NCBI GenBank assembly: GCA_903899945.1
Contig: CAIULA010000034.1
Coordinates: 186,001-250,000 of the forward strand
DNA: 64,000 bases
Source: an uncultured Alphaproteobacteria bacterium
Lineage (GTDB): Bacteria; Pseudomonadota; Alphaproteobacteria; Paracaedibacterales; CAIULA01
Reading direction: 5' to 3'
Part shown: positions 1 through 64,000 of the stretch, piece after piece
How the letters are laid out: each line of letters starts with the position of its first letter
How positions within the stretch are numbered: position 1 is the stretch's first letter
The notes under the pieces: generated by a model
What the model was told of the DNA's origin: nothing
The model's database searches: none
What the model saw: the letters and a program-made list of their open reading frames with translations, nothing else
Translations under genes and position numbers: made by a program

Positions 1-1729
1 TACCGGCTTTTTGCTTATCAAGCAGTTTGCGTTTACGGCTGATATCACCGCCATAACATTTCGCAAGAACGTCTTTGCGCATTGCGGAAACGGTTTCGCG
101 GGCAATAACTTTGCCGCCAATAGCTGCTTGAATGGCAATCTTGAAAAGTTGCTGTGGGATTAATTCTTTTAAACGAGCACAAAGTGAGCGGCCTCTGGCT
201 TCAGATCGACCTCTGTGAACGATCAAAGCAAGCGCATCGACAGGTTCAGCATTCACAAGGATACTGACTTTAACAAGATCACCCTCGCGGTAACAATCAA
301 TATGATAATCAAAGGATGCATAACCGCGGCTGACAGATTTTAAGCGATCATAAAAATCAAAAACAACTTCGTTTAAGGGCAAGCGGTAAACGGCCATGGC
401 TCTGTTACCAGCATAGGTAAGGTCAATCTGCTCACCTCTGCGGTCGGTACAAAGATTCAAAATTGATCCCAAATATTCATCAGGCACCAAAATAGTAGCT
501 CTAATCCAAGGCTCTTCAATGTGATCAATTTTGACAACATCAGGCATGTCGCTCGGGTTATGAAGCTCTATCATTTTACCATTTGTCATATGCAAACGGT
601 AAACAACGCTGGGTGCTGTTGTAATCAGATCAAGGTCAAATTCACGTTCCAGGCGTTCTTGAATGATTTCTAAGTGAAGAAGTCCAAGAAAACCGCAACG
701 GAAACCATAGCCAAGTGCCGCTGAACTTTCAGGTTCAAAATGAAAACTTGCGTCATTAAGGTGAAGTTTACCAAGGCTTTCTCGTAGTTTTTCAAAATCT
801 GCAGCATCAACAGGAAATAAACCACAAAAAACAACAGGGACTGATGGTTTAAAACCAGTCAGTGGAGATGCGGTTTGTCTTTTTTCCTCTGTGATGGTAT
901 CACCAACCTTACAATCAGCAACATGTTTAATGCTGGCTGTGATAAAGCCCATTTCTCCGGGTAAAAGCTGATCAACAATTTCTTTTTTGGGCGTAAAATA
1001 ACCGACCCTGTCAACTTCATAAGTTGCATTTGCATTGATCATACGAATCTTCATGCCGGCTTTTAAGGTTCCATCAATAACACGCACCAAAATCATGACA
1101 CCTAAATAAGCGTCATACCAACTGTCAACCAACATGGCCTTTAGTGGGGCTTTCGCAGCCTCTTCGTTAAACTCACTCTTAGGAGGAGGAAGTCTGTGAA
1201 CAATCGCCTCTAAAACATCTTGGATGCCAATACCCGTTTTGGCTGAAATCAAAACGGCATCTTGGGCATCAAGGCCAATCACTTCTTCGATTTGTGCTTT
1301 GACGCGTTCTGGCTCTGCCGCCGGAAGATCAACTTTATTAAGTATGGGGATAATTTCATGATTGTTTTCAATAGCCTGATAAACGTTAGCAAGAGTTTGT
1401 GCCTCAACACCTTGGCTTGCATCAACAACCAAAAGTGACCCTTCACAGGCTGCCAAAGAACGACTGACCTCGTAGGCAAAATCAACGTGGCCAGGAGTGT
1501 CCATCAAATTTAAAATGTAGGTTTCTCCGTCTTTAGCTTTATATCTAAGGCGAACAGTTTGAGCTTTAATGGTAATTCCGCGCTCGCGTTCAATATCCAT
1601 AGAATCGAGGATTTGCTGCTTCATGTCGCGCGCTTCGACGGCGCCACAAAACTCAATTAATCGATCGGCAAGCGTAGATTTGCCATGATCAATATGGGCG
1701 ATGATCGAAAAGTTACGAATATTCTTCAT
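1..1729 (-). CDS. lepA: Elongation factor 4 (LepA), partial at left edge
   Basis: Ribosome-associated translational GTPase of the LepA family, thought to remodel or back-translocate stalled ribosomes. The minus-strand frame opens at ATG 1729 and stays open to the window edge for about 576 residues. The family is near 600 residues, so only the extreme C-terminus is missing. Visible motifs are the P-loop [14 protein letters not shown] near residues 11-24, G3 [10 protein letters not shown]4 NKVDLP, G5 SAKTG and the LepA-specific [14 protein letters not shown]. The last readable part, [11 protein letters not shown], belongs to the C-terminal domain. The ATG lies 2 nt after the pheT stop, so translation is probably coupled to pheT in a pheS-pheT-lepA transcript. 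Assignment is firm. Confidence 0.97.
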
Positions 1730-1731
1730 AG

Positions 1732-4101
1732 TCATGTATTTCTCAAAATTCCGCCGCATGATTTTTCGACAACATTAACAAGATTTGCACTAAATGTATT
1801 CAAATCTTCTTCGCTTAATGTTCTATCCAAGGCTTGCAGTTTGACTTGAATTGCCATTGATTTTTGCTCACTGGGAAGTTTATCGCCTTCGTAAATATCA
1901 AAGATTTGAATATCTTGGATAAGATTTTTATCAATTTTTTGAATGCTTCGAATCATTTGATCTGCTGAAACTTTTTTATCCAAGATAAAAGAAAAATCAC
2001 GGGTCACAGCCTGATATGGCGACAAGGTTAACTGGGATATTTTCCGTTTTATTTCTTTTGGTAAATTATCAATGAAAACTTCAAAAGCAACAACAGGACC
2101 GGCAACATCAAATGTTTCAAGTAAGCTTGGATGGATTTCACCAAAGTAAGCAAGTGTCTTATTACCTTGCTTGAAACATCCTTTGCGCCCTGGATGATAG
2201 TAATCAGGCGCCACCCTGTCTATTTGATAATTACTAACCCCCATGGCCCCTAAAACTGCCAATGCATCGGCTTTGCTATCAAAAGCATCAACTTTTCGGG
2301 GTGACTCAAGCCAATGACGAGGGGCAGTTTGAACACTTCTAACGCCAGTTACCATTGGTTCTTCTTTGATTACATTGTTTTCCAAAAAATACCTCGAGGC
2401 GACTTCAAAAAAAGCAGAATTATAAAGGCTTTTGCTTTGATTATTCGAAATTGCTTTTAAATGGCCTGGCAAAATGCTGGGGCGCATAACGGCCATTTCT
2501 TGGGATAGAGGCGCTTCAAGCTCTACTACGCCCGTTCCAAATTTCTGAGCCGTTTCAGCATCAATAAAGGACCAGGTATATACCTCACTGAGGCCTCGGT
2601 TTACAAGTGTATTCTTAATTTCCCTTACTCTATTGAAGTCAGTGTTTGGCTTTTGAAGGGGAAGGGATGTTGTTGGCAGTTTATCATATCCACGTATACG
2701 TAAAATTTCTTCAATCAGATCAACATCTAAGCTAACATCATGGCGCCAACTTGGAACCTCTACTGTTATCTTTTCTCTTGATAATTCAGTAACCTTAAAA
2801 CCTAGATTTTTTAAGATTTCATCAGCTATTTTCAAAGTAAGGTTATGATCACCACTATAATTTATAAGTTTTTCATAGGCCAAAGTCACCATAGGTAAGG
2901 TATCTTTTACCTTTCCAGCTTCGACAACCTGACTTACTTTCCCGCCGCAATGCTGCAAAATATAATGTGCTGCAAAATCAAGACCAAGGATAACATCAGC
3001 GGGATCAACGCCGCGTTCAAAGCGTGTTCTTGCTTCGCTTAATATCCTTAAAGATTGCCCAGTTTTGGCAATGCGAATGGGATCGAAATAAGCAGACTCT
3101 ATAAAGACTCTTGTTGTGGATTCAGCGCAGCCAGAGGACAATCCGCCCATCACACCAGCTAAGGATAAAACGGTTGCTGAATCACTGATGGTTGTCATGC
3201 CATCTTCAAGCTCATAAACCTTGCCGTCTAAGGCCTTCATGGTTTCACCTGCCTTAGCAGGACGAACAACAATATCACCTTTTAGTTTGTCAGCATCAAA
3301 CACATGAAGGGGGCGACCAATATCCAAACTGACATAATTCGTTACATCAACCAAAGCTGAAATGCATTTTTGCCCAACAGCCTTTAAACGGCTTTGCATC
3401 CAAAGCGGACTTTCTTTGTTTTGAACACCTTCAATCAGACGACCCGTAAAATGCGAACAAGCCGGATCTGTAATGCTGACTTTTATTGAGCAGTCAATAG
3501 AGGGGGAAATTTCAGGCATTTTTAAAGGTTTCAGCGTGCCTATTCCGTAAGCTGCCAGGTCTCTTGCAATACCCCTTACTGAAAAGCAATCACTTCTGTT
3601 AGGTCCAACGCTAACTTCGATAACAGCATCATCCAATCCTAAAGCGGCAGCTAAAGGAGACCCCAGGGTAGCATCTGTTTCAAGGTCCATGATGCTGCCG
3701 TCAGATTCTTCATTGCTTAATAATAGTTCTTGGGCAGAGCAGATCATGCCAAGGCTATCCATACCCCGAATATTGCCAGCCTTTAAAACTTGACCGTTAA
3801 CAGGGATGATTGTTCCTACACGCGCAAAGGCAATTTTCATCCCTTGACGTACATTAGTGCCGCCGCATACAACTTGGAGCAGTTTTTCAGATCCATCATC
3901 GACTTGACACAAGTTTAAGCGGTCTGCATTGGGGTGCTTTCCAGCCTCCACAACCTTTGCAACAACAAAGTCTTGCAAACGATCAGCTGGGTTATCAATC
4001 CCTTCAAGCTCAAGGCCAATGCCATTTAAGGCAGCTGCGATTTCATGTAATGATTTATCTGTCTCTAGGTGGTCTTTTAACCAATTTAAGGTGAACTTCA
4101 T
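1732..4101 (-). CDS. pheT: Phenylalanine--tRNA ligase beta subunit
   Basis: Beta chain of the alpha2-beta2 phenylalanyl-tRNA synthetase, which charges tRNA-Phe and edits misacylated Tyr. It is 789 residues, the usual length for bacterial PheT. The N-terminal EMAP-like tRNA-binding domain ([16 protein letters not shown], about residues 55-70) is followed by the B3/B4 editing region, the B5 domain, the catalytic-like core ([10 protein letters not shown]) and a C-terminal FDX-ACB anticodon-binding domain ([14 protein letters not shown], about residues 695-708). AAAGG sits just upstream of the ATG. It follows pheS by 18 nt and almost abuts lepA, so all three are likely one transcript. Confidence 0.97.
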
Positions 4102-4119
4102 ATACGGTTACCTTTATTT

Positions 4120-5163
4120 TTAATATCTAGTGCCATAGTGGTTTAACCAACGTTCATCTGAATCGTACAAAGCTCTGATGTCGGGAAGTCCATATTTTAT
4201 CATTGTAAATCGTTCAACGCCTGCGCCAAACGCAAATCCTTGAAATTCGTTTGGATCAATACCGCAATTTTTAAGGACGGTGGGGTGAACCATGCCGCAA
4301 CCAAGAATCTCTAACCAATTATCACCAGTACCAATTTTAAGTTGGCCGTTTTCACGGCTGCAGTTGATATCAAGTTCCGCTGAAGGTTCTGTAAAAGGAA
4401 AAAAGCTTGGACGAAAGCGAGACTTAATTTCAGAGGACCCAAAGAAATGTTTACAAAAATCAGTAAGGCACCCCCTAAGATGACCTATATTAATATTGGG
4501 TTCTAAGACCAAACCTTCCAATTGGTGAAACATTGGTGTGTGCGTTGCATCCAAGGCATCGCTTCGATAAACACGGCCAATTGAAATGATTCTAAGGGGT
4601 GGTTTTTGTTTTGTCAGCGTTCTGATTTGGGCTGTTGATGTGTGAGTTCTTAAAAGATGTGACGGCCTATCTTTTAAATAAAACGTATCGTGATTTTGCC
4701 TTGCTGGATGGTGGGACGGAATATTAAGAGCGTCAAAATTGTGATACTCATCATCGATTTCAGGACCCTCAACCATTTGAAACCCTAGATCACTGAAATA
4801 GGACTGGATATCAGACATAACCTGTGTCAATAAATGCAACCTTCCTGTCTTTTCTGGGCGTGGGGATAGGGTAATATCAATAGTTTCTTCTTGTAACCGT
4901 AATTCTAAAGCTTTTTTTTGCAGTTCATCTTTTTGAATATTGATCAATTCAGAAAGACAATCACGTAAAGCATTAATTTCAGCGCCTTTTGATTTTCTTT
5001 CATCAGGAGCCATTTGACCCAAAGTTTTAAGTTCTATCGTGATAAGGCCTGTTTTCCCAAGGAGATGAATGCGGATTTCTTCTAAAGATTGAAGATTTTG
5101 GCAATCCCGTATTTTAGGTTGCCATTCAGATAAGAGAGGGTGTTTAAGGTAAACATCTGTCAT
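4120..5163 (-). CDS. pheS: Phenylalanine--tRNA ligase alpha subunit
   Basis: Catalytic alpha chain of phenylalanyl-tRNA synthetase (class II). At 347 residues it is of normal length. The N-terminal ~90 residues form the coiled-coil arm that contacts tRNA. The class II core shows motif 2 (YRSDALDATHTPMFHQLEG) and motif 3 (FGAGVERFTMIKYGLPDIR). The binding-pocket segment FTEPSAELDI is also present. A 214-nt gap with a stem-loop and a repeat-like element separates it from rplT upstream, whereas pheT follows after 18 nt. No run of Phe codons is seen in the gap, so there is no evidence for classical phenylalanine attenuation. Confidence 0.97.
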   Translation of the reverse strand: MTDVYLKHPLLSEWQPKIRDCQNLQSLEEIRIHLLGKTGLITIELKTLGQMAPDERKSKGAEINALRDCLSELINIQKDELQKKALELRLQEETIDITLSPRPEKTGRLHLLTQVMSDIQSYFSDLGFQMVEGPEIDDEYHNFDALNIPSHHPARQNHDTFYLKDRPSHLLRTHTSTAQIRTLTKQKPPLRIISIGRVYRSDALDATHTPMFHQLEGLVLEPNINIGHLRGCLTDFCKHFFGSSEIKSRFRPSFFPFTEPSAELDINCSRENGQLKIGTGDNWLEILGCGMVHPTVLKNCGIDPNEFQGFAFGAGVERFTMIKYGLPDIRALYDSDERWLNHYGTRY

Positions 5164-5218
5164 AAGGAACCTAAATATAAAGCTGAAAGGATATGTATTC
5201 GTTGCATTTCATGATTTC

Positions 5219-5252
5219 TAGATTGCCACGGAGCAAAGCTTCTCACAATGAC
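5219..5252. repeat. REP-like dispersed repeat element (single copy here)
   Basis: The string TAGATTGCCACGGAGCAAAG followed by CTTCTCACAATGAC has the layout of the short palindromic repeats common in intracellular and other proteobacteria (ATTGCCACG ... CNCAATGAC, i.e. GTCATTGNGAG ... CGTGGCAAT on the other strand). The centre GAGCAAAGCTTCTC is imperfectly self-complementary. Only one clear copy was seen in the window, so the repeat status rests on resemblance to known elements. It lies in the rplT-pheS gap. Confidence 0.45.
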
Positions 5253-5323
5253 AATTAATAATCACGCCATCGGAAACACAACGCTGCGATCCAGAAATTG
5301 GATCTTTTAAGCTCATTACTTAC

Positions 5324-5362
5324 AGGGCGACACTCTCTTTTTTAAAGACAGATGGCGCCCTA
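5324..5362. promoter_or_regulatory. Stem-loop between rplT and pheS
   Basis: AGGGCG at 5325-5330 pairs with CGCCCT at 5356-5361, and an inner TCTTT/AAAGA pair extends the structure. On the minus strand it lies immediately after the rplT stop. There is no U-tract on the 3' side, so it looks more like an intercistronic or RNA-processing hairpin than an intrinsic terminator. Confidence 0.4.
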
Positions 5363-5377
5363 GTTGCATAACTTTTT

Positions 5378-5737
5378 TTAAGCAGCAAGTGCTTTTTGGG
5401 CTTTTTCAACCAAAGTTTTAAAAGCTTCTGGTTGATTCATCGCAAGGTCAGCCATGATCTTACGATCAACTTCGATACCCGCCTTGCTTAGACCATTGAT
5501 AAAAACAGAATAAGACATACCAAGCTCTCGTACGGCTGCGTTAATACGCTGAATCCAAAGGCCTCTAAAATCGCGCTTTTTATTTCGACGATCTCTATAA
5601 GCGTACTGAAGTGCTTTTTCTACTTTTTGAACAGCGACTCTAAAACAGGTACTTGAACGGCCGCGATAGCCTTTTGCCATTTTAAGAATTTTTTTGTGGC
5701 GTGCGTGTGTGGTTACACCGCGTTTAACACGTGACAT
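5378..5737 (-). CDS. rplT: 50S ribosomal protein L20
   Basis: Large-subunit ribosomal protein that binds 23S rRNA early in assembly and often represses its own operon. It is 119 residues, the standard length. The basic N-terminal extension ([19 protein letters not shown]) and the family core ([52 protein letters not shown]) are all present. It follows rpmI after 12 nt. In many bacteria infC lies directly upstream of rpmI-rplT; here it does not. Confidence 0.98.
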
Positions 5738-5749
5738 TGAAGACCTCCC

Positions 5750-5947
5750 TTATACGTGGAAATAATAGGTTTTAACTTTTTTAGCATCGCTTGGGTGCAT
5801 GATTGTCATACCACGAGAATTTCTAATCGTTTTATTGGTACGCTTAATCATACCGTGACGCTTACCAGCTTGTCCCATTTTCACTTTACCGGAGGCGGTT
5901 AAACGAAAGCGTTTTTTAACGCTGCTTTTTGTTTTCATTTTGGGCAT
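5750..5947 (-). CDS. rpmI: 50S ribosomal protein L35
   Basis: Small basic large-subunit protein of 65 residues, normal for the family. The signature is [20 protein letters not shown], followed by a lysine/arginine-rich body ([18 protein letters not shown]). It is the first gene of the leftward rpmI-rplT-pheS-pheT-lepA group. A good sigma70-type promoter lies about 100 nt upstream (6051-6079), leaving a structured leader that includes the 12-bp palindrome AATCTGCAGATT at 5984-5995. L20-type autoregulation in this leader is possible but is only inference. Confidence 0.97.
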
Positions 5948-6050
5948 TTCATACTCTTTTCATTAATCATTTATGCTATCAGTAATCTGCAGATTAGGCA
6001 TGCCCGAAACCTTTAATAAAGTTTCCTGCCACGCTGCATAACAGATCAAT

Positions 6051-6079
6051 TTTATATGATATCTATACACCCAAGTCAA
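6051..6079 (-). promoter_or_regulatory. Sigma70-type promoter of the rpmI operon
   Basis: On the minus strand TTGACT (6074-6079) and TATAAA (6051-6056) are separated by exactly 17 bp. The start of transcription would fall near 6044, giving a leader of roughly 97 nt before the rpmI ATG. It is one of the best promoter matches I found in the window. Confidence 0.6.
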
Positions 6080-6127
6080 GCTTGAGATTGAAATGAAAAC
6101 GAAATGTCAGCTTTCCTTGCAGGGATG

Positions 6128-6136
6128 TGCTATAAT
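6128..6136 (+). promoter_or_regulatory. Extended -10 promoter element upstream of the AsmA-like gene
   Basis: TGCTATAAT is a perfect TATAAT box with the upstream TGn extension. No good -35 hexamer sits 16-18 bp upstream, as is usual for extended -10 promoters. Transcription would begin near 6143, about 40 nt before the ATG at 6182. The divergent rpmI promoter lies just to the left. Confidence 0.5.
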
Positions 6137-6181
6137 GCTGCAGATCTTTAAGCGATCTTTAAACTAAAAAAGAGGATAAAA

Positions 6182-8557
6182 ATGAAGAAACTGCTTTATG
6201 CTTTCGTTGCAATCATTGGCCTTATTTTAATTGTGCCAAACTTTATAGATTGGAGCCATTTTAAAGAACCGCTGATTGAAGCTGTTAAAACGAATGCAGG
6301 CTATGATCTTGATATTAAAGGTTCAGTTAATCTTAGTCTTTTTCCAACGCCGCATTTAAAAGCTCATGATATTTTCGTTAAAAACAAACCAGGGGGAAAA
6401 TCTGAATCACTCCTTGAATTAAAGAGTGTCTCTTTAAGTCTCAATATAATGCCGCTTTTGCAGGGAAAAATTGTTGTTGATAAAATTGAGTTGATAGAAC
6501 CAATTGTGCATTTAGAAACCTCAGAGACAGAGAAGAATAATTGGGAAATACAAGAAAAAATACAAATTAGGGCTTCTCCTTCTAGTCAAGGCCCCATTAT
6601 TAAACATGAGGAAGGCGAGCCCGCCCACTCAGCGAATATTGCTTTAAGAAAAATAATCATCAGAAACGGACAGGTATCTGTTTCTAATCTAAAAAACAAA
6701 ACCCACCATGAAGTAAAAAATATTAATCTGGAAGGTGGTTTTGATTCCTTATCGGGGCCATTTAACGTTAAGGGGCAGGTTGACTTTAATGAATTTACGA
6801 TAAAGGGTGACATTCAAACAGGCGAGCTTTTCAATAAGAATCCTGCCAGCATAAAAGCAAATATTAATCTTTCCAAAAATAAAGATGATTACGGCACTCT
6901 TCGGGTCGAAGGCACGATGGAAGATAAAAGATTTGTAGGGGATTTGACATCAGATGCTCTTAAGCTGCCTTTTAGTTTGGATCTTGTAAATAAAAAAATT
7001 GATTTACAAAAAGGATTAACTTTAAAAGCGCATCTTGATGCACAGCCAGAAGATATAAAGATTTCCGAGTTAAAGGCTTTTCTTGAAGACATAAAACTGG
7101 AAGGTGAACTCGCCTATAAGATTTCAAACATTACTGGTCAGCTGCTTTTAAGTGAAGGTCCAGCTCAGATAAAACTGCTTGTTCAAGGGCTAAGCGACGA
7201 TAAAAATCTTTGGAATGGACATATCACCATTCATTCTGATAAACCTCAGGCTTTTTTGAAATGGGTTGGCGCCGATGATAAGGGCCCTTATTTACAAGGA
7301 GAAATCGATATTGGGACCTCTCTTAGTGTGCAAGATTCAAGCTATGTGTTCAAGGGGTTGAAATTCAAGGTCGGTCAATTCGATGGAACAGGAGACGTTA
7401 CAGTAAAATTAGGAGAATCTCGTCCTTACATTAGAGGTGAGTTATCTCTTGGAAAACTTGATTTTAATGCTATTTTGCCAAGTGAGAAAACGGAGAAGGC
7501 AGAGAAAACGGAGAATGAAAATCCAGCATTGCCTGTGTCTTCTAGTGATAAAACTCCATCTCAGCCAGCAAAATCAGAGACGGATCATTGGTCCAAAGAG
7601 AAATGGAATCTTGAGGTTTTAAAGAGTGTGAATGCAGATTTTAAAGTGAGCATTCGTGACTTTTGTTATGACGAGTATCAATTAAGTCAAGTCAGTATGA
7701 CATTTCATCTTAAGGATGGAAATCTTCAGATCACTTCTTTTGGTGCACAAGGATATGGGGGGAATTTTAATGGGGACATCTCTTTACAAAGCGATTCCGC
7801 TTTAAAGCTTAATTTTGGTATTCAAAGGCTGGATCTAGCATCCTTACCCAAGGTAAGAAAAACACCTTTAAAAAAGGCTACTTTAACGACATCTTTGCAC
7901 TTAAATGCTAAAGGGGGGAATGCCTATGATGTTATCTATTCTTTGGCTGGAGAGATGAATTTTAACTTGACTCAAGGCGTTGTTGAAACTTTTGATATCA
8001 AAAAATTTGTAAATGATATTAAACAAGTTAAAGCTCCAGGTGATGTGAACGCTGTTATAAGTGACCTTAATTCAACAGCACAAACACCATTTGACTATTT
8101 AAAAGCGAATTTCAAAGTTCAAAACGGGAAAGCATCAAGCCAAGATATTGAATTTTCGTCTCCTGATATTACACTGACGGGTAAGGGGGCAATCGATTTG
8201 ATGAAGTGGCTTATAGATATGCAAGTTCAAGTGAAAGTCAAAGAGCTTACTAAATTACCTTCTTTGGGGCTAGCTATCGAGGGAAGCTTAGATTCTCCTT
8301 CTTATAAAGTCGATCAAGCGCAATTGGCTAAAATCCTGTTACAAGAGTTTGCAAACCGAGCGATTGATAATGCAGTTCAAGGAATTGGTGGTAAAGTTGG
8401 TGATCTTCTAAAAGGGGTATTAGGCAAGAAACAAGAAACTCCAGCGCTAAAGCCTGATTCATCCGAACAGCCTTTACAGCCAGTACAACAACAAGCGCCG
8501 CAAGAAAACTCTATAAAGCCTGAAAAGATTATCAAGGATTTGTTGAAAGCGTTTTAG
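6182..8557 (+). CDS. AsmA family protein
   Basis: AsmA-like envelope protein of 791 residues. The family has an N-terminal membrane helix and a long beta-rich periplasmic body, and members are linked to outer-membrane and lipid homeostasis. The start ATG follows AGAGGA. A hydrophobic segment covers about residues 3-22, followed by the typical AsmA N-terminus (IDWSHFKEPL, GYDLDIKGSVNLSLFPTPHL). A Glu/Lys-rich, low-complexity linker lies near residues 435-470, and the AsmA C-terminal region follows (LAGEMNFNLTQGVVETFDI, ITLTGKGAIDL). The extreme C-terminus is Gln/Pro/Lys-rich. It stands alone with its own promoter, and the substrate is unknown. Confidence 0.85.
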   Translation: MKKLLYAFVAIIGLILIVPNFIDWSHFKEPLIEAVKTNAGYDLDIKGSVNLSLFPTPHLKAHDIFVKNKPGGKSESLLELKSVSLSLNIMPLLQGKIVVDKIELIEPIVHLETSETEKNNWEIQEKIQIRASPSSQGPIIKHEEGEPAHSANIALRKIIIRNGQVSVSNLKNKTHHEVKNINLEGGFDSLSGPFNVKGQVDFNEFTIKGDIQTGELFNKNPASIKANINLSKNKDDYGTLRVEGTMEDKRFVGDLTSDALKLPFSLDLVNKKIDLQKGLTLKAHLDAQPEDIKISELKAFLEDIKLEGELAYKISNITGQLLLSEGPAQIKLLVQGLSDDKNLWNGHITIHSDKPQAFLKWVGADDKGPYLQGEIDIGTSLSVQDSSYVFKGLKFKVGQFDGTGDVTVKLGESRPYIRGELSLGKLDFNAILPSEKTEKAEKTENENPALPVSSSDKTPSQPAKSETDHWSKEKWNLEVLKSVNADFKVSIRDFCYDEYQLSQVSMTFHLKDGNLQITSFGAQGYGGNFNGDISLQSDSALKLNFGIQRLDLASLPKVRKTPLKKATLTTSLHLNAKGGNAYDVIYSLAGEMNFNLTQGVVETFDIKKFVNDIKQVKAPGDVNAVISDLNSTAQTPFDYLKANFKVQNGKASSQDIEFSSPDITLTGKGAIDLMKWLIDMQVQVKVKELTKLPSLGLAIEGSLDSPSYKVDQAQLAKILLQEFANRAIDNAVQGIGGKVGDLLKGVLGKKQETPALKPDSSEQPLQPVQQQAPQENSIKPEKIIKDLLKAF

Positions 8558-8577
8558 ATTGGCACAAGATGTTAGAT

Positions 8578-8596
8578 CCTCGGGCCCTACCCGAGG
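8578..8596. terminator. GC-rich stem-loop after the AsmA-like gene
   Basis: CCTCGGG (8578-8584) and CCCGAGG (8590-8596) form a strong 7-bp stem with a 5-nt loop between the convergent AsmA-like and DUF45 genes. Neither side has a clear U-tract, so its role as an intrinsic terminator is uncertain. Confidence 0.45.
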
Positions 8597-8641
8597 AAAA
8601 CTTACAAAGAGAGAAAAACAGAATTTCCCTTTAGCTTGATC

Positions 8642-9352
8642 TTAAAAAGTATAAAGGAACAGCTGACGTCCGTTTTGACTTAGCCAAGTTTTATGCTTTT
8701 TATAAGTAGGACATATACTTTCAACTGTCTTCCAAAAATCCTGACTGTGATTCATGTGCACAAGGTGGGACACTTCATGAGCGCAAACGTATTCTATAAC
8801 TTCCTTTGGTGCAAAAGCGAGGCGCCAAGAATACGAAAGGTTACCGGTTGAAGTACAACTTCCCCATCTTGAGTGAGTATCGCGAATAGAGACTTTAGAA
8901 ATCCTAACACTCAAGTGTTTAGCAAAGGTTTCCGATGTTTGAGTTAAGAACTCTAATATTTTGGTTTGAATCGCTTTTTCAAGGAGAGGTAAAAATTGTT
9001 CCTTGGGGTCTAATACCGATACAAGGTTTGAGTCAAAGATGACTTTCCTTTTGATATCTTTCTGAAAGTGGACTTTATAAGGCATTCCTATGACGTTGAT
9101 TGTCGCCTCATGATGAGGGGTAATACTTTTGACTTGAGATTTTAACTTTTTTTCAAACCAAGATTCTGCTCGTTCTAGAAACCCCTCAACATCACTTTTT
9201 GTTGCATAGAGGGGAAGCGTCAAATTAAATTGCTTTTGCTTGGCATTGTACATAAGCCGCAAATTTTTTGAACGTCTCAGGGGCCTTAGAACAATAGTCT
9301 GCTCCTTGAAAACAAGCTGCGAGGGAAGAGGCGAGGACTTTTTAAAAAACAC
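8642..9352 (-). CDS. DUF45/YgjP-like zinc metallopeptidase
   Basis: Predicted metal-dependent hydrolase of the YgjP/DUF45 family (M48-like), 236 residues, the usual length. The zinc site is HEVSHLVHMNHSQDFW: two His and the catalytic Glu in HExxH, with a further His in MNHS. The upstream RDTHSRWGSCTSTGNLSYSW is the family core (RWGSC) and LAFAPKEVIEYVCAHE precedes the metal motif. No signal peptide is seen, so it is probably cytoplasmic. It starts 26 nt after the lysK stop and is probably cotranscribed with it. The physiological substrate is not known for the family. Confidence 0.88.
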   Translation of the reverse strand: MFFKKSSPLPSQLVFKEQTIVLRPLRRSKNLRLMYNAKQKQFNLTLPLYATKSDVEGFLERAESWFEKKLKSQVKSITPHHEATINVIGMPYKVHFQKDIKRKVIFDSNLVSVLDPKEQFLPLLEKAIQTKILEFLTQTSETFAKHLSVRISKVSIRDTHSRWGSCTSTGNLSYSWRLAFAPKEVIEYVCAHEVSHLVHMNHSQDFWKTVESICPTYKKHKTWLSQNGRQLFLYTF

Positions 9353-9378
9353 TGACCTTTCTTCCTCTCGCTTTTTAT

Positions 9379-10971
9379 TTACTGAAGTTTTTCAGCAATA
9401 AGGGTACGCATGTTCTGGGTGCCATAAAGGGCTATAAAAGATCCCATGCGGGGTCCTTCTTTTTGACCCAATAACACTTCGTAAAGGGTGCCAAACCATG
9501 CACGCAGTTCCGTAAAGTTATGACGTTTTCCAACTTCAAATACGTCGGTTTGAATGACATCGGCCGGTGCGTTTGCATCTACATTTCCCAAGGCTTGGTA
9601 TAGATCTTCTAATGCAGCTCTTTCGATGTCATTTGGTTCTCTGTAGTGTTTAGATGGTTTGACAAAATCCCTATAGTAAACCAAGGCATGTTTAATCAAT
9701 TCATTCAAAAATGGCATTTTTTCGGGGCTTGAATCGGGTAGATATTTTTGCACAAATCCCCAAAGGACTGCCGGATTCTCAGTATTACAAACAGAGGCTA
9801 GGTTTAAAAGAATGCTAAAGCTAAGTCCGCTTTCGCTTTTTGCAACGTTGCCTTTGTGAATGTGATAAACAGGGTTATCTGCTTGCAGTTCAGGGGACTG
9901 TTCTGGGTATTTTGCAAGTAAGCTTAAATATTCATCGACAGCCTTTGGAATGACGTCAAAATAAAGCCTTTTGGCTTTGCGGGGTGCTTGGAACATATAA
10001 TAAGAAAGACTCTCTTGCGGAGCGTATGTAAGCCATTCATCAATTGTAAGGCCATTGCCTTTTGACTTTGAAATTTTTTGCCCTTCTTGATCAAGAAAAA
10101 GCTCATATGTAAGAGTTTCCGGGGATTTCCCACCAATTGCTTTACAGATTTGGCTGGAAAGCTTTACGGAATCAATCAGATCCTTTCCAGACATTTCATA
10201 GTCAACCTCAAAGGCCTGCCAACGCATACCCCAGTCAACTTTCCATTGTAATTTACAATGGCCGCCGGTAACCAATGTTTCAACCATTTCAGATGTTTCA
10301 GGATCCTTATAAACGATCGTATTTGTTTTAGGATGAATCTCTACCATAGGAACCTGAAGAACAATGCCTGTTCTTGGGCAGATCGGCAAGAAAGGACTAT
10401 AGGTGGCACGCCTTTCATCACGTAAACTTGGCAACATAATGCTCATTATTTTATCATAGTGCTGCAAAACAAGCTTTAGGGCCTGATCAAAACGACCGCT
10501 CTTGTACCAATCGCTAGAGCTTTGAAATTCATATTCAAAACCAAAAGAATTCAAAAAGCGCTGGAGCATGGCGTTGTTATGATGACCGAAACTTTCATAT
10601 TTTTCATAAGGGTCTGGAATCATAGTAAGCGGTTTGCCAATGTGTTTTCTGAGCATCTCTTGATTTGGGACATTATCAGGCACTTTGCGCAGGCCATCCA
10701 TATCATCTGAAAATGTAAAAAGGCGCGTGGGGATATTGCAAAGCTGGCTAAAAGCATGTCGCACCATGGATGTACGAGCTACCTCACCAAAGGTCCCAAT
10801 ATGCGGCAGACCCGAAGGACCATAGCCAGTTTCAAGGAGAACATATCCTTTTTCAGGAACTTTATTCTGAATGCGATCAAGGATTCGTCTTGCCTCTTCA
10901 AAAGGCCATGATTTTGCATTCATATAAATATCATACATTTCTTGGGTCCGTCCTAACGCCACATTTGACAT
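9379..10971 (-). CDS. lysK: Lysine--tRNA ligase, class I
   Basis: Class I lysyl-tRNA synthetase, the archaeal-type enzyme used by most alphaproteobacteria in place of class II LysS. It has 530 residues. The HIGH-type signature is GPSGLPHIGTFGEVART near residues 51-67, and the KMSKS-type signature is KISKSKGNG near residue 294. The Rossmann core (LFTFSDDMDGLRKVPDNV) and the conserved GMRWQAFEVDYEMSGKD are present. The C-terminal helical anticodon-binding part is complete. The DUF45 gene follows closely. Confidence 0.96.
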   Translation of the reverse strand: MSNVALGRTQEMYDIYMNAKSWPFEEARRILDRIQNKVPEKGYVLLETGYGPSGLPHIGTFGEVARTSMVRHAFSQLCNIPTRLFTFSDDMDGLRKVPDNVPNQEMLRKHIGKPLTMIPDPYEKYESFGHHNNAMLQRFLNSFGFEYEFQSSSDWYKSGRFDQALKLVLQHYDKIMSIMLPSLRDERRATYSPFLPICPRTGIVLQVPMVEIHPKTNTIVYKDPETSEMVETLVTGGHCKLQWKVDWGMRWQAFEVDYEMSGKDLIDSVKLSSQICKAIGGKSPETLTYELFLDQEGQKISKSKGNGLTIDEWLTYAPQESLSYYMFQAPRKAKRLYFDVIPKAVDEYLSLLAKYPEQSPELQADNPVYHIHKGNVAKSESGLSFSILLNLASVCNTENPAVLWGFVQKYLPDSSPEKMPFLNELIKHALVYYRDFVKPSKHYREPNDIERAALEDLYQALGNVDANAPADVIQTDVFEVGKRHNFTELRAWFGTLYEVLLGQKEGPRMGSFIALYGTQNMRTLIAEKLQ

Positions 10972-11044
10972 TTTAATATTGCTCTCTACTCTAACAACCT
11001 ATTAAGTATAGTTTAATGTTTATGAGAATGTGGTTAATAAGTCA

Positions 11045-12829
11045 ATGACAACGCCTATTTTGTCGCTTCGAGATGTAAGTCTTACCTTTGGAGGGAAGCC
11101 CTTGTTTGAAGGGATTTCCTTAAGCCTTTGCATCGGTGATAAAGTTTGCCTTGTGGGGCGTAATGGTTCCGGAAAATCGACTTTGCTAAAATGCCTCAGT
11201 GGTTTATTTGATGTTGATAAAGGCGAAAGGTTCGCCCAGCCAGGGACTGTTATTAAATATTTAGCGCAGGACGTTGTGCTTCCCCTCAACAAAACAGTTT
11301 TAGAATTCGTTATGGAACCTGGAGCTGAACAGTTTATGGCCGAATCCATTTTAGGGAAACTGGGAGTTCCAGGAGATCGTTTGATGGATGGGCTTTCTGG
11401 CGGTGAAAGGCGGCGTGTGGCTCTTGCTCAAGTTTTAGCGGTGGACTCTGATATCCTAATTTTGGATGAGCCTACTAACCACTTGGATCTTCCAACGATT
11501 GAATGGTTAGAAGATTATCTGAGCCAATATAGGGGTGCTTTGATTGTCATTAGCCATGACAGAACCTTTTTAGAAAATGTTTCAACATCAACCTGGTGGT
11601 TGGATCGGGGCAGGGTGCACCAACAGGCTAAGGGTTTTAAGGATTATGATACTTGGTCTGAGCAAATTTTAGATGATGAAGAGCGTCAGTTCGAGCGTTT
11701 AAATGCTCGATTGCGTCTTGAAAATGAATGGCTCCACCGTGGCGTTACGGCAAGGCGAAAAAGAAACCAAGGGCGCCTTAGAAGGCTTCATACTTTAAGA
11801 GGTGAAAAAAGAGAATCCTTGTCCAATCAAGTCGGCAAAGTAAAGCTAGAGACCGTCGAAGGTGGATTTGGCAGCAAAATGGTGTGCGAAGTTCATAACA
11901 TAACAAAATCCTTTGGTGACCGTCCGATTATAAAATCGTTCACGACTCGCATTATAAAAGGTGAGCGAATTGGGATTATAGGGCCTAATGGCGCCGGTAA
12001 AACAACCCTTTTAAAGCTATTGGTTGGAAAACTTGAGCCCGATAGTGGCACAGTTAAAATAGGAAGAAACATTCAGCTGATTTATTTTGATCAGATGCGC
12101 GAGACCTTGCGTCAAGATGACACATTATGGCAAACCCTTTGCCCAGATGGCGGGGATCAGGTGATGGTTCAAGGTAAACCCCGTCATGTGGTGTCTTATC
12201 TAAAGGATTTTTTGTTCAATGAAAAACAGATAAGAGGGCAAGTGAGTATCCTATCAGGCGGAGAGAAAAACCGATTAGTGCTTGCTAAATCTCTGGCGCA
12301 AACCGGTAACCTGTTGGTTTTAGACGAGCCTACCAATGATTTAGACATGGATACACTTGATTTACTTATTGACCTTTTGAGTGATTATGAAGGCACGTTT
12401 TTACTTGTAAGTCATGATCGTGATTTTCTTGACAAACTGACAACCAGTATTATTGCTGTTGAAGGAAATGGAATTGTTAATGAATATGTGGGCGGTTACG
12501 CCGATTATTTAAGGCAAAGGCCAAATCCTGTTGAAGACACTCCAAAAAAACAGATTTCAACAGCGCCAAAGCAAACAGTGCCTCAGCCAAAGACACGTCT
12601 TTCCTATAATCAAAAACGAGAATTAGAGCAGTTACCTGCAGTTATAGATAAATTAAGTAAAGAAGTAAATGTCATAGAAACAAAATTAGCGGATCCAAGT
12701 TTTTATGAAAAACACCCACAGGATTTTTTGAAATTGACAAGTGATTTAGAAACCAAACGCCAGCAATTAGATAGAGCCGAGATGAGATGGCTAGAATTAG
12801 AGGAGTTGCAAGATGAATCAAGAACTTAA
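11045..12829 (+). CDS. uup: ABC-F family ATPase (Uup-like)
   Basis: Soluble ABC-F protein with two nucleotide-binding domains and no membrane part. Family members act on the ribosome or in DNA-structure maintenance. Domain 1 has Walker A GRNGSGKST, signature LSGGERRRVAL and Walker B ILILDEPTNHLDL. Domain 2 has GPNGAGKTT, LSGGEKNRLVL and LLVLDEPTNDLDM. The interdomain linker is Arg-rich (RRKRNQGRLRRL). A C-terminal coiled coil (about residues 525-594) with an upstream Pro/Lys linker is the Uup hallmark. I take ATG 11045 as the start because MTTPILSLRDVSLTFGG matches the family; a GTG at 11030 would add five residues. The last 17 nt overlap the next gene. Confidence 0.92.
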   Translation: MTTPILSLRDVSLTFGGKPLFEGISLSLCIGDKVCLVGRNGSGKSTLLKCLSGLFDVDKGERFAQPGTVIKYLAQDVVLPLNKTVLEFVMEPGAEQFMAESILGKLGVPGDRLMDGLSGGERRRVALAQVLAVDSDILILDEPTNHLDLPTIEWLEDYLSQYRGALIVISHDRTFLENVSTSTWWLDRGRVHQQAKGFKDYDTWSEQILDDEERQFERLNARLRLENEWLHRGVTARRKRNQGRLRRLHTLRGEKRESLSNQVGKVKLETVEGGFGSKMVCEVHNITKSFGDRPIIKSFTTRIIKGERIGIIGPNGAGKTTLLKLLVGKLEPDSGTVKIGRNIQLIYFDQMRETLRQDDTLWQTLCPDGGDQVMVQGKPRHVVSYLKDFLFNEKQIRGQVSILSGGEKNRLVLAKSLAQTGNLLVLDEPTNDLDMDTLDLLIDLLSDYEGTFLLVSHDRDFLDKLTTSIIAVEGNGIVNEYVGGYADYLRQRPNPVEDTPKKQISTAPKQTVPQPKTRLSYNQKRELEQLPAVIDKLSKEVNVIETKLADPSFYEKHPQDFLKLTSDLETKRQQLDRAEMRWLELEELQDESRT

Positions 12830-13247
12830 GCTAAGTTTTGAACTAGATGAATTAAAGCGTTTGCAAGCAATACCGGAGGAGGAAATAAGAGGTTATGCTT
12901 TTGAAAAAGAAGAGTATAACCCTATTGAAACGTTTGGATTTTCTTTACGGGATGAAGGTAATGATATTAAAGGCCGGTGTAACGGCATATTATACTATGG
13001 CTGCCTTTACATAAATCAGTTGTGGATAGACAAAGATTATCGCAGTAAAGGTTTTGGAAGGCAATTGATAAAAGCTGCAGAAAATTTTGGAAAAGAAAAA
13101 GGATGTCTTTTTTCAACCGTTAATACAATGAATTCTGAAGCAATGGGTTTTTATAAAAAGCTTGGATATTTTATTGAATTTCAAAGAAAAGGATATCAGA
13201 AAAATTCTATTTTTTATTTTTTGCGCAAAGATTTCACAAAAGGGTAA
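12813..13247 (+). CDS. GNAT family N-acetyltransferase
   Basis: Small acetyltransferase-fold protein of 144 residues. The acetyl-CoA site is LWIDKDYRSKGFGRQLIKAA, with the R/Q-x-x-G-x-G/A pattern in RSKGFG. The C-terminal NSEAMGFYKKLGY motif is typical of GNAT enzymes. The start overlaps the end of the ABC-F gene by 17 nt, so the two are translationally coupled. The acceptor is unknown. Ribosomal-protein or small-molecule acetylation are both possible, and pairing with an ABC-F factor is only suggestive. Confidence 0.85.
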   Translation: MNQELKLSFELDELKRLQAIPEEEIRGYAFEKEEYNPIETFGFSLRDEGNDIKGRCNGILYYGCLYINQLWIDKDYRSKGFGRQLIKAAENFGKEKGCLFSTVNTMNSEAMGFYKKLGYFIEFQRKGYQKNSIFYFLRKDFTKG

Positions 13248-13275
13248 ATCTTGTAAATACATAAGGTTATTAGAG

Positions 13276-13297
13276 ATTTGAGAAATATTTCTCAAAT
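13276..13297. promoter_or_regulatory. Perfect 22-bp palindrome, possible operator
   Basis: The 22 bases read identically on both strands (half-site ATTTGAGAAAT). Partial copies of the TTTGAGA half-site recur downstream: AATTTGAGATG right after it and TTTTGAGAGAAA near 13360. It lies between the GNAT gene and the exported methyltransferase gene. It could be a repressor operator or part of a terminator; there is no U-tract. Confidence 0.4.
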
Positions 13298-13432
13298 TTG
13301 AGATGTAAAAAGAATTTATGACAGGCTGTTCATTTCTCGAACATTGAGTATGTTTTTTGAGAGAAATTTAAGTTTGAAATTTTTAAAAAATTGGATACGA
13401 TATTTCGAGTTTTATAACTTGAGCATAAAAAT

Positions 13433-14410
13433 ATGAGAAGAAAAATTACTATGGCAGTAATAGGTGTTGGTTTAGCTTTAAGCCAAACGTGTTTTGGTTT
13501 AACAAAAGCTCCTGAAATGTTTAGTCATTCCTGCGTTCAAGATTCAGAAGCGGCGGTTGAACAGAGAGTTGCTTCAATCAAAGAACGTCTTAAGTCAGTC
13601 GATCCCAAATTATTATCTCTACCTTTGGATGAAACTTTAAAGATTCTTGACGAAATGGCTAAATGCAATGGTTTAGGTCGTTGGCTTTTGATGCATCAGG
13701 GACTAAATGGTTTTTGGACAGCAGAGACAATACTTCGTTTTGGTGGGGAAAAAGCAAGTGATATTGGCAAATGGATAGCAAGCGATGCACCGATATTTCG
13801 TGCAACTCGTGAACGTTTCGGAATTTTTCAAAGCTTGCTGCAAGGCTATTTGGATGCAGGAGCAAGAACTTTTGTTTCTGTCCCGTGCGGTACAATGGAA
13901 GATTTGTTAATGCTTGATGCAACAGGGAAAACAGATGTTCTTTTTTTTGGTGTTGATCTTGATCCCGTTGCTGTTTCATTGATTAATAAAGCTGAAGTGT
14001 TTCATAAAGAAACTTCACACTGCAGTAAAGAATTTTATCAAGGAGATGCTTTTTCTCTTTCTTATTATATAAAAAACGCTGATGTTATCGTCAGTAATGG
14101 CCTGAATTTTTATATTAAAGATGATACTGAGGTTATTCGACTTTACGAGTCTTTTGCGGCTGGGTTAAAACCAGGAGGTATTTTGATTGTCAGTCATTTG
14201 TCCCCTCCGGCATTAGCAAAGCCGTATAATGAGGCAGCCTTGAAAAAACAGCTTGCTATCGTTAAAGATATTTGTGAAATGCGTTGGCAAATTTTCAGAG
14301 CAGAAGAGTTGGTTAAAGAGCAATTAGGAATGGCAGGATTTGAAGTTTTGCAAGTTATTTATGATAAACAGAAAATGTTTCCCACCTATGTTTGTAAGAG
14401 GCTTAGATAG
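13433..14410 (+). CDS. Exported class I SAM-dependent methyltransferase-like protein
   Basis: Protein of 325 residues with a signal-peptide-like N-terminus: Arg/Lys start, hydrophobic MAVIGVGLALS, then TCFG before the mature part. The mature protein shows a Rossmann methyltransferase layout. Motif I is the variant FVSVPCGTMEDLLML, an acidic residue ends beta2 in FFGVDLDPVAV, and the later strands are DVIVSNGLNFYI and LKPGGILIVSHLS. Class I methyltransferases are normally cytoplasmic, so a secretion signal is odd. No strong ribosome-binding site precedes the ATG. The substrate is unknown. The gene stands alone between a palindrome and convergent xseA. Confidence 0.65.
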   Translation: MRRKITMAVIGVGLALSQTCFGLTKAPEMFSHSCVQDSEAAVEQRVASIKERLKSVDPKLLSLPLDETLKILDEMAKCNGLGRWLLMHQGLNGFWTAETILRFGGEKASDIGKWIASDAPIFRATRERFGIFQSLLQGYLDAGARTFVSVPCGTMEDLLMLDATGKTDVLFFGVDLDPVAVSLINKAEVFHKETSHCSKEFYQGDAFSLSYYIKNADVIVSNGLNFYIKDDTEVIRLYESFAAGLKPGGILIVSHLSPPALAKPYNEAALKKQLAIVKDICEMRWQIFRAEELVKEQLGMAGFEVLQVIYDKQKMFPTYVCKRLR

Positions 14411-14439
14411 CCGCAAACTCTTAAAAAATGTGAAAAGTC

Positions 14440-14457
14440 ATGCTAGCATTCTAGCAT
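14440..14457. terminator. Small stem-loop between convergent genes
   Basis: ATGCTAG and CTAGCAT form a 7-bp stem with a CATT loop exactly at the convergent junction of the exported methyltransferase-like gene and xseA. Its last base is shared with the xseA stop codon. No U-tract follows, so activity is uncertain. Confidence 0.35.
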
Positions 14458-15806
14458 TAAACAAGATGTGGTTTGATTTTGACTTCTCCATCCGCGAAAT
14501 TTAGGCTTATGGTTTGTTCTATATGCTGTGATAAATCATACGCTGACGTGATAATGTTTTCGCCATCGCTGACCCAACAAAATCCTCTTTCCAAAACGCG
14601 TTGATATGAACTTTGTTCAAGACACATCGATATAATACGAAGGTTTTGTTCATATTTATCAAAATAATGGGTAAACGATTTTATAAAGTTTTGATTTTGT
14701 TGTTTAAATTGAGTCATGGCCATATCAAGGGTCTGTTTTGGGTGACAAAGACGTAAACTGGCATTGACAAGAAGATTACACTTATTTTTAAGTAAACTTA
14801 ATTGTGCAAAATTAAAGCGTTCGACCCAATCATCTAGGCGGATGGTTGCAGTTTCTAACAGAATCTTTGGGTCAGGAAGGCCGCGACTAAGACCTGTAAC
14901 ATGAACTAATTGATTTTGAAGATGGCGATTCATTAAGGATTTTGATCTATCTGAATATAACTCTAAAGTATATAGAATTTGCGATAAAACGGGCGTTGCT
15001 AATTCTGCTGCAGCTGTTGGCGTGGGTGCTCTTAGGTCAGATGCATAATCAATCAGCGTTGTATCCGTTTCATGGCCAATTGCTGAAATGATGGGAATTT
15101 GACTGTTCGCTGCTGATCTTACGACATTTTCCTCGTTAAAGGTCCATAAATCCTCAAGGCTGCCACCACCGCGTGCAACAATCAAAAGGTCTGGCAGTTG
15201 ATGTGGGGGAAGTTTATTAAACCCATTGATTGCGTTTGCAACTTGTTCTGCTGCGCCTGGCCCTTGAACCAAAACAGGCCAAATAATAACCTGACAAGGG
15301 TAGCGGTCATTTAAGCGATGGAGTATATCTTGGATGACTGCGCCTGTTGGCGATGTGATAATGCCAATTCGATTTGGGAATTTCGGAAGTGCCCTTTTTC
15401 GTTGAAACAATCCTTCAGTTTCTAACTTTGCTTTTCGTTCCATCAGCAATTTTAAAAGCGCACCTTGGCCTGCAGCTTTGGCTGATTCAATGACAATTTG
15501 ATATTTGGATCTACCTGGATAGGTTGTAAGTCTTCCTTGAACGATAACTTCAAGGCCTTCTTCAAGAGTAATCCCAAGAACAGTCCCTCGCCAACAAATT
15601 CCATCCAAAACAGCATCCTTATCCTTAAGAGCAAAGTAAGAATGCCCAGAGGTATGACGTTTTAAACCTGAAATTTCTCCCTGAACGCGGAGTTTATTGA
15701 AATTACCTTCTACAAATCGTTTTAAGGTTTGTGAAATCTCGCTAACAGAAAGAATGGGAATTTCTTCTAAAGAAACAGCAGATTTAAAAAATGGGGCAGT
15801 TTCCAT
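14457..15806 (-). CDS. xseA: Exodeoxyribonuclease VII large subunit
   Basis: Large subunit of ExoVII, a single-strand-specific exonuclease that works with several small XseB subunits in mismatch repair and removal of single-stranded DNA. About 449 residues. The N-terminal OB-fold includes LRVQGEISGLKRHTSGHSYF. The catalytic core shows FPNRIGIITSPTGAVIQDIL, LIVARGGGSLEDLWTFNEE and SAIGHETDTTLIDYASDLRA. A long helical C-terminal region (about 275-400) follows. I start at ATG 15806; a TTG one codon earlier is also open. xseB is not in the window. Confidence 0.96.
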   Translation of the reverse strand: METAPFFKSAVSLEEIPILSVSEISQTLKRFVEGNFNKLRVQGEISGLKRHTSGHSYFALKDKDAVLDGICWRGTVLGITLEEGLEVIVQGRLTTYPGRSKYQIVIESAKAAGQGALLKLLMERKAKLETEGLFQRKRALPKFPNRIGIITSPTGAVIQDILHRLNDRYPCQVIIWPVLVQGPGAAEQVANAINGFNKLPPHQLPDLLIVARGGGSLEDLWTFNEENVVRSAANSQIPIISAIGHETDTTLIDYASDLRAPTPTAAAELATPVLSQILYTLELYSDRSKSLMNRHLQNQLVHVTGLSRGLPDPKILLETATIRLDDWVERFNFAQLSLLKNKCNLLVNASLRLCHPKQTLDMAMTQFKQQNQNFIKSFTHYFDKYEQNLRIISMCLEQSSYQRVLERGFCWVSDGENIITSAYDLSQHIEQTISLNFADGEVKIKPHLV

Positions 15807-15874
15807 CAAAATGTCTTTTATGTTTGAGTTGATACTGTACTTTTAACCCAAAACTAGGGCATTATAAAGACGCA

Positions 15875-17089
15875 ATGATTGACTATAAAGCCTTATTAAA
15901 AGAAAAACTACAGCCGTTAAAAGCAGAACACCGATATCGCGTTTTTACAAATTTAGAGCGCTTGGCGGGTGAGGCTCCTTATGCCTTATGGCATAAAGAC
16001 GGAATTTCTAAAAAAGTAATTGTTTGGTGCAGTAATGATTACCTTGGGATGAGCCATAACCTAGAGGTTATTGATGCTTTTTCAAAGGCAGCGCACAAAT
16101 ATGGTGTCGGGTCAGGCGGGACACGTAATATTTCAGGCACTAATTTTAATCATGTGACTTTAGAGAAAACAGTGGCCGACCTTCATCAAAAAGATGCAGG
16201 GCTTGTATTTGTATCAGGATATGCTGCCAATGAGGCTTCCTTATGCGCGCTGGGTGAAGGGCTTGAGAATTGCATTATCCTAAGTGATGAGAAAATTCAT
16301 GCTTCAATGATCCAAGGTATTCGTCATAGCCGGGCTGAAAAATACATTTTTCGTCATAATGATCTTGAGGACTTAAAACAAAAATTAGCTAGTTTTGATA
16401 TTGACCGGCCCAAAATTATAGCTTTTGTTTCTGTGTATTCAATGGATGGGGACATCGCTCCAATTAAAGAAATATGTGCTTTAGCTAAACAATACAATGC
16501 CTTTACCTATCTGGATGAAGTGCATGCTGTTGGAATTTATGGTAATAAAGGCCAGGGGCTTGCGGGTTTACTTGGTCTTAATCATCAAATCGATATGATC
16601 CAGGGAAATTTTGCGAAGGCTTATGGCGTTGTGGGTGGATATATTACGGGCCAAGAAGACGTGGTTGATTACATCAGAAGCTATGCATCTGGTTTTATTT
16701 TCACAACTTCTCTTCCACCAGCTGTTGCTGCGGCTGCAAAAAAATCGATTGAGATTTTAAAAGAAGATTCATCCTATAGGGAAAAACTGTGGGAAAATGT
16801 ATTCCATTTGAAAAACTGCCTTAGCAAAAGTTCTGTACATTTCCTGAATTCAAAAAGCCATATTGTTCCGATTCTGGTTGGCGATGCTTATTTATGTCGT
16901 TTACTGGCCCAGAATTTGCTCGAAAAGTATGGAATATATGTGCAACCTATTAATTATCCAACGGTGCCAAAGGGCCAGGAGCGTCTTCGTTTAACCGTGA
17001 CGCCTGCTCATACACCCTCGATGATAGAGGAGCTTGTCTTAGCTCTTGAGGTTGAATGGACAGCATTATCTTTGAAAAAGGCGGCTTGA
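15875..17089 (+). CDS. hemA: 5-aminolevulinate synthase
   Basis: PLP enzyme that condenses glycine with succinyl-CoA to 5-aminolevulinate, the first step of tetrapyrrole synthesis by the Shemin (C4) route. This route is diagnostic of alphaproteobacteria. 404 residues, normal length. The glycine-rich loop GVGSGGTRNISGTN, the PLP Asp in YLDEVHAVGIYG and the Schiff-base Lys in NFAKAYGVVGGYI are all visible. A divergent xseA lies upstream with a 65-nt gap. The 3' end overlaps the following broken SDR gene. Confidence 0.96.
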   Translation: MIDYKALLKEKLQPLKAEHRYRVFTNLERLAGEAPYALWHKDGISKKVIVWCSNDYLGMSHNLEVIDAFSKAAHKYGVGSGGTRNISGTNFNHVTLEKTVADLHQKDAGLVFVSGYAANEASLCALGEGLENCIILSDEKIHASMIQGIRHSRAEKYIFRHNDLEDLKQKLASFDIDRPKIIAFVSVYSMDGDIAPIKEICALAKQYNAFTYLDEVHAVGIYGNKGQGLAGLLGLNHQIDMIQGNFAKAYGVVGGYITGQEDVVDYIRSYASGFIFTTSLPPAVAAAAKKSIEILKEDSSYREKLWENVFHLKNCLSKSSVHFLNSKSHIVPILVGDAYLCRLLAQNLLEKYGIYVQPINYPTVPKGQERLRLTVTPAHTPSMIEELVLALEVEWTALSLKKAA

Positions 17090-17899
17090 ATTTGAACGAT
17101 CGTTTAAAAGACAAAGTTGCCTTAATAACAGGTGCGGCGCGCGGAATTGGGAAGGCCTGTGCGCAGTTGTTTGCAAAAGAAGGCGCTGTTGTTATTTTAA
17201 CTGATATAGAAGATTCTCTTGGGCAAAATGTAGCAACAGAAATTGGTGATTCAGTTTTTTACAAGCATTTGGATGTCAGTCAGGAAACAGATTGGAAAAA
17301 TACTATAAACTGGATTCAAGGCCAATTTGGTAGGCTTGATATTTTAGTCAATAATGCCGGAATTACCGGTATTAACCAAGGTTTAGGCCCTCAAGATCCT
17401 GAAAATTGTTCCCTTGAGGCCTGGAAAACTATCCATCAGATTAATTTGGATAGCGTCTTTTTGGGTTGTAAGTATGCAATTGGTCTAATGAAGCAAAAAC
17501 ATACCGGCTCTATTGTCAACATCTCTTCTCGCTCTGGCATTGTTGGGGTCCCTCAAATGGCGCCTTATGCGGTCTAGTAAGGCTGCGGTTCGAAATCATA
17601 GTAAGACAGTTGCTTTGTATTGTGCAGAAATGGGGTACAACATTCGCTGTAATTCCATTCATCCCGCGGCCATCCAGACGTTAATGTGGGACGAAATGCT
17701 GCCTAAGGGTGAAGACACCGAAGCAGCTAGACTAAGACTTGCTGAAGGGATTCCTTTAAAAAGAATGGGAATGCCCGAAGACGTTGCATACGCAGCGCTA
17801 TATCTGGCATCAGACGAGTCAGCTTATACGACGGGATCAGAGATGGTCATAGATGGTGGGATATTGGCAGGATCCGCTGCATCACCCGGGAAACGATAA
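17056..17899 (+). pseudogene. Short-chain dehydrogenase/reductase, frameshifted
   Basis: SDR-family NAD(P)-dependent oxidoreductase split over two frames. Frame one (17056-17577) carries the cofactor motif TGAARGIG, NNAG, and the catalytic Ser in NISSRSG, and ends at MAPYAV-stop. Frame two continues with [20 protein letters not shown] and the C-terminal half to GSEMVIDGG, ending at 17899. One extra base near 17575 (GCGGTCTAGTAAG) breaks the reading frame inside the catalytic YxxxK motif: Tyr is in frame one, Lys in frame two. Removing one base restores about 275 residues, the normal SDR length. It begins inside hemA by overlap (ATG 17056 after GAGG), so it was probably cotranscribed with hemA. 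Either a recent pseudogene or a sequencing error. Confidence 0.8.
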
Positions 17900-17911
17900 T
17901 TTTAAAAGTTC

Positions 17912-18721
17912 TCACTCAACGCTCGCGACAATCTTTTGTAAACTGCCGTGAAGATATTCATTTGCCGCTAAAACACTACCCGTTGCCAGCATATTTTTTC
18001 CGCCATTAGCCTCGGTTACATAACCACCGGCTTCTTTGACAAGCAAAATACCCGCTGCCATATCCCATGGTTTGAGATGATCTTCAAAAAAGGCATCGAA
18101 TCTACCTGAAGCGACATAGGCCAGGTCCAGAGCAGCCGCGCCAAATCTTCTGGTTCCGGCAGTGATCGGCATGATTTTTTCAAGACGCTTTTGGAAAACA
18201 GAAGGATTCCCATGAGTTCCAAAAGGCGTTCCAATGGCAATTACAGCTTCTTCTAAAAGATGACGTCCAGATACACGCAAACGACGTTGATTTAAAAACG
18301 CGCCTTTACCTTTTTCAGCCCAATACATTTCATCTTGGATTGGGGCATAGGTAACGCTGGCAACAATTTCATCACCCTTTTTAAGGCCAATAACAATAGC
18401 AAAATGCGGAATACCATGGAGAAAGTTCAAGGTTCCGTCTAATGGGTCAATAATCCAGCAATACTCTGGATCCGTTCCGGGAATTTCACCGGTTTCTTCG
18501 GTTAAAAAAGAGTACTCAGGGCGCGCTCTTGATAATTCTTGGATAAGAACACTTTCTGAACGTTTGTCAGCTGTAGAAACGAAATCACCTAAGCCTTTTT
18601 TTGAGACCTGTAAGTGTTCTAATTCTCCAAAGTCACGAAGCATTCCGCGAGCGGCTTTTTCTGCTGCTGCGGTCATAACGTTCAAAATTGGCGAGAGATT
18701 TGTAATGCGCCCAGTTGACAT
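17912..18721 (-). CDS. suhB: Inositol monophosphatase family protein
   Basis: Mg-dependent phosphatase of the inositol monophosphatase family, SuhB-like, 269 residues. Metal ligands are in EETGE, WIIDPLDGTLNFLHG (the DPLDGT motif) and the C-terminal PWDMAAGILLVKEAGG. SuhB in bacteria is also linked to rRNA antitermination complexes; whether that applies here is inference. It starts 26 nt after the efp stop on the same strand, with AAGGA before the ATG, so efp-suhB is probably an operon. Confidence 0.94.
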   Translation of the reverse strand: MSTGRITNLSPILNVMTAAAEKAARGMLRDFGELEHLQVSKKGLGDFVSTADKRSESVLIQELSRARPEYSFLTEETGEIPGTDPEYCWIIDPLDGTLNFLHGIPHFAIVIGLKKGDEIVASVTYAPIQDEMYWAEKGKGAFLNQRRLRVSGRHLLEEAVIAIGTPFGTHGNPSVFQKRLEKIMPITAGTRRFGAAALDLAYVASGRFDAFFEDHLKPWDMAAGILLVKEAGGYVTEANGGKNMLATGSVLAANEYLHGSLQKIVASVE

Positions 18722-18747
18722 AAAGAGTTCCTTGGTTTTTAGAATGA

Positions 18748-19314
18748 TTAGTCTTTTGCGCGTTCAACGTATGTAGCGTCATCTGTGTTGACGACAATAC
18801 GCATACCTGATTCAATATGGGGAGGAACCATAACTCTTAGGCCATTTTCCAAAATAGCCGGTTTATAAGAAGAAGAGGCTGTTTGTCCTTTGACAACGGG
18901 CTCAGCTTCTTGAATGGTTAGAACGACTGTATCTGGAAGCTTAACGCTTAAGGGTTTGCCTTCGTAAGAAGAAACATCAACAATCATTCCATCTTGCAAG
19001 AAAGCGGCTGCATCTCCGACAAAGTCTTTTGATAATGTAATTTGTTCAAAAGTTGCTTGATCCATAAAGACCAAATCATTACCTTCTGCGTAAAGATATT
19101 GGTAGGGAAATTCATCCAAATAAATGCGTTCAACTTGCTCTGATGAACGAAATCTCTCATTCATTTTACCGCCATCAACCAGATTCTTTAATTCTACCTG
19201 CATGTAAGCACCTCCTTTACCGGGCTGGACATGCTGCGTTTTAACGGCAACCCAAAGTTTACCTTGATGTTCAATTAGATTTCCAATTCGAATAGAATTT
19301 CCATTAATTTTCAC
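18748..19314 (-). CDS. efp: Elongation factor P
   Basis: Translation factor that relieves ribosome stalling at consecutive prolines. It has 188 residues in three beta-barrel domains, the standard size. The loop carrying the residue that is modified in many species is [16 protein letters not shown], with Lys in PGKGG. No modification enzyme gene (epmA/epmB or earP) is in the window. The tRNA-Met gene lies upstream on the same strand and suhB follows. Confidence 0.97.
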
Positions 19315-19352
19315 AGTTGTTTTCCTGGATGATTTTAAAGATTACTTGATTG

Positions 19353-19429
19353 TGGTAGCGGAGAAGGGACTCGAACCCCCGACACGCGGATTATGATTCC
19401 GCTGCTCTAACCAGCTGAGCTACTCCGCC
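19353..19429 (-). tRNA. tRNA-Met (CAT), elongator
   Basis: A 77-nt cloverleaf on the minus strand. The acceptor stem GGCGGAG pairs with CTCCGCT using one G-T pair, the D-arm is GCTCAGCTGGTTAGAGC, the anticodon stem GCGGA/TCCGC holds the loop ATCATAA with anticodon CAT, and the T-arm is GGGGGTTCGAGTCCC/T. The 3' CCA is encoded. G at position 1 with a paired C, and similarity to alphaproteobacterial elongator tRNA-Met, argue against initiator tRNA. The Ile2 (lysidine) type is less likely. Confidence 0.95.
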
Positions 19430-19530
19430 ACAGTATGACTCATTTCATAATGGAGACTATAGCTTTTAAGCTAACCTTTTGTCAAATGTGAAGTTTAATC
19501 CCATTAAAATGTAATTTTCTCAGAAAAAAT

Positions 19531-21699
19531 CTAAATCCGTGCCACGTAATTGATAATCGGAACGTTTCTAAGCGCCGCTTGAATATCCTGAAGATGGTTC
19601 ACATTTTTTACTTCCACATCCACGAACAAATCCCAAAATTCAGAGGTTCTGTTGGTGATTTTAAGGTTGACAATATTGCCTTGAAGCTTGCTTATCGATG
19701 TGGTCATACTGGCAAGACTTCCCGCTTTATTGATAAAGATTATCTTAAGTCTTCCTACATGACGGCTCATATTATCGATGTCCTCTTGCCAGGATAGGTC
19801 AAGAACCCGCTCTGGATCGATTGTAGTTGAAACGCCCTCACAATCGTGGGTATGGATTGTTACACCTTTGCCTGTTGTAATAACGCCAATAATCTTATCG
19901 CCGGGTAAGGGGTGGCAGCATCCTGCGTAATGGACGGCCATACCTGGTATGAGCCCTTTTATACAAACGGCATTTTTGCTGGTAGTAGGGGACTTAAGGT
20001 TAACAAACCCTTCAGAATCATCGATAGTTTTTTGACTCTTCTTTTGTTTCTTTCCTGCTGAATCCTCAGTACGCTGCTTGTCTGGATAAGCAACGACTAG
20101 CACTTCTTTTGCTGAATGAATGCCTTCTCCTATCGCTGCAAATAAATCATCAACCAAAGTATACTGAAAGTGTTTGATTGAAGCGATAAAGGCTTTTTCA
20201 GAATAGGGAAGACTTTCTTTAATGCATGCTTTTTGAAGCAGAGATTTTCCAAGCTCACTAAATTGATCTCGTTGCTGGATGCGTATAAACCTTCGAATAC
20301 GAGCCCTTGCTTTACCTGTAACGACAAATCGTTCCCAAGTTGGTGATGGGCATTGATTTTTAACAGTAATGATTTCAACTTGGTCACCATTTTGCAATTG
20401 GGTGCGAAGTGGCATTTGACGACCATTAATTTTTGCGCCAACTGTTCGATCACCAATATCAGAATGAATGGCATAAGCAAAATCGATGGGCGTTCCCCCT
20501 CTTGGTAAAGGGATTAATTCACCCTTAGGCGTGAAACAAAAAACCTGATCTTTAAACATTTCAAGTTTAGTATGCTCTAAAAATTCCTCTGGTCCTGAAG
20601 CTTGCTCCAAAATCTCAAGAAGACTTCTCAGCCAGGCGTATTGTTTTCCTTCGTGAACAGGGGCATTTTTCTTATATTGCCAATGTGCAGCAACGCCGAG
20701 TTCAGAGGTCTGATGCATTTCTTTGGTGCGGATTTGAATTTCAATGCGATGATTTAAAGGGCCAATAAGCCCTGTATGAAGAGAACGATAATTATTGGCT
20801 TTAGGTGTGCTGATATAATCTTTAAATCGCCCTGGGACGAGATGATAGCGGCTGTGCATAATCCCAAGCGCTTGATAACATTCTGCCACTGTGTTTACTA
20901 CAAGGCGAAAAGCCATAATGTCGGAAAGTTGCTCAAATGTAATGTTTTTCTTTTGCATCTTTCCCCATATTGAGTAAGGGGTTTTCAATCTTCCACTGAC
21001 ATTGCATTCAAGACCTTCTTCTTGTACGACACGTTTTAGGTCATTAAGAATGGTTTCAATCGTATTTTCTGAAGATTCATGTAAAAAGCGCAAACGACTT
21101 TTAATGGATTCATGCATTTCTGCATTGAGCACAGAAAACGCAAGATCTTCTAATTCATCCTTCATGCTTTGCATGCCCATGCGTTCTGCAAGAGGCACAT
21201 ATATTTCCATTGTTTCTCGGGCAATTCTGCGGCGTTTCTCAGGTGCAATGACGTAATGAAGAGTACGCATGTTATGCAGACGATCAGCCAGCTTTACCAA
21301 CAACACCCGGATATCACTGGACATTGCAACAACAAGTTTGCGAAAATTTTCGGCTTGTTTGGTTTCTTCTGATTGCAATTCAAGCTGAGAGAGTTTGGTA
21401 ACACCATTTACCAGGCGTGCAATTTCGTTGCCAAATAAGCTTTCAATTTCTTCTAAGGTTGCAACGGTATCTTCTACGGTATCATGAAGCAAGGCTGTGA
21501 CAATCGAGTAACAGTCAAGCCTCATTTCGACCAGAATGCCAGCAACCTCAATAGGATGAGAAAAATAAGGATCTCCAGATTCGCGGAGTTGACTTCCATG
21601 AGCTTTCATGGAAAAAACGTAGGCTCTGTTTAAAAGATCCTCATCTGCCGTTGGGTCATATGCCTTCAGCCGTTCTACTAGTTCGAACTGACGTATCAA
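19531..21699 (-). CDS. spoT: Bifunctional (p)ppGpp synthetase/hydrolase (RSH)
   Basis: Long RelA/SpoT homologue of 722 residues that makes and degrades the stringent-response alarmone. The HD hydrolase domain shows ALLHDTVEDT near residues 68-77. The synthetase domain shows GRLKTPYSIWGKM and PGRFKDYISTPK, the RXKD form typical of bifunctional enzymes rather than the EXDD of RelA, plus IEIQIRTKEMH. TGS (IPLPRGGTPIDFAYAIHSDIG) and C-terminal ACT domains follow. The start is TTG at 21699, set by AAGGA 7 nt upstream. It follows rpoZ on the same strand after about 200 nt, the usual alphaproteobacterial rpoZ-rsh order. Complete domains suggest a working stringent response despite the likely host-bound life. 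Confidence 0.95.
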   Translation of the reverse strand: MIRQFELVERLKAYDPTADEDLLNRAYVFSMKAHGSQLRESGDPYFSHPIEVAGILVEMRLDCYSIVTALLHDTVEDTVATLEEIESLFGNEIARLVNGVTKLSQLELQSEETKQAENFRKLVVAMSSDIRVLLVKLADRLHNMRTLHYVIAPEKRRRIARETMEIYVPLAERMGMQSMKDELEDLAFSVLNAEMHESIKSRLRFLHESSENTIETILNDLKRVVQEEGLECNVSGRLKTPYSIWGKMQKKNITFEQLSDIMAFRLVVNTVAECYQALGIMHSRYHLVPGRFKDYISTPKANNYRSLHTGLIGPLNHRIEIQIRTKEMHQTSELGVAAHWQYKKNAPVHEGKQYAWLRSLLEILEQASGPEEFLEHTKLEMFKDQVFCFTPKGELIPLPRGGTPIDFAYAIHSDIGDRTVGAKINGRQMPLRTQLQNGDQVEIITVKNQCPSPTWERFVVTGKARARIRRFIRIQQRDQFSELGKSLLQKACIKESLPYSEKAFIASIKHFQYTLVDDLFAAIGEGIHSAKEVLVVAYPDKQRTEDSAGKKQKKSQKTIDDSEGFVNLKSPTTSKNAVCIKGLIPGMAVHYAGCCHPLPGDKIIGVITTGKGVTIHTHDCEGVSTTIDPERVLDLSWQEDIDNMSRHVGRLKIIFINKAGSLASMTTSISKLQGNIVNLKITNRTSEFWDLFVDVEVKNVNHLQDIQAALRNVPIINYVARI

Positions 21700-21752
21700 G
21701 ACGCATCCTTAATTGTTAAACCTATACCTAAACTCTTTTTACAGTGTAGGCC

Positions 21753-21841
21753 TTACCCCTCGTGTTTCAAATTCCGGGTTCGTTGTTTTTGGGGGTCTAT
21801 AGTACTCATGTATTTCATATACACTCCCTTCCTTGACCCTC
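21753..21841 (-). other. Structured intergenic element with a 21-codon micro-ORF
   Basis: Between rpoZ and spoT. An inverted repeat GGGTC (21793-21797)/GACCC (21835-21839) encloses a second stem TGTAT/ATACA (21809-21823). On the minus strand a micro-ORF begins at ATG 21818 behind AAGGAAGGGAG and ends at TAA 21753; it is 21 residues and basic (ending RTRNLKHEG). It could be a real leader peptide or a dispersed element. The base composition is less AT-rich than the neighbouring spacers. Low certainty on function. Confidence 0.35.
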
Positions 21842-21901
21842 AAACGCCTGCTCGGCTTTTTGAAACACTTTGGGTGTAGCAACACTCAATATCATAAAAA
21901 T

Positions 21902-22297
21902 TTAAATATCATCCTCTTCATCGTCAGAGCTCTCATCATCCCCTTCATCCAATTCTTCTTCATCAGAGATGTTCATGCCTTCTTCAACTTTGCTTGGGGT
22001 TTGCCATCCTTGTTCGGCTTGCATAATACCTTGCAATTCTTCATCTAGGTCACTTTCTGTGTCGTCAATGAATACATTGCGCTGCATGCCTTTTATGATA
22101 CTTTCTCTGAGCGCGGTTAAGGAAATGGTTTCCTCTGAAATTTCACGTAGCGCTACAACTGGGTTTTTATCATTGTCGCGCGCTACTGTAAGAGAGGCGC
22201 CTGCTGCAATTTCGCGCGCTCTTCTTGCGGCTATTAAGACTAACTCAAATCGGTTAGGAATGTTGACAATACAATCTTCGACGGTAACGCGTGCCAT
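21902..22297 (-). CDS. rpoZ: RNA polymerase omega subunit
   Basis: Omega chain of RNA polymerase, which helps assemble beta-prime. 131 residues. The family core is clear at the N-terminus: [30 protein letters not shown] and [16 protein letters not shown]. The tail from about residue 95 is very acidic, ending [19 protein letters not shown]. Alphaproteobacterial omega is often extended, but this tail is strikingly charged. It is the first gene of an rpoZ-spoT pair. Confidence 0.95.
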
Positions 22298-22406
22298 TTT
22301 TGGGACTCCTAAAAATATAATCTATTAAGAAATAACGTCTCTAGCCTAGAAAAATCAAGACAAACTTGGCATAGTAGTAAAATAGTCTAAAGGGGAAAAA
22401 AGACAA

Positions 22407-23777
22407 ATGTCCTTAAAACTTTACAACAGTCTATCACGGACAAAAGAAACCTTCCAGCCAATAGATCAGGATCATGTTCGCATGTATGTTTGTGGCCCTA
22501 CGGTCTATGATCGAGCTCATATCGGAAATGCACGACCTGTCGTCGTTTTTGATGTTCTTTATCGTCTTTTAAAGTTCCAATACCCTAAGGTTACATATGT
22601 TCGCAATATAACCGATGTAGATGACAAAATTAATATTGCTAGTAAAAACCTTGGTGTTTCCATTAATGAGCTTACGGTAAGAACCACAGCACAATACCAT
22701 AAGGATATGAATGCTTTGGGGGTGCTTTCTCCTGATTATGAACCCAGGGCGACTCAGCATATTCCTGAGATGATTTCATTAATAGAGTCTTTGATCGAAA
22801 GAGGATATGCCTATGAATCACAGGGGCATGTTTTATTTAAGGTTTCAGAATTTAAATCTTATGGACATTTATCAGGTCGTAACCCTGATGAACTTTTAGC
22901 AGGGGCACGCGTTGAAATTGCTCCTTATAAGCAAGACCCTGGTGACTTTGTTTTATGGAAGCCATCACTTCAGGATTTACCTGGATGGGATAGTCCTTGG
23001 GGCAGAGGTCGTCCTGGGTGGCACATAGAATGTTCGGCAATGAGTTGGAAATACTTGGGAGAAGTCTTTGATATTCATGGAGGAGGGATAGACTTAATTT
23101 TTCCCCATCATGAAAATGAAGTAGCGCAGAGTTGCTGTGCCCATGGAACAACGAAAATGGCTAATTTTTGGCTTCATAATGGCCATTTGACGGTTGATGG
23201 CAGCAAAATGTCCAAATCTCTTGGAAATTTTTTAACGGTCGATGACCTGTTGGCAAATCATAGAGGAGAGACGGTCCGACTTGCTCTTTTGATGACTCAT
23301 TATCGTCAACCTTTGGATTGGACGGCTGATGTGTTGGTTCAAGCAAAGCAAACTTTAGATCGTTTGTATCTAGTTTTAAGAGATCATGACGATGATGAAA
23401 TTAGTGTGGGGCAACCTCCGGCAGCAATATTAGACGCTCTTGAAGATGATCTGAATACACCTCTTGCTCTCAGCCATATTCATCAGATTGTGGGAACTCT
23501 TCATAAAAGCTCTGATGCAAATGAAAAGAAAAAGTTGGTTGAGGAATTAAAGAGTGCTGCATTTATTTTAGGACTATTGCAATTGTCTCCTGGGGAATGG
23601 CTGCAAGGTCAACAAATAAAAATTAATGCTGCTGAAATAGAAGTCCTTATTGAGAAAAGAAATTTGGCTCGAAAAAATAGAGATTTTGCTGAAGCAGATA
23701 GGGTCAGAAAGCATCTTTTAGATTTAGGTGTGCAGTTAGAAGACAGCGTACAAGGGACGATATGGAGGAGTTCGTAA
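22407..23777 (+). CDS. cysS: Cysteine--tRNA ligase
   Basis: Class I cysteinyl-tRNA synthetase, 456 residues. HIGH-type motif in [17 protein letters not shown] (Cys27-type zinc ligand in VCGPTVYD), further zinc ligands in WHIECSAMS and the HHENE segment, and KMSKS in [13 protein letters not shown]. The C-terminal helical domain is complete ([21 protein letters not shown]). A GGGG-containing ribosome-binding site precedes ATG 22407. trmJ follows after 16 nt, so the two are probably cotranscribed. Confidence 0.97.
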
Positions 23778-23793
23778 AGGATTTAAATTAGAA

Positions 23794-24522
23794 ATGTCTA
23801 TCCAAACTCCTGTTATTATCTTAGTTGAAACACAGCTCCCTGAAAATTTGGGATCTGTCGCTAGGGCCATGGCTAATTTTGGGCTGACTGATTTACGTTT
23901 GGTCAACCCGAAACTTGATAAATGTGATCCGAAAGCTATTGCCATGGCTGTTGGTGCGGATGATATTTTAAATAAGGCTGCTGTTTTCTCAGCTTTATCT
24001 GAGGCAACTGCAGATCTCACGCATATTTTTGGAACAACCGCAACAATAAGACAAATGGTCAAACGGTGTTATACGCCAAATGCATGTGCTTCTTTATGCT
24101 TTCAAAATCAAAAGTGGAAGGTCGGGCTTCTTTTTGGGCCTGAGAGAACGGGTTTAAGTAATGAAGATCTCAGTTTTTGTTATGGCGTTGTTCATATTCC
24201 AGTAAGCCCTGACTTTTCATCCCTTAATTTAGGGCAGGCACTTGTCATTTTAGCTTATGAATATTATATAGAGAAAACCAAACCAAAAGAACAGTTTCTC
24301 CAGACAAACGAAACAATCCCTGCATCTCTTGGGCAAACACATTATTTTCTTTCTAATCTTGAGCAAAAATTAGATCAAACACATTTTTGGCGTGCAGGCT
24401 ATAAAAAGCCCATCATGTGGCGCAATTTAAAAAATATTTTTACCCGTATGGACCTAACGGAGCAAGAGGTGCGAACACTTAACGGGGTTCTAGATGCTTT
24501 AAGCAAAAAAAAGGAGTTATAA
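23794..24522 (+). CDS. trmJ: tRNA methyltransferase, TrmJ-like (SPOUT family)
   Basis: SPOUT-fold RNA 2'-O-methyltransferase of 242 residues, resembling TrmJ, which methylates nucleotide 32 of several tRNAs. Motif 1 is IILVETQLPENLGSVARAM, motif 2 is VGLLFGPERTGLSNEDLSFC and motif 3 is SSLNLGQALVILAYE. The trefoil-knot fold is implied by these. The C-terminal helical extension (about 160-242) is typical of TrmJ. A terminator-like hairpin sits at its end. The precise tRNA target is inferred from the family. Confidence 0.9.
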   Translation: MSIQTPVIILVETQLPENLGSVARAMANFGLTDLRLVNPKLDKCDPKAIAMAVGADDILNKAAVFSALSEATADLTHIFGTTATIRQMVKRCYTPNACASLCFQNQKWKVGLLFGPERTGLSNEDLSFCYGVVHIPVSPDFSSLNLGQALVILAYEYYIEKTKPKEQFLQTNETIPASLGQTHYFLSNLEQKLDQTHFWRAGYKKPIMWRNLKNIFTRMDLTEQEVRTLNGVLDALSKKKEL

Positions 24523-24537
24523 CAAACTCCCTTTTTT
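24513..24537 (+). terminator. Intrinsic terminator of cysS-trmJ
   Basis: GGAGTT (24513-24518) pairs with AACTCC (24525-24530), preceded by an A-run and followed by CTTTTTTC. It overlaps the end of trmJ and is a good rho-independent terminator for the rightward transcript. The A-run on the other side may let it also stop the convergent MarR gene. Confidence 0.65.
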
Positions 24538-24556
24538 CAATACAGGTTCTTAAATA

Positions 24557-25003
24557 TTACCGAGTTAAAAGAGCAGACCAGAATGTTTCTAGTTTGCGCA
24601 AAGTATGACAGAAATCGTTCATACTTTCAGAATTGGCAACTTCTTTGTGTAATGTCGTTGCGTGATTTCCTAAAACTTTATCAATTCTTTCAAACAATTC
24701 CAAACCTTTAGCAGAAAGCTTCACATGACTTGATCTGCGATCATGCGGAGACGGAACTTGAAGAACATAATCATTTTGCACCATCTTGCGCAAATTATAG
24801 GAAACATTTGATCCTAAGTAATAGCCACGGTTTGTTAATTCACCAACGGTCAGTTGACTTTTACCAATGTTATATAAAACCAATGCTTGCACATTGTTAA
24901 TGTCGCGAGTGTGAAGTTTATCCAGTTCCATTTTAACGACCTCCAAGAATAATCTATGGAGACGTTCAATCATGACTACTGCTTCAAAATATGAATCTTT
25001 CAT
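24557..25003 (-). CDS. MarR-family transcriptional regulator (LdtR-like)
   Basis: Winged-helix regulator of 148 residues. The wHTH spans about residues 35-110, with recognition region LTVGELTNRGYYLGSNVSYNLRKMV and wing VPSPHDRRSSHVKLSAKG. The NRGYYLGSNVSYNL string resembles the LdtR/PetP-type MarR proteins of alphaproteobacteria, which in Rhizobiales control cell-envelope genes. Target genes here cannot be read from the sequence. Upstream lies a 228-nt very AT-rich spacer that presumably holds its promoter; no clean -35/-10 pair was picked. Confidence 0.88.
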   Translation of the reverse strand: MKDSYFEAVVMIERLHRLFLEVVKMELDKLHTRDINNVQALVLYNIGKSQLTVGELTNRGYYLGSNVSYNLRKMVQNDYVLQVPSPHDRRSSHVKLSAKGLELFERIDKVLGNHATTLHKEVANSESMNDFCHTLRKLETFWSALLTR

Positions 25004-25231
25004 AATAATACCTATCTTTTTGTGTTCTTAACTTAAATTTACAGAGAATTTGTTAAAAATAATTTAATAACTAAAAAATATTTTTCAAGAATATTTATGA
25101 GTATCCATGAAAAATATTTGAAAAATTCAAAGCAAATGATGCTTAGAGAAATAAAAAAACAATTTTTATTTCTGCTTTAAATGATTAATTTATTTTTTTA
25201 TATGTTTTAAATTTTTAATTCCTTAGTAAAA

Positions 25232-25693
25232 TCAAGAAGTTGTTCTCGAATTTTTTGAAATAACATCTAAAATCCCATTAACAAAGGAAACTTCTTTGTC
25301 TTGGAAAAACTCTTTTGATATTTCAATGTACTCATTCAAAATAACAGGAAGAGGAACAAGATCTTCGTGGCTAATCTCATAACAAGCAGCCAGAAGAATT
25401 CCTCTCATGACTGAGGGTAACCTGTCAAATCTCCAGTTTTCTGTTAAATATTTTTCAATAAGCTCACTTAAAGCCACTGAATTTTTATGAACACCCATGA
25501 CCAAATTTTGAAAAAAAGGAATATCTGGATTAAAACAGATATTTTCTTCTTGAAGAAGAGAAAATCGGTGCTGAATAAATTCATCGAGTATGGTTTCTAC
25601 GGCGTGGTCTGTCTGTTCTAACTGATATAGAGCCTGAATGGCTGCCAATCTAGAAGAGCGTCTTGAGGAAGGCCTTTGGTTTTTATTTTTCAT
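25232..25693 (-). CDS. nusB: Transcription antitermination factor NusB
   Basis: All-helical RNA-binding protein that, with S10 (NusE), allows RNA polymerase to read through rRNA operons. 153 residues. The N-terminal basic segment (RRSSRLAAIQALYQLEQT) carries the family ARxxAxQALYQ-like motif. The C-terminal half shows VMRGILLAACYEI and PLPVILNEYIEISKEF ending FVNGILDVIS. It starts 21 nt after ribH on the same strand, the usual ribH-nusB order of alphaproteobacteria. Confidence 0.94.
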   Translation of the reverse strand: MKNKNQRPSSRRSSRLAAIQALYQLEQTDHAVETILDEFIQHRFSLLQEENICFNPDIPFFQNLVMGVHKNSVALSELIEKYLTENWRFDRLPSVMRGILLAACYEISHEDLVPLPVILNEYIEISKEFFQDKEVSFVNGILDVISKNSRTTS

Positions 25694-25714
25694 TTTTTCA
25701 AAACTATCCTAAGC

Positions 25715-26197
25715 TTATGGAACTAAAATAGAGCTCGGTTCTAACCCAAATCTTTGTTTAAGGTCAATTAAATTCATACAAGATAAAGCTGCACTATGAC
25801 CCAGTTCTCCATAGTTGGCATTTTCATCTATACTATCTGCTACAATGAGACCGTAACTTATCGGTAAGGTATAATAGCAAGCTAAGTCCTGTAGGGAACG
25901 TAAGGTTTCCGTATAGACTAAAGAATTGCAAGCCATTTCGTTTTTTAAAAAAGAACCTAATATGATATAGCCATCCGGGCGCTGCCAAGCACTTCCTTTA
26001 CTTGGTTCTGTACCTTTTGTTGCTTCGATCGCAATACGAAAAGCAAGAGGCAGCTCTAGTACAGAGGGAAGAGTAATGCGACTATGTCCAACCCTATTAA
26101 GCTCAAGTGTATGCACTGCACCCATATAGAGCTTCTCGCTGATTTTGGCTTTCTCTCTAGCTTCAAGGATTACAACATGAAATTCGTGTGGGCTCAT
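25715..26197 (-). CDS. ribH: 6,7-dimethyl-8-ribityllumazine synthase homologue, catalytic motif altered
   Basis: Lumazine synthase condenses the pyrimidinedione and dihydroxybutanone phosphate in riboflavin synthesis. 160 residues, family length, and the position before nusB is typical. The substrate-loop segment LPSVLELPLAFRIAIE matches the V-P-G-[AS]-x-E-[IL]-P region, though Pro-Gly is altered to PS. The next motif normally reads G-x-x-x-x-G-x-T-x-H-F-x-x-V with the catalytic His; here it is ILGSFLKNEMACNSLVYTE, so the Thr and His are replaced (Cys at the His position). The fold is probably kept, but lumazine synthase activity is doubtful. No other rib gene is in the window. Confidence 0.8.
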   Translation of the reverse strand: MSPHEFHVVILEAREKAKISEKLYMGAVHTLELNRVGHSRITLPSVLELPLAFRIAIEATKGTEPSKGSAWQRPDGYIILGSFLKNEMACNSLVYTETLRSLQDLACYYTLPISYGLIVADSIDENANYGELGHSAALSCMNLIDLKQRFGLEPSSILVP

Positions 26198-26402
26198 AAA
26201 ATAAATCGGTCCAATATTTTTAGCCTACTCTATGCCGCAAGTTCGTTGCCTGTCAACGTGATCTTCAATCTTTATAAAAACTTACTGCATATTTTAGTTA
26301 ATTTTTGAATTAATTTTCTAGATTTGGTTTAATAAGAAATTAAAAACGAATTTCATACTTTGATACACTTATAGCAGGGTAAATAAATTTAATAAGAACA
26401 AT

Positions 26403-26591
26403 TTACTTTTTTTCTAATTGATCCTCTAAAATAGAAATACTTTCTACTTTCTTTGTCATTTGAGAGATCTCTTTTAAATTATTCTCTTCTTCATTTTTTG
26501 AACGATTCCTTTGTTGCTCTTTGCGTTTCAATAAATTTTGTCGTAATGCTTCGCTAAGACGATTATATTTTGGATTTTTGGCTTTTGTCAT
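26403..26591 (-). CDS. Short conserved-type basic protein of unknown function
   Basis: 62 residues, highly charged, predicted mostly helical (LSEALRQNLLKRKEQQRNR near residues 12-30). Short proteins with this RLxEALRxNLxRRKxQ pattern are common in alphaproteobacteria, which supports a real gene. I do not know a function. It starts 1 nt after the AmpG-like gene's stop codon on the same strand, so translation is likely coupled. No signal peptide or membrane segment. Confidence 0.7.
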   Translation of the reverse strand: MTKAKNPKYNRLSEALRQNLLKRKEQQRNRSKNEEENNLKEISQMTKKVESISILEDQLEKK

Positions 26592-26592
26592 T

Positions 26593-27885
26593 TTATTTGT
26601 TCTTTTGATGAGATGGGGTGATGCTTGGATGACGCTGTTGATGTTTTATTTTGACAACAAGGTAAAGTATAGGAATGCTGAATAAACTGGATAAGAAAAA
26701 TAAAATCATCCATCCATAAGTATCAGCAACCCAACCAGATCCTGTTGATATAAGAACTCTGCTTAATGATCCTACTGAGTAGAGAAGTGTAAATTGACTT
26801 GCAGTAAAGGGTGATTTGCAGAATTTTGATAAATAAGCAATAAATGCTGTTGAGCACAAGCCTGAACAAAAACTTTCAACAGCAATTGTTATAATAAGAG
26901 CGCTTAATACATGGCCAACTTGAGCTTGAATCATAAACATCAGGCAAGATAATGTTTGAAGCGTAGCGCACATAACAAGCGTCTGAGTTATTCCCAGTTG
27001 ATGGATTAGGATACCACCAATTAGTCCTCCACTGACCATCATGCTAATGCCAAAAAACTTTGAAATATTTGCATACTCAATTTTGCTGAAACCTAATTCG
27101 TATAGAAATGGGGTCGACATAGAATTCAAAACTGTATCTCCCATTTTAAAGCAAAAAATAAACATGAGCAGATATGGAAAATAAGGTTTCTTTAAAAGGT
27201 GCTTCCACGAATTAGAATAAGTCTGATAAAAGCTATTTAATAAATTTAAAGGCTGTTTAGTTTTTGCCTTAATTTCTTGTTTAGTATTTTCAAGAGGGGG
27301 GTCTTTAAGCATTAAAATTGCAAGAACTCCTAATGTTCCTGTTAAAGCTGTCACACAATAAGCAGCGGACCAACCTAAACATGCTGCTAAATAGAGAGTT
27401 CCTGCTCCTGAAGTTAACATTCCAAGACGAAATCCAATAGACTCCATTGCAGCTCCTGCACCTGTTGATTTTTCATGAAGCAGCTCAATGCGATATGTGT
27501 CCGTAATGATGTCCTGTGTTGCTGCAAAAAAAGAAACAAGAAAGGCAAAAATTCCCGTTAAATATAAGTTTTTTGCAGGATTACTTAATCCCAGAGCCAT
27601 TATGCTGATCAAAATACCTGCCTGAGCTAAAAGTGACCAACTTTTTCTTCTGCTGAAAAATTTTGTCAAATAGGGGATTGAAAACGAGTCTATAAAAGGG
27701 GACCACAAAAATTTTAGGCTGTACGGTAAACTTGCAAGCATAAAAAGTCCAATAATACTTTTGCTGACTCTAATTTCTGTTAACCAAAAACTTAAGGTTG
27801 AAAGTGTCAACAAAAACGGAACACCACTTACAAATCCAAGTGCAAGCAGAATAAGAAGTGGGCGATGGAAATAAATTGATAACAT
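26593..27885 (-). CDS. ampG: AmpG-like MFS transporter
   Basis: Major-facilitator protein of 430 residues and about 12 membrane helices, AmpG-like. AmpG imports anhydro-muropeptides released during cell-wall turnover; relatives are expanded in intracellular alphaproteobacteria, where the substrates are uncertain. The N-terminus (LGFVSGVPFLLTLSTLSFWL, IGLFMLASLPYSLKFLWSPF) is the family signature, and an R-rich loop (FSRRKSW) follows helix 2. A short basic protein gene follows after 1 nt. Divergent from lpxK across a 328-nt AT-rich gap. Confidence 0.88.
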   Translation of the reverse strand: MLSIYFHRPLLILLALGFVSGVPFLLTLSTLSFWLTEIRVSKSIIGLFMLASLPYSLKFLWSPFIDSFSIPYLTKFFSRRKSWSLLAQAGILISIMALGLSNPAKNLYLTGIFAFLVSFFAATQDIITDTYRIELLHEKSTGAGAAMESIGFRLGMLTSGAGTLYLAACLGWSAAYCVTALTGTLGVLAILMLKDPPLENTKQEIKAKTKQPLNLLNSFYQTYSNSWKHLLKKPYFPYLLMFIFCFKMGDTVLNSMSTPFLYELGFSKIEYANISKFFGISMMVSGGLIGGILIHQLGITQTLVMCATLQTLSCLMFMIQAQVGHVLSALIITIAVESFCSGLCSTAFIAYLSKFCKSPFTASQFTLLYSVGSLSRVLISTGSGWVADTYGWMILFFLSSLFSIPILYLVVKIKHQQRHPSITPSHQKNK

Positions 27886-28213
27886 ATGTGAACTTATTTT
27901 ATTTTCTATAATTCGTATAGCAGTTTCAGGTATTTTTTTCTATATCTAGGTAAACTTTGAACAAAATCATTAATGCCCTTCCACGTGATTTCCAAAATTT
28001 TGAAAGGTCTATTTATAACGAAAATCTTATACTTTTTTAATTATCGTATATACATAAGTAAATCAAAAATGCTATAAATTAGTGATCTTTTAAGGTTTTT
28101 TAATTTTCCTCCTAGAAGTTTGATAAGTATTATTAATTTATTTTTAATACTTTCATATTAAAAATAAATTAGAAGATCAGTCTCATTTTAACATTATTCG
28201 TTGGCAATAAAAA
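27886..28213. other. AT-rich intergenic region, possible gene remnant
   Basis: Promoter region for divergent ampG and lpxK. On the minus strand, an open stretch ending with TAG at 27906 and reaching to about 28040 reads like protein (including FKILEITWKGINDFVQSLPR) but has no start codon, so it may be the tail of a decayed gene. No RNA gene or clear repeat was seen. The A/T-rich part 28090-28200 presumably holds the lpxK promoter. Confidence 0.35.
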
Positions 28214-29167
28214 ATGCTAAAGAACCCACAATTTTGGAATCATACTTTTGGAATTAGTCAAGCTTTGCGGCCAATTTCATGGCTGTATCAACAAGCCTCA
28301 ACTTGGCGTGAGGCAAGAATTACGCCTATCAAAGTTGAAATTCCCGTAATTTGTGTGGGAAATATTGTGATGGGGGGAGCCGGAAAAACGCCTACTGTCA
28401 TGGCTCTTGTGGAAATTCTAAAGTCTATTGGGCACGTGCCACATATCCTCAGCCGAGGATATGGTGGGTATCTTAGAGATACCATTCTTGTGAATCCATC
28501 AGAGCATTCATATTTGCAAGTGGGTGATGAACCTCTTTTGTTGGCACAAATAGCCCCAACTTGGATTGGTACTGATCGAATCACATCGGCGAGGGCTGCA
28601 AAAAAGGCAGGCGCTTCAATTGTTGTGATGGATGATGGTCTTCAAAACCCAAGTTTATTTAAGGATTTTAACTTAATAGTAATTGATGCTATCCAAGGAT
28701 TTGGTAATCAGCTTATGTTTCCAGCCGGGCCGCTAAGAGAACCCATAAAAAAGGGCCTTAATCGAGCGGACGCAGTCGTTGTAGTTGGGAAGGGGAACCC
28801 GTTTAAACTGGAAGTCAAGGGGCAATTTGGTGCAAGACTTATTTGTTCTGGTTCTAAAACTTTAGAACCGGTCGTTGCTTTTGCAGGCATAGGTTACCCA
28901 AAAAAATTTCGCCATTCTCTTGAGCAAAACAATTATATAGTTCGTGAATTCATATCTTTTGCAGATCACCATCCTTATACAATTACTGATATACAGAGAC
29001 TGTTAAAAATTGCTGAACATCATGAAAGTAAATTGATTACAACTTCAAAAGATTTATTGCGCATACCTTCCGATTATCGTGATCGCGTCAATGTTTTGCC
29101 TATTCAGTTGCAATTTGATAACATAAATGAAATTCGAAATCTTCTTCAGCAAAGATTCCCTGTCTAA
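28214..29167 (+). CDS. lpxK: Tetraacyldisaccharide 4'-kinase
   Basis: Inner-membrane kinase that phosphorylates the 4' position of the lipid A precursor. 317 residues. The P-loop is GNIVMGGAGKTPTVMAL near residues 51-67. Family motifs SRGYGG, VGDEPLLLA, VVMDDGLQNPSL and FPAGPLREP are all visible. Indicates that the organism makes lipid A. First gene of a rightward series that continues with grxC, proC and two LPS/lipid-modification-like genes. Confidence 0.96.
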   Translation: MLKNPQFWNHTFGISQALRPISWLYQQASTWREARITPIKVEIPVICVGNIVMGGAGKTPTVMALVEILKSIGHVPHILSRGYGGYLRDTILVNPSEHSYLQVGDEPLLLAQIAPTWIGTDRITSARAAKKAGASIVVMDDGLQNPSLFKDFNLIVIDAIQGFGNQLMFPAGPLREPIKKGLNRADAVVVVGKGNPFKLEVKGQFGARLICSGSKTLEPVVAFAGIGYPKKFRHSLEQNNYIVREFISFADHHPYTITDIQRLLKIAEHHESKLITTSKDLLRIPSDYRDRVNVLPIQLQFDNINEIRNLLQQRFPV

Positions 29168-29252
29168 AAAATAAAAATTTTTGTAAAAGTTTTTAAGATG
29201 CTTTGGTATAAATGCTGCATCTGATATGAATTATATAGAAAATGGGGTTCAA

Positions 29253-29516
29253 ATGGCGCTTATTGAAATTTATACAACCACAACTTGTCCCTATTGTGTT
29301 CGTGCAAAAAAATTATTGGACATAAAGGGATATCCTTATAGGGAAATTGATGTAAGCAGTAATACAGAACTTAGAAAATCTATGACGGAAAAAGCTGAAG
29401 GACGCACAAGCGTGCCTCAGGTTTTCATAGATGGTTCTCATATTGGTGGTTGCGATGATCTTTATGCATTGGATAAATCAGGAAAGCTAGACCTTTTGTT
29501 AGGTAATTCGCATTAA
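29253..29516 (+). CDS. grxC: Glutaredoxin
   Basis: Small thiol-disulphide oxidoreductase (GrxC type) that reduces disulphides with glutathione. About 87 residues from ATG 29253. The active site is TTCPYCVRAK, followed by the family TSVPQVFIDGSHIGGCDDL (GSH-binding TVP-like and GG-D). I prefer the second ATG (29253) because GGGG lies just upstream and MALIEIYTTTTCPYC matches the family start; an ATG at 29226 would add nine residues. Lies 86 nt after lpxK. Confidence 0.95.
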   Translation: MALIEIYTTTTCPYCVRAKKLLDIKGYPYREIDVSSNTELRKSMTEKAEGRTSVPQVFIDGSHIGGCDDLYALDKSGKLDLLLGNSH

Positions 29517-29601
29517 ATTAAGAGCAATACTCTTGCATGATTGCTAAGAATAGAGCATCTTCTATGGGTGGTGAATTCCTGTGGGAATTGAAGAAGGGTT
29601 T

Positions 29602-30378
29602 ATGCAAAGAAAAGTATTAATGGTTGGTTGTGGCGCTATGGGATCAGCGCTCGCAGCCGTGTGGAAAAAGATCCATAAGCTTACAATCGTTGATCCTATC
29701 CAAGAAAATTGCTTCAAATCTATTGATGAAATAGGGCAAAATTACTGTCCTGAAGTTATCGTTCTTGCCGTAAAACCTCAGCTTATTCCTGAAGTTATAA
29801 ATGATTATAAGTGTCGTTTTGATGATCCGGGAATTGTATGGATTAGTATTGCGGCCGGAGTTCCTCTTTCATTTTTTAGGACTCATCTGAAAGCAAATCA
29901 AGAAATTGTCAGAGTCATGCCAAATCTTCCTGCTCGTTTTCAAAAAGGAATGAGCGTCATGATTAGTAACCATTCTGAACCTGCGGTTGCTGAAGAATTA
30001 TTTTCATGTGTTGGCGAGATTGTCTGGCTCCATGATGAGATCCAAATGGATGCTGTGACTGCAATTGCTGGAAGTGGTCCAGCATATTTTTATTTAATGG
30101 TTGAAGAATTAGAAAAGTCAGCTACCGAACTTGGATTATCCCAAGATATAGCAAGCCTTTTGGCTCGTCAGACAGCAATAGGAGCAGGAGCTGTTTTGGA
30201 CAATATGATAGAGCCGCCAGCCATGTTAAGAGAGCAAGTTACAAGTCCTAATGGCACAACTGCCGCTGCACTGACTATCTTGATGAAGAACGATTCACTT
30301 TGTTCATTAGGAAATATTTTAAAAAAAGCAACAAAAGCAGCAAGAGATAGATCTGCTGAGCTTGGTCAAGGTAAATAA
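29602..30378 (+). CDS. proC: Pyrroline-5-carboxylate reductase
   Basis: Last enzyme of proline synthesis, reducing pyrroline-5-carboxylate with NAD(P)H. About 258 residues from ATG 29602, chosen because AGAAGGG precedes it and MQRKVLMVGCGAMGSALAA is the family N-terminus; a GTG at 29581 is also open. The Rossmann motif GCGAMGSAL, the mid-motif VRVMPNLPARFQKGM and the C-terminal signature LREQVTSPNGTTAAALTIL are present. The next gene starts 3 nt after the stop. Confidence 0.95.
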   Translation: MQRKVLMVGCGAMGSALAAVWKKIHKLTIVDPIQENCFKSIDEIGQNYCPEVIVLAVKPQLIPEVINDYKCRFDDPGIVWISIAAGVPLSFFRTHLKANQEIVRVMPNLPARFQKGMSVMISNHSEPAVAEELFSCVGEIVWLHDEIQMDAVTAIAGSGPAYFYLMVEELEKSATELGLSQDIASLLARQTAIGAGAVLDNMIEPPAMLREQVTSPNGTTAAALTILMKNDSLCSLGNILKKATKAARDRSAELGQGK

Positions 30379-30381
30379 AAA

Positions 30382-31341
30382 ATGAAATTCAAAAATAATT
30401 CTTCTAATGATACGCCTTATTTATCAGTTGTCATTCCCGTTTATAACGAAGAAGAAAATTTGCCAGTTTTATCGAATCGCCTTGTTAAAAGTTTAGATTC
30501 GTTGGGAAAAAGTTATGAAATTATATTCACAAATGACGGGAGTAAGGATAAATCACTAGAAATTCTTAGTGAGTTTCATAAAGCCCATCCAGACAAAGTC
30601 AGAGTTATCGATTTTCACGGAAATTTTGGTCAACACATGGCAATCATTGCAGCTTTTGAGATTAGCCGTGGAGAAGTTGTTATTACACTTGATGCTGACC
30701 TTCAAAATCCCCCTGAAGAAATAGGCAAACTTATTGCCAAAATAGAAGAAGGCTATGATTGTGTTGGAAGTTATCGAGATAGCCGAAAAGACACATTTTT
30801 CAGAACATATGTTTCAAAACTTGTCAATCTAGTTAGAGAACAAATCACTGACATCCACATGCGTGATCAAGGCTGTATGTTAAGGGCTTATGGCCGTACA
30901 ATTGTGAATCAGATTATTTCTTCTGAAGAACGGTCAACCTTTATTCCGGCTTTGGCCTATAAGTTTTCCATCAATCCCACTGAAGTAGAGGTTAGGCATG
31001 AAGCAAGAGCCGCTGGAGAATCAAAATACAATTTATATAAACTAATAAGGCTAAATTTTGACTTAATTACAGGGTTTTCTCTTGTTCCGCTTCAACTGTT
31101 TACAATACTTGGCATGGTCATTTCGTTTCTAAGCGGGCTTTTGGTTGTGTATATGGTGGCTAGGCGCCTATTGATTGGACCAGAAGTTGAAGGAGTTTTT
31201 ACCCTTTTTGCTATTTTATTCTTTTTAATCAGTGTTGTAATTATGGGAATTGGCCTTGTTGGTGAATATTTGGGGCGAATTTTTCAAAGCCTTAGTCATA
31301 GACCCCGTTTTGTTATTAGGGAAATCATAGAAAAGAAATGA
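30382..31341 (+). CDS. Polyprenyl-phosphate glycosyltransferase, ArnC/DPM1-like
   Basis: GT2-family glycosyltransferase, 319 residues, with two C-terminal membrane helices (about 232-256 and 268-292). Such enzymes load a sugar from a nucleotide donor onto undecaprenyl phosphate at the inner membrane. Motifs: LSVVIPVYNEEENLPVL, FTNDGSKDKS, and the DXD-type LDADLQNPPEE; RDQGCMLRAYGR also matches ArnC. Overlaps the following formyltransferase by 4 nt (ATGA), an arrangement that supports an ArnC-like role with 4-amino-4-deoxyarabinose. arnB and arnT are not in the window, so the sugar is not certain. Confidence 0.87.
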   Translation: MKFKNNSSNDTPYLSVVIPVYNEEENLPVLSNRLVKSLDSLGKSYEIIFTNDGSKDKSLEILSEFHKAHPDKVRVIDFHGNFGQHMAIIAAFEISRGEVVITLDADLQNPPEEIGKLIAKIEEGYDCVGSYRDSRKDTFFRTYVSKLVNLVREQITDIHMRDQGCMLRAYGRTIVNQIISSEERSTFIPALAYKFSINPTEVEVRHEARAAGESKYNLYKLIRLNFDLITGFSLVPLQLFTILGMVISFLSGLLVVYMVARRLLIGPEVEGVFTLFAILFFLISVVIMGIGLVGEYLGRIFQSLSHRPRFVIREIIEKK

Positions 31342-32270
31342 AATCTGTTGTTTTTGCCTATAGCCAACTGGGACACGATTGCCTGAAGCTTTTGTTGGCG
31401 CGAGGGGAAATTGTTGCTGCTGTATTCACGCATCAAGATTCCCCAAAAGAATGTATTTGGTTTGACTCCGTTGAAAAGTTAGCAAAAGAAAATCAGATCC
31501 CGGTTTTTATGCCCTTGTCACCGAATACACCAGAAATCATTGAAACGATTCGAAATCTAAAGCCTGATATAATCTTTTCATTTTATTATCGACAGATGAT
31601 TTGCCAAGAGATTTTGGACATCCCAAGTTTAGGGGCCTTGAATATGCATGGGTCTTTATTACCAAAGTACCGGGGAAGATGTCCCGTAAATTGGGTAATC
31701 ATTCACGGGGAATCTAAAACCGGTGCAACCCTTCATTACATGGTAAAAGCACCTGATGCAGGGGATATCGTTGACCAGGAAGAGGTCTTGATCAGAAATG
31801 CTGATACGGCCGGGATATTGATGGAAAAAATTAATGAGGCCGCTCAAAAAGTTTTAAACCGGCAGTTAGTCCCCTTAAAACAAGGTACTGCCATGCGTAT
31901 TGTCCAAGATCATTCTAAATCTTCGTATTTTGGGGGAAGGGGGCCTAAAGATAGTCAAATCAACTGGACTCAGTCTGCGTGGAAGATTCATAATCTTATT
32001 AGGGCAATGCAGCCATATCCTCAATATCCTTCGGCTTTTACAAATCTCGATGGGGAAGAGGTATGGATGATGAAAAGCATAGTTCCGACTTCTAAGACGG
32101 TGCCCTTGGTGTCTCCAGGGCAAATCACAAACTCTAATGATAATTGGATCGAAGTTGCGTGCGGGGAGGGGAATCAGCGAATTAGGATTGAAAATGTCAA
32201 TCTTAAAAATGATTTAGAATCAGATATATTTTCTAAGTTAAAAATTGGAAAAATATTTCAAAACTCTTAG
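31338..32270 (+). CDS. Formyltransferase, ArnA N-terminal-domain-like
   Basis: 310-residue enzyme of the formyl-tetrahydrofolate-dependent transferase family, closest in layout to the formyltransferase half of ArnA and to methionyl-tRNA formyltransferase. Catalytic Asn-His-Asp region: ALNMHGSLLPKYRGRCPVNW with the folate-site and DAGDIVDQEEVLI. The ArnA decarboxylase half is absent. The overlap with an ArnC-like gene makes amino-sugar formylation more likely than fMet-tRNA formation. fmt would normally sit with def, which is not here. Confidence 0.85.
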   Translation: MKSVVFAYSQLGHDCLKLLLARGEIVAAVFTHQDSPKECIWFDSVEKLAKENQIPVFMPLSPNTPEIIETIRNLKPDIIFSFYYRQMICQEILDIPSLGALNMHGSLLPKYRGRCPVNWVIIHGESKTGATLHYMVKAPDAGDIVDQEEVLIRNADTAGILMEKINEAAQKVLNRQLVPLKQGTAMRIVQDHSKSSYFGGRGPKDSQINWTQSAWKIHNLIRAMQPYPQYPSAFTNLDGEEVWMMKSIVPTSKTVPLVSPGQITNSNDNWIEVACGEGNQRIRIENVNLKNDLESDIFSKLKIGKIFQNS

Positions 32271-32321
32271 AATCTATCACTTTTTTTAAGAGTTTAATGT
32301 AATCCAAAACTGCAATTCGAT

Positions 32322-32582
32322 TTATGTTTCATGTTTCGTTTTATTGTTGTTTTCAAGTCTTTTAATTTCTTCTAAATCAATTTTCTTAACATCTAAAGCG
32401 TCTAAGGCCTGTAAGAAAAATCCGGCAGTAAATCCTGCTCTTCTAATTTTAATTCTTAATGAATCCGCAGAAATCCCCAGCTTTTCTGCTAATTCAGATG
32501 GTTTTACTAAAGAATGGCCCATTTCCCTTTTTAGTACCCTTTGCGCATAGGCACGCCATTTTTTTTCTAGATCTTGTTGCAT
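32322..32582 (-). CDS. DUF6471 domain protein
   Basis: About 86 residues from ATG 32582, chosen because GGGAGG sits directly upstream; an earlier in-frame start would add 11 hydrophobic residues. The body fits the DUF6471 pattern: WRAYAQRVLKREMG, LAEKLGISADSLRIKIRRAG and FTAGFFLQALDALDV. This domain looks like a helix-turn-helix-type fold, but its function is unknown. The tail is Lys/Asn-rich. Divergent from the small genes at 32818 and 32956. Confidence 0.75.
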   Translation of the reverse strand: MQQDLEKKWRAYAQRVLKREMGHSLVKPSELAEKLGISADSLRIKIRRAGFTAGFFLQALDALDVKKIDLEEIKRLENNNKTKHET

Positions 32583-32817
32583 ATGCCTCCCAAAAAACAA
32601 TACAAAAGATACCATTCTTTAGGATGGGCTGCAAATCAAGCAATTGAACATAAATGTTTTTTTTAATAACATAAGAATTTTAAAAAAGAACTTATGTGCT
32701 CTATTTTGTAGCCATTGTGCTATATTTTCAAACTAATCAATCTTTTTTAAGATTCTTAGCTGAAAATTATCGTTTTTTAAAATAAAATTCACAGATTATA
32801 GAATAGGAGAGATAATT

Positions 32818-32931
32818 ATGATTCAATCTAATAAAAATACAAATAAATATTTTCTAATACCTAATTCTAACTATACGTATTACAGATGCATGTCTTTATT
32901 TGATATGAGAAAAATCTTTTATCAAAATTAA
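32818..32931 (+). CDS. Small 37-residue ORF ahead of the HigB-like gene
   Basis: ATG 32818 follows a strong ribosome-binding site (AGGAGA, 7 nt spacing). It encodes 37 residues rich in Asn, Tyr and Lys (middle NSNYTYYRCMSLF), with no family recognised. The stop is 24 nt before the HigB-like start, so the two could be cotranscribed. It may be a leader peptide, a shortened antitoxin or a chance ORF. The clean Shine-Dalgarno sequence is the main support. Confidence 0.45.
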   Translation: MIQSNKNTNKYFLIPNSNYTYYRCMSLFDMRKIFYQN

Positions 32932-32955
32932 TAATGTATTGAAAAAGAGGTATCG

Positions 32956-33258
32956 ATGATTAGAATTATCAATGGTTCTTACTTAGAAAATCACTGGAAA
33001 AGATATCCAGATACTGAAGGAACTCTAAGAGATTGGCTTAACAAAATTCAATATAGTTCTTGCAAATCTTTAAGTGACTTCATACAAGATTCCCCAAAAA
33101 CTGTTCGGGTCTCAGAAAATGTTCTCAGTTTTCAAATAACTCCTGCCATATTTCTTCTAGCTAGTTTTGATGCTTGTTTAAAGACCCTAACCATTCTTGG
33201 GATAGGAACTTTGTATAGTGCTTTTGTAAGTTCTAACCTTGACCATCAGACCGACTAA
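32956..33258 (+). CDS. HigB-like (RelE superfamily) toxin homologue, orphan and divergent
   Basis: 100 residues. The N-terminal half fits the HigB toxin domain (PF09907-like): MIRIINGSYLENHWKRYPD, TLRDWLNKI and KSLSDFIQDSP align with the RIIs-x-x-x-L-x-x-F/W-W-x-x-x-PDAE pattern. HigB family members are ribosome-dependent mRNA interferases. The C-terminal half keeps the layout (VLSFQI ... LASFDACLKTLTILGIGT) but has lost the usual NKYRL and GTHAEYD motifs, so ribonuclease activity is unlikely. No HigA-type antitoxin follows: the gene runs into a terminator. AGAGGT precedes the ATG. Confidence 0.6.
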   Translation: MIRIINGSYLENHWKRYPDTEGTLRDWLNKIQYSSCKSLSDFIQDSPKTVRVSENVLSFQITPAIFLLASFDACLKTLTILGIGTLYSAFVSSNLDHQTD

Positions 33259-33282
33259 TACGGATTGTTAAAATAAGATATA

Positions 33283-33320
33283 AAAAAACAGCCTCTAGTT
33301 ATAGAGGCTGTTTTTATTTT
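33283..33320. terminator. Strong bidirectional terminator
   Basis: A 15-bp inverted repeat (AAAAACAGCCTCTA/TAGAGGCTGTTTTT around the loop GTTA at 33298-33301) is flanked by A-runs and T-runs on both sides. It lies between the HigB-like gene and convergent tlc, and can stop transcription from both. Confidence 0.88.
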
Positions 33321-33337
33321 ACCTAAAAAGGATAAAC

Positions 33338-34876
33338 TTACGCTGTTTTCCCTTTTTTGTCTGACTCTCCTTGTGTTAGGGCCATAAAGCGCTTACCAAG
33401 GTTTGTTGCCGCAAAGATCCAAATCAAGCAAATAACGATTACAATTGGGCCTAAGATATAGGAAAGGCTTGCCAAAGAAACGCTACCGCCGATAACGCCT
33501 AACATGGTTGATTGGATGAACGCGCCACCAGATTTACCTGCACGACCACCGATAACTTCCACTGCTGCCTGACCTTTTACTTTTGCTTCGGGGTCAAGAG
33601 GGATGTAAGCCATTTGTTTTGTCGAGTCAAAGAGAGAGTATTTTGTACCCTTTGAAAGAACATTTTGAATCTGTCCTACGATAACAGCAACCATAACAAC
33701 CGTCGTTCCTAACATTGGCAAGAACGGATCAAGAACTGTACTTTTCCAAACAAAGAAGAAGAAAATTGCAGAAGTTGCCAAAACCATAATTGGCGTAATA
33801 ATTGCAGCCGTTGTCCAACTTAAGCGACGCAAGATATTGTTACCAACAACCATCAAGAGAATTGTAACGATACCTGTCCACATAGTGAACTGACCCATAA
33901 ATGCGTTATAGTCATTCATGTCCGGGAATGCAATTTTAATCTGACCTTTCCACACACCCTCAACGAGGTTAATGGCAATACCATAAGCCAAAACAAGCAC
34001 AGCAATTAAACCTAGGTACGGATTGCTGAGAATATATTTAAAGCTCTCACCAACAGAAAGTTTTGGCTTTTTCTTTTTGCCTGAACCTTCACCCGGTTGA
34101 TAAAGTTTTGGGTCGGTTAGAACATTTTTGTTCATCCAGCGGTATGTTGCAACGATAATAAGACCTGCAACGAATACTGAACCCATCAAATATTTAAGAT
34201 TCACAGCAAATGAATCCACGCCTGCTGGCAGAGATTTCGCATGGTTTGCACACAAAATAATCGTTGGACCTGCAAGAACCAAACCGATATTTCCTAGCAT
34301 ACCGAACAATCCGTAGAAACGCTTTGCTTCGGTGATTTTGGTGATTTCGTTCGCAAACTGCCAAAAAAGCATGGATAAAATGACGCTTCCCCATAGTTCA
34401 GAAAGAATGTAGAACAAGCTAAAACTCCAGTTACCAATGACTGGTATGAACCAATGAAGGTTTGGATAAGCAGCTTGATATTGGTTGATGCTTTCCAGAC
34501 TCATGTGTAGCACTTCTTTATATGGGTAGATAAAGAATGCAAAGGCAGTGAAAAAGCCTAAGAATGGCAATAAAATTGCATAAAAAAGTTTTTCACGTTC
34601 CATTACGTTGGCTAACTTCACGAAAATGACCATAAAAAGAATCGCTGAAGGAGTGACTCCATAAAGTTTTAAAAAGCTGAGACACTCAGCGCCGCCTGCA
34701 GGGGCATTAACGACCAAAGTATCTTTTGTGTCGCGCAAAATGTTGTAGTTAAAAAGAATGCATAACATCATCAAGCCCATAGGCAAGAATTTTTTTAATT
34801 CATAATTATATACGGGCCAAAAAATGCCACGCAGACCAGAGAATTCTGGTTTTTTTGTATCAGGTTGATTACTCAT
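33338..34876 (-). CDS. tlc: ATP/ADP translocase (nucleotide transporter, Tlc/NTT family)
   Basis: Integral membrane nucleotide transporter of 512 residues and about 12 helices, in the rickettsial/chlamydial TlcA family (PF03219). Classical members exchange host ATP for bacterial ADP; others carry different nucleotides. The N-terminus LCILFNYNILRDTKDTLVV and GGAECLSFLKLYGVTPSA fit the family. Lys-rich loop EGSGKKKKPKLSVG near the middle; conserved SLFDSTKQMAYIPLDPEAK and KVKGQAAVEVIGGRAGKSGG. Presence of this gene is strong evidence for an intracellular life. It has its own promoter (35032-35059) and a leader with a hairpin. Confidence 0.96.
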   Translation of the reverse strand: MSNQPDTKKPEFSGLRGIFWPVYNYELKKFLPMGLMMLCILFNYNILRDTKDTLVVNAPAGGAECLSFLKLYGVTPSAILFMVIFVKLANVMEREKLFYAILLPFLGFFTAFAFFIYPYKEVLHMSLESINQYQAAYPNLHWFIPVIGNWSFSLFYILSELWGSVILSMLFWQFANEITKITEAKRFYGLFGMLGNIGLVLAGPTIILCANHAKSLPAGVDSFAVNLKYLMGSVFVAGLIIVATYRWMNKNVLTDPKLYQPGEGSGKKKKPKLSVGESFKYILSNPYLGLIAVLVLAYGIAINLVEGVWKGQIKIAFPDMNDYNAFMGQFTMWTGIVTILLMVVGNNILRRLSWTTAAIITPIMVLATSAIFFFFVWKSTVLDPFLPMLGTTVVMVAVIVGQIQNVLSKGTKYSLFDSTKQMAYIPLDPEAKVKGQAAVEVIGGRAGKSGGAFIQSTMLGVIGGSVSLASLSYILGPIVIVICLIWIFAATNLGKRFMALTQGESDKKGKTA

Positions 34877-34913
34877 TTTAGATCCTTAAAGGTTATCCCA
34901 CAAAATACGACAG

Positions 34914-34940
34914 CCCGTCACACCATGCAACGGGTTTTTC
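34914..34940 (+). terminator. Hairpin with T-tract upstream of tlc
   Basis: CCCGT (34914-34918) and ACGGG (34930-34934) form a 5-bp stem followed by TTTTTCTTTTG on the plus strand. On the minus strand the same hairpin is in the tlc leader, between promoter and start codon. Whether it acts as a plus-strand terminator or a leader structure is open. Confidence 0.35.
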
Positions 34941-35031
34941 TTTTGTTTATTTCAAGGGTTAATAATTTATGTTTTGAACATTTGATAAATGCGTATTTAT
35001 CTTTAATGACAATTACTATAGTGCCTACCAC

Positions 35032-35059
35032 TGTATATGAAAAAAGTAGAAAACGTCAA
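35032..35059 (-). promoter_or_regulatory. Sigma70-type promoter of tlc
   Basis: On the minus strand TTGACG (35054-35059) and TATACA (35032-35037) are 16 bp apart. Predicted start near 35025, giving a leader of about 150 nt before the tlc ATG. The leader contains the hairpin at 34914-34934. Confidence 0.5.
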
Positions 35060-35113
35060 GGTATAATAGGTTAAAATACAGAGAGTATTTTAATAGTTAT
35101 TTATGCATTGTTT

Positions 35114-35716
35114 TTATGCTGCTGCTACATGCACGGCTTGAGTCGCACCTGTGCTGTAATGTTTACGACAAAGGGAAATATAGCGATCATTTCCCCCAAT
35201 CTCAATTTGCTCACCTTGACGAACAATTTTGCCATTTTTATCCACACGAGCATTCATGGTCGCCTTACTGCCGCAATGACAAATTGTTTTAATTTCAATC
35301 AATTCATCTGCCCAGGCCAAAAGATATCGGCTGCCTTCAAAAGTTTCACCTAAGAAATCTGTACGAAGGCCATAGGTTAAAACAGGAAGTTTTAAGTGAT
35401 CAACAACATTTGTGAGCTGAAGAATATGTTCTTTTGTTAAAAAATGACATTCGTCAATTAGTATGCATTTAAGATTACTAAGACTAAGATGACGTTTTTC
35501 TATGTCTTTATAAAAATTAAATTGATTATCAAAAGTAATGGCAGAGCTGTTTAGGCCAATCCTTGATGAGATTACACCTTCTTGATAACGAGTATCGATG
35601 ACGGGAGTATATAAAAGAGTCTGCATACCTCTTTCATGATAGTTATAGTTTGATTGTAGCAAAGTCGTTGTTTTTCCAGCATTCATTGCAGAATAATAAA
35701 AATACAACTTAGCCAT
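35114..35716 (-). CDS. tdk: Thymidine kinase
   Basis: Type II thymidine kinase of 200 residues that salvages thymidine to dTMP. P-loop in [20 protein letters not shown], Walker B-like [11 protein letters not shown], and a C-terminal zinc/lasso region ([34 protein letters not shown]). Salvage fits with nucleotide import by the adjacent tlc, though the two genes have separate transcripts. Sequence looks intact. Confidence 0.96.
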
Positions 35717-35778
35717 AACACACTTTAACCTTTCTAAATTTTATGTATACAAATCAGATTTAACAGAAGAAAAAAACC

Positions 35779-36417
35779 TTAGAAAGGAAAATCTTTCTGT
35801 TGTTCAGGGCTGGCCTTAAAAAAAGCAGGAATACTTAAGCAATGATTATAAACACGCGTCAAAGTTGTATATTGTTCTATGGGATGCTTGTAGCGAAGGG
35901 CATTATATATTTGAGGGATTAAGCAAACATCTGCAAGACTAACAGTATCCCCAAAACAAAAATCACCCGCTCTGTTTTTTATTTGAACCTCCAAGCTAGT
36001 CAGGCCAATTTTCAGCCAATGTTGGTACCAGTCATTTTTTTTACCGTCATCTATCCCGATCACATTAGACAGATATTGCTGAACTCTTAAATTATTAAGA
36101 GGGTGAAGATCAGATGAAATATCAAGCGAGAAAGCCTTAATCAAAGCCTGTTCATAAGGGGCTTTTGGCAAAAGAGACGGTTCTGGGTGCGTTTGATCCA
36201 AATAAATTAAAATGGCTAGTGATTGATGTATAGTTTTATCGCCATCGACTAAAACTGGAACAAGCTGCTGTGGATTAATTGCCGTATAAGCATCACCTCT
36301 TTGCTCTTGCTTAAGCAAATTGATGTAAATGCTCTCAAAGGCTAATCCTTTTAAATTCAAACCAATACGAACACGGTAAGAAGAAGAGGATCTACAGTAC
36401 GTGTATAGTTTAATCAT
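35779..36417 (-). CDS. maiA: Glutathione S-transferase family, maleylacetoacetate isomerase-like
   Basis: 212-residue zeta-class GST. The N-terminal thioredoxin-fold carries YCRSSSSYRVRIGLNLKGL (the SSxSxRVR motif of maleylacetoacetate isomerase), INPQQLVPVLVDG and the HQSLAILIYL substrate. The C-terminal helical domain is complete. In the tyrosine pathway this enzyme makes fumarylacetoacetate; no hmgA/fahA is seen here, so a general glutathione-dependent role is possible. Its start codon overlaps the stop of the upstream EamA transporter gene by 4 nt (ATGA). Confidence 0.88.
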   Translation of the reverse strand: MIKLYTYCRSSSSYRVRIGLNLKGLAFESIYINLLKQEQRGDAYTAINPQQLVPVLVDGDKTIHQSLAILIYLDQTHPEPSLLPKAPYEQALIKAFSLDISSDLHPLNNLRVQQYLSNVIGIDDGKKNDWYQHWLKIGLTSLEVQIKNRAGDFCFGDTVSLADVCLIPQIYNALRYKHPIEQYTTLTRVYNHCLSIPAFFKASPEQQKDFPF

Positions 36418-37319
36418 GCAGCTGCTTTTTGGATAATCTTAGTCTTGACAATCTTATCAAATTTCATATTACGTGGCCATTGGTTAATAACCAACCCTAA
36501 AAAGATTAACACGCTTGCGAAAATTGCTAATATCGACATTGACTCTCCAAGACATAGCCAACTTGAAACAATTGCAAAGACAGGTATTAACAAAGAGTAA
36601 GGGGCCACAACAGCTGGTGAATATAAACTTAAAAGTTTCCCCCATAGTGTTGCGCCTAACCAAGTTGCTATCCAGGCTGTATAAAGGGCACAAAATGCAC
36701 CATACCATGTAAGCTGCGCCCAAGTTTGTGCTAGGACATCTGTTCCTTCAAAAGTAAGGGAAAATCCTAACATCGGAAGAGGAGGGACAAGGCTTGTCCA
36801 AATAACAAGTGGAAACATATCAATAGGGCCGGCTTGTTTTGTAATAATATTTGAAATTGCCCAAAAGAATGCTGCAATAATCAATAGAAAAAAACCGACT
36901 AAGCTAGCAGTTCCATGGCTTTCAACGCCAATTAAAAAGATTCCTGTAAACGCAATTACCATCCCCAATATTTGATGAAATGTTACGCGCGATTTAAATA
37001 TTAGAATGGAAAGGATAATTGTAAAGAAAGCTTGGGTCTGCATAAGAAGAGAAGCAATTCCGGCAGAAACACCTAGGTATATTCCCAAAAACATAAGGGA
37101 AAACTTTGTAATACCAAGAGTAAAACCAATCCCTATAATGATCCAATTTGAGACAGGAGGCTTTTTAATAAAGAAAATGATGGGAAAACAGGCACAAAAA
37201 TAACGTATTCCTACAAACAAGAAAGGCGGCATTTCACCAAGTCCTGTTTTTACCATCACGAAATTAAACCCCCAGATACAAGCAACAAAAATAGCCGTGA
37301 GGATATGACGCAGTTCCAT
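36414..37319 (-). CDS. EamA/DMT-family transporter
   Basis: 301-residue drug/metabolite-type permease with about ten membrane helices in two EamA repeats (about 5-135 and 150-285). N-terminus LTAIFVACIWGFNFVMVKTG is typical, and the second repeat begins GFFLLIIAAFFWAISNIITK. Such proteins usually export amino acids or metabolites; related genes are numerous in intracellular alphaproteobacteria. Substrate unknown. Cotranscribed with the downstream maiA-like gene by a 4-nt overlap. Confidence 0.9.
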   Translation of the reverse strand: MELRHILTAIFVACIWGFNFVMVKTGLGEMPPFLFVGIRYFCACFPIIFFIKKPPVSNWIIIGIGFTLGITKFSLMFLGIYLGVSAGIASLLMQTQAFFTIILSILIFKSRVTFHQILGMVIAFTGIFLIGVESHGTASLVGFFLLIIAAFFWAISNIITKQAGPIDMFPLVIWTSLVPPLPMLGFSLTFEGTDVLAQTWAQLTWYGAFCALYTAWIATWLGATLWGKLLSLYSPAVVAPYSLLIPVFAIVSSWLCLGESMSILAIFASVLIFLGLVINQWPRNMKFDKIVKTKIIQKAAA

Positions 37320-37389
37320 GATGATAACAAAATTTTAAAGTAAACTATTTCATATATAGTCTCTTCTTTGTACTTTTACCAGGTGGTCA

Positions 37390-37500
37390 TTAAAATTTAT
37401 TAACCGCGCGATACAAATAAATCCATTTTCTATTCAGTTTGATATAGGTCTCATCTATGCACCAGCTGCTATTCACAGATTTTTTACAAATTTGAAAACG
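37390..37500 (-). pseudogene. IS6-type transposase remnant
   Basis: A minus-strand fragment of about 36 codons ending at TAA 37390 reads SSWCIDETYIKLNRKWIYLY then RAVNK. This is the first catalytic Asp block of IS6-family (IS26/IS240-like) DDE transposases (W-x-x-DETYIKVxGKWxYLYRAVDxxG). The rest of the transposase and the inverted repeats are gone. Upstream codons read as unrelated residues, suggesting a deletion join. Marks a decayed mobile element. Confidence 0.8.
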
Positions 37501-37594
37501 CTTTAAGTCCAGTAAAGTGTCGAGCGCATATAATTTAATTGATATAAAAATATATTTTTAATTTTAGTTAAATTATTTTTTTTGAGGGAACATT

Positions 37595-37880
37595 ATGAAA
37601 AAAAATATATTGTTAATAACAACAGCATCGTTATGTCTTGGCAATACTGCGTTTGCAGGAAAATCATCAGCTTAAGAAGCGAATTATTACCTGACAAAGT
37701 TATCAAAATTATTGAATATCTTGATGAGATTCCAGTATTAGAAGCACTTCTAAAATTCTCTGATGAATCAAAAATTCAAAAAACAAAAAAGACGTTGTTA
37801 CTCTGATACAAAGGAATAGAGATATTAATCTTGAAACAATAAGTGCCGAAAATTTAGCTGATGATATACGCGGTTATTAA
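37595..37880 (+). pseudogene. Broken gene for a small exported protein
   Basis: GAGGGAA precedes ATG 37595, which opens a textbook signal peptide (MKKNILLITTASLCLGN then TAFA) and hits TAA after 26 codons at 37673. The following DNA still reads as protein in other frames: LRSELLPDKVIKIIEYLDEI and KFSDESKIQKTKK, then in a third frame LIQRNRDINLETISAENLAD to a stop at 37880. At least two frame changes plus the stop are needed, so this is a decayed gene for a roughly 90-residue exported protein. No family recognised. Confidence 0.7.
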
Positions 37881-38042
37881 AATAGAGATACTTAGGTAGA
37901 TACGATGTTGATTCTTTAACGCGGTATCTACAAATTACAGGTTCGTCCCATCTGTTTCCATTAAGCTTAAAAGCCATTTTTTTTATGATTAATTTGGCTC
38001 TGCAGTGGCAGATTAGGAGATAAGAAGGGACGTTCTATGTTT

Positions 38043-39065
38043 TCACAAATAATCTTTTATCAAATTTTCTGCAATTTGAATAGCATTTAAGGCTGCTCCT
38101 TTGCGGACATTATCAGCAACAATCCAAAGAGAGAGGCCGTTTGGAACCGTTTTATCTTTACGCAAACGACTTACAAAAACGTCATCTTCACCGGCGATTT
38201 CAATAGGTGTTGCATAAAGATGTTCTTCCGGATTATCGATAACCTTAATTCCAGGAGCGCTTTTTAGCTTTTTTAGTGCCTCATTTATACAGATTTCAGA
38301 TTCAAACTCAACGTTTGCAGAAACAGCATGTCCAACAAATACAGGAACCCTTACGCATGTAGCTGTTAGCTCAATTCTGGGATCAAGAATTTTCCGGGTT
38401 TCGACTTTCATTTTCCATTCTTCTTTGGTGTATCCGTCTTCTAAGAAGGAATCTATGTGAGGAATGACGTTAAAGGCAATTGGCTTTGTAAATTTACGAG
38501 GTTCCATCAAATCGTTTACAAAAACGCCGCGGCTTTGTTCAAAAAGCTCATCAAGCCCTTCTTTACCGGCACCTGAAACGGATTGGTACGTTGAAACAAC
38601 AACACGCTTGATGCGGGCTATATCATGGAGGGGTTTTAAAGCCATGAGCAATTGAATCGTTGAACAGTTTGGATTTGCTATGATCTTACGTTTGTGAAAA
38701 TCTTTAATGTCTTGAAGATTGATCTCGGGAATAATTAACGGAACATCGTCGTCCATTCTGAAATAAGACGTATTATCGATTACAACGCACCCCAATGCTG
38801 CAGCCTTAGGAGCATACTCTGCAGAAATCTTTCCACCTGGAGAAAACAACGCAATGTTACATTTGGAAAAATCAAAAGTGCTAAGGGGCTGTACAGTTAA
38901 AATATCTTTTTCACCATAAGAGATTTGTTTTCCAACCGAACGGTCTGAAGCAACTGCGAAAATATTGTGATTTTGGAAACCTCGTTCTTCGAGAATGCTG
39001 AGCATTGCTCTTCCAACGTTTCCAGTAGCGCCAACCACGGCAATTTTACAGAGTCCCTTTTTCAT
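38043..39065 (-). CDS. asd: Aspartate-semialdehyde dehydrogenase
   Basis: 340-residue NADP enzyme that reduces aspartyl phosphate to the semialdehyde, the branch point to lysine, diaminopimelate (cell wall), threonine and methionine. Rossmann motif VVGATGNVGRAMLSIL at the N-terminus. Catalytic Cys in NPNCSTIQLLMAL, ending VSTYQSVSGAGKEGLDEL. The substrate-binding region EEWKMKVETRKIL and the C-terminal IVADNVRKGAALNAIQIAE are intact. Stands alone. Confidence 0.96.
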   Translation of the reverse strand: MKKGLCKIAVVGATGNVGRAMLSILEERGFQNHNIFAVASDRSVGKQISYGEKDILTVQPLSTFDFSKCNIALFSPGGKISAEYAPKAAALGCVVIDNTSYFRMDDDVPLIIPEINLQDIKDFHKRKIIANPNCSTIQLLMALKPLHDIARIKRVVVSTYQSVSGAGKEGLDELFEQSRGVFVNDLMEPRKFTKPIAFNVIPHIDSFLEDGYTKEEWKMKVETRKILDPRIELTATCVRVPVFVGHAVSANVEFESEICINEALKKLKSAPGIKVIDNPEEHLYATPIEIAGEDDVFVSRLRKDKTVPNGLSLWIVADNVRKGAALNAIQIAENLIKDYL

Positions 39066-39196
39066 ACAGGTGCTAATTTTTCAAAGATTGAATGATAATC
39101 TCTACTTAGCATTGTGCTTGGGGTAATTACAATAAAGAATACAAAAAGACAAACTTTTAAAAATTTGCCTTGCTTTTATTGAGCCGATGGAAATGG

Positions 39197-39958
39197 CTAA
39201 AATTGATAAGCCAAACCGACTTTGATAATATGAGCGGTGTATTTTAAACTTTGATTATCATTGTTGCTAAAGCCACCACTATTATAATTTGCAGTTTGAG
39301 TGAGTTTCGTGCCTGGATTATAATTGTATTCAATACGTGCCAAAATATTATCGAAGGCTTTTTCTAAACCAACGCCTGGCACAATGACCATTTTTGTTTT
39401 TGTCGCTGTGAAAGTTGGACTTCCTGCGAAGCTTCCAGCTGTACTTCCTGGAGGGCTGGAAATATTTCCACCTGAACTTTGATGCAGAGCTTTATCGCGG
39501 CTAAATTCTAGCCCAACTTTACCATAAGCCATCATCGAGTTAGCAAATATCAGACCAAAACGAGGTCCGACTCCAAAGGCAAGGCCACGCTTATATTCAG
39601 AAGAAAATGGCCATTGACTTCCATCGCTTGCTGTTAAATTACCTGTTTTCATTTTGTTTGTTGTGTCGTCGTCTTGGACGGTGACTTCTCCACCTAGATA
39701 AAAGCCATTCATGTTATGTCCGTAACCACCCATTAGACCGTAAACAAAGCCATTGATTTTATTTTTATAGGAGGAATTAATAAAACCAGGTTGCACGGTT
39801 TGTCCACCACCGGAACTATTTTCAAGAACAGAGTCTGTAACTGTTTTTTGGATGTATCCTCCCTCAGCGCCAAGGTAAAACCCATTAAAGAGAGTATTGG
39901 CCTTAGCTAGGCTAATACTTGATACTGTAGCTAAAAGAGAAAGTATGGTTTTCTTCAT
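39197..39958 (-). CDS. Outer-membrane beta-barrel protein
   Basis: 253 residues. Signal peptide (MKKTILSLLATVSSISLAKA), then GFYLGAEGGYIQKTV, the start of an eight-stranded OmpA/Omp25-like barrel. Alternating strands end GPRFGLIF, YGKVGLEFSRD, GVGLEKAFDNILARIEYNY and the C-terminal IIKVGLAYQF, whose terminal Phe is the BAM signal. Gly/Ser-rich loops (SSGGGQTVQPG, SGGNISSPPGSTAGSFAG) would be surface-exposed. Similar small barrels are major surface proteins of intracellular alphaproteobacteria. Lies just downstream of the four exported paralogues on the same strand. Confidence 0.85.
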   Translation of the reverse strand: MKKTILSLLATVSSISLAKANTLFNGFYLGAEGGYIQKTVTDSVLENSSGGGQTVQPGFINSSYKNKINGFVYGLMGGYGHNMNGFYLGGEVTVQDDDTTNKMKTGNLTASDGSQWPFSSEYKRGLAFGVGPRFGLIFANSMMAYGKVGLEFSRDKALHQSSGGNISSPPGSTAGSFAGSPTFTATKTKMVIVPGVGLEKAFDNILARIEYNYNPGTKLTQTANYNSGGFSNNDNQSLKYTAHIIKVGLAYQF

Positions 39959-40101
39959 AACTCAAACCTTTTATTACATTATTCATGTAATTTAAATATA
40001 ACTGAAAAAGGTTTATAATCCATTAATAAATTTTATTTATTAATGGATTATGCAAATGTGTTCCTGCAAGATTTATGTTAGGTGAGTATAAAATACTCAA
40101 T

Positions 40102-40920
40102 CTACATGTCTGAATTAGTATTATTGGTGATAGTTGAGCTAATTGATTTTCTTCTTCCAGAAGAAGATGAGAGCTGTGCAGTAAGAAGACTGTGCTGAGC
40201 TCCCAACCTTTTTAAAGATTCAATAACTTGGGGATAGGATGCTACCTGATCTTCTTCCCATGCCTTAACATCAACTGCACTGTCTGTAATAACTCCATGT
40301 CTATAAAGATCGATAATACCTTCAAAAAGTTCTTCTCCAATCTTAGCAGTTGCTAAGAGATATGCTGATCCTGATGAAATTCCATCTTTTCTTGCTTCTT
40401 CAATAGCCAGAAATCTTGCTGTTGCTGGTTTAAGAGCGTCAAAAAGCGCTTCGGCAATTTGATTAGCTTTTTTACTGGAAAAATCGCAAGATCTTACATC
40501 TGAGTTCAGTAAAACTGTATTTTGAAGTGCATATGTAAAGGCTGAGCGTTTTTCATCGACACTTTTCCCAGGAAATAAATCTAAAGTTTTTCGGGCAACT
40601 TGCTTGAAAAACCAATTTTCTTTACTCTCTAAAAACCAATTTTCTTTACTCTCTGTAACGTTTTCTAGAAATGACGTTACATATTGAAAGCAGCCATGAC
40701 TTGTATTTTGAGGTTCTAGGGCTTGGCAAATTGCATCAGCACTAAATACAAATTTAATTTTTGGAACAGTGAATTGATTTGCTCTATGGGTGGTGTAACC
40801 ATAATCTAATCCAGCTCTCCAGTGGTTATTTTCAGAGCTGGCAGAGGCCATTGTATTTATCATAGTTGATAGAACAGCGACAGCTGTAAGCATTTTTAAG
40901 GGTTTCACGAATTTCTCCAT
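40102..40920 (-). CDS. Exported paralogous protein 1 of the four-gene array
   Basis: 272 residues, no family recognised. N-terminal signal-like segment (LKMLTAVAVLSTMINTMASA). Shared family features: DYGYTTHRANQFTVPKIKF near the N-terminus (GY block), a middle helical part with LFPGKSVDEKRSAFTYAL, an EEARKDGISSG block, and the C-terminal YPQVIESLKRLGAQHSLLT. Ser-rich tail. It contains an exact 24-bp tandem duplication (40607-40654) giving two copies of ESKENWF. The most divergent member of the array. Location outside the cytoplasm is inferred from the signal. Confidence 0.75.
   Translation of the reverse strand: MEKFVKPLKMLTAVAVLSTMINTMASASSENNHWRAGLDYGYTTHRANQFTVPKIKFVFSADAICQALEPQNTSHGCFQYVTSFLENVTESKENWFLESKENWFFKQVARKTLDLFPGKSVDEKRSAFTYALQNTVLLNSDVRSCDFSSKKANQIAEALFDALKPATARFLAIEEARKDGISSGSAYLLATAKIGEELFEGIIDLYRHGVITDSAVDVKAWEEDQVASYPQVIESLKRLGAQHSLLTAQLSSSSGRRKSISSTITNNTNSDM
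40607..40654. repeat. Exact 24-bp tandem duplication inside an exported-protein gene
   Basis: The 24 bases at 40607-40630 are repeated exactly at 40631-40654. In frame it duplicates the eight residues ESKENWFL/F. Perfect identity suggests a recent slippage event, which can vary in copy number between strains. Confidence 0.9.
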
Positions 40921-41143
40921 AATTCAAATCACACCACGAACTGTGGTGATTGGTTCTAAATATTCTTATTCTTTATATTTATGCGCAAGAAGGCATATTT
41001 TTTAATTGTAAATATATATACTTTTTTGAATAAAGAAACAATATTAATTTGCCAATTAATTAGATACATTTTAATTAAAATTAAACTGTATTTTTGTTAA
41101 TTACTAAATGATAGATGATTAACGAATGCAGGTTCTAAGAAAG

Positions 41144-41172
41144 AGCATGAATTCATTTAATGAATTCATGCT
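41144..41172. terminator. Long perfect inverted repeat after paralogue 2
   Basis: Two 14-bp arms (AGCATGAATTCATT and AATGAATTCATGCT) around a single T. On the minus strand it lies 20 nt after the stop of the 41193-41984 gene and is followed by TCTTTCTTA. Probably a terminator; the U-tract is interrupted. Confidence 0.6.
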
Positions 41173-41192
41173 TTGTGCCTTAGCTTAGGATA

Positions 41193-41984
41193 TTAGTAGA
41201 GTTTTCTAGGTAACTTTCTTTTGGACGCAAGTGTAGCAACAAGAGTGCTCTGAAGAATTCCCATTCTTTTTAAAGATTCAATAATTTCGGGGTAGGATGC
41301 AGTTGGGTTTGTTGTCAGTTTTTCAACATCAATCTCACTGTCATTAAGAATCCCATCCTGATAAAGAGCAATCATCTGATTAGCAAACTCTATGAAAGGT
41401 CTTGCTTTTTCTTCTCTTGCTGCTCTTCCTTCTTCAACTCCGGCCTTTCTCGCTTCTTCAATGAATCTGTTACGGGCTTCAAGGGCTCTCTGAGCAGCTT
41501 CTATTTCCTCAACGATTGGTTTAAGTTGGTCATAAACTGAACGGGCTAATGAAGTTTGCATGGCAGGCGTGATATCATCTCTCTTGAATTGAAAATTCCT
41601 TACAGATATTACTAAATTATCTCTAGTAACCTTTGTGTCTAGCACTTCCAGAAAAAGGGCTTTTCTTGCATCGGCATTACTTCCTGGAAACTTATCTCTG
41701 ATTTTGATAACAGTATCCAGTAAAAACTTTTTTACAGGTTTGGCTGATGAAGTTGCCCAAAGAGTCCATGCACCTTTTTCTGGGTCAAAATGACGATTGA
41801 GGACACGGGAGACAGTATCGCGTGTAAAAGTAAAAGAATCATTACTTCCATCTCCAGTTCCCTTTATATAACCATAACGGTGCATATTTTCTAATGTATC
41901 CTTATCTTGGTCACTTACGGATGCCGACGCGCTTGCAATGGTTGATGCAACAATAGCAACCATTAGTAAACTTAATAAATTCAT
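41193..41984 (-). CDS. Exported paralogous protein 2 of the four-gene array
   Basis: 263 residues with signal peptide (MNLLSLLMVAIVASTIASA). Family blocks: MHRYGYIKGTGDGSNDSFTF (GY block then FTFTRDTVSRVLNRHFDPEKG), KFPGSNADARKALFLEVL, EEARKAGVEEGRAAREEKA, IALYQDGILNDSEIDVEKL, and the C-terminal YPEIIESLKRMGILQSTL. No catalytic motif recognised. Predicted largely helical. Followed by a long inverted repeat (41144-41172). Function unknown. Confidence 0.78.
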   Translation of the reverse strand: MNLLSLLMVAIVASTIASASASVSDQDKDTLENMHRYGYIKGTGDGSNDSFTFTRDTVSRVLNRHFDPEKGAWTLWATSSAKPVKKFLLDTVIKIRDKFPGSNADARKALFLEVLDTKVTRDNLVISVRNFQFKRDDITPAMQTSLARSVYDQLKPIVEEIEAAQRALEARNRFIEEARKAGVEEGRAAREEKARPFIEFANQMIALYQDGILNDSEIDVEKLTTNPTASYPEIIESLKRMGILQSTLVATLASKRKLPRKLY

Positions 41985-42349
41985 GATTTCTCCAAAATTT
42001 CAGTTGTTAATAGATGTAAAGTAGAATTTAATCTTTATACACGGATATAAATATTTTTTGTACTGTTATTTTGTAATTGAAATGAATATTCAAGACTATT
42101 TAAAGCGGGGGGATAAAAATGGCAAAGGTTAGGATGAGTTAGTTGTTCTACAAGATATACAAGATCTTTCCGGATCGCTGCGGCTTAGGCTCGCGATTGA
42201 CGATAAACCTTTTAAAAAGGTTGATTGTATCACTTTAAAGACACTAGATCTAGCAATGATTTTCCTTGGTTTTTTAAGGAAAAGCACTCCATTAGGTTAT
42301 TTATTTTCCCAATATTCGGTTGGGTCGCATAAGGTTGCGTGACCCAATA
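41985..42349. other. Intergenic region with hairpins, partly duplicated downstream of paralogue 4
   Basis: No gene seen. Contains AACCTTTT/AAAAGGTT (42206-42222), a TTTTCCTTG ... AAGGAAA hairpin near 42259-42287, and GGGTC ... GACCC with flanks TTGGGTCGCA/TTGCGTGACCCAA at about 42319-42347, just past the stop of paralogue 3. The TTTTCCTTG-TTTTTT-AAGGAARAGCA stretch and the following ATTTATTTT ... AATATT recur after paralogue 4 (43469-43535), showing that the duplicated unit included its 3' flank. Confidence 0.55.
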
Positions 42350-43324
42350 CTATTTGCCGTCAAAGTCTATCCTGACGGGTTTTATTGTTGAAATTGGTGT
42401 GCTAGTTGAAGGAGTGCCAGAATAGGCGCTGGATGCTGGTGTTCTAGCAGGCGTTGAAGCTACTGATTTAGCAGGTGTACTCATTGCTGATCTAGATGGA
42501 GAGCTTGCTTCTCTTGTCAGTCTTGCAAGTTCACCTGTCAGGGCGGAATGCTTAGCTCCTAATCTTTTCAAAGATTCAATGATTTTAGGATAAACTGTTT
42601 CAACAGCGGCACCAGTGTCAACGGTACTATCGTCAAGAACACCATCCTCATAAAGGCCAATCATTTTCTTGCTGAAATCAATAGCTGGTTCGGCAAGTCT
42701 TTTGTTTGATTCCGTTGCAAAGGCAACACCAGCTTCATGTGCACTTTGAATGGCAGCGCTTCGTGCTTGTGTTCGTAATGAAATTCTAGAATTTGCATCT
42801 CTAACAGCCTGAGTGTCTTTAAGTGCATCAAAAAGAGCTGTCGCACCATTATCTGACATTGAATCTGTTGGGGCTAACATTTTGTCGAAGCCAAGAGTGT
42901 TAACGCCAACAATAACAGCAGAACCTTCTTTTTGACTGAGGGCATTTATGAAAAGCTGTTTTTTCTGTTCAGCGTTGTCCCCTGGAAACTTTTCCAGCGT
43001 TTTACTAACAATATCTTTTAACAGTTTTTTTATGTTTTTGGTCGAAGGTTTCTTATGTGTATCAGACATTTTTTCTGTATCAAATCTGGGGTCCAGGATG
43101 TTAACAATGACCTGAGGGGTAAAGGTGAATTTATCAACAACAGCTCCATTTCCAAGTGAGCCTGGTTTATACTGATATCCATAATGTTCTATGTTTCTTG
43201 TCGTATCGAGATCTTGTTGAGCTAATCTTGGATCTGCTACAAGTGTTACCGTTGAAGCAACAGAGGGCAATAGAGTTGCCATTGATAAAAGTACTGCTAT
43301 TATAAGTGTTTTTGATAATTTCAT
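42350..43324 (-). CDS. Exported paralogous protein 3 of the four-gene array
   Basis: About 324 residues from ATG 43324; GGGG lies upstream and MKLSKTLIIAVLLSMATLLP is the signal peptide (an upstream start adds four residues). Family blocks: NIEHYGYQYKPGSLGNGAVV, FTFTPQVIVNILDPRFDTEK, KFPGDNAEQKKQLFINAL, NGATALFDALKDTQAV, SAAIQSAHEAGVAFATESNK, MIGLYEDGVLDDSTVDT and YPKIIESLKRLGAKHSALTG. The C-terminal tail is Ser/Thr/Pro-rich and low in complexity. The central block is nearly identical at DNA level to paralogue 4. No known domain. Confidence 0.8.
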   Translation of the reverse strand: MKLSKTLIIAVLLSMATLLPSVASTVTLVADPRLAQQDLDTTRNIEHYGYQYKPGSLGNGAVVDKFTFTPQVIVNILDPRFDTEKMSDTHKKPSTKNIKKLLKDIVSKTLEKFPGDNAEQKKQLFINALSQKEGSAVIVGVNTLGFDKMLAPTDSMSDNGATALFDALKDTQAVRDANSRISLRTQARSAAIQSAHEAGVAFATESNKRLAEPAIDFSKKMIGLYEDGVLDDSTVDTGAAVETVYPKIIESLKRLGAKHSALTGELARLTREASSPSRSAMSTPAKSVASTPARTPASSAYSGTPSTSTPISTIKPVRIDFDGK

Positions 43325-43603
43325 TGTTTTCCCCAAATTTTAGCCATACCATAAATTTTACATATGAAAGCTTTGTCTTCTACAAATGACTTTAATCTCT
43401 ATTCATTAAAAAAACGTTAAAAGTGCGCCTTAAAGTCCTTAATTTACTTTGTTAACAGCGGCACAACAAATTACTTTTCCTTGTTTTTTCAAGGAAGAGC
43501 ATTGTGTTATGACATTTATTTTTTAAATATTGGGTTAAGCGGTATAATGCCGGATGATACCGATTATTCGTCATTCCCAAATATTGAGTCAGATGTTGGC
43601 CTC

Positions 43604-43619
43604 ACAACTAATTAGTTGT
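43604..43619. terminator. 16-bp palindrome at the end of paralogue 4
   Basis: ACAACTAATTAGTTGT is a perfect palindrome overlapping the stop codon of the 43612-44568 gene. A second inverted repeat, CGGTAT ... ATACCG, lies at about 43541-43562. Possibly part of the transcript end; no clear U-tract. Confidence 0.35.
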
Positions 43620-44568
43620 CGTTATTCGTTGTGGAAACTGCTGAAGGTGTTAAAGGCGGAAAGGGTATAGGGGAGATCCTGCGTGCTGGTGTATTAGGTT
43701 CTGAAGCCGTTTCTTGTCTAACAGGTGTAGTCGGCGTTGATCTATATGGAGATTGTCTTTCTTTTCTCAGTCTTGCAAGTTCACCTGTCAGTGCAGAGTG
43801 CTGAGCCCCTAATCTTTTCAAAGATTCAATGATTTTAGGATAAACTATTTCAGCAGCGGCACTAGTGTCAACGGTATGATCGCTAAGAACACCATCCTCA
43901 TAAAGGCCAATCATTTTATGGCTGAAATCAATAGACGCTTCGGCAAGTCTTTTGTTTGATTCCGTTGCAAAGGCAACACCAGCTTCACGTGCACTTTGAA
44001 TAGCAGCGCTTCGTGCTTGTGTTCGTGCTGAAATTCTAGAATTTGCATCCGTGACAGCCTGAGTGTCTTTAAGTGCATCAAAAAGAGCTGTCGCGCCATT
44101 ATCTGACATTGCATCTGTTGGGGCTGATTTTTTGTTGAAGCCAAGTGCTGTAACTTCAACAACAACAGGGCCTTTCTCTTGTAAGGCTGCTATCATAATT
44201 GGCAAATTACTGTTAGTTGCATCGCCGTTAAACTTAGCCAAAGCCTTTGTTACAATGGCTTGAATAAGTTTCTTTGTGTTTTGAGCAGACGTTGGATCTT
44301 TTGCTTTAGATACCGTATCCGGATTAAATCTAGGGTCCATAACTGTAACGACAACTTCTGGAGTAATGGTCAATTTATCGATATTCGCCCCTTTAAAGAG
44401 TGTACTGTTATATGTATATCCAAAATGTTCTATGTTTCTGGTTGTGTCTTGATGCTGAAAGTCTAATCTTGGATGTGCGATTGGACCTGATGTTGAGGCA
44501 ATAGCAGGTATCACGCTTGCAGCGATTAATAACAGTGTTGTGGTTGCAAGTATTTTTGATAATTTCAT
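43612..44568 (-). CDS. Exported paralogous protein 4 of the four-gene array
   Basis: About 318 residues from ATG 44568, chosen because GGAGGAAG precedes it and MKLSKILATTTLLLIAASVI is a signal peptide. Family blocks: NIEHFGYTYNSTLFKGANID, TITPEVVVTVMDPRFNPD, NGATALFDALKDTQAV, SAAIQSAREAGVAFATESNK, MIGLYEDGVLSDHTVDT and YPKIIESLKRLGAQHSALTG. The tail is Pro/Thr/Ser-rich (TPARRISPIPFPPLTPS). First gene of the leftward array by direction of transcription. Function unknown. Confidence 0.8.
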   Translation of the reverse strand: MKLSKILATTTLLLIAASVIPAIASTSGPIAHPRLDFQHQDTTRNIEHFGYTYNSTLFKGANIDKLTITPEVVVTVMDPRFNPDTVSKAKDPTSAQNTKKLIQAIVTKALAKFNGDATNSNLPIMIAALQEKGPVVVEVTALGFNKKSAPTDAMSDNGATALFDALKDTQAVTDANSRISARTQARSAAIQSAREAGVAFATESNKRLAEASIDFSHKMIGLYEDGVLSDHTVDTSAAAEIVYPKIIESLKRLGAQHSALTGELARLRKERQSPYRSTPTTPVRQETASEPNTPARRISPIPFPPLTPSAVSTTNNDN

Positions 44569-44820
44569 GACTTCCTCCAAAACTTTAACCACAGTGCACA
44601 TCCTGGGCAAAGCAAATTTTATCTTTGTAAATTTGATAGTAATAATATTTTTATTAACAAAGCGTTAAATTTGATCAAATCTTATTAATAAAACAAATTT
44701 TCTAATCTAATTTGCGATGGCTTCTAACTTTGAGCCAAGCAAACTCTAGAGGAATTTTAAAAAGATTTTTGCTAAGCTAGAAATTAGCAGTTAACAAAAC
44801 TTTTATTAGTACAGGATTTT

Positions 44821-45903
44821 ATGTCATTTTTTCCTTCTCCTCGTCCCAGTATTTTAAATATTTCTCCTTATGTTGGTGGGGATGTTACCCCCCCAGGATT
44901 CGTAAGACGCATAGGCCTTTCTTCGAATGAAAATCCTTTTGGACCAAGCCCTTTTGTAAAAGATATTATAAGGGCCGGGATAGATAGGGTTCATTTTTAT
45001 CCCAATAGCAACGCAACTGTATTAAGGCAAGGAATTGCCAGTTTTTATAATATAGATCCCAGTTGGATTCTATGTGGAAATGGCTCTGAAGATACACTTC
45101 ATCTTTTGGCGCGTACCTATGCGACTGAAGGAGATGAAATTATTTTTGCAGAAAGTGCCTTTGGGCTTTATCAAATTGCGACTTTAGCCGTTGGGGCAAA
45201 ACCAGTTTTAGTGCCACGTGAAAATTTCAAGCTGAACTGGAAAGCTGTTTTCCAAAAAGTGACACCTCAAACCAAAATCATTTATCTTGATCATCCTGGA
45301 AATCCTGTTGGGAATTTTTTAAATAAAGATGATCTTTTAAAATTGATCCAAGAGACTCCATCAACAGTATTGATTGTTTTAGATGCGGCTTATGCCGAGT
45401 ATTTAGAAGGTGTCGAGGGATATACATCAGGAATTGAGTTGGTTTCAGAATTTTCTAATGTTGTTATGGCTCGTACTTTCTCAAAAGCGTATGCTCTTGC
45501 AGGACTTCGGTTGGGGTGGATTTATGCAAATCCAAAGATTTTGGAACCTGTGAATCGTATTCGTCCACCATTTAACGTAACCTCTTTAACGCAAAATGCT
45601 GGAATCGAGGCTTTAAAAGATCAAACATGGGTCAAAAAGGCCATGGATCATAATGCTATTTGGCGTCCCTGGTTTGAAAGGGAAATAGAAAAACTGGGTC
45701 TTTCTTTTATTCCTTGCTATGCAAATTTCAGCATGGTTAATTTTGGCGACAAAGCGACCGATGTTTATCAGTTTTTAGGTGAAAATGGCATTATCGTACG
45801 TCCGATGGGGGCGTATAATTTACCTAGTTATTTGCGAATTACGATAGGACAGGCCCATGAAATGCAAGAATTGGTGGGTTTATTGAATAAGTTTTACACA
45901 TAA
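44821..45903 (+). CDS. hisC: Histidinol-phosphate aminotransferase-like PLP enzyme
   Basis: Class II aminotransferase of 360 residues, HisC type. N-terminus GLSSNENPFGPSP (SxNENPxGPS), PLP-phosphate region GNGSEDTLHLLART, the Asp in DAAYAEYLEG, and Schiff-base Lys in ARTFSKAYALAGLRLGW. The C-terminal Arg for substrate carboxylate is in LRITIGQAHEM. HisC-like enzymes can also make phenylalanine or tyrosine. No other his gene is in the window, so the true substrate is unclear. Ends in a strong bidirectional terminator. Confidence 0.9.
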   Translation: MSFFPSPRPSILNISPYVGGDVTPPGFVRRIGLSSNENPFGPSPFVKDIIRAGIDRVHFYPNSNATVLRQGIASFYNIDPSWILCGNGSEDTLHLLARTYATEGDEIIFAESAFGLYQIATLAVGAKPVLVPRENFKLNWKAVFQKVTPQTKIIYLDHPGNPVGNFLNKDDLLKLIQETPSTVLIVLDAAYAEYLEGVEGYTSGIELVSEFSNVVMARTFSKAYALAGLRLGWIYANPKILEPVNRIRPPFNVTSLTQNAGIEALKDQTWVKKAMDHNAIWRPWFEREIEKLGLSFIPCYANFSMVNFGDKATDVYQFLGENGIIVRPMGAYNLPSYLRITIGQAHEMQELVGLLNKFYT

Positions 45904-45905
45904 AA

Positions 45906-45935
45906 AAAGAGGCTAAAGAGCCTCTTTATTTTTTT
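45906..45935. terminator. Bidirectional terminator between hisC and rpmJ
   Basis: AAAGAGGCT (45906-45914) and AGCCTCTTT (45919-45927) form a 9-bp stem with loop AAAG, followed by ATTTTTTT on the plus strand and a T-run on the minus strand. It can end both hisC and the convergent rpmJ. Confidence 0.88.
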
Positions 45936-45949
45936 ATCGAAAACTTTGA

Positions 45950-46075
45950 TTAACCTTGACGTGCCTTAAAGCGTGGATTTTGTTTGTTAATAACATACAA
46001 ACGCCTTTTGCGACGAACAATTTTGCAAGCTTTATGACGATTTCTTAAAGTTTTTAATGAATTGGCGATCTTCAT
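45950..46075 (-). CDS. rpmJ: 50S ribosomal protein L36
   Basis: 41-residue ribosomal protein, shown by [20 protein letters not shown] and [20 protein letters not shown]. It is the longer alphaproteobacterial L36 form: the NPRFKARQG ending is diagnostic, and one Cys remains in HKACKIV while the full zinc set is absent. Below the usual length cut-off for gene callers. Convergent with hisC and ends at the shared terminator. Confidence 0.95.
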
Positions 46076-46230
46076 AACAAATTTCCCTAATTACTTACAT
46101 AAGGGCTACAATAAAGGAATTTATGATGATTTGTCAATGTCTAATTCCGAACCAGTTTTCTTGAAATATGTTAAGACATACGGTTACGATGTATAAATCA
46201 GGAATCATTATTTTAAGAGTAGTCGTACTT

Positions 46231-47088
46231 ATGTTATTCAAGTTGAGGTTGTTTTTCTGTTTTTTGTTTGTAGGTGTTGCTTATTGTTCAGACGGAATGA
46301 CACCAACTATATTGTATTCAAAAGAATCACCGAATAGCTTAATTGAGGTTATTCAGGTTCCTGGTTCAGATGTATTGGATGTATGTGAAAACAAAGATTA
46401 TAACACAAAGCATTCATCTATTCTTCCAGGCAATCCAACCCATCTTTCACAATACGAAACATTTGCAACTGCAGGTTTTTGTTTTTCTAAGAATTTAAAA
46501 AATATCCTGCTGTTAGGGGTTGGAGGCGGCGAGTTCTTAGGCTATATGAATAACTATTTTTTAAATACGTATGTTGATGCAGTTGATATAAACCCTGCAA
46601 TGTTTGAGATTATAGAAAAGTTCCGAAAAATTGACACCAGTAGGGCCAGATTTATTTGTGAAGACGCGTTTAAGCATATTGAAAAGGTTAGAGATTCTTA
46701 CGACTTAATTTATTTTGATGTTTACCCTCCCAAACCATTAACAGCTGAAAAATACAAAGGTTTTTTTGAAAACGTCAAAGAGCATCTTAATGAGGGAGGG
46801 GTATTTGTTTGGAATGCTTATATCCCAGAAATCACAAGGGCTGCAGTAGAAGATATGTTTAAGAATTTTAAAAATGTAATGGCAGCTAACACAAATGATG
46901 GTGCTAATATTGTGTTTATTTGTTATCAGGGGCCCGCAAAAACCAAGCAAGATTTAGAGGAGGCCGCTAACGATATGCAAACCCAATATAATTTTCGTTA
47001 TGCATTGCCTGATTTGCTTAAAGAAACCATGCTTATCTCCCCTGAAGAGAACGAAACATGGATTATGAAATTCCCTGTTCTGAGCTAG
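46231..47088 (+). CDS. Exported spermidine-synthase-like SAM-binding protein
   Basis: About 285 residues from ATG 46231, which gives a clear signal peptide (MLFKLRLFFCFLFVGVAYC); an ATG at 46168 would add 21 residues. The fold resembles spermidine synthase/SAM methyltransferase: NPTHLSQYETFATAGFCF, glycine motif ILLLGVGGGEFLGYMNNYF, acidic end of beta2 in VDAVDINPAMFEII, and DLIYFDVYPPKPLTAEKYKG. The spermidine-synthase gatekeeping Asp-Ala-Tyr/His residues are only partly kept, so the reaction is unknown. With the protein at 13433 it is one of two SAM-enzyme-like exported proteins here. Confidence 0.7.
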   Translation: MLFKLRLFFCFLFVGVAYCSDGMTPTILYSKESPNSLIEVIQVPGSDVLDVCENKDYNTKHSSILPGNPTHLSQYETFATAGFCFSKNLKNILLLGVGGGEFLGYMNNYFLNTYVDAVDINPAMFEIIEKFRKIDTSRARFICEDAFKHIEKVRDSYDLIYFDVYPPKPLTAEKYKGFFENVKEHLNEGGVFVWNAYIPEITRAAVEDMFKNFKNVMAANTNDGANIVFICYQGPAKTKQDLEEAANDMQTQYNFRYALPDLLKETMLISPEENETWIMKFPVLS

Positions 47089-47239
47089 TTCTCATCTTGT
47101 CATAAGCTGGTCATTCTCATTCATAGAAATTCTTATGCGTGGATTCCGAAATAAGGTTTTTTTACTTTCTTTGCTGGCTAGAATAAGCTTGGGTATGCTA
47201 AAGATGAATTATGAAAAAAATAATTAATGAGTTTTTGTT

Positions 47240-48022
47240 GTGTTGCAGTTGTTAAATCAGCAGCGTAGATATCATTTTTTTAAGTTTTTGCTTGTTGCTA
47301 TGCTTCTTAGTGCATGTGCTGATAAAGAAGAAGCTTACACAGATCGTACAGTAGAAGAGCTTTATAATACGGCAATGGATCGTTTTGAAACCGGCAAGTA
47401 TGAAAAAGCGGCAAAGGCCTTTGCTGAGGTAGAGCGCCAGCATCCCTATTCAAATTGGGCATTAAAAGCACAGTTGATGTCAGCTTACTGTTATTACGAG
47501 GCAAAAAAATACGACGAAGCTATTGAAAATTTTAATGTTTTTATTCAATTACACCCAGGTCATCCAGAAGTCGCGTACGCTTTTTATATGTTAGGACTTT
47601 GTCATTACGAACAGATCCCTATTATCGAACGAGACCAAAAACCGTGCGAACAGTCTTTGAAAGCCTTTGAAGAAGTAGTCACTCGTTTCCCGTCTAGTCC
47701 ATATGCTAAAGATGCAAAATTTAAGGTGGATCTTATTCTTGATCATTTGGCAGGTAAAGAAATGGATGTTGGTCGTTATTATCAAAGGCAAGCGGCATAT
47801 TTGCCTGCAATTAATCGTTTTAAAGAAGTTGTTACCAGATACCAAACAACGTCTCATGTTCCTGAATCCTTGCATCGGATGATTGAGTGTTATATTGCTT
47901 TGGGTCTTAGGAAAGAAGCCCAAGAAGTTGCCGCTGTATTAGGCCATAATTACCCTAATTCAGATTGGTATACAGATGCATACAGCTTAATGAAGAATAT
48001 GGTGCCAGAAGCCCTGCAATAA
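47240..48022 (+). CDS. bamD: Outer membrane assembly lipoprotein BamD
   Basis: Lipoprotein of the BAM complex that inserts beta-barrel proteins into the outer membrane. 260 residues from a GTG start. Lipobox LLSAC puts the lipidated Cys at residue 26. Five TPR-like repeats follow, beginning YNTAMDRFETGKYEKAAKAF and HPYSNWALKAQLMSAYCYYE, with the BamD-typical FIQLHPGHPEVAYAFYMLGL. recN starts 13 nt after its stop, the common bamD-recN order in alphaproteobacteria. Confidence 0.95.
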   Translation: MLQLLNQQRRYHFFKFLLVAMLLSACADKEEAYTDRTVEELYNTAMDRFETGKYEKAAKAFAEVERQHPYSNWALKAQLMSAYCYYEAKKYDEAIENFNVFIQLHPGHPEVAYAFYMLGLCHYEQIPIIERDQKPCEQSLKAFEEVVTRFPSSPYAKDAKFKVDLILDHLAGKEMDVGRYYQRQAAYLPAINRFKEVVTRYQTTSHVPESLHRMIECYIALGLRKEAQEVAAVLGHNYPNSDWYTDAYSLMKNMVPEALQ

Positions 48023-48035
48023 AGGGGATTTGAAC

Positions 48036-49736
48036 ATGTTAATGGGCTTATCTATCCGTGATGTAGTCCTTATAGAAGCGCTTGATTTGCAGTTTCATGA
48101 GGGATTTAGTGCTTTAACAGGGGAAACAGGCGCGGGAAAATCAATCCTTTTAGATTCCTTGAGTCTTGCTTTGGGAATGAGGGGGGATACTTCACTGATT
48201 CGCCGTGGAGCAGAGCAAGCGATTGTTTCAGCAGAATTTGATTTAAGAGGTCTTTCAACCTCTCATCCTTTATTAGTTTTATTAAGAGAACAGGGATTTG
48301 AGGGGGAAGATAGTTCTTTAATTTTGAGAAGAGTTCTTCATCATAACAACAAAAGCCGCGCGCTTTTAAATGACCATCCGGTAAGCATCGGGCTTTTACG
48401 TGAAATTGGGCAGTTGATCTTGGAAATCCATGGTCAGTTTGATCATTTGATGAATGTGAATTTGCATCATAAAATTTTAGATAGTTTTGCGACTAGTCAT
48501 AGTCATGAAATGGAAGGTCTTCTTATTTTGGTTGCTGATGCCTACAAGGCTCTGAAGAATGCAGAGGAAGAATTGGCTCACCAGCGTACCCTTCAAGAAG
48601 AAGCCCTTAAAAAACAGGTCTATTATAAGCAGATTTTAGGAGATTTAGAGAAGCTTTCGCCTAAGGAACAAGAGGAAGAAATTCTTTTGAAAGAGCGTCA
48701 AGATGTTGCTCATTACGGGAAAATTGCGGATGCCGTGCAAGAGGCTTTAACAGCACTTAGAACACCTACAGATTTTCAAACATCTTTATATTCAATTCAA
48801 AAAAATCTTGAGAGGGTGAATGTTATTGAACTGAAAGAATTGAAAAGTGCTGCAGAAGCACTTGATAGGGCGAGTATTGAGCTGCAAGAAGCCTATGAGT
48901 TATTAAGGGGGCTTTATGATCTCAATCAAGAGAGGGCTCATAAATTAAGTACAATTGAAGAACGTCTTTACGCTTTGAGGGCTGTTGCTCGAAAATATGG
49001 CTTTCAGCCTATGGAACTTTATGCATCCTATCAACAAGCACAACAGGCAGTTGAGGCCTTGGGTGAAGGTGATGGGCGTTTGCATTCGTATGAAATTGCC
49101 GTAACAAAATGCTTGAATGAATATAGTCGGCTTGCTGGTAAGATTCGTGAGATTCGTTTGGAGGCTGCAAAGGTTTTAAGCGAGCGAGTGATGGCAGAAT
49201 TGCCGCCTTTAAAACTGCATCATGCCACGTTTCGAATTGATGTAAAAAAAGGAGATCAGCCAGGTCCAAGAGGTCTTGATCATATTGAGTTCTTGATTGC
49301 AGCTAATAAAGGACAAGAATTAGCACCCTTAGCAAAGTCAGCGTCTGGCGGCGAGATGGCTAGGTTAATGTTGGCTTTAAAGGTCGTTCTTTCTCATCAC
49401 GGTTACATATCGACGATTGTTTTTGATGAAATAGACACCGGTGTAGGCGGTGCAGTGGCAGCTGCAATCGGCCAGCGCCTCTCTCTTTTAGGGAAGAATG
49501 TTCAAGTCCTAGCAATTACTCATTCACCGCAAGTGGCCGCATTTGCTCAGCACCACTTTCATGTCTGTAAAAAAGAACATAAACAGAGAATGGAGACATC
49601 TGTGGAAATTCTGGCGGGAAATGATCGTTTAGAAGAAATTGCACGTATGCTTTCAGGTTCTACTATTACAAATGAGGCCAGAGCGGCGGCACAGCAGCTT
49701 TTAGGCGATTCAGTTTCTCAAATCAAAAATATATAA
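48036..49736 (+). CDS. recN: DNA repair protein RecN
   Basis: SMC-like ATPase for double-strand-break repair. 566 residues from ATG 48036 (GGGG upstream; a TTG at 48030 is also open). Head motifs: Walker A TGETGAGKSILLDSL, signature SASGGEMARLMLALK and Walker B TIVFDEIDTGVGG. The coiled-coil arms span about residues 150-350. DNA-binding H-loop region LAITHSPQVAAFA is present. Followed by a strong terminator. Confidence 0.96.
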   Translation: MLMGLSIRDVVLIEALDLQFHEGFSALTGETGAGKSILLDSLSLALGMRGDTSLIRRGAEQAIVSAEFDLRGLSTSHPLLVLLREQGFEGEDSSLILRRVLHHNNKSRALLNDHPVSIGLLREIGQLILEIHGQFDHLMNVNLHHKILDSFATSHSHEMEGLLILVADAYKALKNAEEELAHQRTLQEEALKKQVYYKQILGDLEKLSPKEQEEEILLKERQDVAHYGKIADAVQEALTALRTPTDFQTSLYSIQKNLERVNVIELKELKSAAEALDRASIELQEAYELLRGLYDLNQERAHKLSTIEERLYALRAVARKYGFQPMELYASYQQAQQAVEALGEGDGRLHSYEIAVTKCLNEYSRLAGKIREIRLEAAKVLSERVMAELPPLKLHHATFRIDVKKGDQPGPRGLDHIEFLIAANKGQELAPLAKSASGGEMARLMLALKVVLSHHGYISTIVFDEIDTGVGGAVAAAIGQRLSLLGKNVQVLAITHSPQVAAFAQHHFHVCKKEHKQRMETSVEILAGNDRLEEIARMLSGSTITNEARAAAQQLLGDSVSQIKNI

Positions 49737-49740
49737 GCAA

Positions 49741-49778
49741 ACAAGAAGGACGGAGGAGGGACATCCTTCTTGTTTTTT
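49741..49778 (+). terminator. Intrinsic terminator after recN
   Basis: ACAAGAAGGA (49741-49750) pairs with TCCTTCTTGT (49764-49773), a 10-bp stem with a 13-nt loop, followed by TTTTT. Confidence 0.88.
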
Positions 49779-49786
49779 AGTGTTTC

Positions 49787-50047
49787 TTAATGCGTTTGTT
49801 CAAATGCGACTTTATAAAAATCATCAATATGAATTTCAAGGGCATTACAAAGCATGTAAAGGGCTGTTGCACTAATCGGAAAGTATCCTTCTTCATAGGC
49901 CCTTAAAGCATGGTGGCTCCAATCAAGAGAACTTGAAAGGTCTTTTGGGCTAATTTTTTTTAGTTCTCTCATTTTTTGAATGGTTTTTCCGATCATAAAA
50001 TCAGCATTAATATTGTGCTCTGGAAAATTTGTGTGTCTTGCATACAT
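49787..50047 (-). CDS. XRE-type helix-turn-helix protein, small
   Basis: 86-residue DNA-binding protein. HTH spans about residues 18-75: MIGKTIQKMRELKKISPKDL then SSSLDWSHHALRAYEEGYFP and ALYMLCNALEIHIDDFY, the classic Cro/CI-like pattern. AAAGGAG precedes the ATG by 8 nt. It has no sensor domain. Target unknown. Neighbours a second XRE regulator at 50593 on the other strand. Confidence 0.85.
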   Translation of the reverse strand: MYARHTNFPEHNINADFMIGKTIQKMRELKKISPKDLSSSLDWSHHALRAYEEGYFPISATALYMLCNALEIHIDDFYKVAFEQTH

Positions 50048-50592
50048 TTTTATTTCTCCTTTCGTTCAAAAGTGTGGGGGCTTCTCAAAATTGGTAGAGT
50101 TAATTTTAGGCATCTTTCATACTTATGAAGTCATAAGTGATTTTGTTAAAAGTAAAGATATCTATTAAAAGTTCATTATCTTTGCTTTGATGTTGCGATA
50201 TATTTTTACGGCAAGGTTTGTAAAGTATTTCGGAAACCATTAGATTTTTAGAGTTCTCTACTTCTGCATGAATCGCGCTTAGATTAATAAAGAGCATAAC
50301 ATTATAGAGTGCTGTAAGCTTATAAACCTGTTTATACACCATTTCAGACCACCGTGAATTATGTATTTGTACGTTACCATGTTACTTAAATACCTCATTG
50401 TTTTATAATGATCAACAGTAATTTTGTAACAATGCATAGGTAATTTTTACGGGGTAGATTTTTTGAAATTCTAAAGTAGAATTATTGGAAGCTGGCTGTA
50501 TTATTTTATTTTTTTGTACTTGAACAAAAAACGATAGTGCAGTAGTATTCCACATGCATAATATTTCAGTTGTTCAATAGGCAAAAACCAAA
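50048..50592. other. Intergenic region between two XRE genes
   Basis: 545 nt, AT-rich. A minus-strand open frame at 50106-50342 (78 codons) has no family match and no clear ribosome-binding site. I see no RNA gene, repeat or strong terminator. Promoters for both XRE genes must lie here, but no clear pair was chosen. Confidence 0.4.
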
Positions 50593-51072
50593 ATGCAATC
50601 GCTAAGCAAAAAAATTAAAGAGCGCATTCATGAAAAGGGTCTTTCTACACATGCGTTAGAAAAAAAGGCTGGTTTAAAGCCAAGCGCAGTGCAGAATATC
50701 CTTTATGGGCGCTCTAAGAATCCAAGTATAACGATTATTCAGGCTATTGCTCATGCATTAGGTTGCAGAATTACTGATCTTATAGACGAAAATATTGAGC
50801 CATCATCAACAAAAAGATCAAATGCACCATTCTCCTCTTTGCACAGCCAAGAAAGAGAAATAAAAGACTGGGATCAAAATCTTTATTTACAATGTTTTCA
50901 AGAAGTGAACACTCTGTTGGGTCAAGAAAGATTAATTTTATCCAGAGAGAAAATAATCAAAATTGTCGAGGAGATTTATACGTATTCCCAAGGAAACAGT
51001 ATGAAGGCGCCAGATAAATATTTTTCTAGATGGTTGATAGATAAAACGAAAGAACAATTTTCTGAATGTTGA
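50593..51072 (+). CDS. XRE-type regulator with C-terminal helical domain
   Basis: 159 residues. N-terminal HTH (about 1-65): KIKERIHEKGLSTHALEKKA, GLKPSAVQNILYGRSKNPSI, TIIQAIAHALGCRITDLI. The C-terminal region (about 90-159) is predicted helical and includes LILSREKIIKIVEEIYTYSQ and FSRWLIDKTK, a layout seen in some alphaproteobacterial XRE regulators; I do not know its ligand. The sensor-kinase-like gene starts 50 nt after its stop on the same strand, so the pair may form an operon. Confidence 0.8.
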   Translation: MQSLSKKIKERIHEKGLSTHALEKKAGLKPSAVQNILYGRSKNPSITIIQAIAHALGCRITDLIDENIEPSSTKRSNAPFSSLHSQEREIKDWDQNLYLQCFQEVNTLLGQERLILSREKIIKIVEEIYTYSQGNSMKAPDKYFSRWLIDKTKEQFSEC

Positions 51073-51122
51073 GTTAGTTTCTTCGTTTTTAAACAAGAGT
51101 ATACTTATAAAGGACGTTCCCA

Positions 51123-52847
51123 ATGAGAAGATCTTCTCTCTTTAGTAATCCGGTGTCTTGTTTTTTTATTACCTTTTCATTTGTGGGCGTCGCTGGTCTT
51201 GTATCAATAATCATTCTTTATTTTTCTCATTACAATGCTTCCAAACAAGATCTTAGAAGTGAAGCTAACCAAATTGAATCAACTCTTTATGAGATATTTG
51301 GACAAACAAATCAGCTAATGTTTCATATTGGTAAGCAAATCTCGGGGCTTTCAGATAAGAATATACAGAATATTGCCAATATTATAGGCAAAGATAAGGA
51401 TGAAAGTTTTAAATCTATAAATCCGTTAAATTGGATGAATTTTGGATGGATAGGGCCTGATGATAAACTTCTTTTTGATTGGCATTCAGGGATCTACCAA
51501 AATTTAACTGATGCATCTTCGCCATTGTCAAAGCATTATATGAAAGATCCGTGGAGGCTTCATGTAGCAAAAACAGCCTTAAGTTTCGGGCTTCGTGAAA
51601 TTCCAGGTGTCATGGGAATTACTGACGATAAAGGAGTATATTTAGGGGGGCTGAGGGTAGGGTTTGGCCTTGCTGAGATTAATAATAAAATACAGGCAGC
51701 TCTTCGAAATACTCAAGTTAGTTATATTATTCTTGATGAGAATTTGCGGATTGTTTTGCAATCTTCAGGTAATGCCATAGATCCGGAGAGTTCCTATTAT
51801 AAAGACCTTCTTGAAGACGTTTCTATTTTTTCTGGTCAGGAAGGGGCGTTAGAAAATCGAATTGGTTATAAAAATATCCAGTACTCGTATTATAAAAAAG
51901 TAAGAAATTATCCTTTTTATGTTTTAACTGGTTTTGATCAAAGAGTTCTTTATAAAGAATTTCAACTGTTAGTTCTTCCCAGGATTATTGAGCTAATTGC
52001 TTTGGGAGTCCTGTGTTCTGTTCTTGTGTATCTTTTTAGACGTAATATGCTTTCGATAGCTAGAACATCAGAAAGAACAAAAGCGAATTTAATAAGACAA
52101 ATGAAAAATGAAAAAGAAGAGTCTTTGCAACAAATTATTGTTTTTGCAGATATTTTGCATAAATGTGCCCGCAAGGAAATCGACGTAAAATTGCCCCCGG
52201 CAAGGCAGGTTGAACTTATAGAAAACATCTATAAATCTGCAATTAGTCTTGATAGTTCGAAAAGAGACAGTCTTAACTTAATTTATTTGAATGTTAATTC
52301 ATTAATTTATGAATGTATTTCGGTCCAGCTTCAAGCTGCGTTTATTCGAAATGTACGGATAAAATCAACTTTGCACTCAAATCTACCCCCGTTTCTGGCG
52401 GATGAGCTTTGCTTTAAACAAGTGATTCTTGGGTTGATCTCGCTTAGCTTCGAATATAGCCCAAAGGGAGGTATTATAAAAATCTCTACTTCGGTAAAAA
52501 TTGAAAACGATCAACAGTTCTTAGTTGTCAAATTAGAAGATAATGGATTTGCTTTTGATGAAAAAGACATTCGCAGAATAAGTGAACGCTTTGAAACCGA
52601 TGGATCAAGAGCATTTGATGATGTAACGAGACTAGATTTCCCCATGGTTGAGAAATTTATAAAATTACATCATGGAGTTTTTTATCTAGAACCTAGAGGA
52701 TCTATTGGAAAAAACATAATTGTAACTTTACCCTTTAGAGACAAAGATAAAGAGAAAACACTGTACGAGCGCAATCGGTTGTCAGTAAATAACATTTGTA
52801 AATTTACTAGGATAGAAAAGGATGCATCAGGGGGGGTAATAAGATAA
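51123..52847 (+). CDS. Membrane sensor-kinase-like protein lacking phosphotransfer motifs
   Basis: 574 residues. TM1 about 11-34, extracytoplasmic PDC/Cache-like sensor about 35-283 (NWMNFGWIGPDDKLLFDW, DDKGVYLGGLRVGFGLAEI), TM2 about 284-307, then a coiled-coil-like and ATPase-like part. Where histidine kinases carry an H-box (SHELRTPL) there is EESLQQIIVFADILHKCA without a suitable His, and the N-box is ELCFKQVILGLISLSFEYSP, lacking the Asn pair. The G1-like VVKLEDNGFAFDEKD remains. So it looks like a pseudo-kinase sensor. AAAGGA precedes the ATG. Convergent with the TPR gene 4 nt away. Confidence 0.78.
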   Translation: MRRSSLFSNPVSCFFITFSFVGVAGLVSIIILYFSHYNASKQDLRSEANQIESTLYEIFGQTNQLMFHIGKQISGLSDKNIQNIANIIGKDKDESFKSINPLNWMNFGWIGPDDKLLFDWHSGIYQNLTDASSPLSKHYMKDPWRLHVAKTALSFGLREIPGVMGITDDKGVYLGGLRVGFGLAEINNKIQAALRNTQVSYIILDENLRIVLQSSGNAIDPESSYYKDLLEDVSIFSGQEGALENRIGYKNIQYSYYKKVRNYPFYVLTGFDQRVLYKEFQLLVLPRIIELIALGVLCSVLVYLFRRNMLSIARTSERTKANLIRQMKNEKEESLQQIIVFADILHKCARKEIDVKLPPARQVELIENIYKSAISLDSSKRDSLNLIYLNVNSLIYECISVQLQAAFIRNVRIKSTLHSNLPPFLADELCFKQVILGLISLSFEYSPKGGIIKISTSVKIENDQQFLVVKLEDNGFAFDEKDIRRISERFETDGSRAFDDVTRLDFPMVEKFIKLHHGVFYLEPRGSIGKNIIVTLPFRDKDKEKTLYERNRLSVNNICKFTRIEKDASGGVIR

Positions 52848-52851
52848 AACT

Positions 52852-55800
52852 TTAAAAAACTTCTTTTTTCGATAATGATTTAGCAATACCTATTTCTTTT
52901 AAGATTTGATTTGCTTCTTGAAGATGTTGGATATGAGCTTCTGAAGCACCTGTTTTTCCCTCAACTTTTGCTAATTCAATGAGAGCCCTGGCTTTGCCTT
53001 CTAGATCGTGATGGGTGGTGTAAAAATCTATGGCTTTTCTGTAAGCTTCTGAGGCTTTTTGATAGTCATTTTTTGCAATCTCTAATTCTCCAATACCAAT
53101 CATAACGCTAGCAATATAGATATCAGCTCCTGAGTTCTTGAATATAGTTTCTGCTTGATTATAAAGAACGTAAGCTTTTTGGTAATGACCTTTTAGAGTT
53201 TCTAACTTTGCCATTTCACTTAGAATTTCTGCTTCGTATGTGCTATTCTCTTTAAATTTTAAAAGTGTTAATGCGCGCTGATACGCAATAGATGCTTGAT
53301 CAAAATGATTTAGGTCTCTTGCAAGATTACCAATTTCTCTCCAGGCAGCAGACTGCATTAATGTGTCACGTAATATGTTGGATAAGTTTAAGGCTCTATT
53401 TAAATGGGTTTGGGCTTGTTCATTTTTTCCTGTTCTCATCTTAATTTGACCAATGGCAAGATGACTTGTGGCTTCTTCGTATTGATTACTAATTTCTTGA
53501 GAAGTTACCAGTGCCTGATTGTAATATTGTTCAGCTAAGTCATAGTTTCTAAGTTTTTTTTCTATATCCCCCATTGATCTTAGAACTCTAATTTTTGCAT
53601 AAGGCGTAGACATTTCTTGAAAAACATTGAGAGCTTGTTGGTAGAAATCCTTGGCTTGCTTATAGTGACTCAGTGAAAATTCAAGATATCCCACACCTTC
53701 TAAAACTAAGGCCTCTCCATAACGATTATTTAGCCCCTTATAAATAGAAAGGGAGTTATTGAAAGATAATCTGGCATTTTCATACTTGTTAAATGCAATA
53801 TCAGAAAAACCTAAACATAGCAAAGATTCTGCTTCTTGATGTCTGTCTTTGATGTGGCGAGATATATCGTATGATTGTTCAAAAGCACCTCGAGATTCTT
53901 TAAGGTTATTGCTTGAACTTTCCATTTTCCCTAAGATTCTGATAACTTCAGCTTCTCCTCGCAGATATTTAACTTTCTTAAAAAGAGAAAGAGATTGTTC
54001 ACAGGAATTAAGAGCCTGCCCCCAATTCCCTAAGGTGGCATCTAATTTGCACATACCTAGTAAAGCTTTACCTTCGGCTTGTGAGTCTCCAATTTGCTTT
54101 GCTATCAAGAAGGAGCCCTCAAACGCTCTTCGAGCCTGTTCATATTTTCCTAATTGAAGCTCAAGATCACCAATACCGTACAAAACTCTAGTTTCTCCTC
54201 TAAGATATCCAACTTTCTTAAAAAGAATATGAGCTTCGCTGTATTGCGATCGAGCATTATGAAAATTTCCTAAAGTAATATTGAGATCTGCCAAACCAAG
54301 TAATACCCTTGCTTCACCATTGGGAAAACTGGATTCTCTACATATAACTAAAGCTTTTTCAAATGTTGACTGTGCTTTGTTATAATCACCTGAAATGCTA
54401 CTTATAGCTGCAATAGACTGAAGAGAAATTCCAAGACCAGTTTTTTCATTCATAGCAGAGAAAAGTCTTGCAGACTCTTCAAAATAAAACGAAGCTTGGT
54501 CAGTATCTCCTTCTTTGAAATGTATGGCCCCAAGACCCCATAAAGCATAAGCTTCGGACCAACGGTCGCCAATTTCTTTTGCAAGGATTGCTGCCTCTTC
54601 AAAGAAACCCTTTGGGGTATCTGGATTCCCTCTAATTAACTCGATGTGCCCCTTTTCTGATAGAACTTTACTTTGAAATTCACGGTCACCTAGTTTTTTA
54701 AAAATAACATAGGCTTGATCTAAGAAATCACGACTTTCGTCGTAAGAGCTTAGGTGGCTTTCCAATAAGGCTAATCCATATAAAGTTTTAGCTTTTCCGA
54801 GGCCATCGTTAATTTCTGTATAGCCTTCCAGCGCTCTCATATAAAAAGTACGAGCTTCTCCAAGACTTCCTGTCATTCTTTTAACATTAGCAAGACCTAA
54901 ATATCCTGAAGAAAGAACACGTTTGCTTTTTATTTTTTTCGCAATATTAAGTCCTAAATTAAAGTTTTTCTCTGCTTCATCATAATAGTTTGTATAATGC
55001 TCTAATATGCCAAGGCCAATATAGGCATCCGCTTGCCCTTTTTCGTGGTTAATGAGTTTGGAAATTGTAATTGCTTGTTGATACGCAGCTAGAGCTCCTG
55101 GAAAATCACCTAATTTTCTTTTTAAAGATCCAATTTCTATCCAAACTTTGTGTTCACCAAACGGCGATTTAATCGTTTGATAAATTTCTATAGCTTTATC
55201 AAAGGCTTTCTTTGCTTTGTCGTAATCTGCCATATATTTATGTAATTTTCCGCACCAGAAAAGGGCATAAGCTTCTTCCCAGGGAACATGAATTTGTCTA
55301 CTAATATTAAGGGCTTCTTCAAATAAGTGGATAGCTTTATGATTGTTGCCAATTTTGAACTCTAATGTACCAAGGCCAATTAAGGACTTTATAATTCCTC
55401 TGGGTTCTTTTATTTCTTTGAAGAGAGTAAGGCTTTGTTCGTAAACAATCCTTGCTTGATCGTAATGTCCAATTTTAACTTCTACATCACCTAGGCCTCT
55501 TAAGACTTTAGCTTCTCCTCTGCGGTCTCCGATTTGCTTAAAAAATGTTAGACTTCTGCCGTAAAGTTTTATTGCTTCTTGATGATTTTCCTTAGCACTT
55601 TCAATATGTGCTACCCCTCTTAGTGAAAAAGCCTCTCCTCTGCGATACCCTATTCGTCCAAAAATAGAAAGTGCTTCTGCATAAAATTCTAAGGCTTTGC
55701 TAAAGTTTCCAATAACTCGTTCTTTATCACCTAAATCCCTCAGGATTTGGCCTTCACTTTTGGTGTTTTTAAGAGACCTAAAAATAATCAAAGCTTGATT

Positions 55801-56484
55801 ATAGTCAGCTGTTGCTTGATCGTATTGCCCTATATGATAATTAATTTTTCCAAGTTCTCTGTAAACAATGGCCAATCCGGATTTATCTTCTGCTTTCTTA
55901 AATCTCTCTAAGCAGGTTAGTAGAAGTTTTTTGGCCTCTGTCGTGTTATTCATAAGGGTTTGAAGACTTGCAATTCTCAAAGATGTATAGGCTTCAGATA
56001 TTGATTCACCTGAGTTCTTAAAGAGGATGCATGCTTGCGTATAAAGCTCAAAAGCTTCTTCTGTTTTATCTGCAATTCGAAGTTTCTCAGCGAGTGAGAA
56101 TAATTTTTTACCCTCTAAACTTTCTTCACTCTCTTTTGCTAAAGGAGGAGTAAAGACGTCTGTTTCAGGCTGGTAGTCTATGTGAAAACTTGGGGAAGAA
56201 AAGTCTGGTAGATTAGGGATGCTAACAAAAGATTTTGTTTCATCTTCCGAAATAGTCGCTGCTGATAATGCGGTATTCACTATATCTTTATTCGAGACGA
56301 AATGCCACAAGCCTGCTGCAATCAGAAAAGACGCTACCATGTAGGGGATAAAAAAAATGTAAATTCTTCTTTTTCCTTGCTCGTTTCTATGATCGGTCCA
56401 AATTAAAAATGAACAAAGGAAAAGATTAAGAATGAAAAAAGGAATATAAGGGTAATTTTTAAAGAAACCCAAAGCCCAGTTCAT
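52852..56484 (-). CDS. Large membrane-anchored TPR-repeat protein
   Basis: 1210 residues. TM helices at about 11-29 and 41-62 with a basic loop between (DHRNEQGKRRI), which by the positive-inside rule suggests that the long C-terminal part lies in the periplasm; this is inference. From about residue 115 to the end it is an almost unbroken run of roughly 27 tetratricopeptide repeats of 40 residues, with patterns such as GEAKVLRGLGDVEVKIGHYD and QARIVYEQSLTLFKEI. Such solenoids bind protein partners. Many units are highly alike, implying internal duplication. No enzymatic domain. Convergent with the sensor-like gene. Confidence 0.9.
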   Translation of the reverse strand: MNWALGFFKNYPYIPFFILNLFLCSFLIWTDHRNEQGKRRIYIFFIPYMVASFLIAAGLWHFVSNKDIVNTALSAATISEDETKSFVSIPNLPDFSSPSFHIDYQPETDVFTPPLAKESEESLEGKKLFSLAEKLRIADKTEEAFELYTQACILFKNSGESISEAYTSLRIASLQTLMNNTTEAKKLLLTCLERFKKAEDKSGLAIVYRELGKINYHIGQYDQATADYNQALIIFRSLKNTKSEGQILRDLGDKERVIGNFSKALEFYAEALSIFGRIGYRRGEAFSLRGVAHIESAKENHQEAIKLYGRSLTFFKQIGDRRGEAKVLRGLGDVEVKIGHYDQARIVYEQSLTLFKEIKEPRGIIKSLIGLGTLEFKIGNNHKAIHLFEEALNISRQIHVPWEEAYALFWCGKLHKYMADYDKAKKAFDKAIEIYQTIKSPFGEHKVWIEIGSLKRKLGDFPGALAAYQQAITISKLINHEKGQADAYIGLGILEHYTNYYDEAEKNFNLGLNIAKKIKSKRVLSSGYLGLANVKRMTGSLGEARTFYMRALEGYTEINDGLGKAKTLYGLALLESHLSSYDESRDFLDQAYVIFKKLGDREFQSKVLSEKGHIELIRGNPDTPKGFFEEAAILAKEIGDRWSEAYALWGLGAIHFKEGDTDQASFYFEESARLFSAMNEKTGLGISLQSIAAISSISGDYNKAQSTFEKALVICRESSFPNGEARVLLGLADLNITLGNFHNARSQYSEAHILFKKVGYLRGETRVLYGIGDLELQLGKYEQARRAFEGSFLIAKQIGDSQAEGKALLGMCKLDATLGNWGQALNSCEQSLSLFKKVKYLRGEAEVIRILGKMESSSNNLKESRGAFEQSYDISRHIKDRHQEAESLLCLGFSDIAFNKYENARLSFNNSLSIYKGLNNRYGEALVLEGVGYLEFSLSHYKQAKDFYQQALNVFQEMSTPYAKIRVLRSMGDIEKKLRNYDLAEQYYNQALVTSQEISNQYEEATSHLAIGQIKMRTGKNEQAQTHLNRALNLSNILRDTLMQSAAWREIGNLARDLNHFDQASIAYQRALTLLKFKENSTYEAEILSEMAKLETLKGHYQKAYVLYNQAETIFKNSGADIYIASVMIGIGELEIAKNDYQKASEAYRKAIDFYTTHHDLEGKARALIELAKVEGKTGASEAHIQHLQEANQILKEIGIAKSLSKKEVF

Positions 56485-56710
56485 AGCGTCGGATCTTTCT
56501 TAAGATTCTAAAGTTCTTCAAAATAGCATTGTAATTGAAAAATGGAAATAAAATTTACTTTTGATAGGCTAAGTACATGAAAAAAATGATGGTTTTCTAA
56601 AAAGAATTGCATCGAACTGCTTTTTTCTTCTTGTTAAAGATGCTTTACTTACATGGAGACCAAATTTATGGTACGTTCATCCAGATTACACTAAAAAGAT
56701 ACACAAAATC

Positions 56711-56965
56711 ATGGATGCAGAAATTATAGGATTGCTCGCAGGAAGCCTTACCACCCTTTCATTCCTGCCTCAGGTTATTCATGTTTTTAAAACTCGCTCA
56801 ACAAAAGATATTTCTCTTGGTATGTATTTTTTATTTTGCGCAGGTGTTGTTTTATGGATTGTATATAGCTATATGATAAACTCTATATCAGTTTTTATAG
56901 CCAATATTGCGACATTATTTCTGGCCGGATCTGTTTTAGTCATGAAAATCATTTTTAACCGTTGA
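56711..56965 (+). CDS. SemiSWEET sugar transporter
   Basis: 84 residues forming one three-helix MtN3/PQ-loop bundle, which dimerises to carry sugars by facilitated diffusion. The PQ motif is in LTTLSFLPQVIHVFKTRSTK, followed by DISLGMYFLFCAGVVLW and a third helix near the end. Length and motif match bacterial SemiSWEETs. Passive sugar uptake from a host is plausible but the sugar is unknown. Confidence 0.92.
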   Translation: MDAEIIGLLAGSLTTLSFLPQVIHVFKTRSTKDISLGMYFLFCAGVVLWIVYSYMINSISVFIANIATLFLAGSVLVMKIIFNR

Positions 56966-56987
56966 CGGCTTCTTATGCAATTTAGCA

Positions 56988-57782
56988 TCACCAACTTGTT
57001 AGAATGCTTCCTTTAAACGTAGACTCTACGAACTTTTTGGTATCTTCCGACTGATATAACTCTATAAATTTTTTAATTTCCGGCAAATTTTCATCTCCTT
57101 GTCTTGCAACAATAAGATTTGTATAGGGAGAATCAGCTGTCTCTTTGTATATACCTGAGTTTGTATCTATTTTTGCTAAAAAGACCCAATCTGTGTTGAT
57201 AGCAGCAGCATCTAAATCATCTAATGAACGAGGAAGAAGAGGTGCGTCAAGCTCTATGATTTCAAGTCCTTTTGGATTGCTTGTAATATCAAGAAGCTTG
57301 GGATACTCTTCATTCTTTAGCACAATTAGTCCTGCTTTTTGTAAAAGAAGGAGGGCACGGCCAGAGTTTGTTGGGTCGTTTGGAATGCCAATTTTAGCTT
57401 TTTCTTTTATCTGACCAATAGACTTAATTTTATTTGAATAAATTCCCATGGGCATTAAGACGCTTTTGGCAATGCTTTGAATCTTGTATTTACGACTTGC
57501 AATCTGCTCATCGAGAAAAGGCTTGTGTTGATAACAGTTAATTTGGATATCACCTTGAGCAAGAGCAGCATTTGGTAAAATAAAATCGTCAAATTCAATA
57601 ATATTAATATTGAGTCCCTGCTCTTTGGCCCTCTCACGGACATGCTCAATAATCATAGCATGGGGACCCGATGTCACCCCTATTTTAAGGCTAGGTATTG
57701 AAACTGATGAGTTATCTTTTAAATAAAAAATTGAAAAAACGGTAAGGGCTGCAACCAGGATGAAGATGTAATTTTTTTTCAT
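56988..57782 (-). CDS. metQ: MetQ/NlpA-family binding protein
   Basis: 264-residue periplasmic-type binding protein of the methionine ABC transporter family. Core motifs: LKIGVTSGPHAMIIEHVRER, FDDFILPNAALAQGDIQINC YQHKPFL-type region, IGIPNDPTNSGRALLLLQKA and the ligand-loop DAAAINTDWVF. The N-terminus has a hydrophobic segment (about 4-21) but no lipobox Cys, unlike most MetQ lipoproteins, so it may stay as an anchored protein. metN and metI are not adjacent. AAAGAG lies before the ATG. Confidence 0.88.
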   Translation of the reverse strand: MKKNYIFILVAALTVFSIFYLKDNSSVSIPSLKIGVTSGPHAMIIEHVRERAKEQGLNINIIEFDDFILPNAALAQGDIQINCYQHKPFLDEQIASRKYKIQSIAKSVLMPMGIYSNKIKSIGQIKEKAKIGIPNDPTNSGRALLLLQKAGLIVLKNEEYPKLLDITSNPKGLEIIELDAPLLPRSLDDLDAAAINTDWVFLAKIDTNSGIYKETADSPYTNLIVARQGDENLPEIKKFIELYQSEDTKKFVESTFKGSILTSW

Positions 57783-57809
57783 AAAAAGCTCTTTAAGTTC
57801 GAGAGAAAA

Positions 57810-58592
57810 TTATTTAGGCGCAGACTCTTTTTGACAGGATGCTTTTTTGGAAACTTCTTGCAAACGTCCTTTTTGCTTTTCATCTAGTTGCTCTTTTTGA
57901 AGAATGGTTACTTGCTCGCAAGCAGGTTTCATTTTATTCAAACCAATCAACGCTTCAGCTAAACCAAGTCTGCATTGAACCATCACAGGTTCCTCTAATT
58001 TATACGTAAGAGCCTTTTGATAAGCTGTTTCAGCTTGAACAAAATCCCCAAGTTGTTTGAATATATCACCTAAGTGAAATTGTGCTTTTTGAGCATATGA
58101 ATCTAGAGGATAGTCTTTGATAATCTGTTCAAAAGCCACTTTTGCTTTTTCTAATTCATTGTTTGATAAAAGTCCAAAAGCTAAATTATATTGAGCCGCT
58201 CCCGGGGTATCAGGAAATTTGGGTGCTTTTTCATTGGCTTCTTTTGTTGCTTTTGCTTCTTCAGGAGTTCTAGCTCCTTGTAGATCTTGTTTGGGTTTTT
58301 CCAACACACTAAGGCGAGCCTCTATAGCATCAAGGCGCTTATTTAAGCTCTCTGTTGCTTGAGTTTGTGAAGAAATACTGCTGGGATCAGGAGTGACATT
58401 AACGACTGCTTGCGGGACTTCTTTATCTGCATCAGCCGCAAGCTGTGCATTTAGTTCTTCCACAGCTTTATGGAGTTGTTCTTCTAATCTTCGGACATTT
58501 TCTTCTAGTACGACAACTTTAGGTGGTTCACTCGCTAGAATAGAAGCAGAAGTTAATAAGGCTACATTAATAGCAAAAACAATTTTTCTCAT
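57810..58592 (-). CDS. cpoB: Cell-division coordinator CpoB (YbgF-like) protein
   Basis: About 260 residues from ATG 58592, chosen because AAGGA precedes it and MRKIVFAINVALLTSASILA is a signal peptide. An N-terminal coiled coil (VVVLEENVRRLEEQLHKAVE) leads into a Pro/Ala/Glu-rich linker and C-terminal TPR repeats (AAQYNLAFGLLSNNELEKAK, YAQKAQFHLGDIFKQLGDF). CpoB links Tol-Pal to peptidoglycan synthesis. It usually sits in the tol-pal cluster, but here follows an amino-acid ABC transporter with a 10-nt gap. Confidence 0.88.
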   Translation of the reverse strand: MRKIVFAINVALLTSASILASEPPKVVVLEENVRRLEEQLHKAVEELNAQLAADADKEVPQAVVNVTPDPSSISSQTQATESLNKRLDAIEARLSVLEKPKQDLQGARTPEEAKATKEANEKAPKFPDTPGAAQYNLAFGLLSNNELEKAKVAFEQIIKDYPLDSYAQKAQFHLGDIFKQLGDFVQAETAYQKALTYKLEEPVMVQCRLGLAEALIGLNKMKPACEQVTILQKEQLDEKQKGRLQEVSKKASCQKESAPK

Positions 58593-58602
58593 AAATTTTT
58601 CC

Positions 58603-59313
58603 TTAGCTAAGGTTTGATAAAAATCTCTGTGCACGTTTTGATAACTTTGTAGAGTCAGTTGAGAAAAACTCAGCAGACTCAACGTTATCTAATAAAATTC
58701 CATGATCTAAAAACAAAACACGGCTTGCAATTCGCTGCGCTAAACGGACTTCATGTGTCACAAGGATAATAACTCTTTTAGAATCTTGCAAGCTACTGAT
58801 AATTTCACCGACTTCTTTAACCATTTCAGGATCTAGAGCTGACGTTGGTTCATCAAATAAGATAAGAGGAGGGTCCAGCATGAGGGCTCTTGCTATTGCG
58901 ACGCGCTGCTTTTGACCGCCTGAAATTTCACTTGGAAACCGTTTCTCTTTACCGCCTAGCGAGAACTGTTTTAAGACTTGATGTGCTTTTTGGACTGCTA
59001 TTTCTTTTTGTATTCCATGAGAAGTAGGAGCGAGGATTAAATTTTCAAGAATTGTCAAATGAGGGAAAAGGTGGAAGTTTTGAAAAACCAACCCAATTTC
59101 TCCGTGTGACAATTCCTTTAAGTCCTGACCGCTAAATTGGACGTTGCCGGAAGAAATGGGCGTTAATTGCGCTAAGCATCTCAGTAATGTTGTTTTGCCG
59201 CTGCCAGATGGGCCAATAACAGCCGTAATTTCACTACGTTTCGCGATAAAGCTAAGGTTTTTAAGGATTTCTCCATTTCCTGCTTTTTTGGTAAGATTAT
59301 TAACGTTAAGCAT
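58603..59313 (-). CDS. Polar amino-acid ABC transporter, ATPase subunit
   Basis: 236-residue ATPase of the GlnQ/ArtP type. Walker A GPSGSGKTTLLRCL, Q-loop GLVFQNFHLFPHLTIL, signature SGGQKQRVAIARALML, Walker B LILFDEPTSALDP and H-loop VTHEVRLA. Overlaps the permease gene by 8 nt; third gene of the binding-protein/permease/ATPase operon. The amino acid cannot be named from sequence alone. Confidence 0.95.
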   Translation of the reverse strand: MLNVNNLTKKAGNGEILKNLSFIAKRSEITAVIGPSGSGKTTLLRCLAQLTPISSGNVQFSGQDLKELSHGEIGLVFQNFHLFPHLTILENLILAPTSHGIQKEIAVQKAHQVLKQFSLGGKEKRFPSEISGGQKQRVAIARALMLDPPLILFDEPTSALDPEMVKEVGEIISSLQDSKRVIILVTHEVRLAQRIASRVLFLDHGILLDNVESAEFFSTDSTKLSKRAQRFLSNLS

Positions 59314-59959
59314 GATTGAGCTTCTTTTCTAGTTTTTTAGCAAAAAAACTGATGATCATTACCATTAAGAAATAAAGAAGAGCTGCAATAAGAAGGGGTT
59401 CAAAATAAAGAAATTTTTCTGACGCAACAACTTGAGCACGTCTTAACAGATCGGTCTCGCCAATGATAGAGACTAAGGCGGATTCCTTTAATAAATTTAC
59501 CATTTCATTTACAAGTGCCGGCAAGATATTTCGCAAAGCCTGAGGGAGGATAATTTTCCATAAAGTTACCTTGTAGGGAATTCCTAAAACCTTGGCGGCA
59601 TCCCATTGCCCTTTATCAATAGCCCCAATTCCGGCTCTGATGATTTCTGAACTATAGGCAGCTGAGTTTAGTGAAAATGCAATGACTCCGGCTTCAAAAG
59701 CTGAAATCGGATAACCGATGAGTTGAGGTGTTGCAAAAAATATAAGACTTAATTGAACCAACAATGGGGTCCCTCTAAAAATAGACGTATAAGCATCTGC
59801 TATTTTTTTTAAGATCAAAAAGTGTGAGATTTTGCATAAAGCCAATCCTATACCTAGTGGAAGACCGCATAAAAGGGAAAGGATTGTAAATTTTAAAGTG
59901 ACTCCTACGCCGGCTAAGATAAAGGGAATTGAGGGTAGAATATCTGTAAAATGAAGCAT
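59306..59959 (-). CDS. Polar amino-acid ABC transporter, permease subunit
   Basis: About 217 residues from ATG 59959 (an upstream in-frame ATG at 59989 overlaps the binding-protein gene). Five or so membrane helices of the HisM/GlnP type. The family motif SIFRGTPLLVQLSLIFFATP is followed by SAAYSSEIIRAGIGAIDKGQ WDAAK-type EAA loop and LPQALRNILPALVNEMVNLL. Sits between binding protein and ATPase genes. Confidence 0.93.
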   Translation of the reverse strand: MLHFTDILPSIPFILAGVGVTLKFTILSLLCGLPLGIGLALCKISHFLILKKIADAYTSIFRGTPLLVQLSLIFFATPQLIGYPISAFEAGVIAFSLNSAAYSSEIIRAGIGAIDKGQWDAAKVLGIPYKVTLWKIILPQALRNILPALVNEMVNLLKESALVSIIGETDLLRRAQVVASEKFLYFEPLLIAALLYFLMVMIISFFAKKLEKKLNHA

Positions 59960-59967
59960 GATGAAGC

Positions 59968-60705
59968 TTATTGTCCTTTTTCTGTCCATTTATCTTGTAT
60001 TTTTTTCAAAGTCCCATCAGCTTCAAATTTCTTGATGACAGCATTGATCTTTTCGGTTAAAGGCGAATTTTTTGGTAATGCAATTGCATAAACGGCTTCA
60101 GTCTGAGGAAGAGAAATAAGCTTAAAATCGTTGTGATTTTTTACTATATTTTCTGCCTCTGCTATGCCAAGAACAAGAGCATCTAGTCGACCTGATTTAA
60201 AATCTTGAATAAGATCAGGGATTTTTGACAAAGAACGAAGTGTTAGGTTTAAAATGGTGGGTTGCCATTCATCTTTAATCATTTTTTCATATGTTGATCC
60301 CATCTGTGCGCCAACGTTCTTCCCTGTTAGATCGCTGGCCTTTTCGATAGAAGAACTGGAAGCTACAAGCATTACAGAAAGTGTCTTGTGATGTGGAATC
60401 GCAAAATCAACTTTTTCTTTGCGCTCTGATGTTGCTGATATACCTGAAATAGCTAAGTCTACTCTTTCAGTTTGTAAAGCGCCAATAATGGAATCAAAAG
60501 ACATATCTTTAATGGTTGTCGAATAATTGAGCTCTTTAGCAATTGCGCGTATTAAATCGATTTCCATCCCCACGATTTCTCCATCCTTAAAAAATTCAAG
60601 GGGAGGGTAGTCGGCAGAAGTGGCTATGGTTAAATGGTTTTCTTTTTTTTCTTTACACCCAAAGAGAGCAAGACAGACAAAAAGGGAGGCGAGGATTCTT
60701 TTCAT
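59968..60705 (-). CDS. Amino-acid ABC transporter, substrate-binding lipoprotein
   Basis: About 245 residues from ATG 60705, selected because MKRILASLFVCLALFGC ends in a lipobox with Cys17; an earlier ATG would add 22 residues. SBP family 3 fold: LTIATSADYPPLEFFKDGEI, VGMEIDLIRAIAKEL, VDLAISGISATSERKEKVDF, and the C-terminal FEADGTLKKIQDKWTE. First gene of the transporter operon. Likely takes up a polar amino acid from the host cytosol. Confidence 0.94.
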   Translation of the reverse strand: MKRILASLFVCLALFGCKEKKENHLTIATSADYPPLEFFKDGEIVGMEIDLIRAIAKELNYSTTIKDMSFDSIIGALQTERVDLAISGISATSERKEKVDFAIPHHKTLSVMLVASSSSIEKASDLTGKNVGAQMGSTYEKMIKDEWQPTILNLTLRSLSKIPDLIQDFKSGRLDALVLGIAEAENIVKNHNDFKLISLPQTEAVYAIALPKNSPLTEKINAVIKKFEADGTLKKIQDKWTEKGQ

Positions 60706-60824
60706 TTTTAAGGACTTTTTAACTAAAATTTTTGCATTATTAAAATGATAAAGGGTTTTGTGGTCATTCACAAGTATTTTCTTGCATAAAAATGAAAATT
60801 AATGCATATTATGCTGAAATATTC

Positions 60825-61166
60825 TCAAATTGCTTCGATCATAGCTTTAATTTTCTCAATATTTTCATCCATAATGAGAAGTGTTTTTTCACGAGATGTA
60901 GCGCCATTAACAAGCAAAATTTGTGATTTTGATAATCTAAATTGCTTTGCAATAAACTCAATAACAGCCTGGTTTGCCTGATTGTTTTCGGGTGGGGCTG
61001 TAACGTAAACCTTTAAAGCATGTCTTTTATGACTATCCTCAACAATAGTCCCAAATCTGTTTTTGGCAGCTTTTGGCGTGACCTTGACGAACAGTTCAAT
61101 GCCTCTGTTCGTTTCCTTCAAGGGGTAAATAGTCAAAGGATCATCAAAAAGTTTAAGCTGGGACAT
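60825..61166 (-). CDS. DUF167 (YggU-like) protein
   Basis: 113-residue member of the DUF167/UPF0235 family of unknown function. The signature is LFVKVTPKAAKNRFGTIVED, then LKVYVTAPPENNQANQAVIE and KSQILLVNGATSREKTLLI. Complete and of normal length. Small cytoplasmic protein. No operon partner. Confidence 0.92.
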   Translation of the reverse strand: MSQLKLFDDPLTIYPLKETNRGIELFVKVTPKAAKNRFGTIVEDSHKRHALKVYVTAPPENNQANQAVIEFIAKQFRLSKSQILLVNGATSREKTLLIMDENIEKIKAMIEAI

Positions 61167-61309
61167 AAGTTCCCTTTACTGACATTGCATAGGTAATAAA
61201 AATTGAGTTTCAATCGATAAGTTGCTGGAAAGAGCTATATAAGACTGGCTTTCATTGTTATTAACAAAATTTAAACTACAAGACAATTTTTAAAAAAAGC
61301 CAATTATCC

Positions 61310-62483
61310 CTTACCACCCATCAGTTTTGACGAAGAGTTAAGGAAGTGATAGAAATCCCCTAAACGCTCTGAAAAAAGGAATAAGGAGGAGATGATGTTA
61401 GGGTTGAAAGGGATTATAGAGGTCATTGCCAAGGATTTAGAAGAACGCCTTCCTAAACAAAGAGCCACGCAAAGGCGCAAACTAAGTGAACTGGTTGGGG
61501 GAGTTTTAATCTGTCAAACCCCTAATTTGATGGAATTATCAAATGTGTTGGACAGACCCACGCAAAGCGCTGAAGCCCGCTATAATTACGTGGAGAGATT
61601 TCTTAAAGAATCCTCTGGTTCATACAAACGTAGTGATGGCAGCCTATGGTGAAGACCTACTCACCAGACTGGCCAAGCATCACCATACACTGGTGCTGAT
61701 GATTGACCAAAGCAAAGTGAATGTGACGCTGGAAGTTCTCATGGTCTCTGTGAGATTACGAAAGCGAGCCGTTTCTCTTTTTTAGATGGTGAGAGAAACA
61801 AAGGGAGGCATTGGTTTTTCTGTACAGAAAGATTTACTGGAGGTCGTTCGGAGTTGGATACCAGAAGGGTGTCGGGTTATGCTGGCAGGTGATCGCTTCT
61901 ACGGAACTTCAGAATTGGTGAAATGGTGCCAAGAACAAGGGTGGGGTTATCGCCTACGGTTAAAAGGTAACCTCTGTATTTACCAAGATCAGGGACCGGA
62001 TAAAACCCTTGATCAGCTGAAAGCAGAAGGAATGAAGGGACTTGAAAAAGCCAGATTTCGCTCCGGCATGGTAACTTCTGTGGATATCCTCCACGATCCT
62101 GGGCATGCAGAACCTTGGTATATCGCTATGAATACCTCTCCCACCAAATATAAAACTTTGGATTACGGCTTGAGGCGGGGAATCGAGACTCTGTTTTCTG
62201 ATTTTAAGTCCAGAGGGTTTTCCTTGATGCAAACTCATATTCGCTTTGCAGATCGTCTGGAGAGACTGCTCCTTGTCCTTTCTATTGCGCTTCATTGGGC
62301 GGCTGGCCATGGGCCTTTGGCATGAGAAACAACATCAAGATCACGCTGAAAAAAGGGGGCCAAAAAAGCCTGTAGATCACAGCTCTCTCTTTTTAAAAGG
62401 GGTTTACGCTTCCTTCGAAGATGCTGTTTCTTTCATCAAAACCTACTCTCTCTATGGATTTATATAAACTGATGGGTGGTAAG
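61310..62483 (+). mobile_element. IS4-type insertion sequence, inactive
   Basis: 1174-bp element bounded by perfect 18-bp inverted repeats: CTTACCACCCATCAGTTT at 61310-61327 and its complement at 62466-62483. It holds one transposase gene, broken by three lesions. No target-site duplication could be seen in the 10 bp on either side, so it is old or was rearranged. It lies between the DUF167 gene and an exported-protein gene without splitting a recognisable gene. Confidence 0.88.
61392..62467 (+). pseudogene. IS4-family transposase, multiple frameshifts and a nonsense codon
   Basis: AAGGAGGAG precedes ATG 61392. Frame one runs to 61652 (LPKQRATQRRKLSELVGGVL, YNYVERFLKE); the sequence then continues in another frame from about 61605 (TNVVMAAYGEDLLTRLAKHH, VLMIDQSKVNV). 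An in-frame TAG at 61783 stands where relatives have Trp before MVRETKGG. The core follows: MLAGDRFYGTSELVKWCQEQ and YGLRRGIETLFSDFKSRGF, carrying the DDE second Asp and Glu. Near 62300 a last frame change leads to GLWHEKQHQDHAEKRGPKKP and the end at 62467. Three lesions mean no active enzyme. Confidence 0.88.
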
Positions 62484-62563
62484 TAGAAAGTATGAAGTTA
62501 ACATTTTTTTAACCAAATTTCTTCATACAATAGAATAACAGAATTCTACGAAAGATAGAAAAA

Positions 62564-63490
62564 ATGAAAATTTATATTCTTCTTCTTTTGCTTTCTTCAA
62601 CTTTGAATGCGATGGATGGTAATGCACTAGGCGATAAAAGCAATCAAAGTCCACCATCAATAGACACAGAAATCTTAGGTAATGGTTCGATTGATAGTTT
62701 TGATGATTTCTTTGATTCTAGCACTTCTTCTTCGCCAACGGATCGATCCGAAATCGATGAAAGTATCACTGAATTAATATCCTCCTCTCCCCCTCTAAAA
62801 ATGACGAGAAACGACAGTGCTCGTCTTAATAGAAGTGCAGAAGAAGAATATCATCTATCTCATCCTCATCTTTTTTATAGACAAGATGAAGAAATATTAA
62901 CGTCAAAAATAAAAAACTTTGGGAAAATCCTTCGCTGCGGTACAAACGTTGATATTGGCAGAGTGACTTGGTTGCTTTCCCAAATGCCTGAAATTCTGCA
63001 AGAAATGCAAAAGATTTTTGAAAAGATTCTAGCGAACTTAGAGCACACATCTGGTGATTATATCAAGCTTAACGCGTATAAAGAATTTGCAGTGGATATA
63101 GGGCAGAAAATAAAGTCCTCAGAATCTTACAGCGTTAATGAGTTGTTAGCAGTTTTTAGCAACATTAATGCAAGCGTTATTGAGGCCCAAAGCATTTTGT
63201 CGCGGTTGATAAAGAAACGCCTCGAAGTCATTTTGCAAGAAGTGCAGAAAAATAAAAGTATACAATTCCTAACAGATAGCTTTTTTAATAAGTCTCAAGA
63301 TACTATTTCAAGTCATATAAGGCGCATCGATAATGCGATAAAAGTTCAAAATAAATTCTCACTTCTTCAAAAAGACATACTGTCCTTTTCAAATCTTTTG
63401 CAAGATTTTTTCCTTCAAGATCGAACATCTGAAGGAAAGAAAACATGCTCAGCTGACGAATTATTGGCAGCCTTAAAAGATAGCAAATAG
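62564..63490 (+). CDS. Exported protein of unknown function
   Basis: 308 residues with a signal peptide (MKIYILLLLLSSTLNA then MDG). The mature N-terminus is acidic and Ser-rich, low in complexity (DSFDDFFDSSTSSSPTDR, SSSPPLKM). The rest is predicted helical, with several long amphipathic stretches (ILQEMQKIFEKILANLEHTS, SVIEAQS-type). No known domain. Lies 80 nt after the dead IS element. A secreted helical protein of this kind in a likely symbiont could be host-directed, but that is inference. Confidence 0.7.
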   Translation: MKIYILLLLLSSTLNAMDGNALGDKSNQSPPSIDTEILGNGSIDSFDDFFDSSTSSSPTDRSEIDESITELISSSPPLKMTRNDSARLNRSAEEEYHLSHPHLFYRQDEEILTSKIKNFGKILRCGTNVDIGRVTWLLSQMPEILQEMQKIFEKILANLEHTSGDYIKLNAYKEFAVDIGQKIKSSESYSVNELLAVFSNINASVIEAQSILSRLIKKRLEVILQEVQKNKSIQFLTDSFFNKSQDTISSHIRRIDNAIKVQNKFSLLQKDILSFSNLLQDFFLQDRTSEGKKTCSADELLAALKDSK

Positions 63491-63574
63491 TACATTGGTA
63501 TTTTACGAGAACCTCATTCCATATGCCCTATCTCTAGTCTTAATGATGTGTTTAGGTTTTAATACACTTTTTAT

Positions 63575-64000
63575 CTATACAGGGTCTGAAATATACGCAA
63601 TAACCTTATTTGATTTTGGATAATAATCAGCAGTATAGCCTCCACCATCGGAAACATCTTCTGGATTTGGCGTAAGTTTTGCGATTTCTGTTCTAAATTT
63701 CTCAATTACTCCTTCATCCCTATCGTGAATTTTTTTATAAAGATTAGGCTGAACCAATAATCGATTTTTTAAATAACTTTTTTTTGAGGATGCCTGAATC
63801 TCTCTTATAATTTCGTCAGCATTATATCCTGAAGATAATGCGACAGCTTGACTTTCTTGTGAGGTTCTATCACTAAGGTCTCCATCTATATGGACGGGGG
63901 GTCTTGGTTTGACTGTTGTGTGTAATTTTACGTGTTTATCTTCTTCGTGACCAGGACGGCTTAGTACTAAGGTTGAAGCATGACACAATTGGTTTAACAG
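63575..64000 (-). CDS. Unknown protein, partial at right edge
   Basis: The minus-strand frame is open from the right edge to the stop at 63575, about 141 codons, and no start is needed inside the window, so the gene probably begins outside it. Segments include PGHEEDKHVKLHTTVKPRPP, VALSSGYNADEIIREIQASS, RLLVQPNLYKKIHDRDEG and a Gly/Tyr-rich end GGGYTADYYPKSNKVIAYIS. No family recognised. Convergent with the exported-protein gene. Confidence 0.6.
   Translation of the reverse strand: MLNQLCHASTLVLSRPGHEEDKHVKLHTTVKPRPPVHIDGDLSDRTSQESQAVALSSGYNADEIIREIQASSKKSYLKNRLLVQPNLYKKIHDRDEGVIEKFRTEIAKLTPNPEDVSDGGGYTADYYPKSNKVIAYISDPV

Follow-up and report, generated by a model that had tools for sequence, protein, structure and literature searches.

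We found that four tandem genes in the window (the whole stretch of DNA that was analyzed, 64,000 nucleotides long) belong to a lineage-restricted, multicopy, and modular family of predicted Sec-exported proteins, which appears to be diversifying rapidly and is probably host-facing, at the bacterial surface, in the host compartment, or in the cytosol. We hold this reading, the best explanation, with evenly balanced confidence. The genes are paralogues with leaders, a modular layout, mosaic sequence exchange, and a narrow distribution. The features of the locus are as follows.

39197..39958, minus strand: outer-membrane beta-barrel gene, PF13505 type; a neighbor outside the system
40102..40920, minus strand: gene 4 (W4), 272 aa, the most divergent paralogue
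41144..41172, minus strand: terminator-like hairpin 3' of gene 3, weak (region total of 7 found versus 4.6 expected)
41193..41984, minus strand: gene 3 (W3), 263 aa, predicted exported paralogue without a long tail
42350..43324, minus strand: gene 2 (W2), 324 aa, predicted exported paralogue closest to W1; tail ending in RIDFDGK
42469..42768, minus strand: homogenized tract, gene 2 half, 300 bp with 89% identity to gene 1
42779..43207, minus strand: N-domain of gene 2, residues 40 to 182
43612..44568, minus strand: gene 1 (W1), 318 aa, predicted exported paralogue with N-domain, C-module, and Pro/Ser/Thr tail
43719..44018, minus strand: homogenized tract, gene 1 half, 300 bp, partner of the gene 2 tract
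44821..45903, plus strand: hisC-like aminotransferase, conserved flank of the array site, named from its sequence and not by a family search

The four leftward genes of 263 to 324 residues described in the initial annotation were found as minus-strand open reading frames between positions 40102 and 44568. All four are intact, and a purine-rich SD-like stretch lies 5' of each. Their paralogy is evident from pairwise phmmer comparisons (E values of 1e-15 to 1e-108) and from 38 invariant columns in their alignment. With gaps of 272 to 365 bp between them, the genes seem to be expressed individually and not as a compact operon; promoter-like sites in the array region were no more frequent than in shuffled sequences. 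The ordered blocks that had been described as common to the four proteins are present, while the details of three of them need correction. (i) The F/L-P-G block lacks its Pro in gene 1 (FNG). (ii) The E-A-x-x-x-G block occurs in genes 3 and 4 but not in genes 1 and 2, and the columns of this region that are invariant across all four genes are A-R, I, A, and G. (iii) The YPxIIESLKRxG block, which had been taken for the end of the protein, is followed in genes 1 and 2 by tails that reach a length of about 60 residues. Within gene 4, a stretch of 24 bp is exactly duplicated in tandem and in frame (40607-40654), which adds eight residues (SKENWFLE/SKENWFFK).

Signal-peptide-like leaders are present in genes 1 to 4. 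A simple hydropathy and cleavage-site rule, which was applied to 49 window genes and flags 9 of them, recognizes in each of the four a hydrophobic leader that ends in a cleavage site with small residues and is not followed by a transmembrane helix; the leader of gene 3 is without a positive n-region. The earlier proposal of signal peptides in all four proteins agrees with this outcome, and the array proteins are predicted to be exported through the Sec pathway. Behind the leader come, in order, the N-domain, in some proteins a middle module, then the C-module and a tail. The N-domain comprises about 105 residues and is of the alpha/beta type, with the element order H-E-E-H-H-H-E-H-H in AlphaFold models. 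When this domain was folded alone, in a run with six sequences, the gene 2 domain was modeled with high confidence (pLDDT 84.2, pTM 0.82). The full-length model is of low confidence (pLDDT 61, pTM 0.42), and a Foldseek search with it returned nothing below an E value of 0.86. The C-module is helical and is found in nine copies in the source genome and, above threshold, in 0 of 41 other genomes; the C-modules of the array are homologous to those of the dispersed copies (hhalign P of 3e-8). Not every copy has all modules: the copy on contig C32 has no N-domain, and copies C34a, C21a, and G002c have no C-module.

The tails are variable and rich in Ser/Thr/Pro or in Gly. Five family members whose tails are otherwise unalignable carry “FD” among their last seven residues (RIDFDGK, DGMPLFD twice, NSIFDDE, and GGDGIFD), compared with 0 of 90 background open reading frames. 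These are the C terminus of gene 2 (window 42350-42372) and the loci L026 4392-5087, L029 2633-3697, L030 2691-3635, and L033 1853-2902. This post hoc find is a possible C-terminal sorting motif.

Sequence exchange is most visible between genes 1 and 2. Their synonymous difference is 0.4 to 0.8 in the N-terminal half and 0 to 0.2 in the C-terminal half, and this contrast, together with the 300-bp homogenized tract, produces a mosaic pattern indicating gene conversion or recombination between the two genes. In the N-domain tree, W1 and W2 form a clade (96/92) that is sister to the copies of two congeners, G001 and G002. Across the N-domain, pN never exceeds pS (NG86 counts), which places the array genes under constraint. 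Part of the diversification could reflect relaxed constraint instead of positive selection.

The initial annotation had described the genes as lineage specific and duplicated, and the wider survey bears this out. At least 12 copies or fragments exist in the source genome, where a profile of genes 1 to 4 identified further members on contigs C19 (three in tandem, at the contig end), C21 (two, one of them cut by the contig end), C32, and C34 (two more). Several source genome copies sit at contig ends, as repeats would. Among the relatives, there is one copy in the sister species G001, three in G002, and one in G006, a member of a second genus of the same bacterial family; weak matches in G002, G006, and G007 have mainly the leader in common. 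No family match at threshold was obtained in the remainder of the 42 genomes of the order or in a class sample of 385 genomes. A scan of contig collections gave matches in JAIEPD01 and JAIEMR01, which are public records of Alphaproteobacteria assembled from metagenomes. A3 proved too divergent for pattern scans.

A second exported family (“B”) has only its leader in common with the array family and possesses a conserved domain of its own (EITLDANLVDAFE...QVKNLLEGLKALY). It is located on G001:C84, C66, and C46 and on G002:C4, C28, and C47 (L147, L154, L156, L067, L158, and L160), and it was rejected as a remote relative of the N-domain, with hhalign scores no better than those of shuffled decoys. 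G003, of the same bacterial family, has eight RebB matches over the cut-off; eight PF11747 proteins were reported for the draft genome of Caedibacter (now Caedimonas) varicaedens (PMC4645214). This likeness suggests that the bacterial family is Caedimonadaceae.

The gene said to follow the array on the same strand does encode an outer-membrane barrel. It has a C-terminal Phe, and PF13505 matches three of its five homologues (best E value of 5e-18), though not the window copy at E values of up to 1. The link between barrel and array that this placement implied is not supported by gene order, and we rejected the barrel as a partner. The barrel (OMP_b-brl, PF13505) is a separate gene with counterparts in relatives that lack the array: in G001, hisC and a barrel of 81% identity are separated by 243 bp that contain no array, and each of the eight genomes from the bacterial family has a barrel homologue. 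In G002, a truncated family gene adjoins hisC. On these grounds, the array is an accessory block at the barrel/hisC site and the barrel a bystander. No secretion system was recognized among the genes located with the array. Near hisC in two congeners, there are long proteins with PTKAPTK-type repeats and a likely membrane segment (L044 7050-8990 and L031 2972-3991).

The absence of a recognized family, as originally claimed, was upheld. Sequence searches of Pfam, NCBIfam, PHROG, and PDB with the array proteins gave no match at the cut-off. Pfam and NCBIfam matches were weak and partial and fell under the curated cut-offs; matches of PHROGs to the family were likewise weak and partial (E values of at least 0.064). 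The best PDB sequence match of array members (E value of 0.016) was to de novo TIM barrels and covers 30 residues of gene 2. Two PADLOC matches were judged to be due to chance, namely, PDC-S58 (E value of 6e-4; 67 of 451 positions, a short stretch at the leader) and AbiEii (0.005; also a short stretch at the leader), as was the match of the wide profile to HslU in PDB (E value of 0.11). A phage, plasmid, or IMG/VR origin of the family was discarded after searches of those collections without matches, and no known effector, adhesin, or toxin was matched by structure or sequence.

In the scenario that we favor, the family belongs to an intracellular bacterium of the Holosporales/Caedimonadaceae type, and each protein would combine a cleavable leader and a compact alpha/beta N-domain with a helical C-module, in some cases preceded by a middle module, and would end in a low-complexity tail that changes fast. 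Copy number would grow through tandem and dispersed duplication, copies would gain or lose modules, and partial homogenization by gene conversion would create a shifting repertoire. Having left the cytoplasm, the proteins would most likely work at the bacterial surface, in a host-derived compartment, or in the cytosol, acting as binding or effector-type molecules whose diversification is driven by the host. Because the family is apparently exported, fast evolving, mix-and-match in its modules, and limited to close relatives, it probably acts in the contact of the symbiont with its host cell. Sec export, an end point outside the periplasm, and a role facing the host are what we infer from these properties. 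Against this reading stand the lack of matches to known effectors, adhesins, or toxins and of a secretion system located with the array, the fact that Sec leaders by themselves end at the periplasm, and relatives with zero or one copy that manage without the expansion.

A possible, although somewhat doubtful, alternative is that the proteins are periplasmic or envelope-structural, without direct host contact, and were duplicated for dosage or envelope remodeling. It is consistent with Sec-type leaders at a locus where no outer-membrane exporter was recognized, and with dispersed copies that lie near putative envelope genes (TolC-like on C21, BamA/TamA-like on C19, and mreBC on C32, all named from reading the sequence only). 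However, the neighbors of the dispersed copies differ from locus to locus, and conservation is the rule for envelope structural genes, but the array family is missing from most of the order and varies strongly in copy number and modules.

A further alternative concerns the origin of the N-domain, which might descend from ribosomal protein uS7 and represent a repurposed version of that fold in an exported protein; we regard this as unlikely. Several searches point toward uS7: (i) in phmmer searches against all PDB chains, S7 is the best match for W1 (E value of 0.74) and, in the same register, for the G001 homologue (0.91); (ii) S7 chains occupy ranks 1 to 10 of 350,542 in a Foldseek search with the confident N-domain model; (iii) uS7 fills 20 of 21 VIA-align rows (Z of 2.0 to 3.3); and (iv) a local hhalign comparison of the N-domain with S7 beats 150 of 150 decoys (P of 0.00086). 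However, all of these scores are sub-threshold, and homology was not accepted. The Foldseek matches have E values of at least 1.3 and TM values of 0.22 to 0.29, the rmsd of the VIA-align rows is mostly 4 to 5 Å, and five of 150 decoys score better in global hhalign. A 54-sequence S7 profile reaches at best 13.4 bits, against a Pfam curated cut-off of 24, and PF00177 (Ribosomal_S7) was not matched by hmmscan among 16 members. Moreover, the S7 signal is not stronger in the wider family (P of 0.026), and a family that has the leader in common but no demonstrated kinship obtains the same S7 score (P of 0.021). The likeness to uS7 in sequence and 3Di lies in two long helices and the following strand, whereas the N-domain is predicted to be exported, is near neutral (net charge of +1 to +7 versus +12 to +13 for S7), lacks the R-x-VGG beta-ribbon signature in the family alignments, and stays under every family threshold. 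If descent from uS7 were true, these would be exported proteins on a ribosomal-protein scaffold that had lost its basic RNA-binding surface and acts outside the cytoplasm. The S7 gene itself, rpsG, was not found in seven of the eight genomes of the bacterial family; because the contigs of G001 (C47) and G004 (C127) end just after or inside rpsL, an assembly gap is likelier than gene loss, which we rejected.

It is improbable that the copies are functionless decaying duplicates or selfish repeats, as the truncated copies C21a, G002a, and G002c, the copies at contig ends, and the lack of an array at the barrel/hisC site of the sister species might suggest, given that genes 1 to 4 are intact with SD-like stretches, pN does not exceed pS in the N-domain, and the invariant blocks are kept across genera.

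For Caedimonadaceae-type symbionts of protists, a recent review pointed to a type VI system and reported that experimental data are lacking both for how it functions and for possible secreted molecules (PMC11909080). With host-acting molecules almost unknown in these symbionts, the array family supplies concrete, species-expanded, and testable candidates for export, and it offers a confidently modeled N-domain, together with evidence that sequence exchange is ongoing. Lineage-specific multicopy families of secreted or exported proteins are a known general kind in intracellular bacteria. The array family differs from them in that neither its sequence nor its fold could be linked to a named family, whereas it shares with them the leader, tandem copies, a lack of outside homologues, modular exchange, and variable low-complexity tails. 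The protein family is new, but its kind is familiar.

Follow-up and report, generated by a model that had tools for sequence, protein, structure and literature searches.

The third and fourth genes of a four-gene tandem array, p3 and p4, share a homogenised internal block of 376 nt whose best explanation is ectopic gene conversion within the array, or a double crossover of equivalent outcome; we assign this reading a probability of roughly 0.88. The window, i.e. the whole stretch of 64,000 nt that was analysed (G000:C34:186001-250000), belongs to a genome of 1.69 Mb in 46 contigs that is 91% complete. The pair, from a small alphaproteobacterial genome, represents a clear and well-resolved but ordinary case of a known process.

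The four paralogues are encoded on the minus strand between a gene at 39197-39958, which we take to be porin-like from the look of its protein (it has no family match in Pfam or NCBIfam), and hisC (44821-45903), identified by a TIGR01141 match above cut-off. Two of them, p1 (40102-40920) and p2 (41193-41984), are two-module members of the family and lie outside the exchange. The other two, p3 (42350-43324) and p4 (43612-44568), are direct repeats spaced by about 0.3 kb. Read from the ATG codons at 43324 and 44568 they encode 324 and 318 aa, respectively, the ORF caller having set the starts at TTG 43336 and TTG 44610. p3 consists of an apparent Sec-type signal peptide, an N-domain, a helical hairpin and an S/T/P-rich tail, p4 is laid out alike, and, by eye, all four genes have the look of a Sec-type signal peptide at their start. 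The proteins are probably secreted; a role at the host interface would be a guess, and neither fold nor sequence pointed to a function. An Rfam scan of the window returned one tRNA and nothing inside the array. Elsewhere in the window, a TLC-type ATP/ADP transporter is encoded at 33338-34876 (PF03219, 674 bits), a protein type that points to an intracellular, energy-drawing lifestyle, and a 1210-aa protein consisting mostly of TPR repeats (PF13424, 12 stretches) at 52852-56484.

The codons of p3 and p4 were aligned from the ATG starts with the protein sequences as guide, and the alignment was segmented with a two-state HMM. The tract called by the model covers 42517-42892 in p3 (codon columns 146-271, residues 145-270) and 43767-44142 in p4, both on the minus strand, in good agreement with the central block that the original prediction had located in these genes. 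Two very short conserved bits (columns 1-6 and 44-51) were called in addition and not counted as tracts. Between the tract and the N-terminus, identity is 61.7% over 423 aligned nt; in the tail (42353-42516 in p3, 43615-43766 in p4, minus strand) it is 58.2% over 146 nt. The block, expected to be near-identical, is 92.0% identical in nucleotides, but the C-modules are 86% identical as proteins and the tract contains 24 changed codons (31 nt), of which 17 change the amino acid and 7 are silent.

The mosaic is also present at silent sites. In sliding NG86 windows, pS between p3 and p4 is 0.43-0.75 across codon columns 1-140, 0.00-0.21 for windows within columns 141-300, and 0.41-0.50 for windows starting at column 281 or later. 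Most of the influence of protein selection drops out when the comparison is limited to codons that specify the same amino acid in both genes. Of these, 100 of 107 are identical within the block and 52 of 79 beyond it (Fisher p 1.8e-6). None of 20000 permutations attained the observed score of a silent-only segment test, and 3 of 20000 reached the longest stretch of identical codons (54). While the 5′ edge of the tract is sharp, the 3′ edge is less so: the amino acids of the tail mostly differ, yet the same-amino-acid codons in columns 272-300 are identical in 10 of 10 cases, and the tract may thus formerly have extended into the tail. Hence, the sharp mosaic described originally applies to the 5′ side and is blurred on the 3′ side; likewise, the ends of the genes are diverged as claimed in the N-terminal half and in the amino acids of the tail, but not in the tail codons that specify the same amino acid.

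Codon maximum likelihood was used to compare age and constraint along the pair. In the N-terminal half (columns 1-145; 42893-43324 in p3 and 44143-44568 in p4, minus strand), dS is ~1.77 and omega 0.24 (2dlnL 26.8 against an omega of 1). The tract has a dS of ~0.12, a ~15-fold drop, and an omega of 0.65; the omega of 1.84 in the tail is not significant. A single divergence time for N half and tract is rejected even when omega is free (2dlnL 53.3), whereas a single omega costs a 2dlnL of only 3.37. Thus, the block is younger and not merely more constrained. One rival explanation holds that the genes share a single duplication age throughout, without recombination, and that the block alone is under strong purifying selection. 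It would agree with the better conservation of the hairpin relative to the N-domain between other paralogues (C-module identity of p1, p2 and c32 to p3/p4 36-43%; N-domain identity of p1 and p2 20-33%). Still, silent divergence falls as well, the shared-time model fails, and omega in the block exceeds that of the N half, contrary to what strong constraint would give; unless the silent sites are themselves constrained, this leaves the explanation with an almost negligible probability. Neither even divergence nor low dN with normal dS was seen in the sliding windows, and recombination between p3 and p4, as put forward in the original prediction, is supported. It should be noted that whole-gene trees or dN/dS values can mislead in this family, the whole-gene dS of p3 and p4 being 0.58 compared to 1.77 and 0.12 by segment.

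An alternative is that the whole gene was duplicated recently and that both ends then diversified at an accelerated rate. The family does evolve fast, p3 being 35% identical in amino acids to the member found in the congener G001 while HisC and Asd are 89-91% identical, and the tail combines a nominally high omega with identical silent codons. Conversely, silent sites of the N half are saturated and the segment is under purifying selection, and the non-coding flanks of p3 and p4, 5′ as well as 3′, are also just ~70-75% identical where best alignable. We consider this scenario very improbable; diversified ends, mentioned from the outset as the alternative to conversion, are contradicted for the N half and possible for the S/T/P-rich tail. 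The flank identity agrees with an old tandem duplication and places a breakpoint on either side of the block.

The 3′ side deserves separate consideration. Unequal crossing-over could have made one gene a hybrid by a single breakpoint, the tail and 3′ flank having diverged later. Direct tandem repeats favour such an event, and the combination of a sharp 5′ edge, a blurred 3′ edge and silent-identical tail codons would suit it. However, a 3′ flank of the same age as the block should be near 90% identical, whereas identity in the alignable stretch of non-coding sequence 3′ of the two genes is about 64-77%, the level of the old divergence. A segment downstream of p3 (42260-42332, minus strand), for instance, is 74% identical to its partner downstream of p4 (43475-43547, minus strand) and is what remains of the old duplication unit beyond the tract. 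Two breakpoints are therefore needed, and a single crossover appears quite unlikely. In short, the block has edges on both sides and its flanks are unexchanged, the coding tail being ambiguous at silent sites.

Congeners provide a time scale for the exchange. The dS between the source genome and its congeners is 1.21 (G001) and 0.79 (G002) for hisC, 1.35 for asd and 1.70 for the porin-like gene. Given similar silent rates, the dS of the tract places the exchange well after the split from G001 and G002; by this sequence-based estimate its age would be about one tenth of that of the genus-level split (hisC/asd dS 0.8-1.35), and the p3/p4 duplication would be about as old as the split from the congeners if silent rates are alike across genes. 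The block is therefore young relative to the genus but not fresh, and "very recent" overstates the case. When genome contigs were searched with HisC, two congener contigs were obtained (HisC 89% identical); the search with p3 found no relative. In G001, the interval between the porin gene and hisC measures 243 nt and lacks the array, the porin side of the junction showing 72% alignable identity to the window. Its sole family member, as detected with the N-domain profile, sits elsewhere, near a PLD-like gene and a gene that looks HU-like. Downstream of hisC in G001, a protein (L023:7050-8990) was observed that has a long stretch of T/P/S-rich repeats and then a membrane-like segment. In G002, a truncated N-domain fragment (L022:37-384) adjoins hisC in the same place as p4, and the contig ends just beyond. 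In the N-domain tree p3 and p4 are placed as sisters (84/90) and the members from G001 and G002 fall outside this pair, no branch reaching the star level of the tool. The end branches of p3 and p4 measure 0.47 and 0.81 in this tree versus 0.042 and 0.11 for the C-module.

The differences within the tract are unevenly distributed. Codons with at least two changes are over-represented (7 versus 2.3 expected, P 0.0016). In columns 193-256, 9 codons carry replacements and the 54 codons that agree in amino acid show 0 silent differences, three of the replacements falling in the predicted loop of the hairpin. The 6 codons of columns 257-262 make up a dense island of 4 silent differences and 1 replacement, possibly a patch that escaped conversion. 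Neither the island nor the excess of double hits is expected from one clean event with random mutation afterwards, so that both count against it; several overlapping conversion events, or mild diversifying selection in the block, are possible. Mutagenesis resembling that of diversity-generating retroelements was considered for the clustered multi-change codons and rejected, as bases other than adenine differ as well. Repeated short conversions combined with diversifying selection on exposed hairpin positions would be in line with the replacement-rich stretch at columns 193-256, its loop positions and the double-hit codons. On the other hand, none of the segments tested within block or tail has an omega significantly different from 1, and positive selection is not significant; 2dlnL is 1.02 for the tract and 1.92 for columns 193-256, which were selected with the data already in view. 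Comparing the omega of the tract with that of the N half gives a 2dlnL of 3.37 (see above). We regard this explanation as unlikely. A more far-reaching version, in which recurrent short conversions keep the hairpins of neighbouring genes homogenised and selection diversifies the tip loop and the disordered tail, is improbable; if true, conversion and diversification would act jointly on one module and give rise to new binding variants.

For comparison, the silent-segment test was extended to 16 family sequences (11 from the source genome, 1 from G001, 3 from G002 and 1 from G006), i.e. 120 pairs. The only pair whose score was reached in 0 of 2000 permutations is p3-p4; the runner-up, at 0.0015, is unremarkable for 120 tests. 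With regard to recurrence, 1 of 120 family pairs stands out, and neither G001 nor G002 yielded an adjacent pair of orthologues with a C-module. Searched at the DNA level with the block, the 91% complete source genome gave matches in p3, p4 and a 44-nt part of p1, with no third copy. Similarly, no silent-cassette reservoir of partial copies was found, both copies of the block being located in full-length open genes. At the positions that differ, the outgroup nucleotides match p3 in 26 cases and p4 in 19, which in a single genome gives no direction of transfer. An intact recA, matching above the family cut-off, is present at G000:C33.

Structure prediction locates the tract relative to the modules. 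An AlphaFold2 model of p3, computed from 12 sequences (mean pLDDT 79.6, pTM 0.56), predicts an alpha/beta N-domain at residues ~32-168, a helical hairpin at 172-226 and 241-274, and a disordered tail. On this model the tract would comprise the last helix of the N-domain and nearly the whole hairpin, stopping near the end of the second helix. As it begins ahead of the hairpin, the 5′ breakpoint is off the module border. Foldseek returned no PDB match at E 0.001 for the p3 model or the N-domain model, which is not proof of a new fold. The best VIA-align scores were Z 2.9 (rmsd 4.6, 90 aligned) for the p3 model and Z 4.0 (rmsd 3.3, 82 aligned) for the N-domain model. Profile searches of PDB sequences gave weak matches only (best E 0.41 for the C-module and 0.084 for the N-domain).

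The family was further delineated with profiles built on the family members themselves. At strong E-values, the source genome contains 9 N-domain and 9 C-module places in 11 genes, seven of which have both modules, two the N-domain alone (c21, c34c) and two the C-module alone (c32, c19b); one additional C-module match (E 0.09) was left out of the count. Besides p1-p4, the seven further members are scattered over the genome (L007 and L011 on G000:C19, L008 and L009 on G000:C34, L005 on C32 and L006 on C21), their modules are mixed, and an extra repeat-like segment was noticed by eye in c19a, c19b, c19c and c34b. Among 42 genomes of the order, the source genome included, the N-domain was detected at E 0.001 in four (source, G001, G002 and G006) and the C-module in one (source). 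By eye, the G001 protein has a seemingly very diverged C-half, 16-18% identical to p3/p4, and the same may hold for the G006 protein. A match in G057 (E 7.8e-4) was taken as chance because the reading frame there is presumably type IV pilin-like, going by its motif. The family was found in one bacterial family only among the genomes searched. None of p1-p4 has a Pfam match above cut-off or an NCBIfam match at E 0.01, and six proteins compared with PHROGs gave nothing below E 0.05. Two members end in the peptide GMPLFD (G000:C19:15391-15411, minus strand, and G000:C34:95676-95696, plus strand), the only places in the source genome that match the corresponding degenerate DNA pattern; GIFD and SIFDDE are the C-terminal ends of the G006 and G001 members, respectively. 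Such a terminus is possibly a sorting or binding tail. A fast-evolving, module-shuffling and probably secreted family without a Pfam or NCBIfam name may be of interest to specialists in host-associated bacteria.

Returning to gene conversion within the array, the following course is proposed. An old tandem duplication would have produced p3 and p4, which diverged over their whole length. Later, well after the split from the sequenced congeners, homologous recombination would have taken place between the two direct repeats, a break in one gene being repaired from the other so that ~376 nt were copied and the flanks left behind. The block would then have gained new differences, most of them amino-acid changing. 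We infer that the exchange was mainly one event and that RecA-dependent conversion was the agent. The block presumably covers the hairpin in part because the conserved hairpin offered the longest near-identical stretch for pairing.

A search of the literature found no report of gene conversion in Holosporales or intracellular Alphaproteobacteria, which is no proof of absence from print. In antigenic variation, e.g. the pilin or msp2 systems, genes are altered by conversion from silent cassettes. p3 and p4 resemble such systems in that a segment was exchanged within a probably secreted or surface protein family; unlike in them, no silent-cassette reservoir was found for the block, which has two copies in its own genome. 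Closer in kind, the tuf genes of Salmonella show continuous conversion tracts inside repeated genes in experiments (PMC5485169). As with tufA and tufB, p3 and p4 are a homologous gene pair in one genome in which an internal block was transferred and the surroundings were not; the tuf machinery may, by analogy, have acted at p3/p4 as well. Whereas tufA and tufB are nearly identical throughout, p3 and p4 are adjacent, fast-evolving and ~60% identical outside the tract. Finally, the long-lasting concerted evolution of prokaryotic paralogues (PMC6053082) likewise leaves paralogues within a genome more alike than their age predicts, but in p3/p4 homogenisation concerns one block of one pair.
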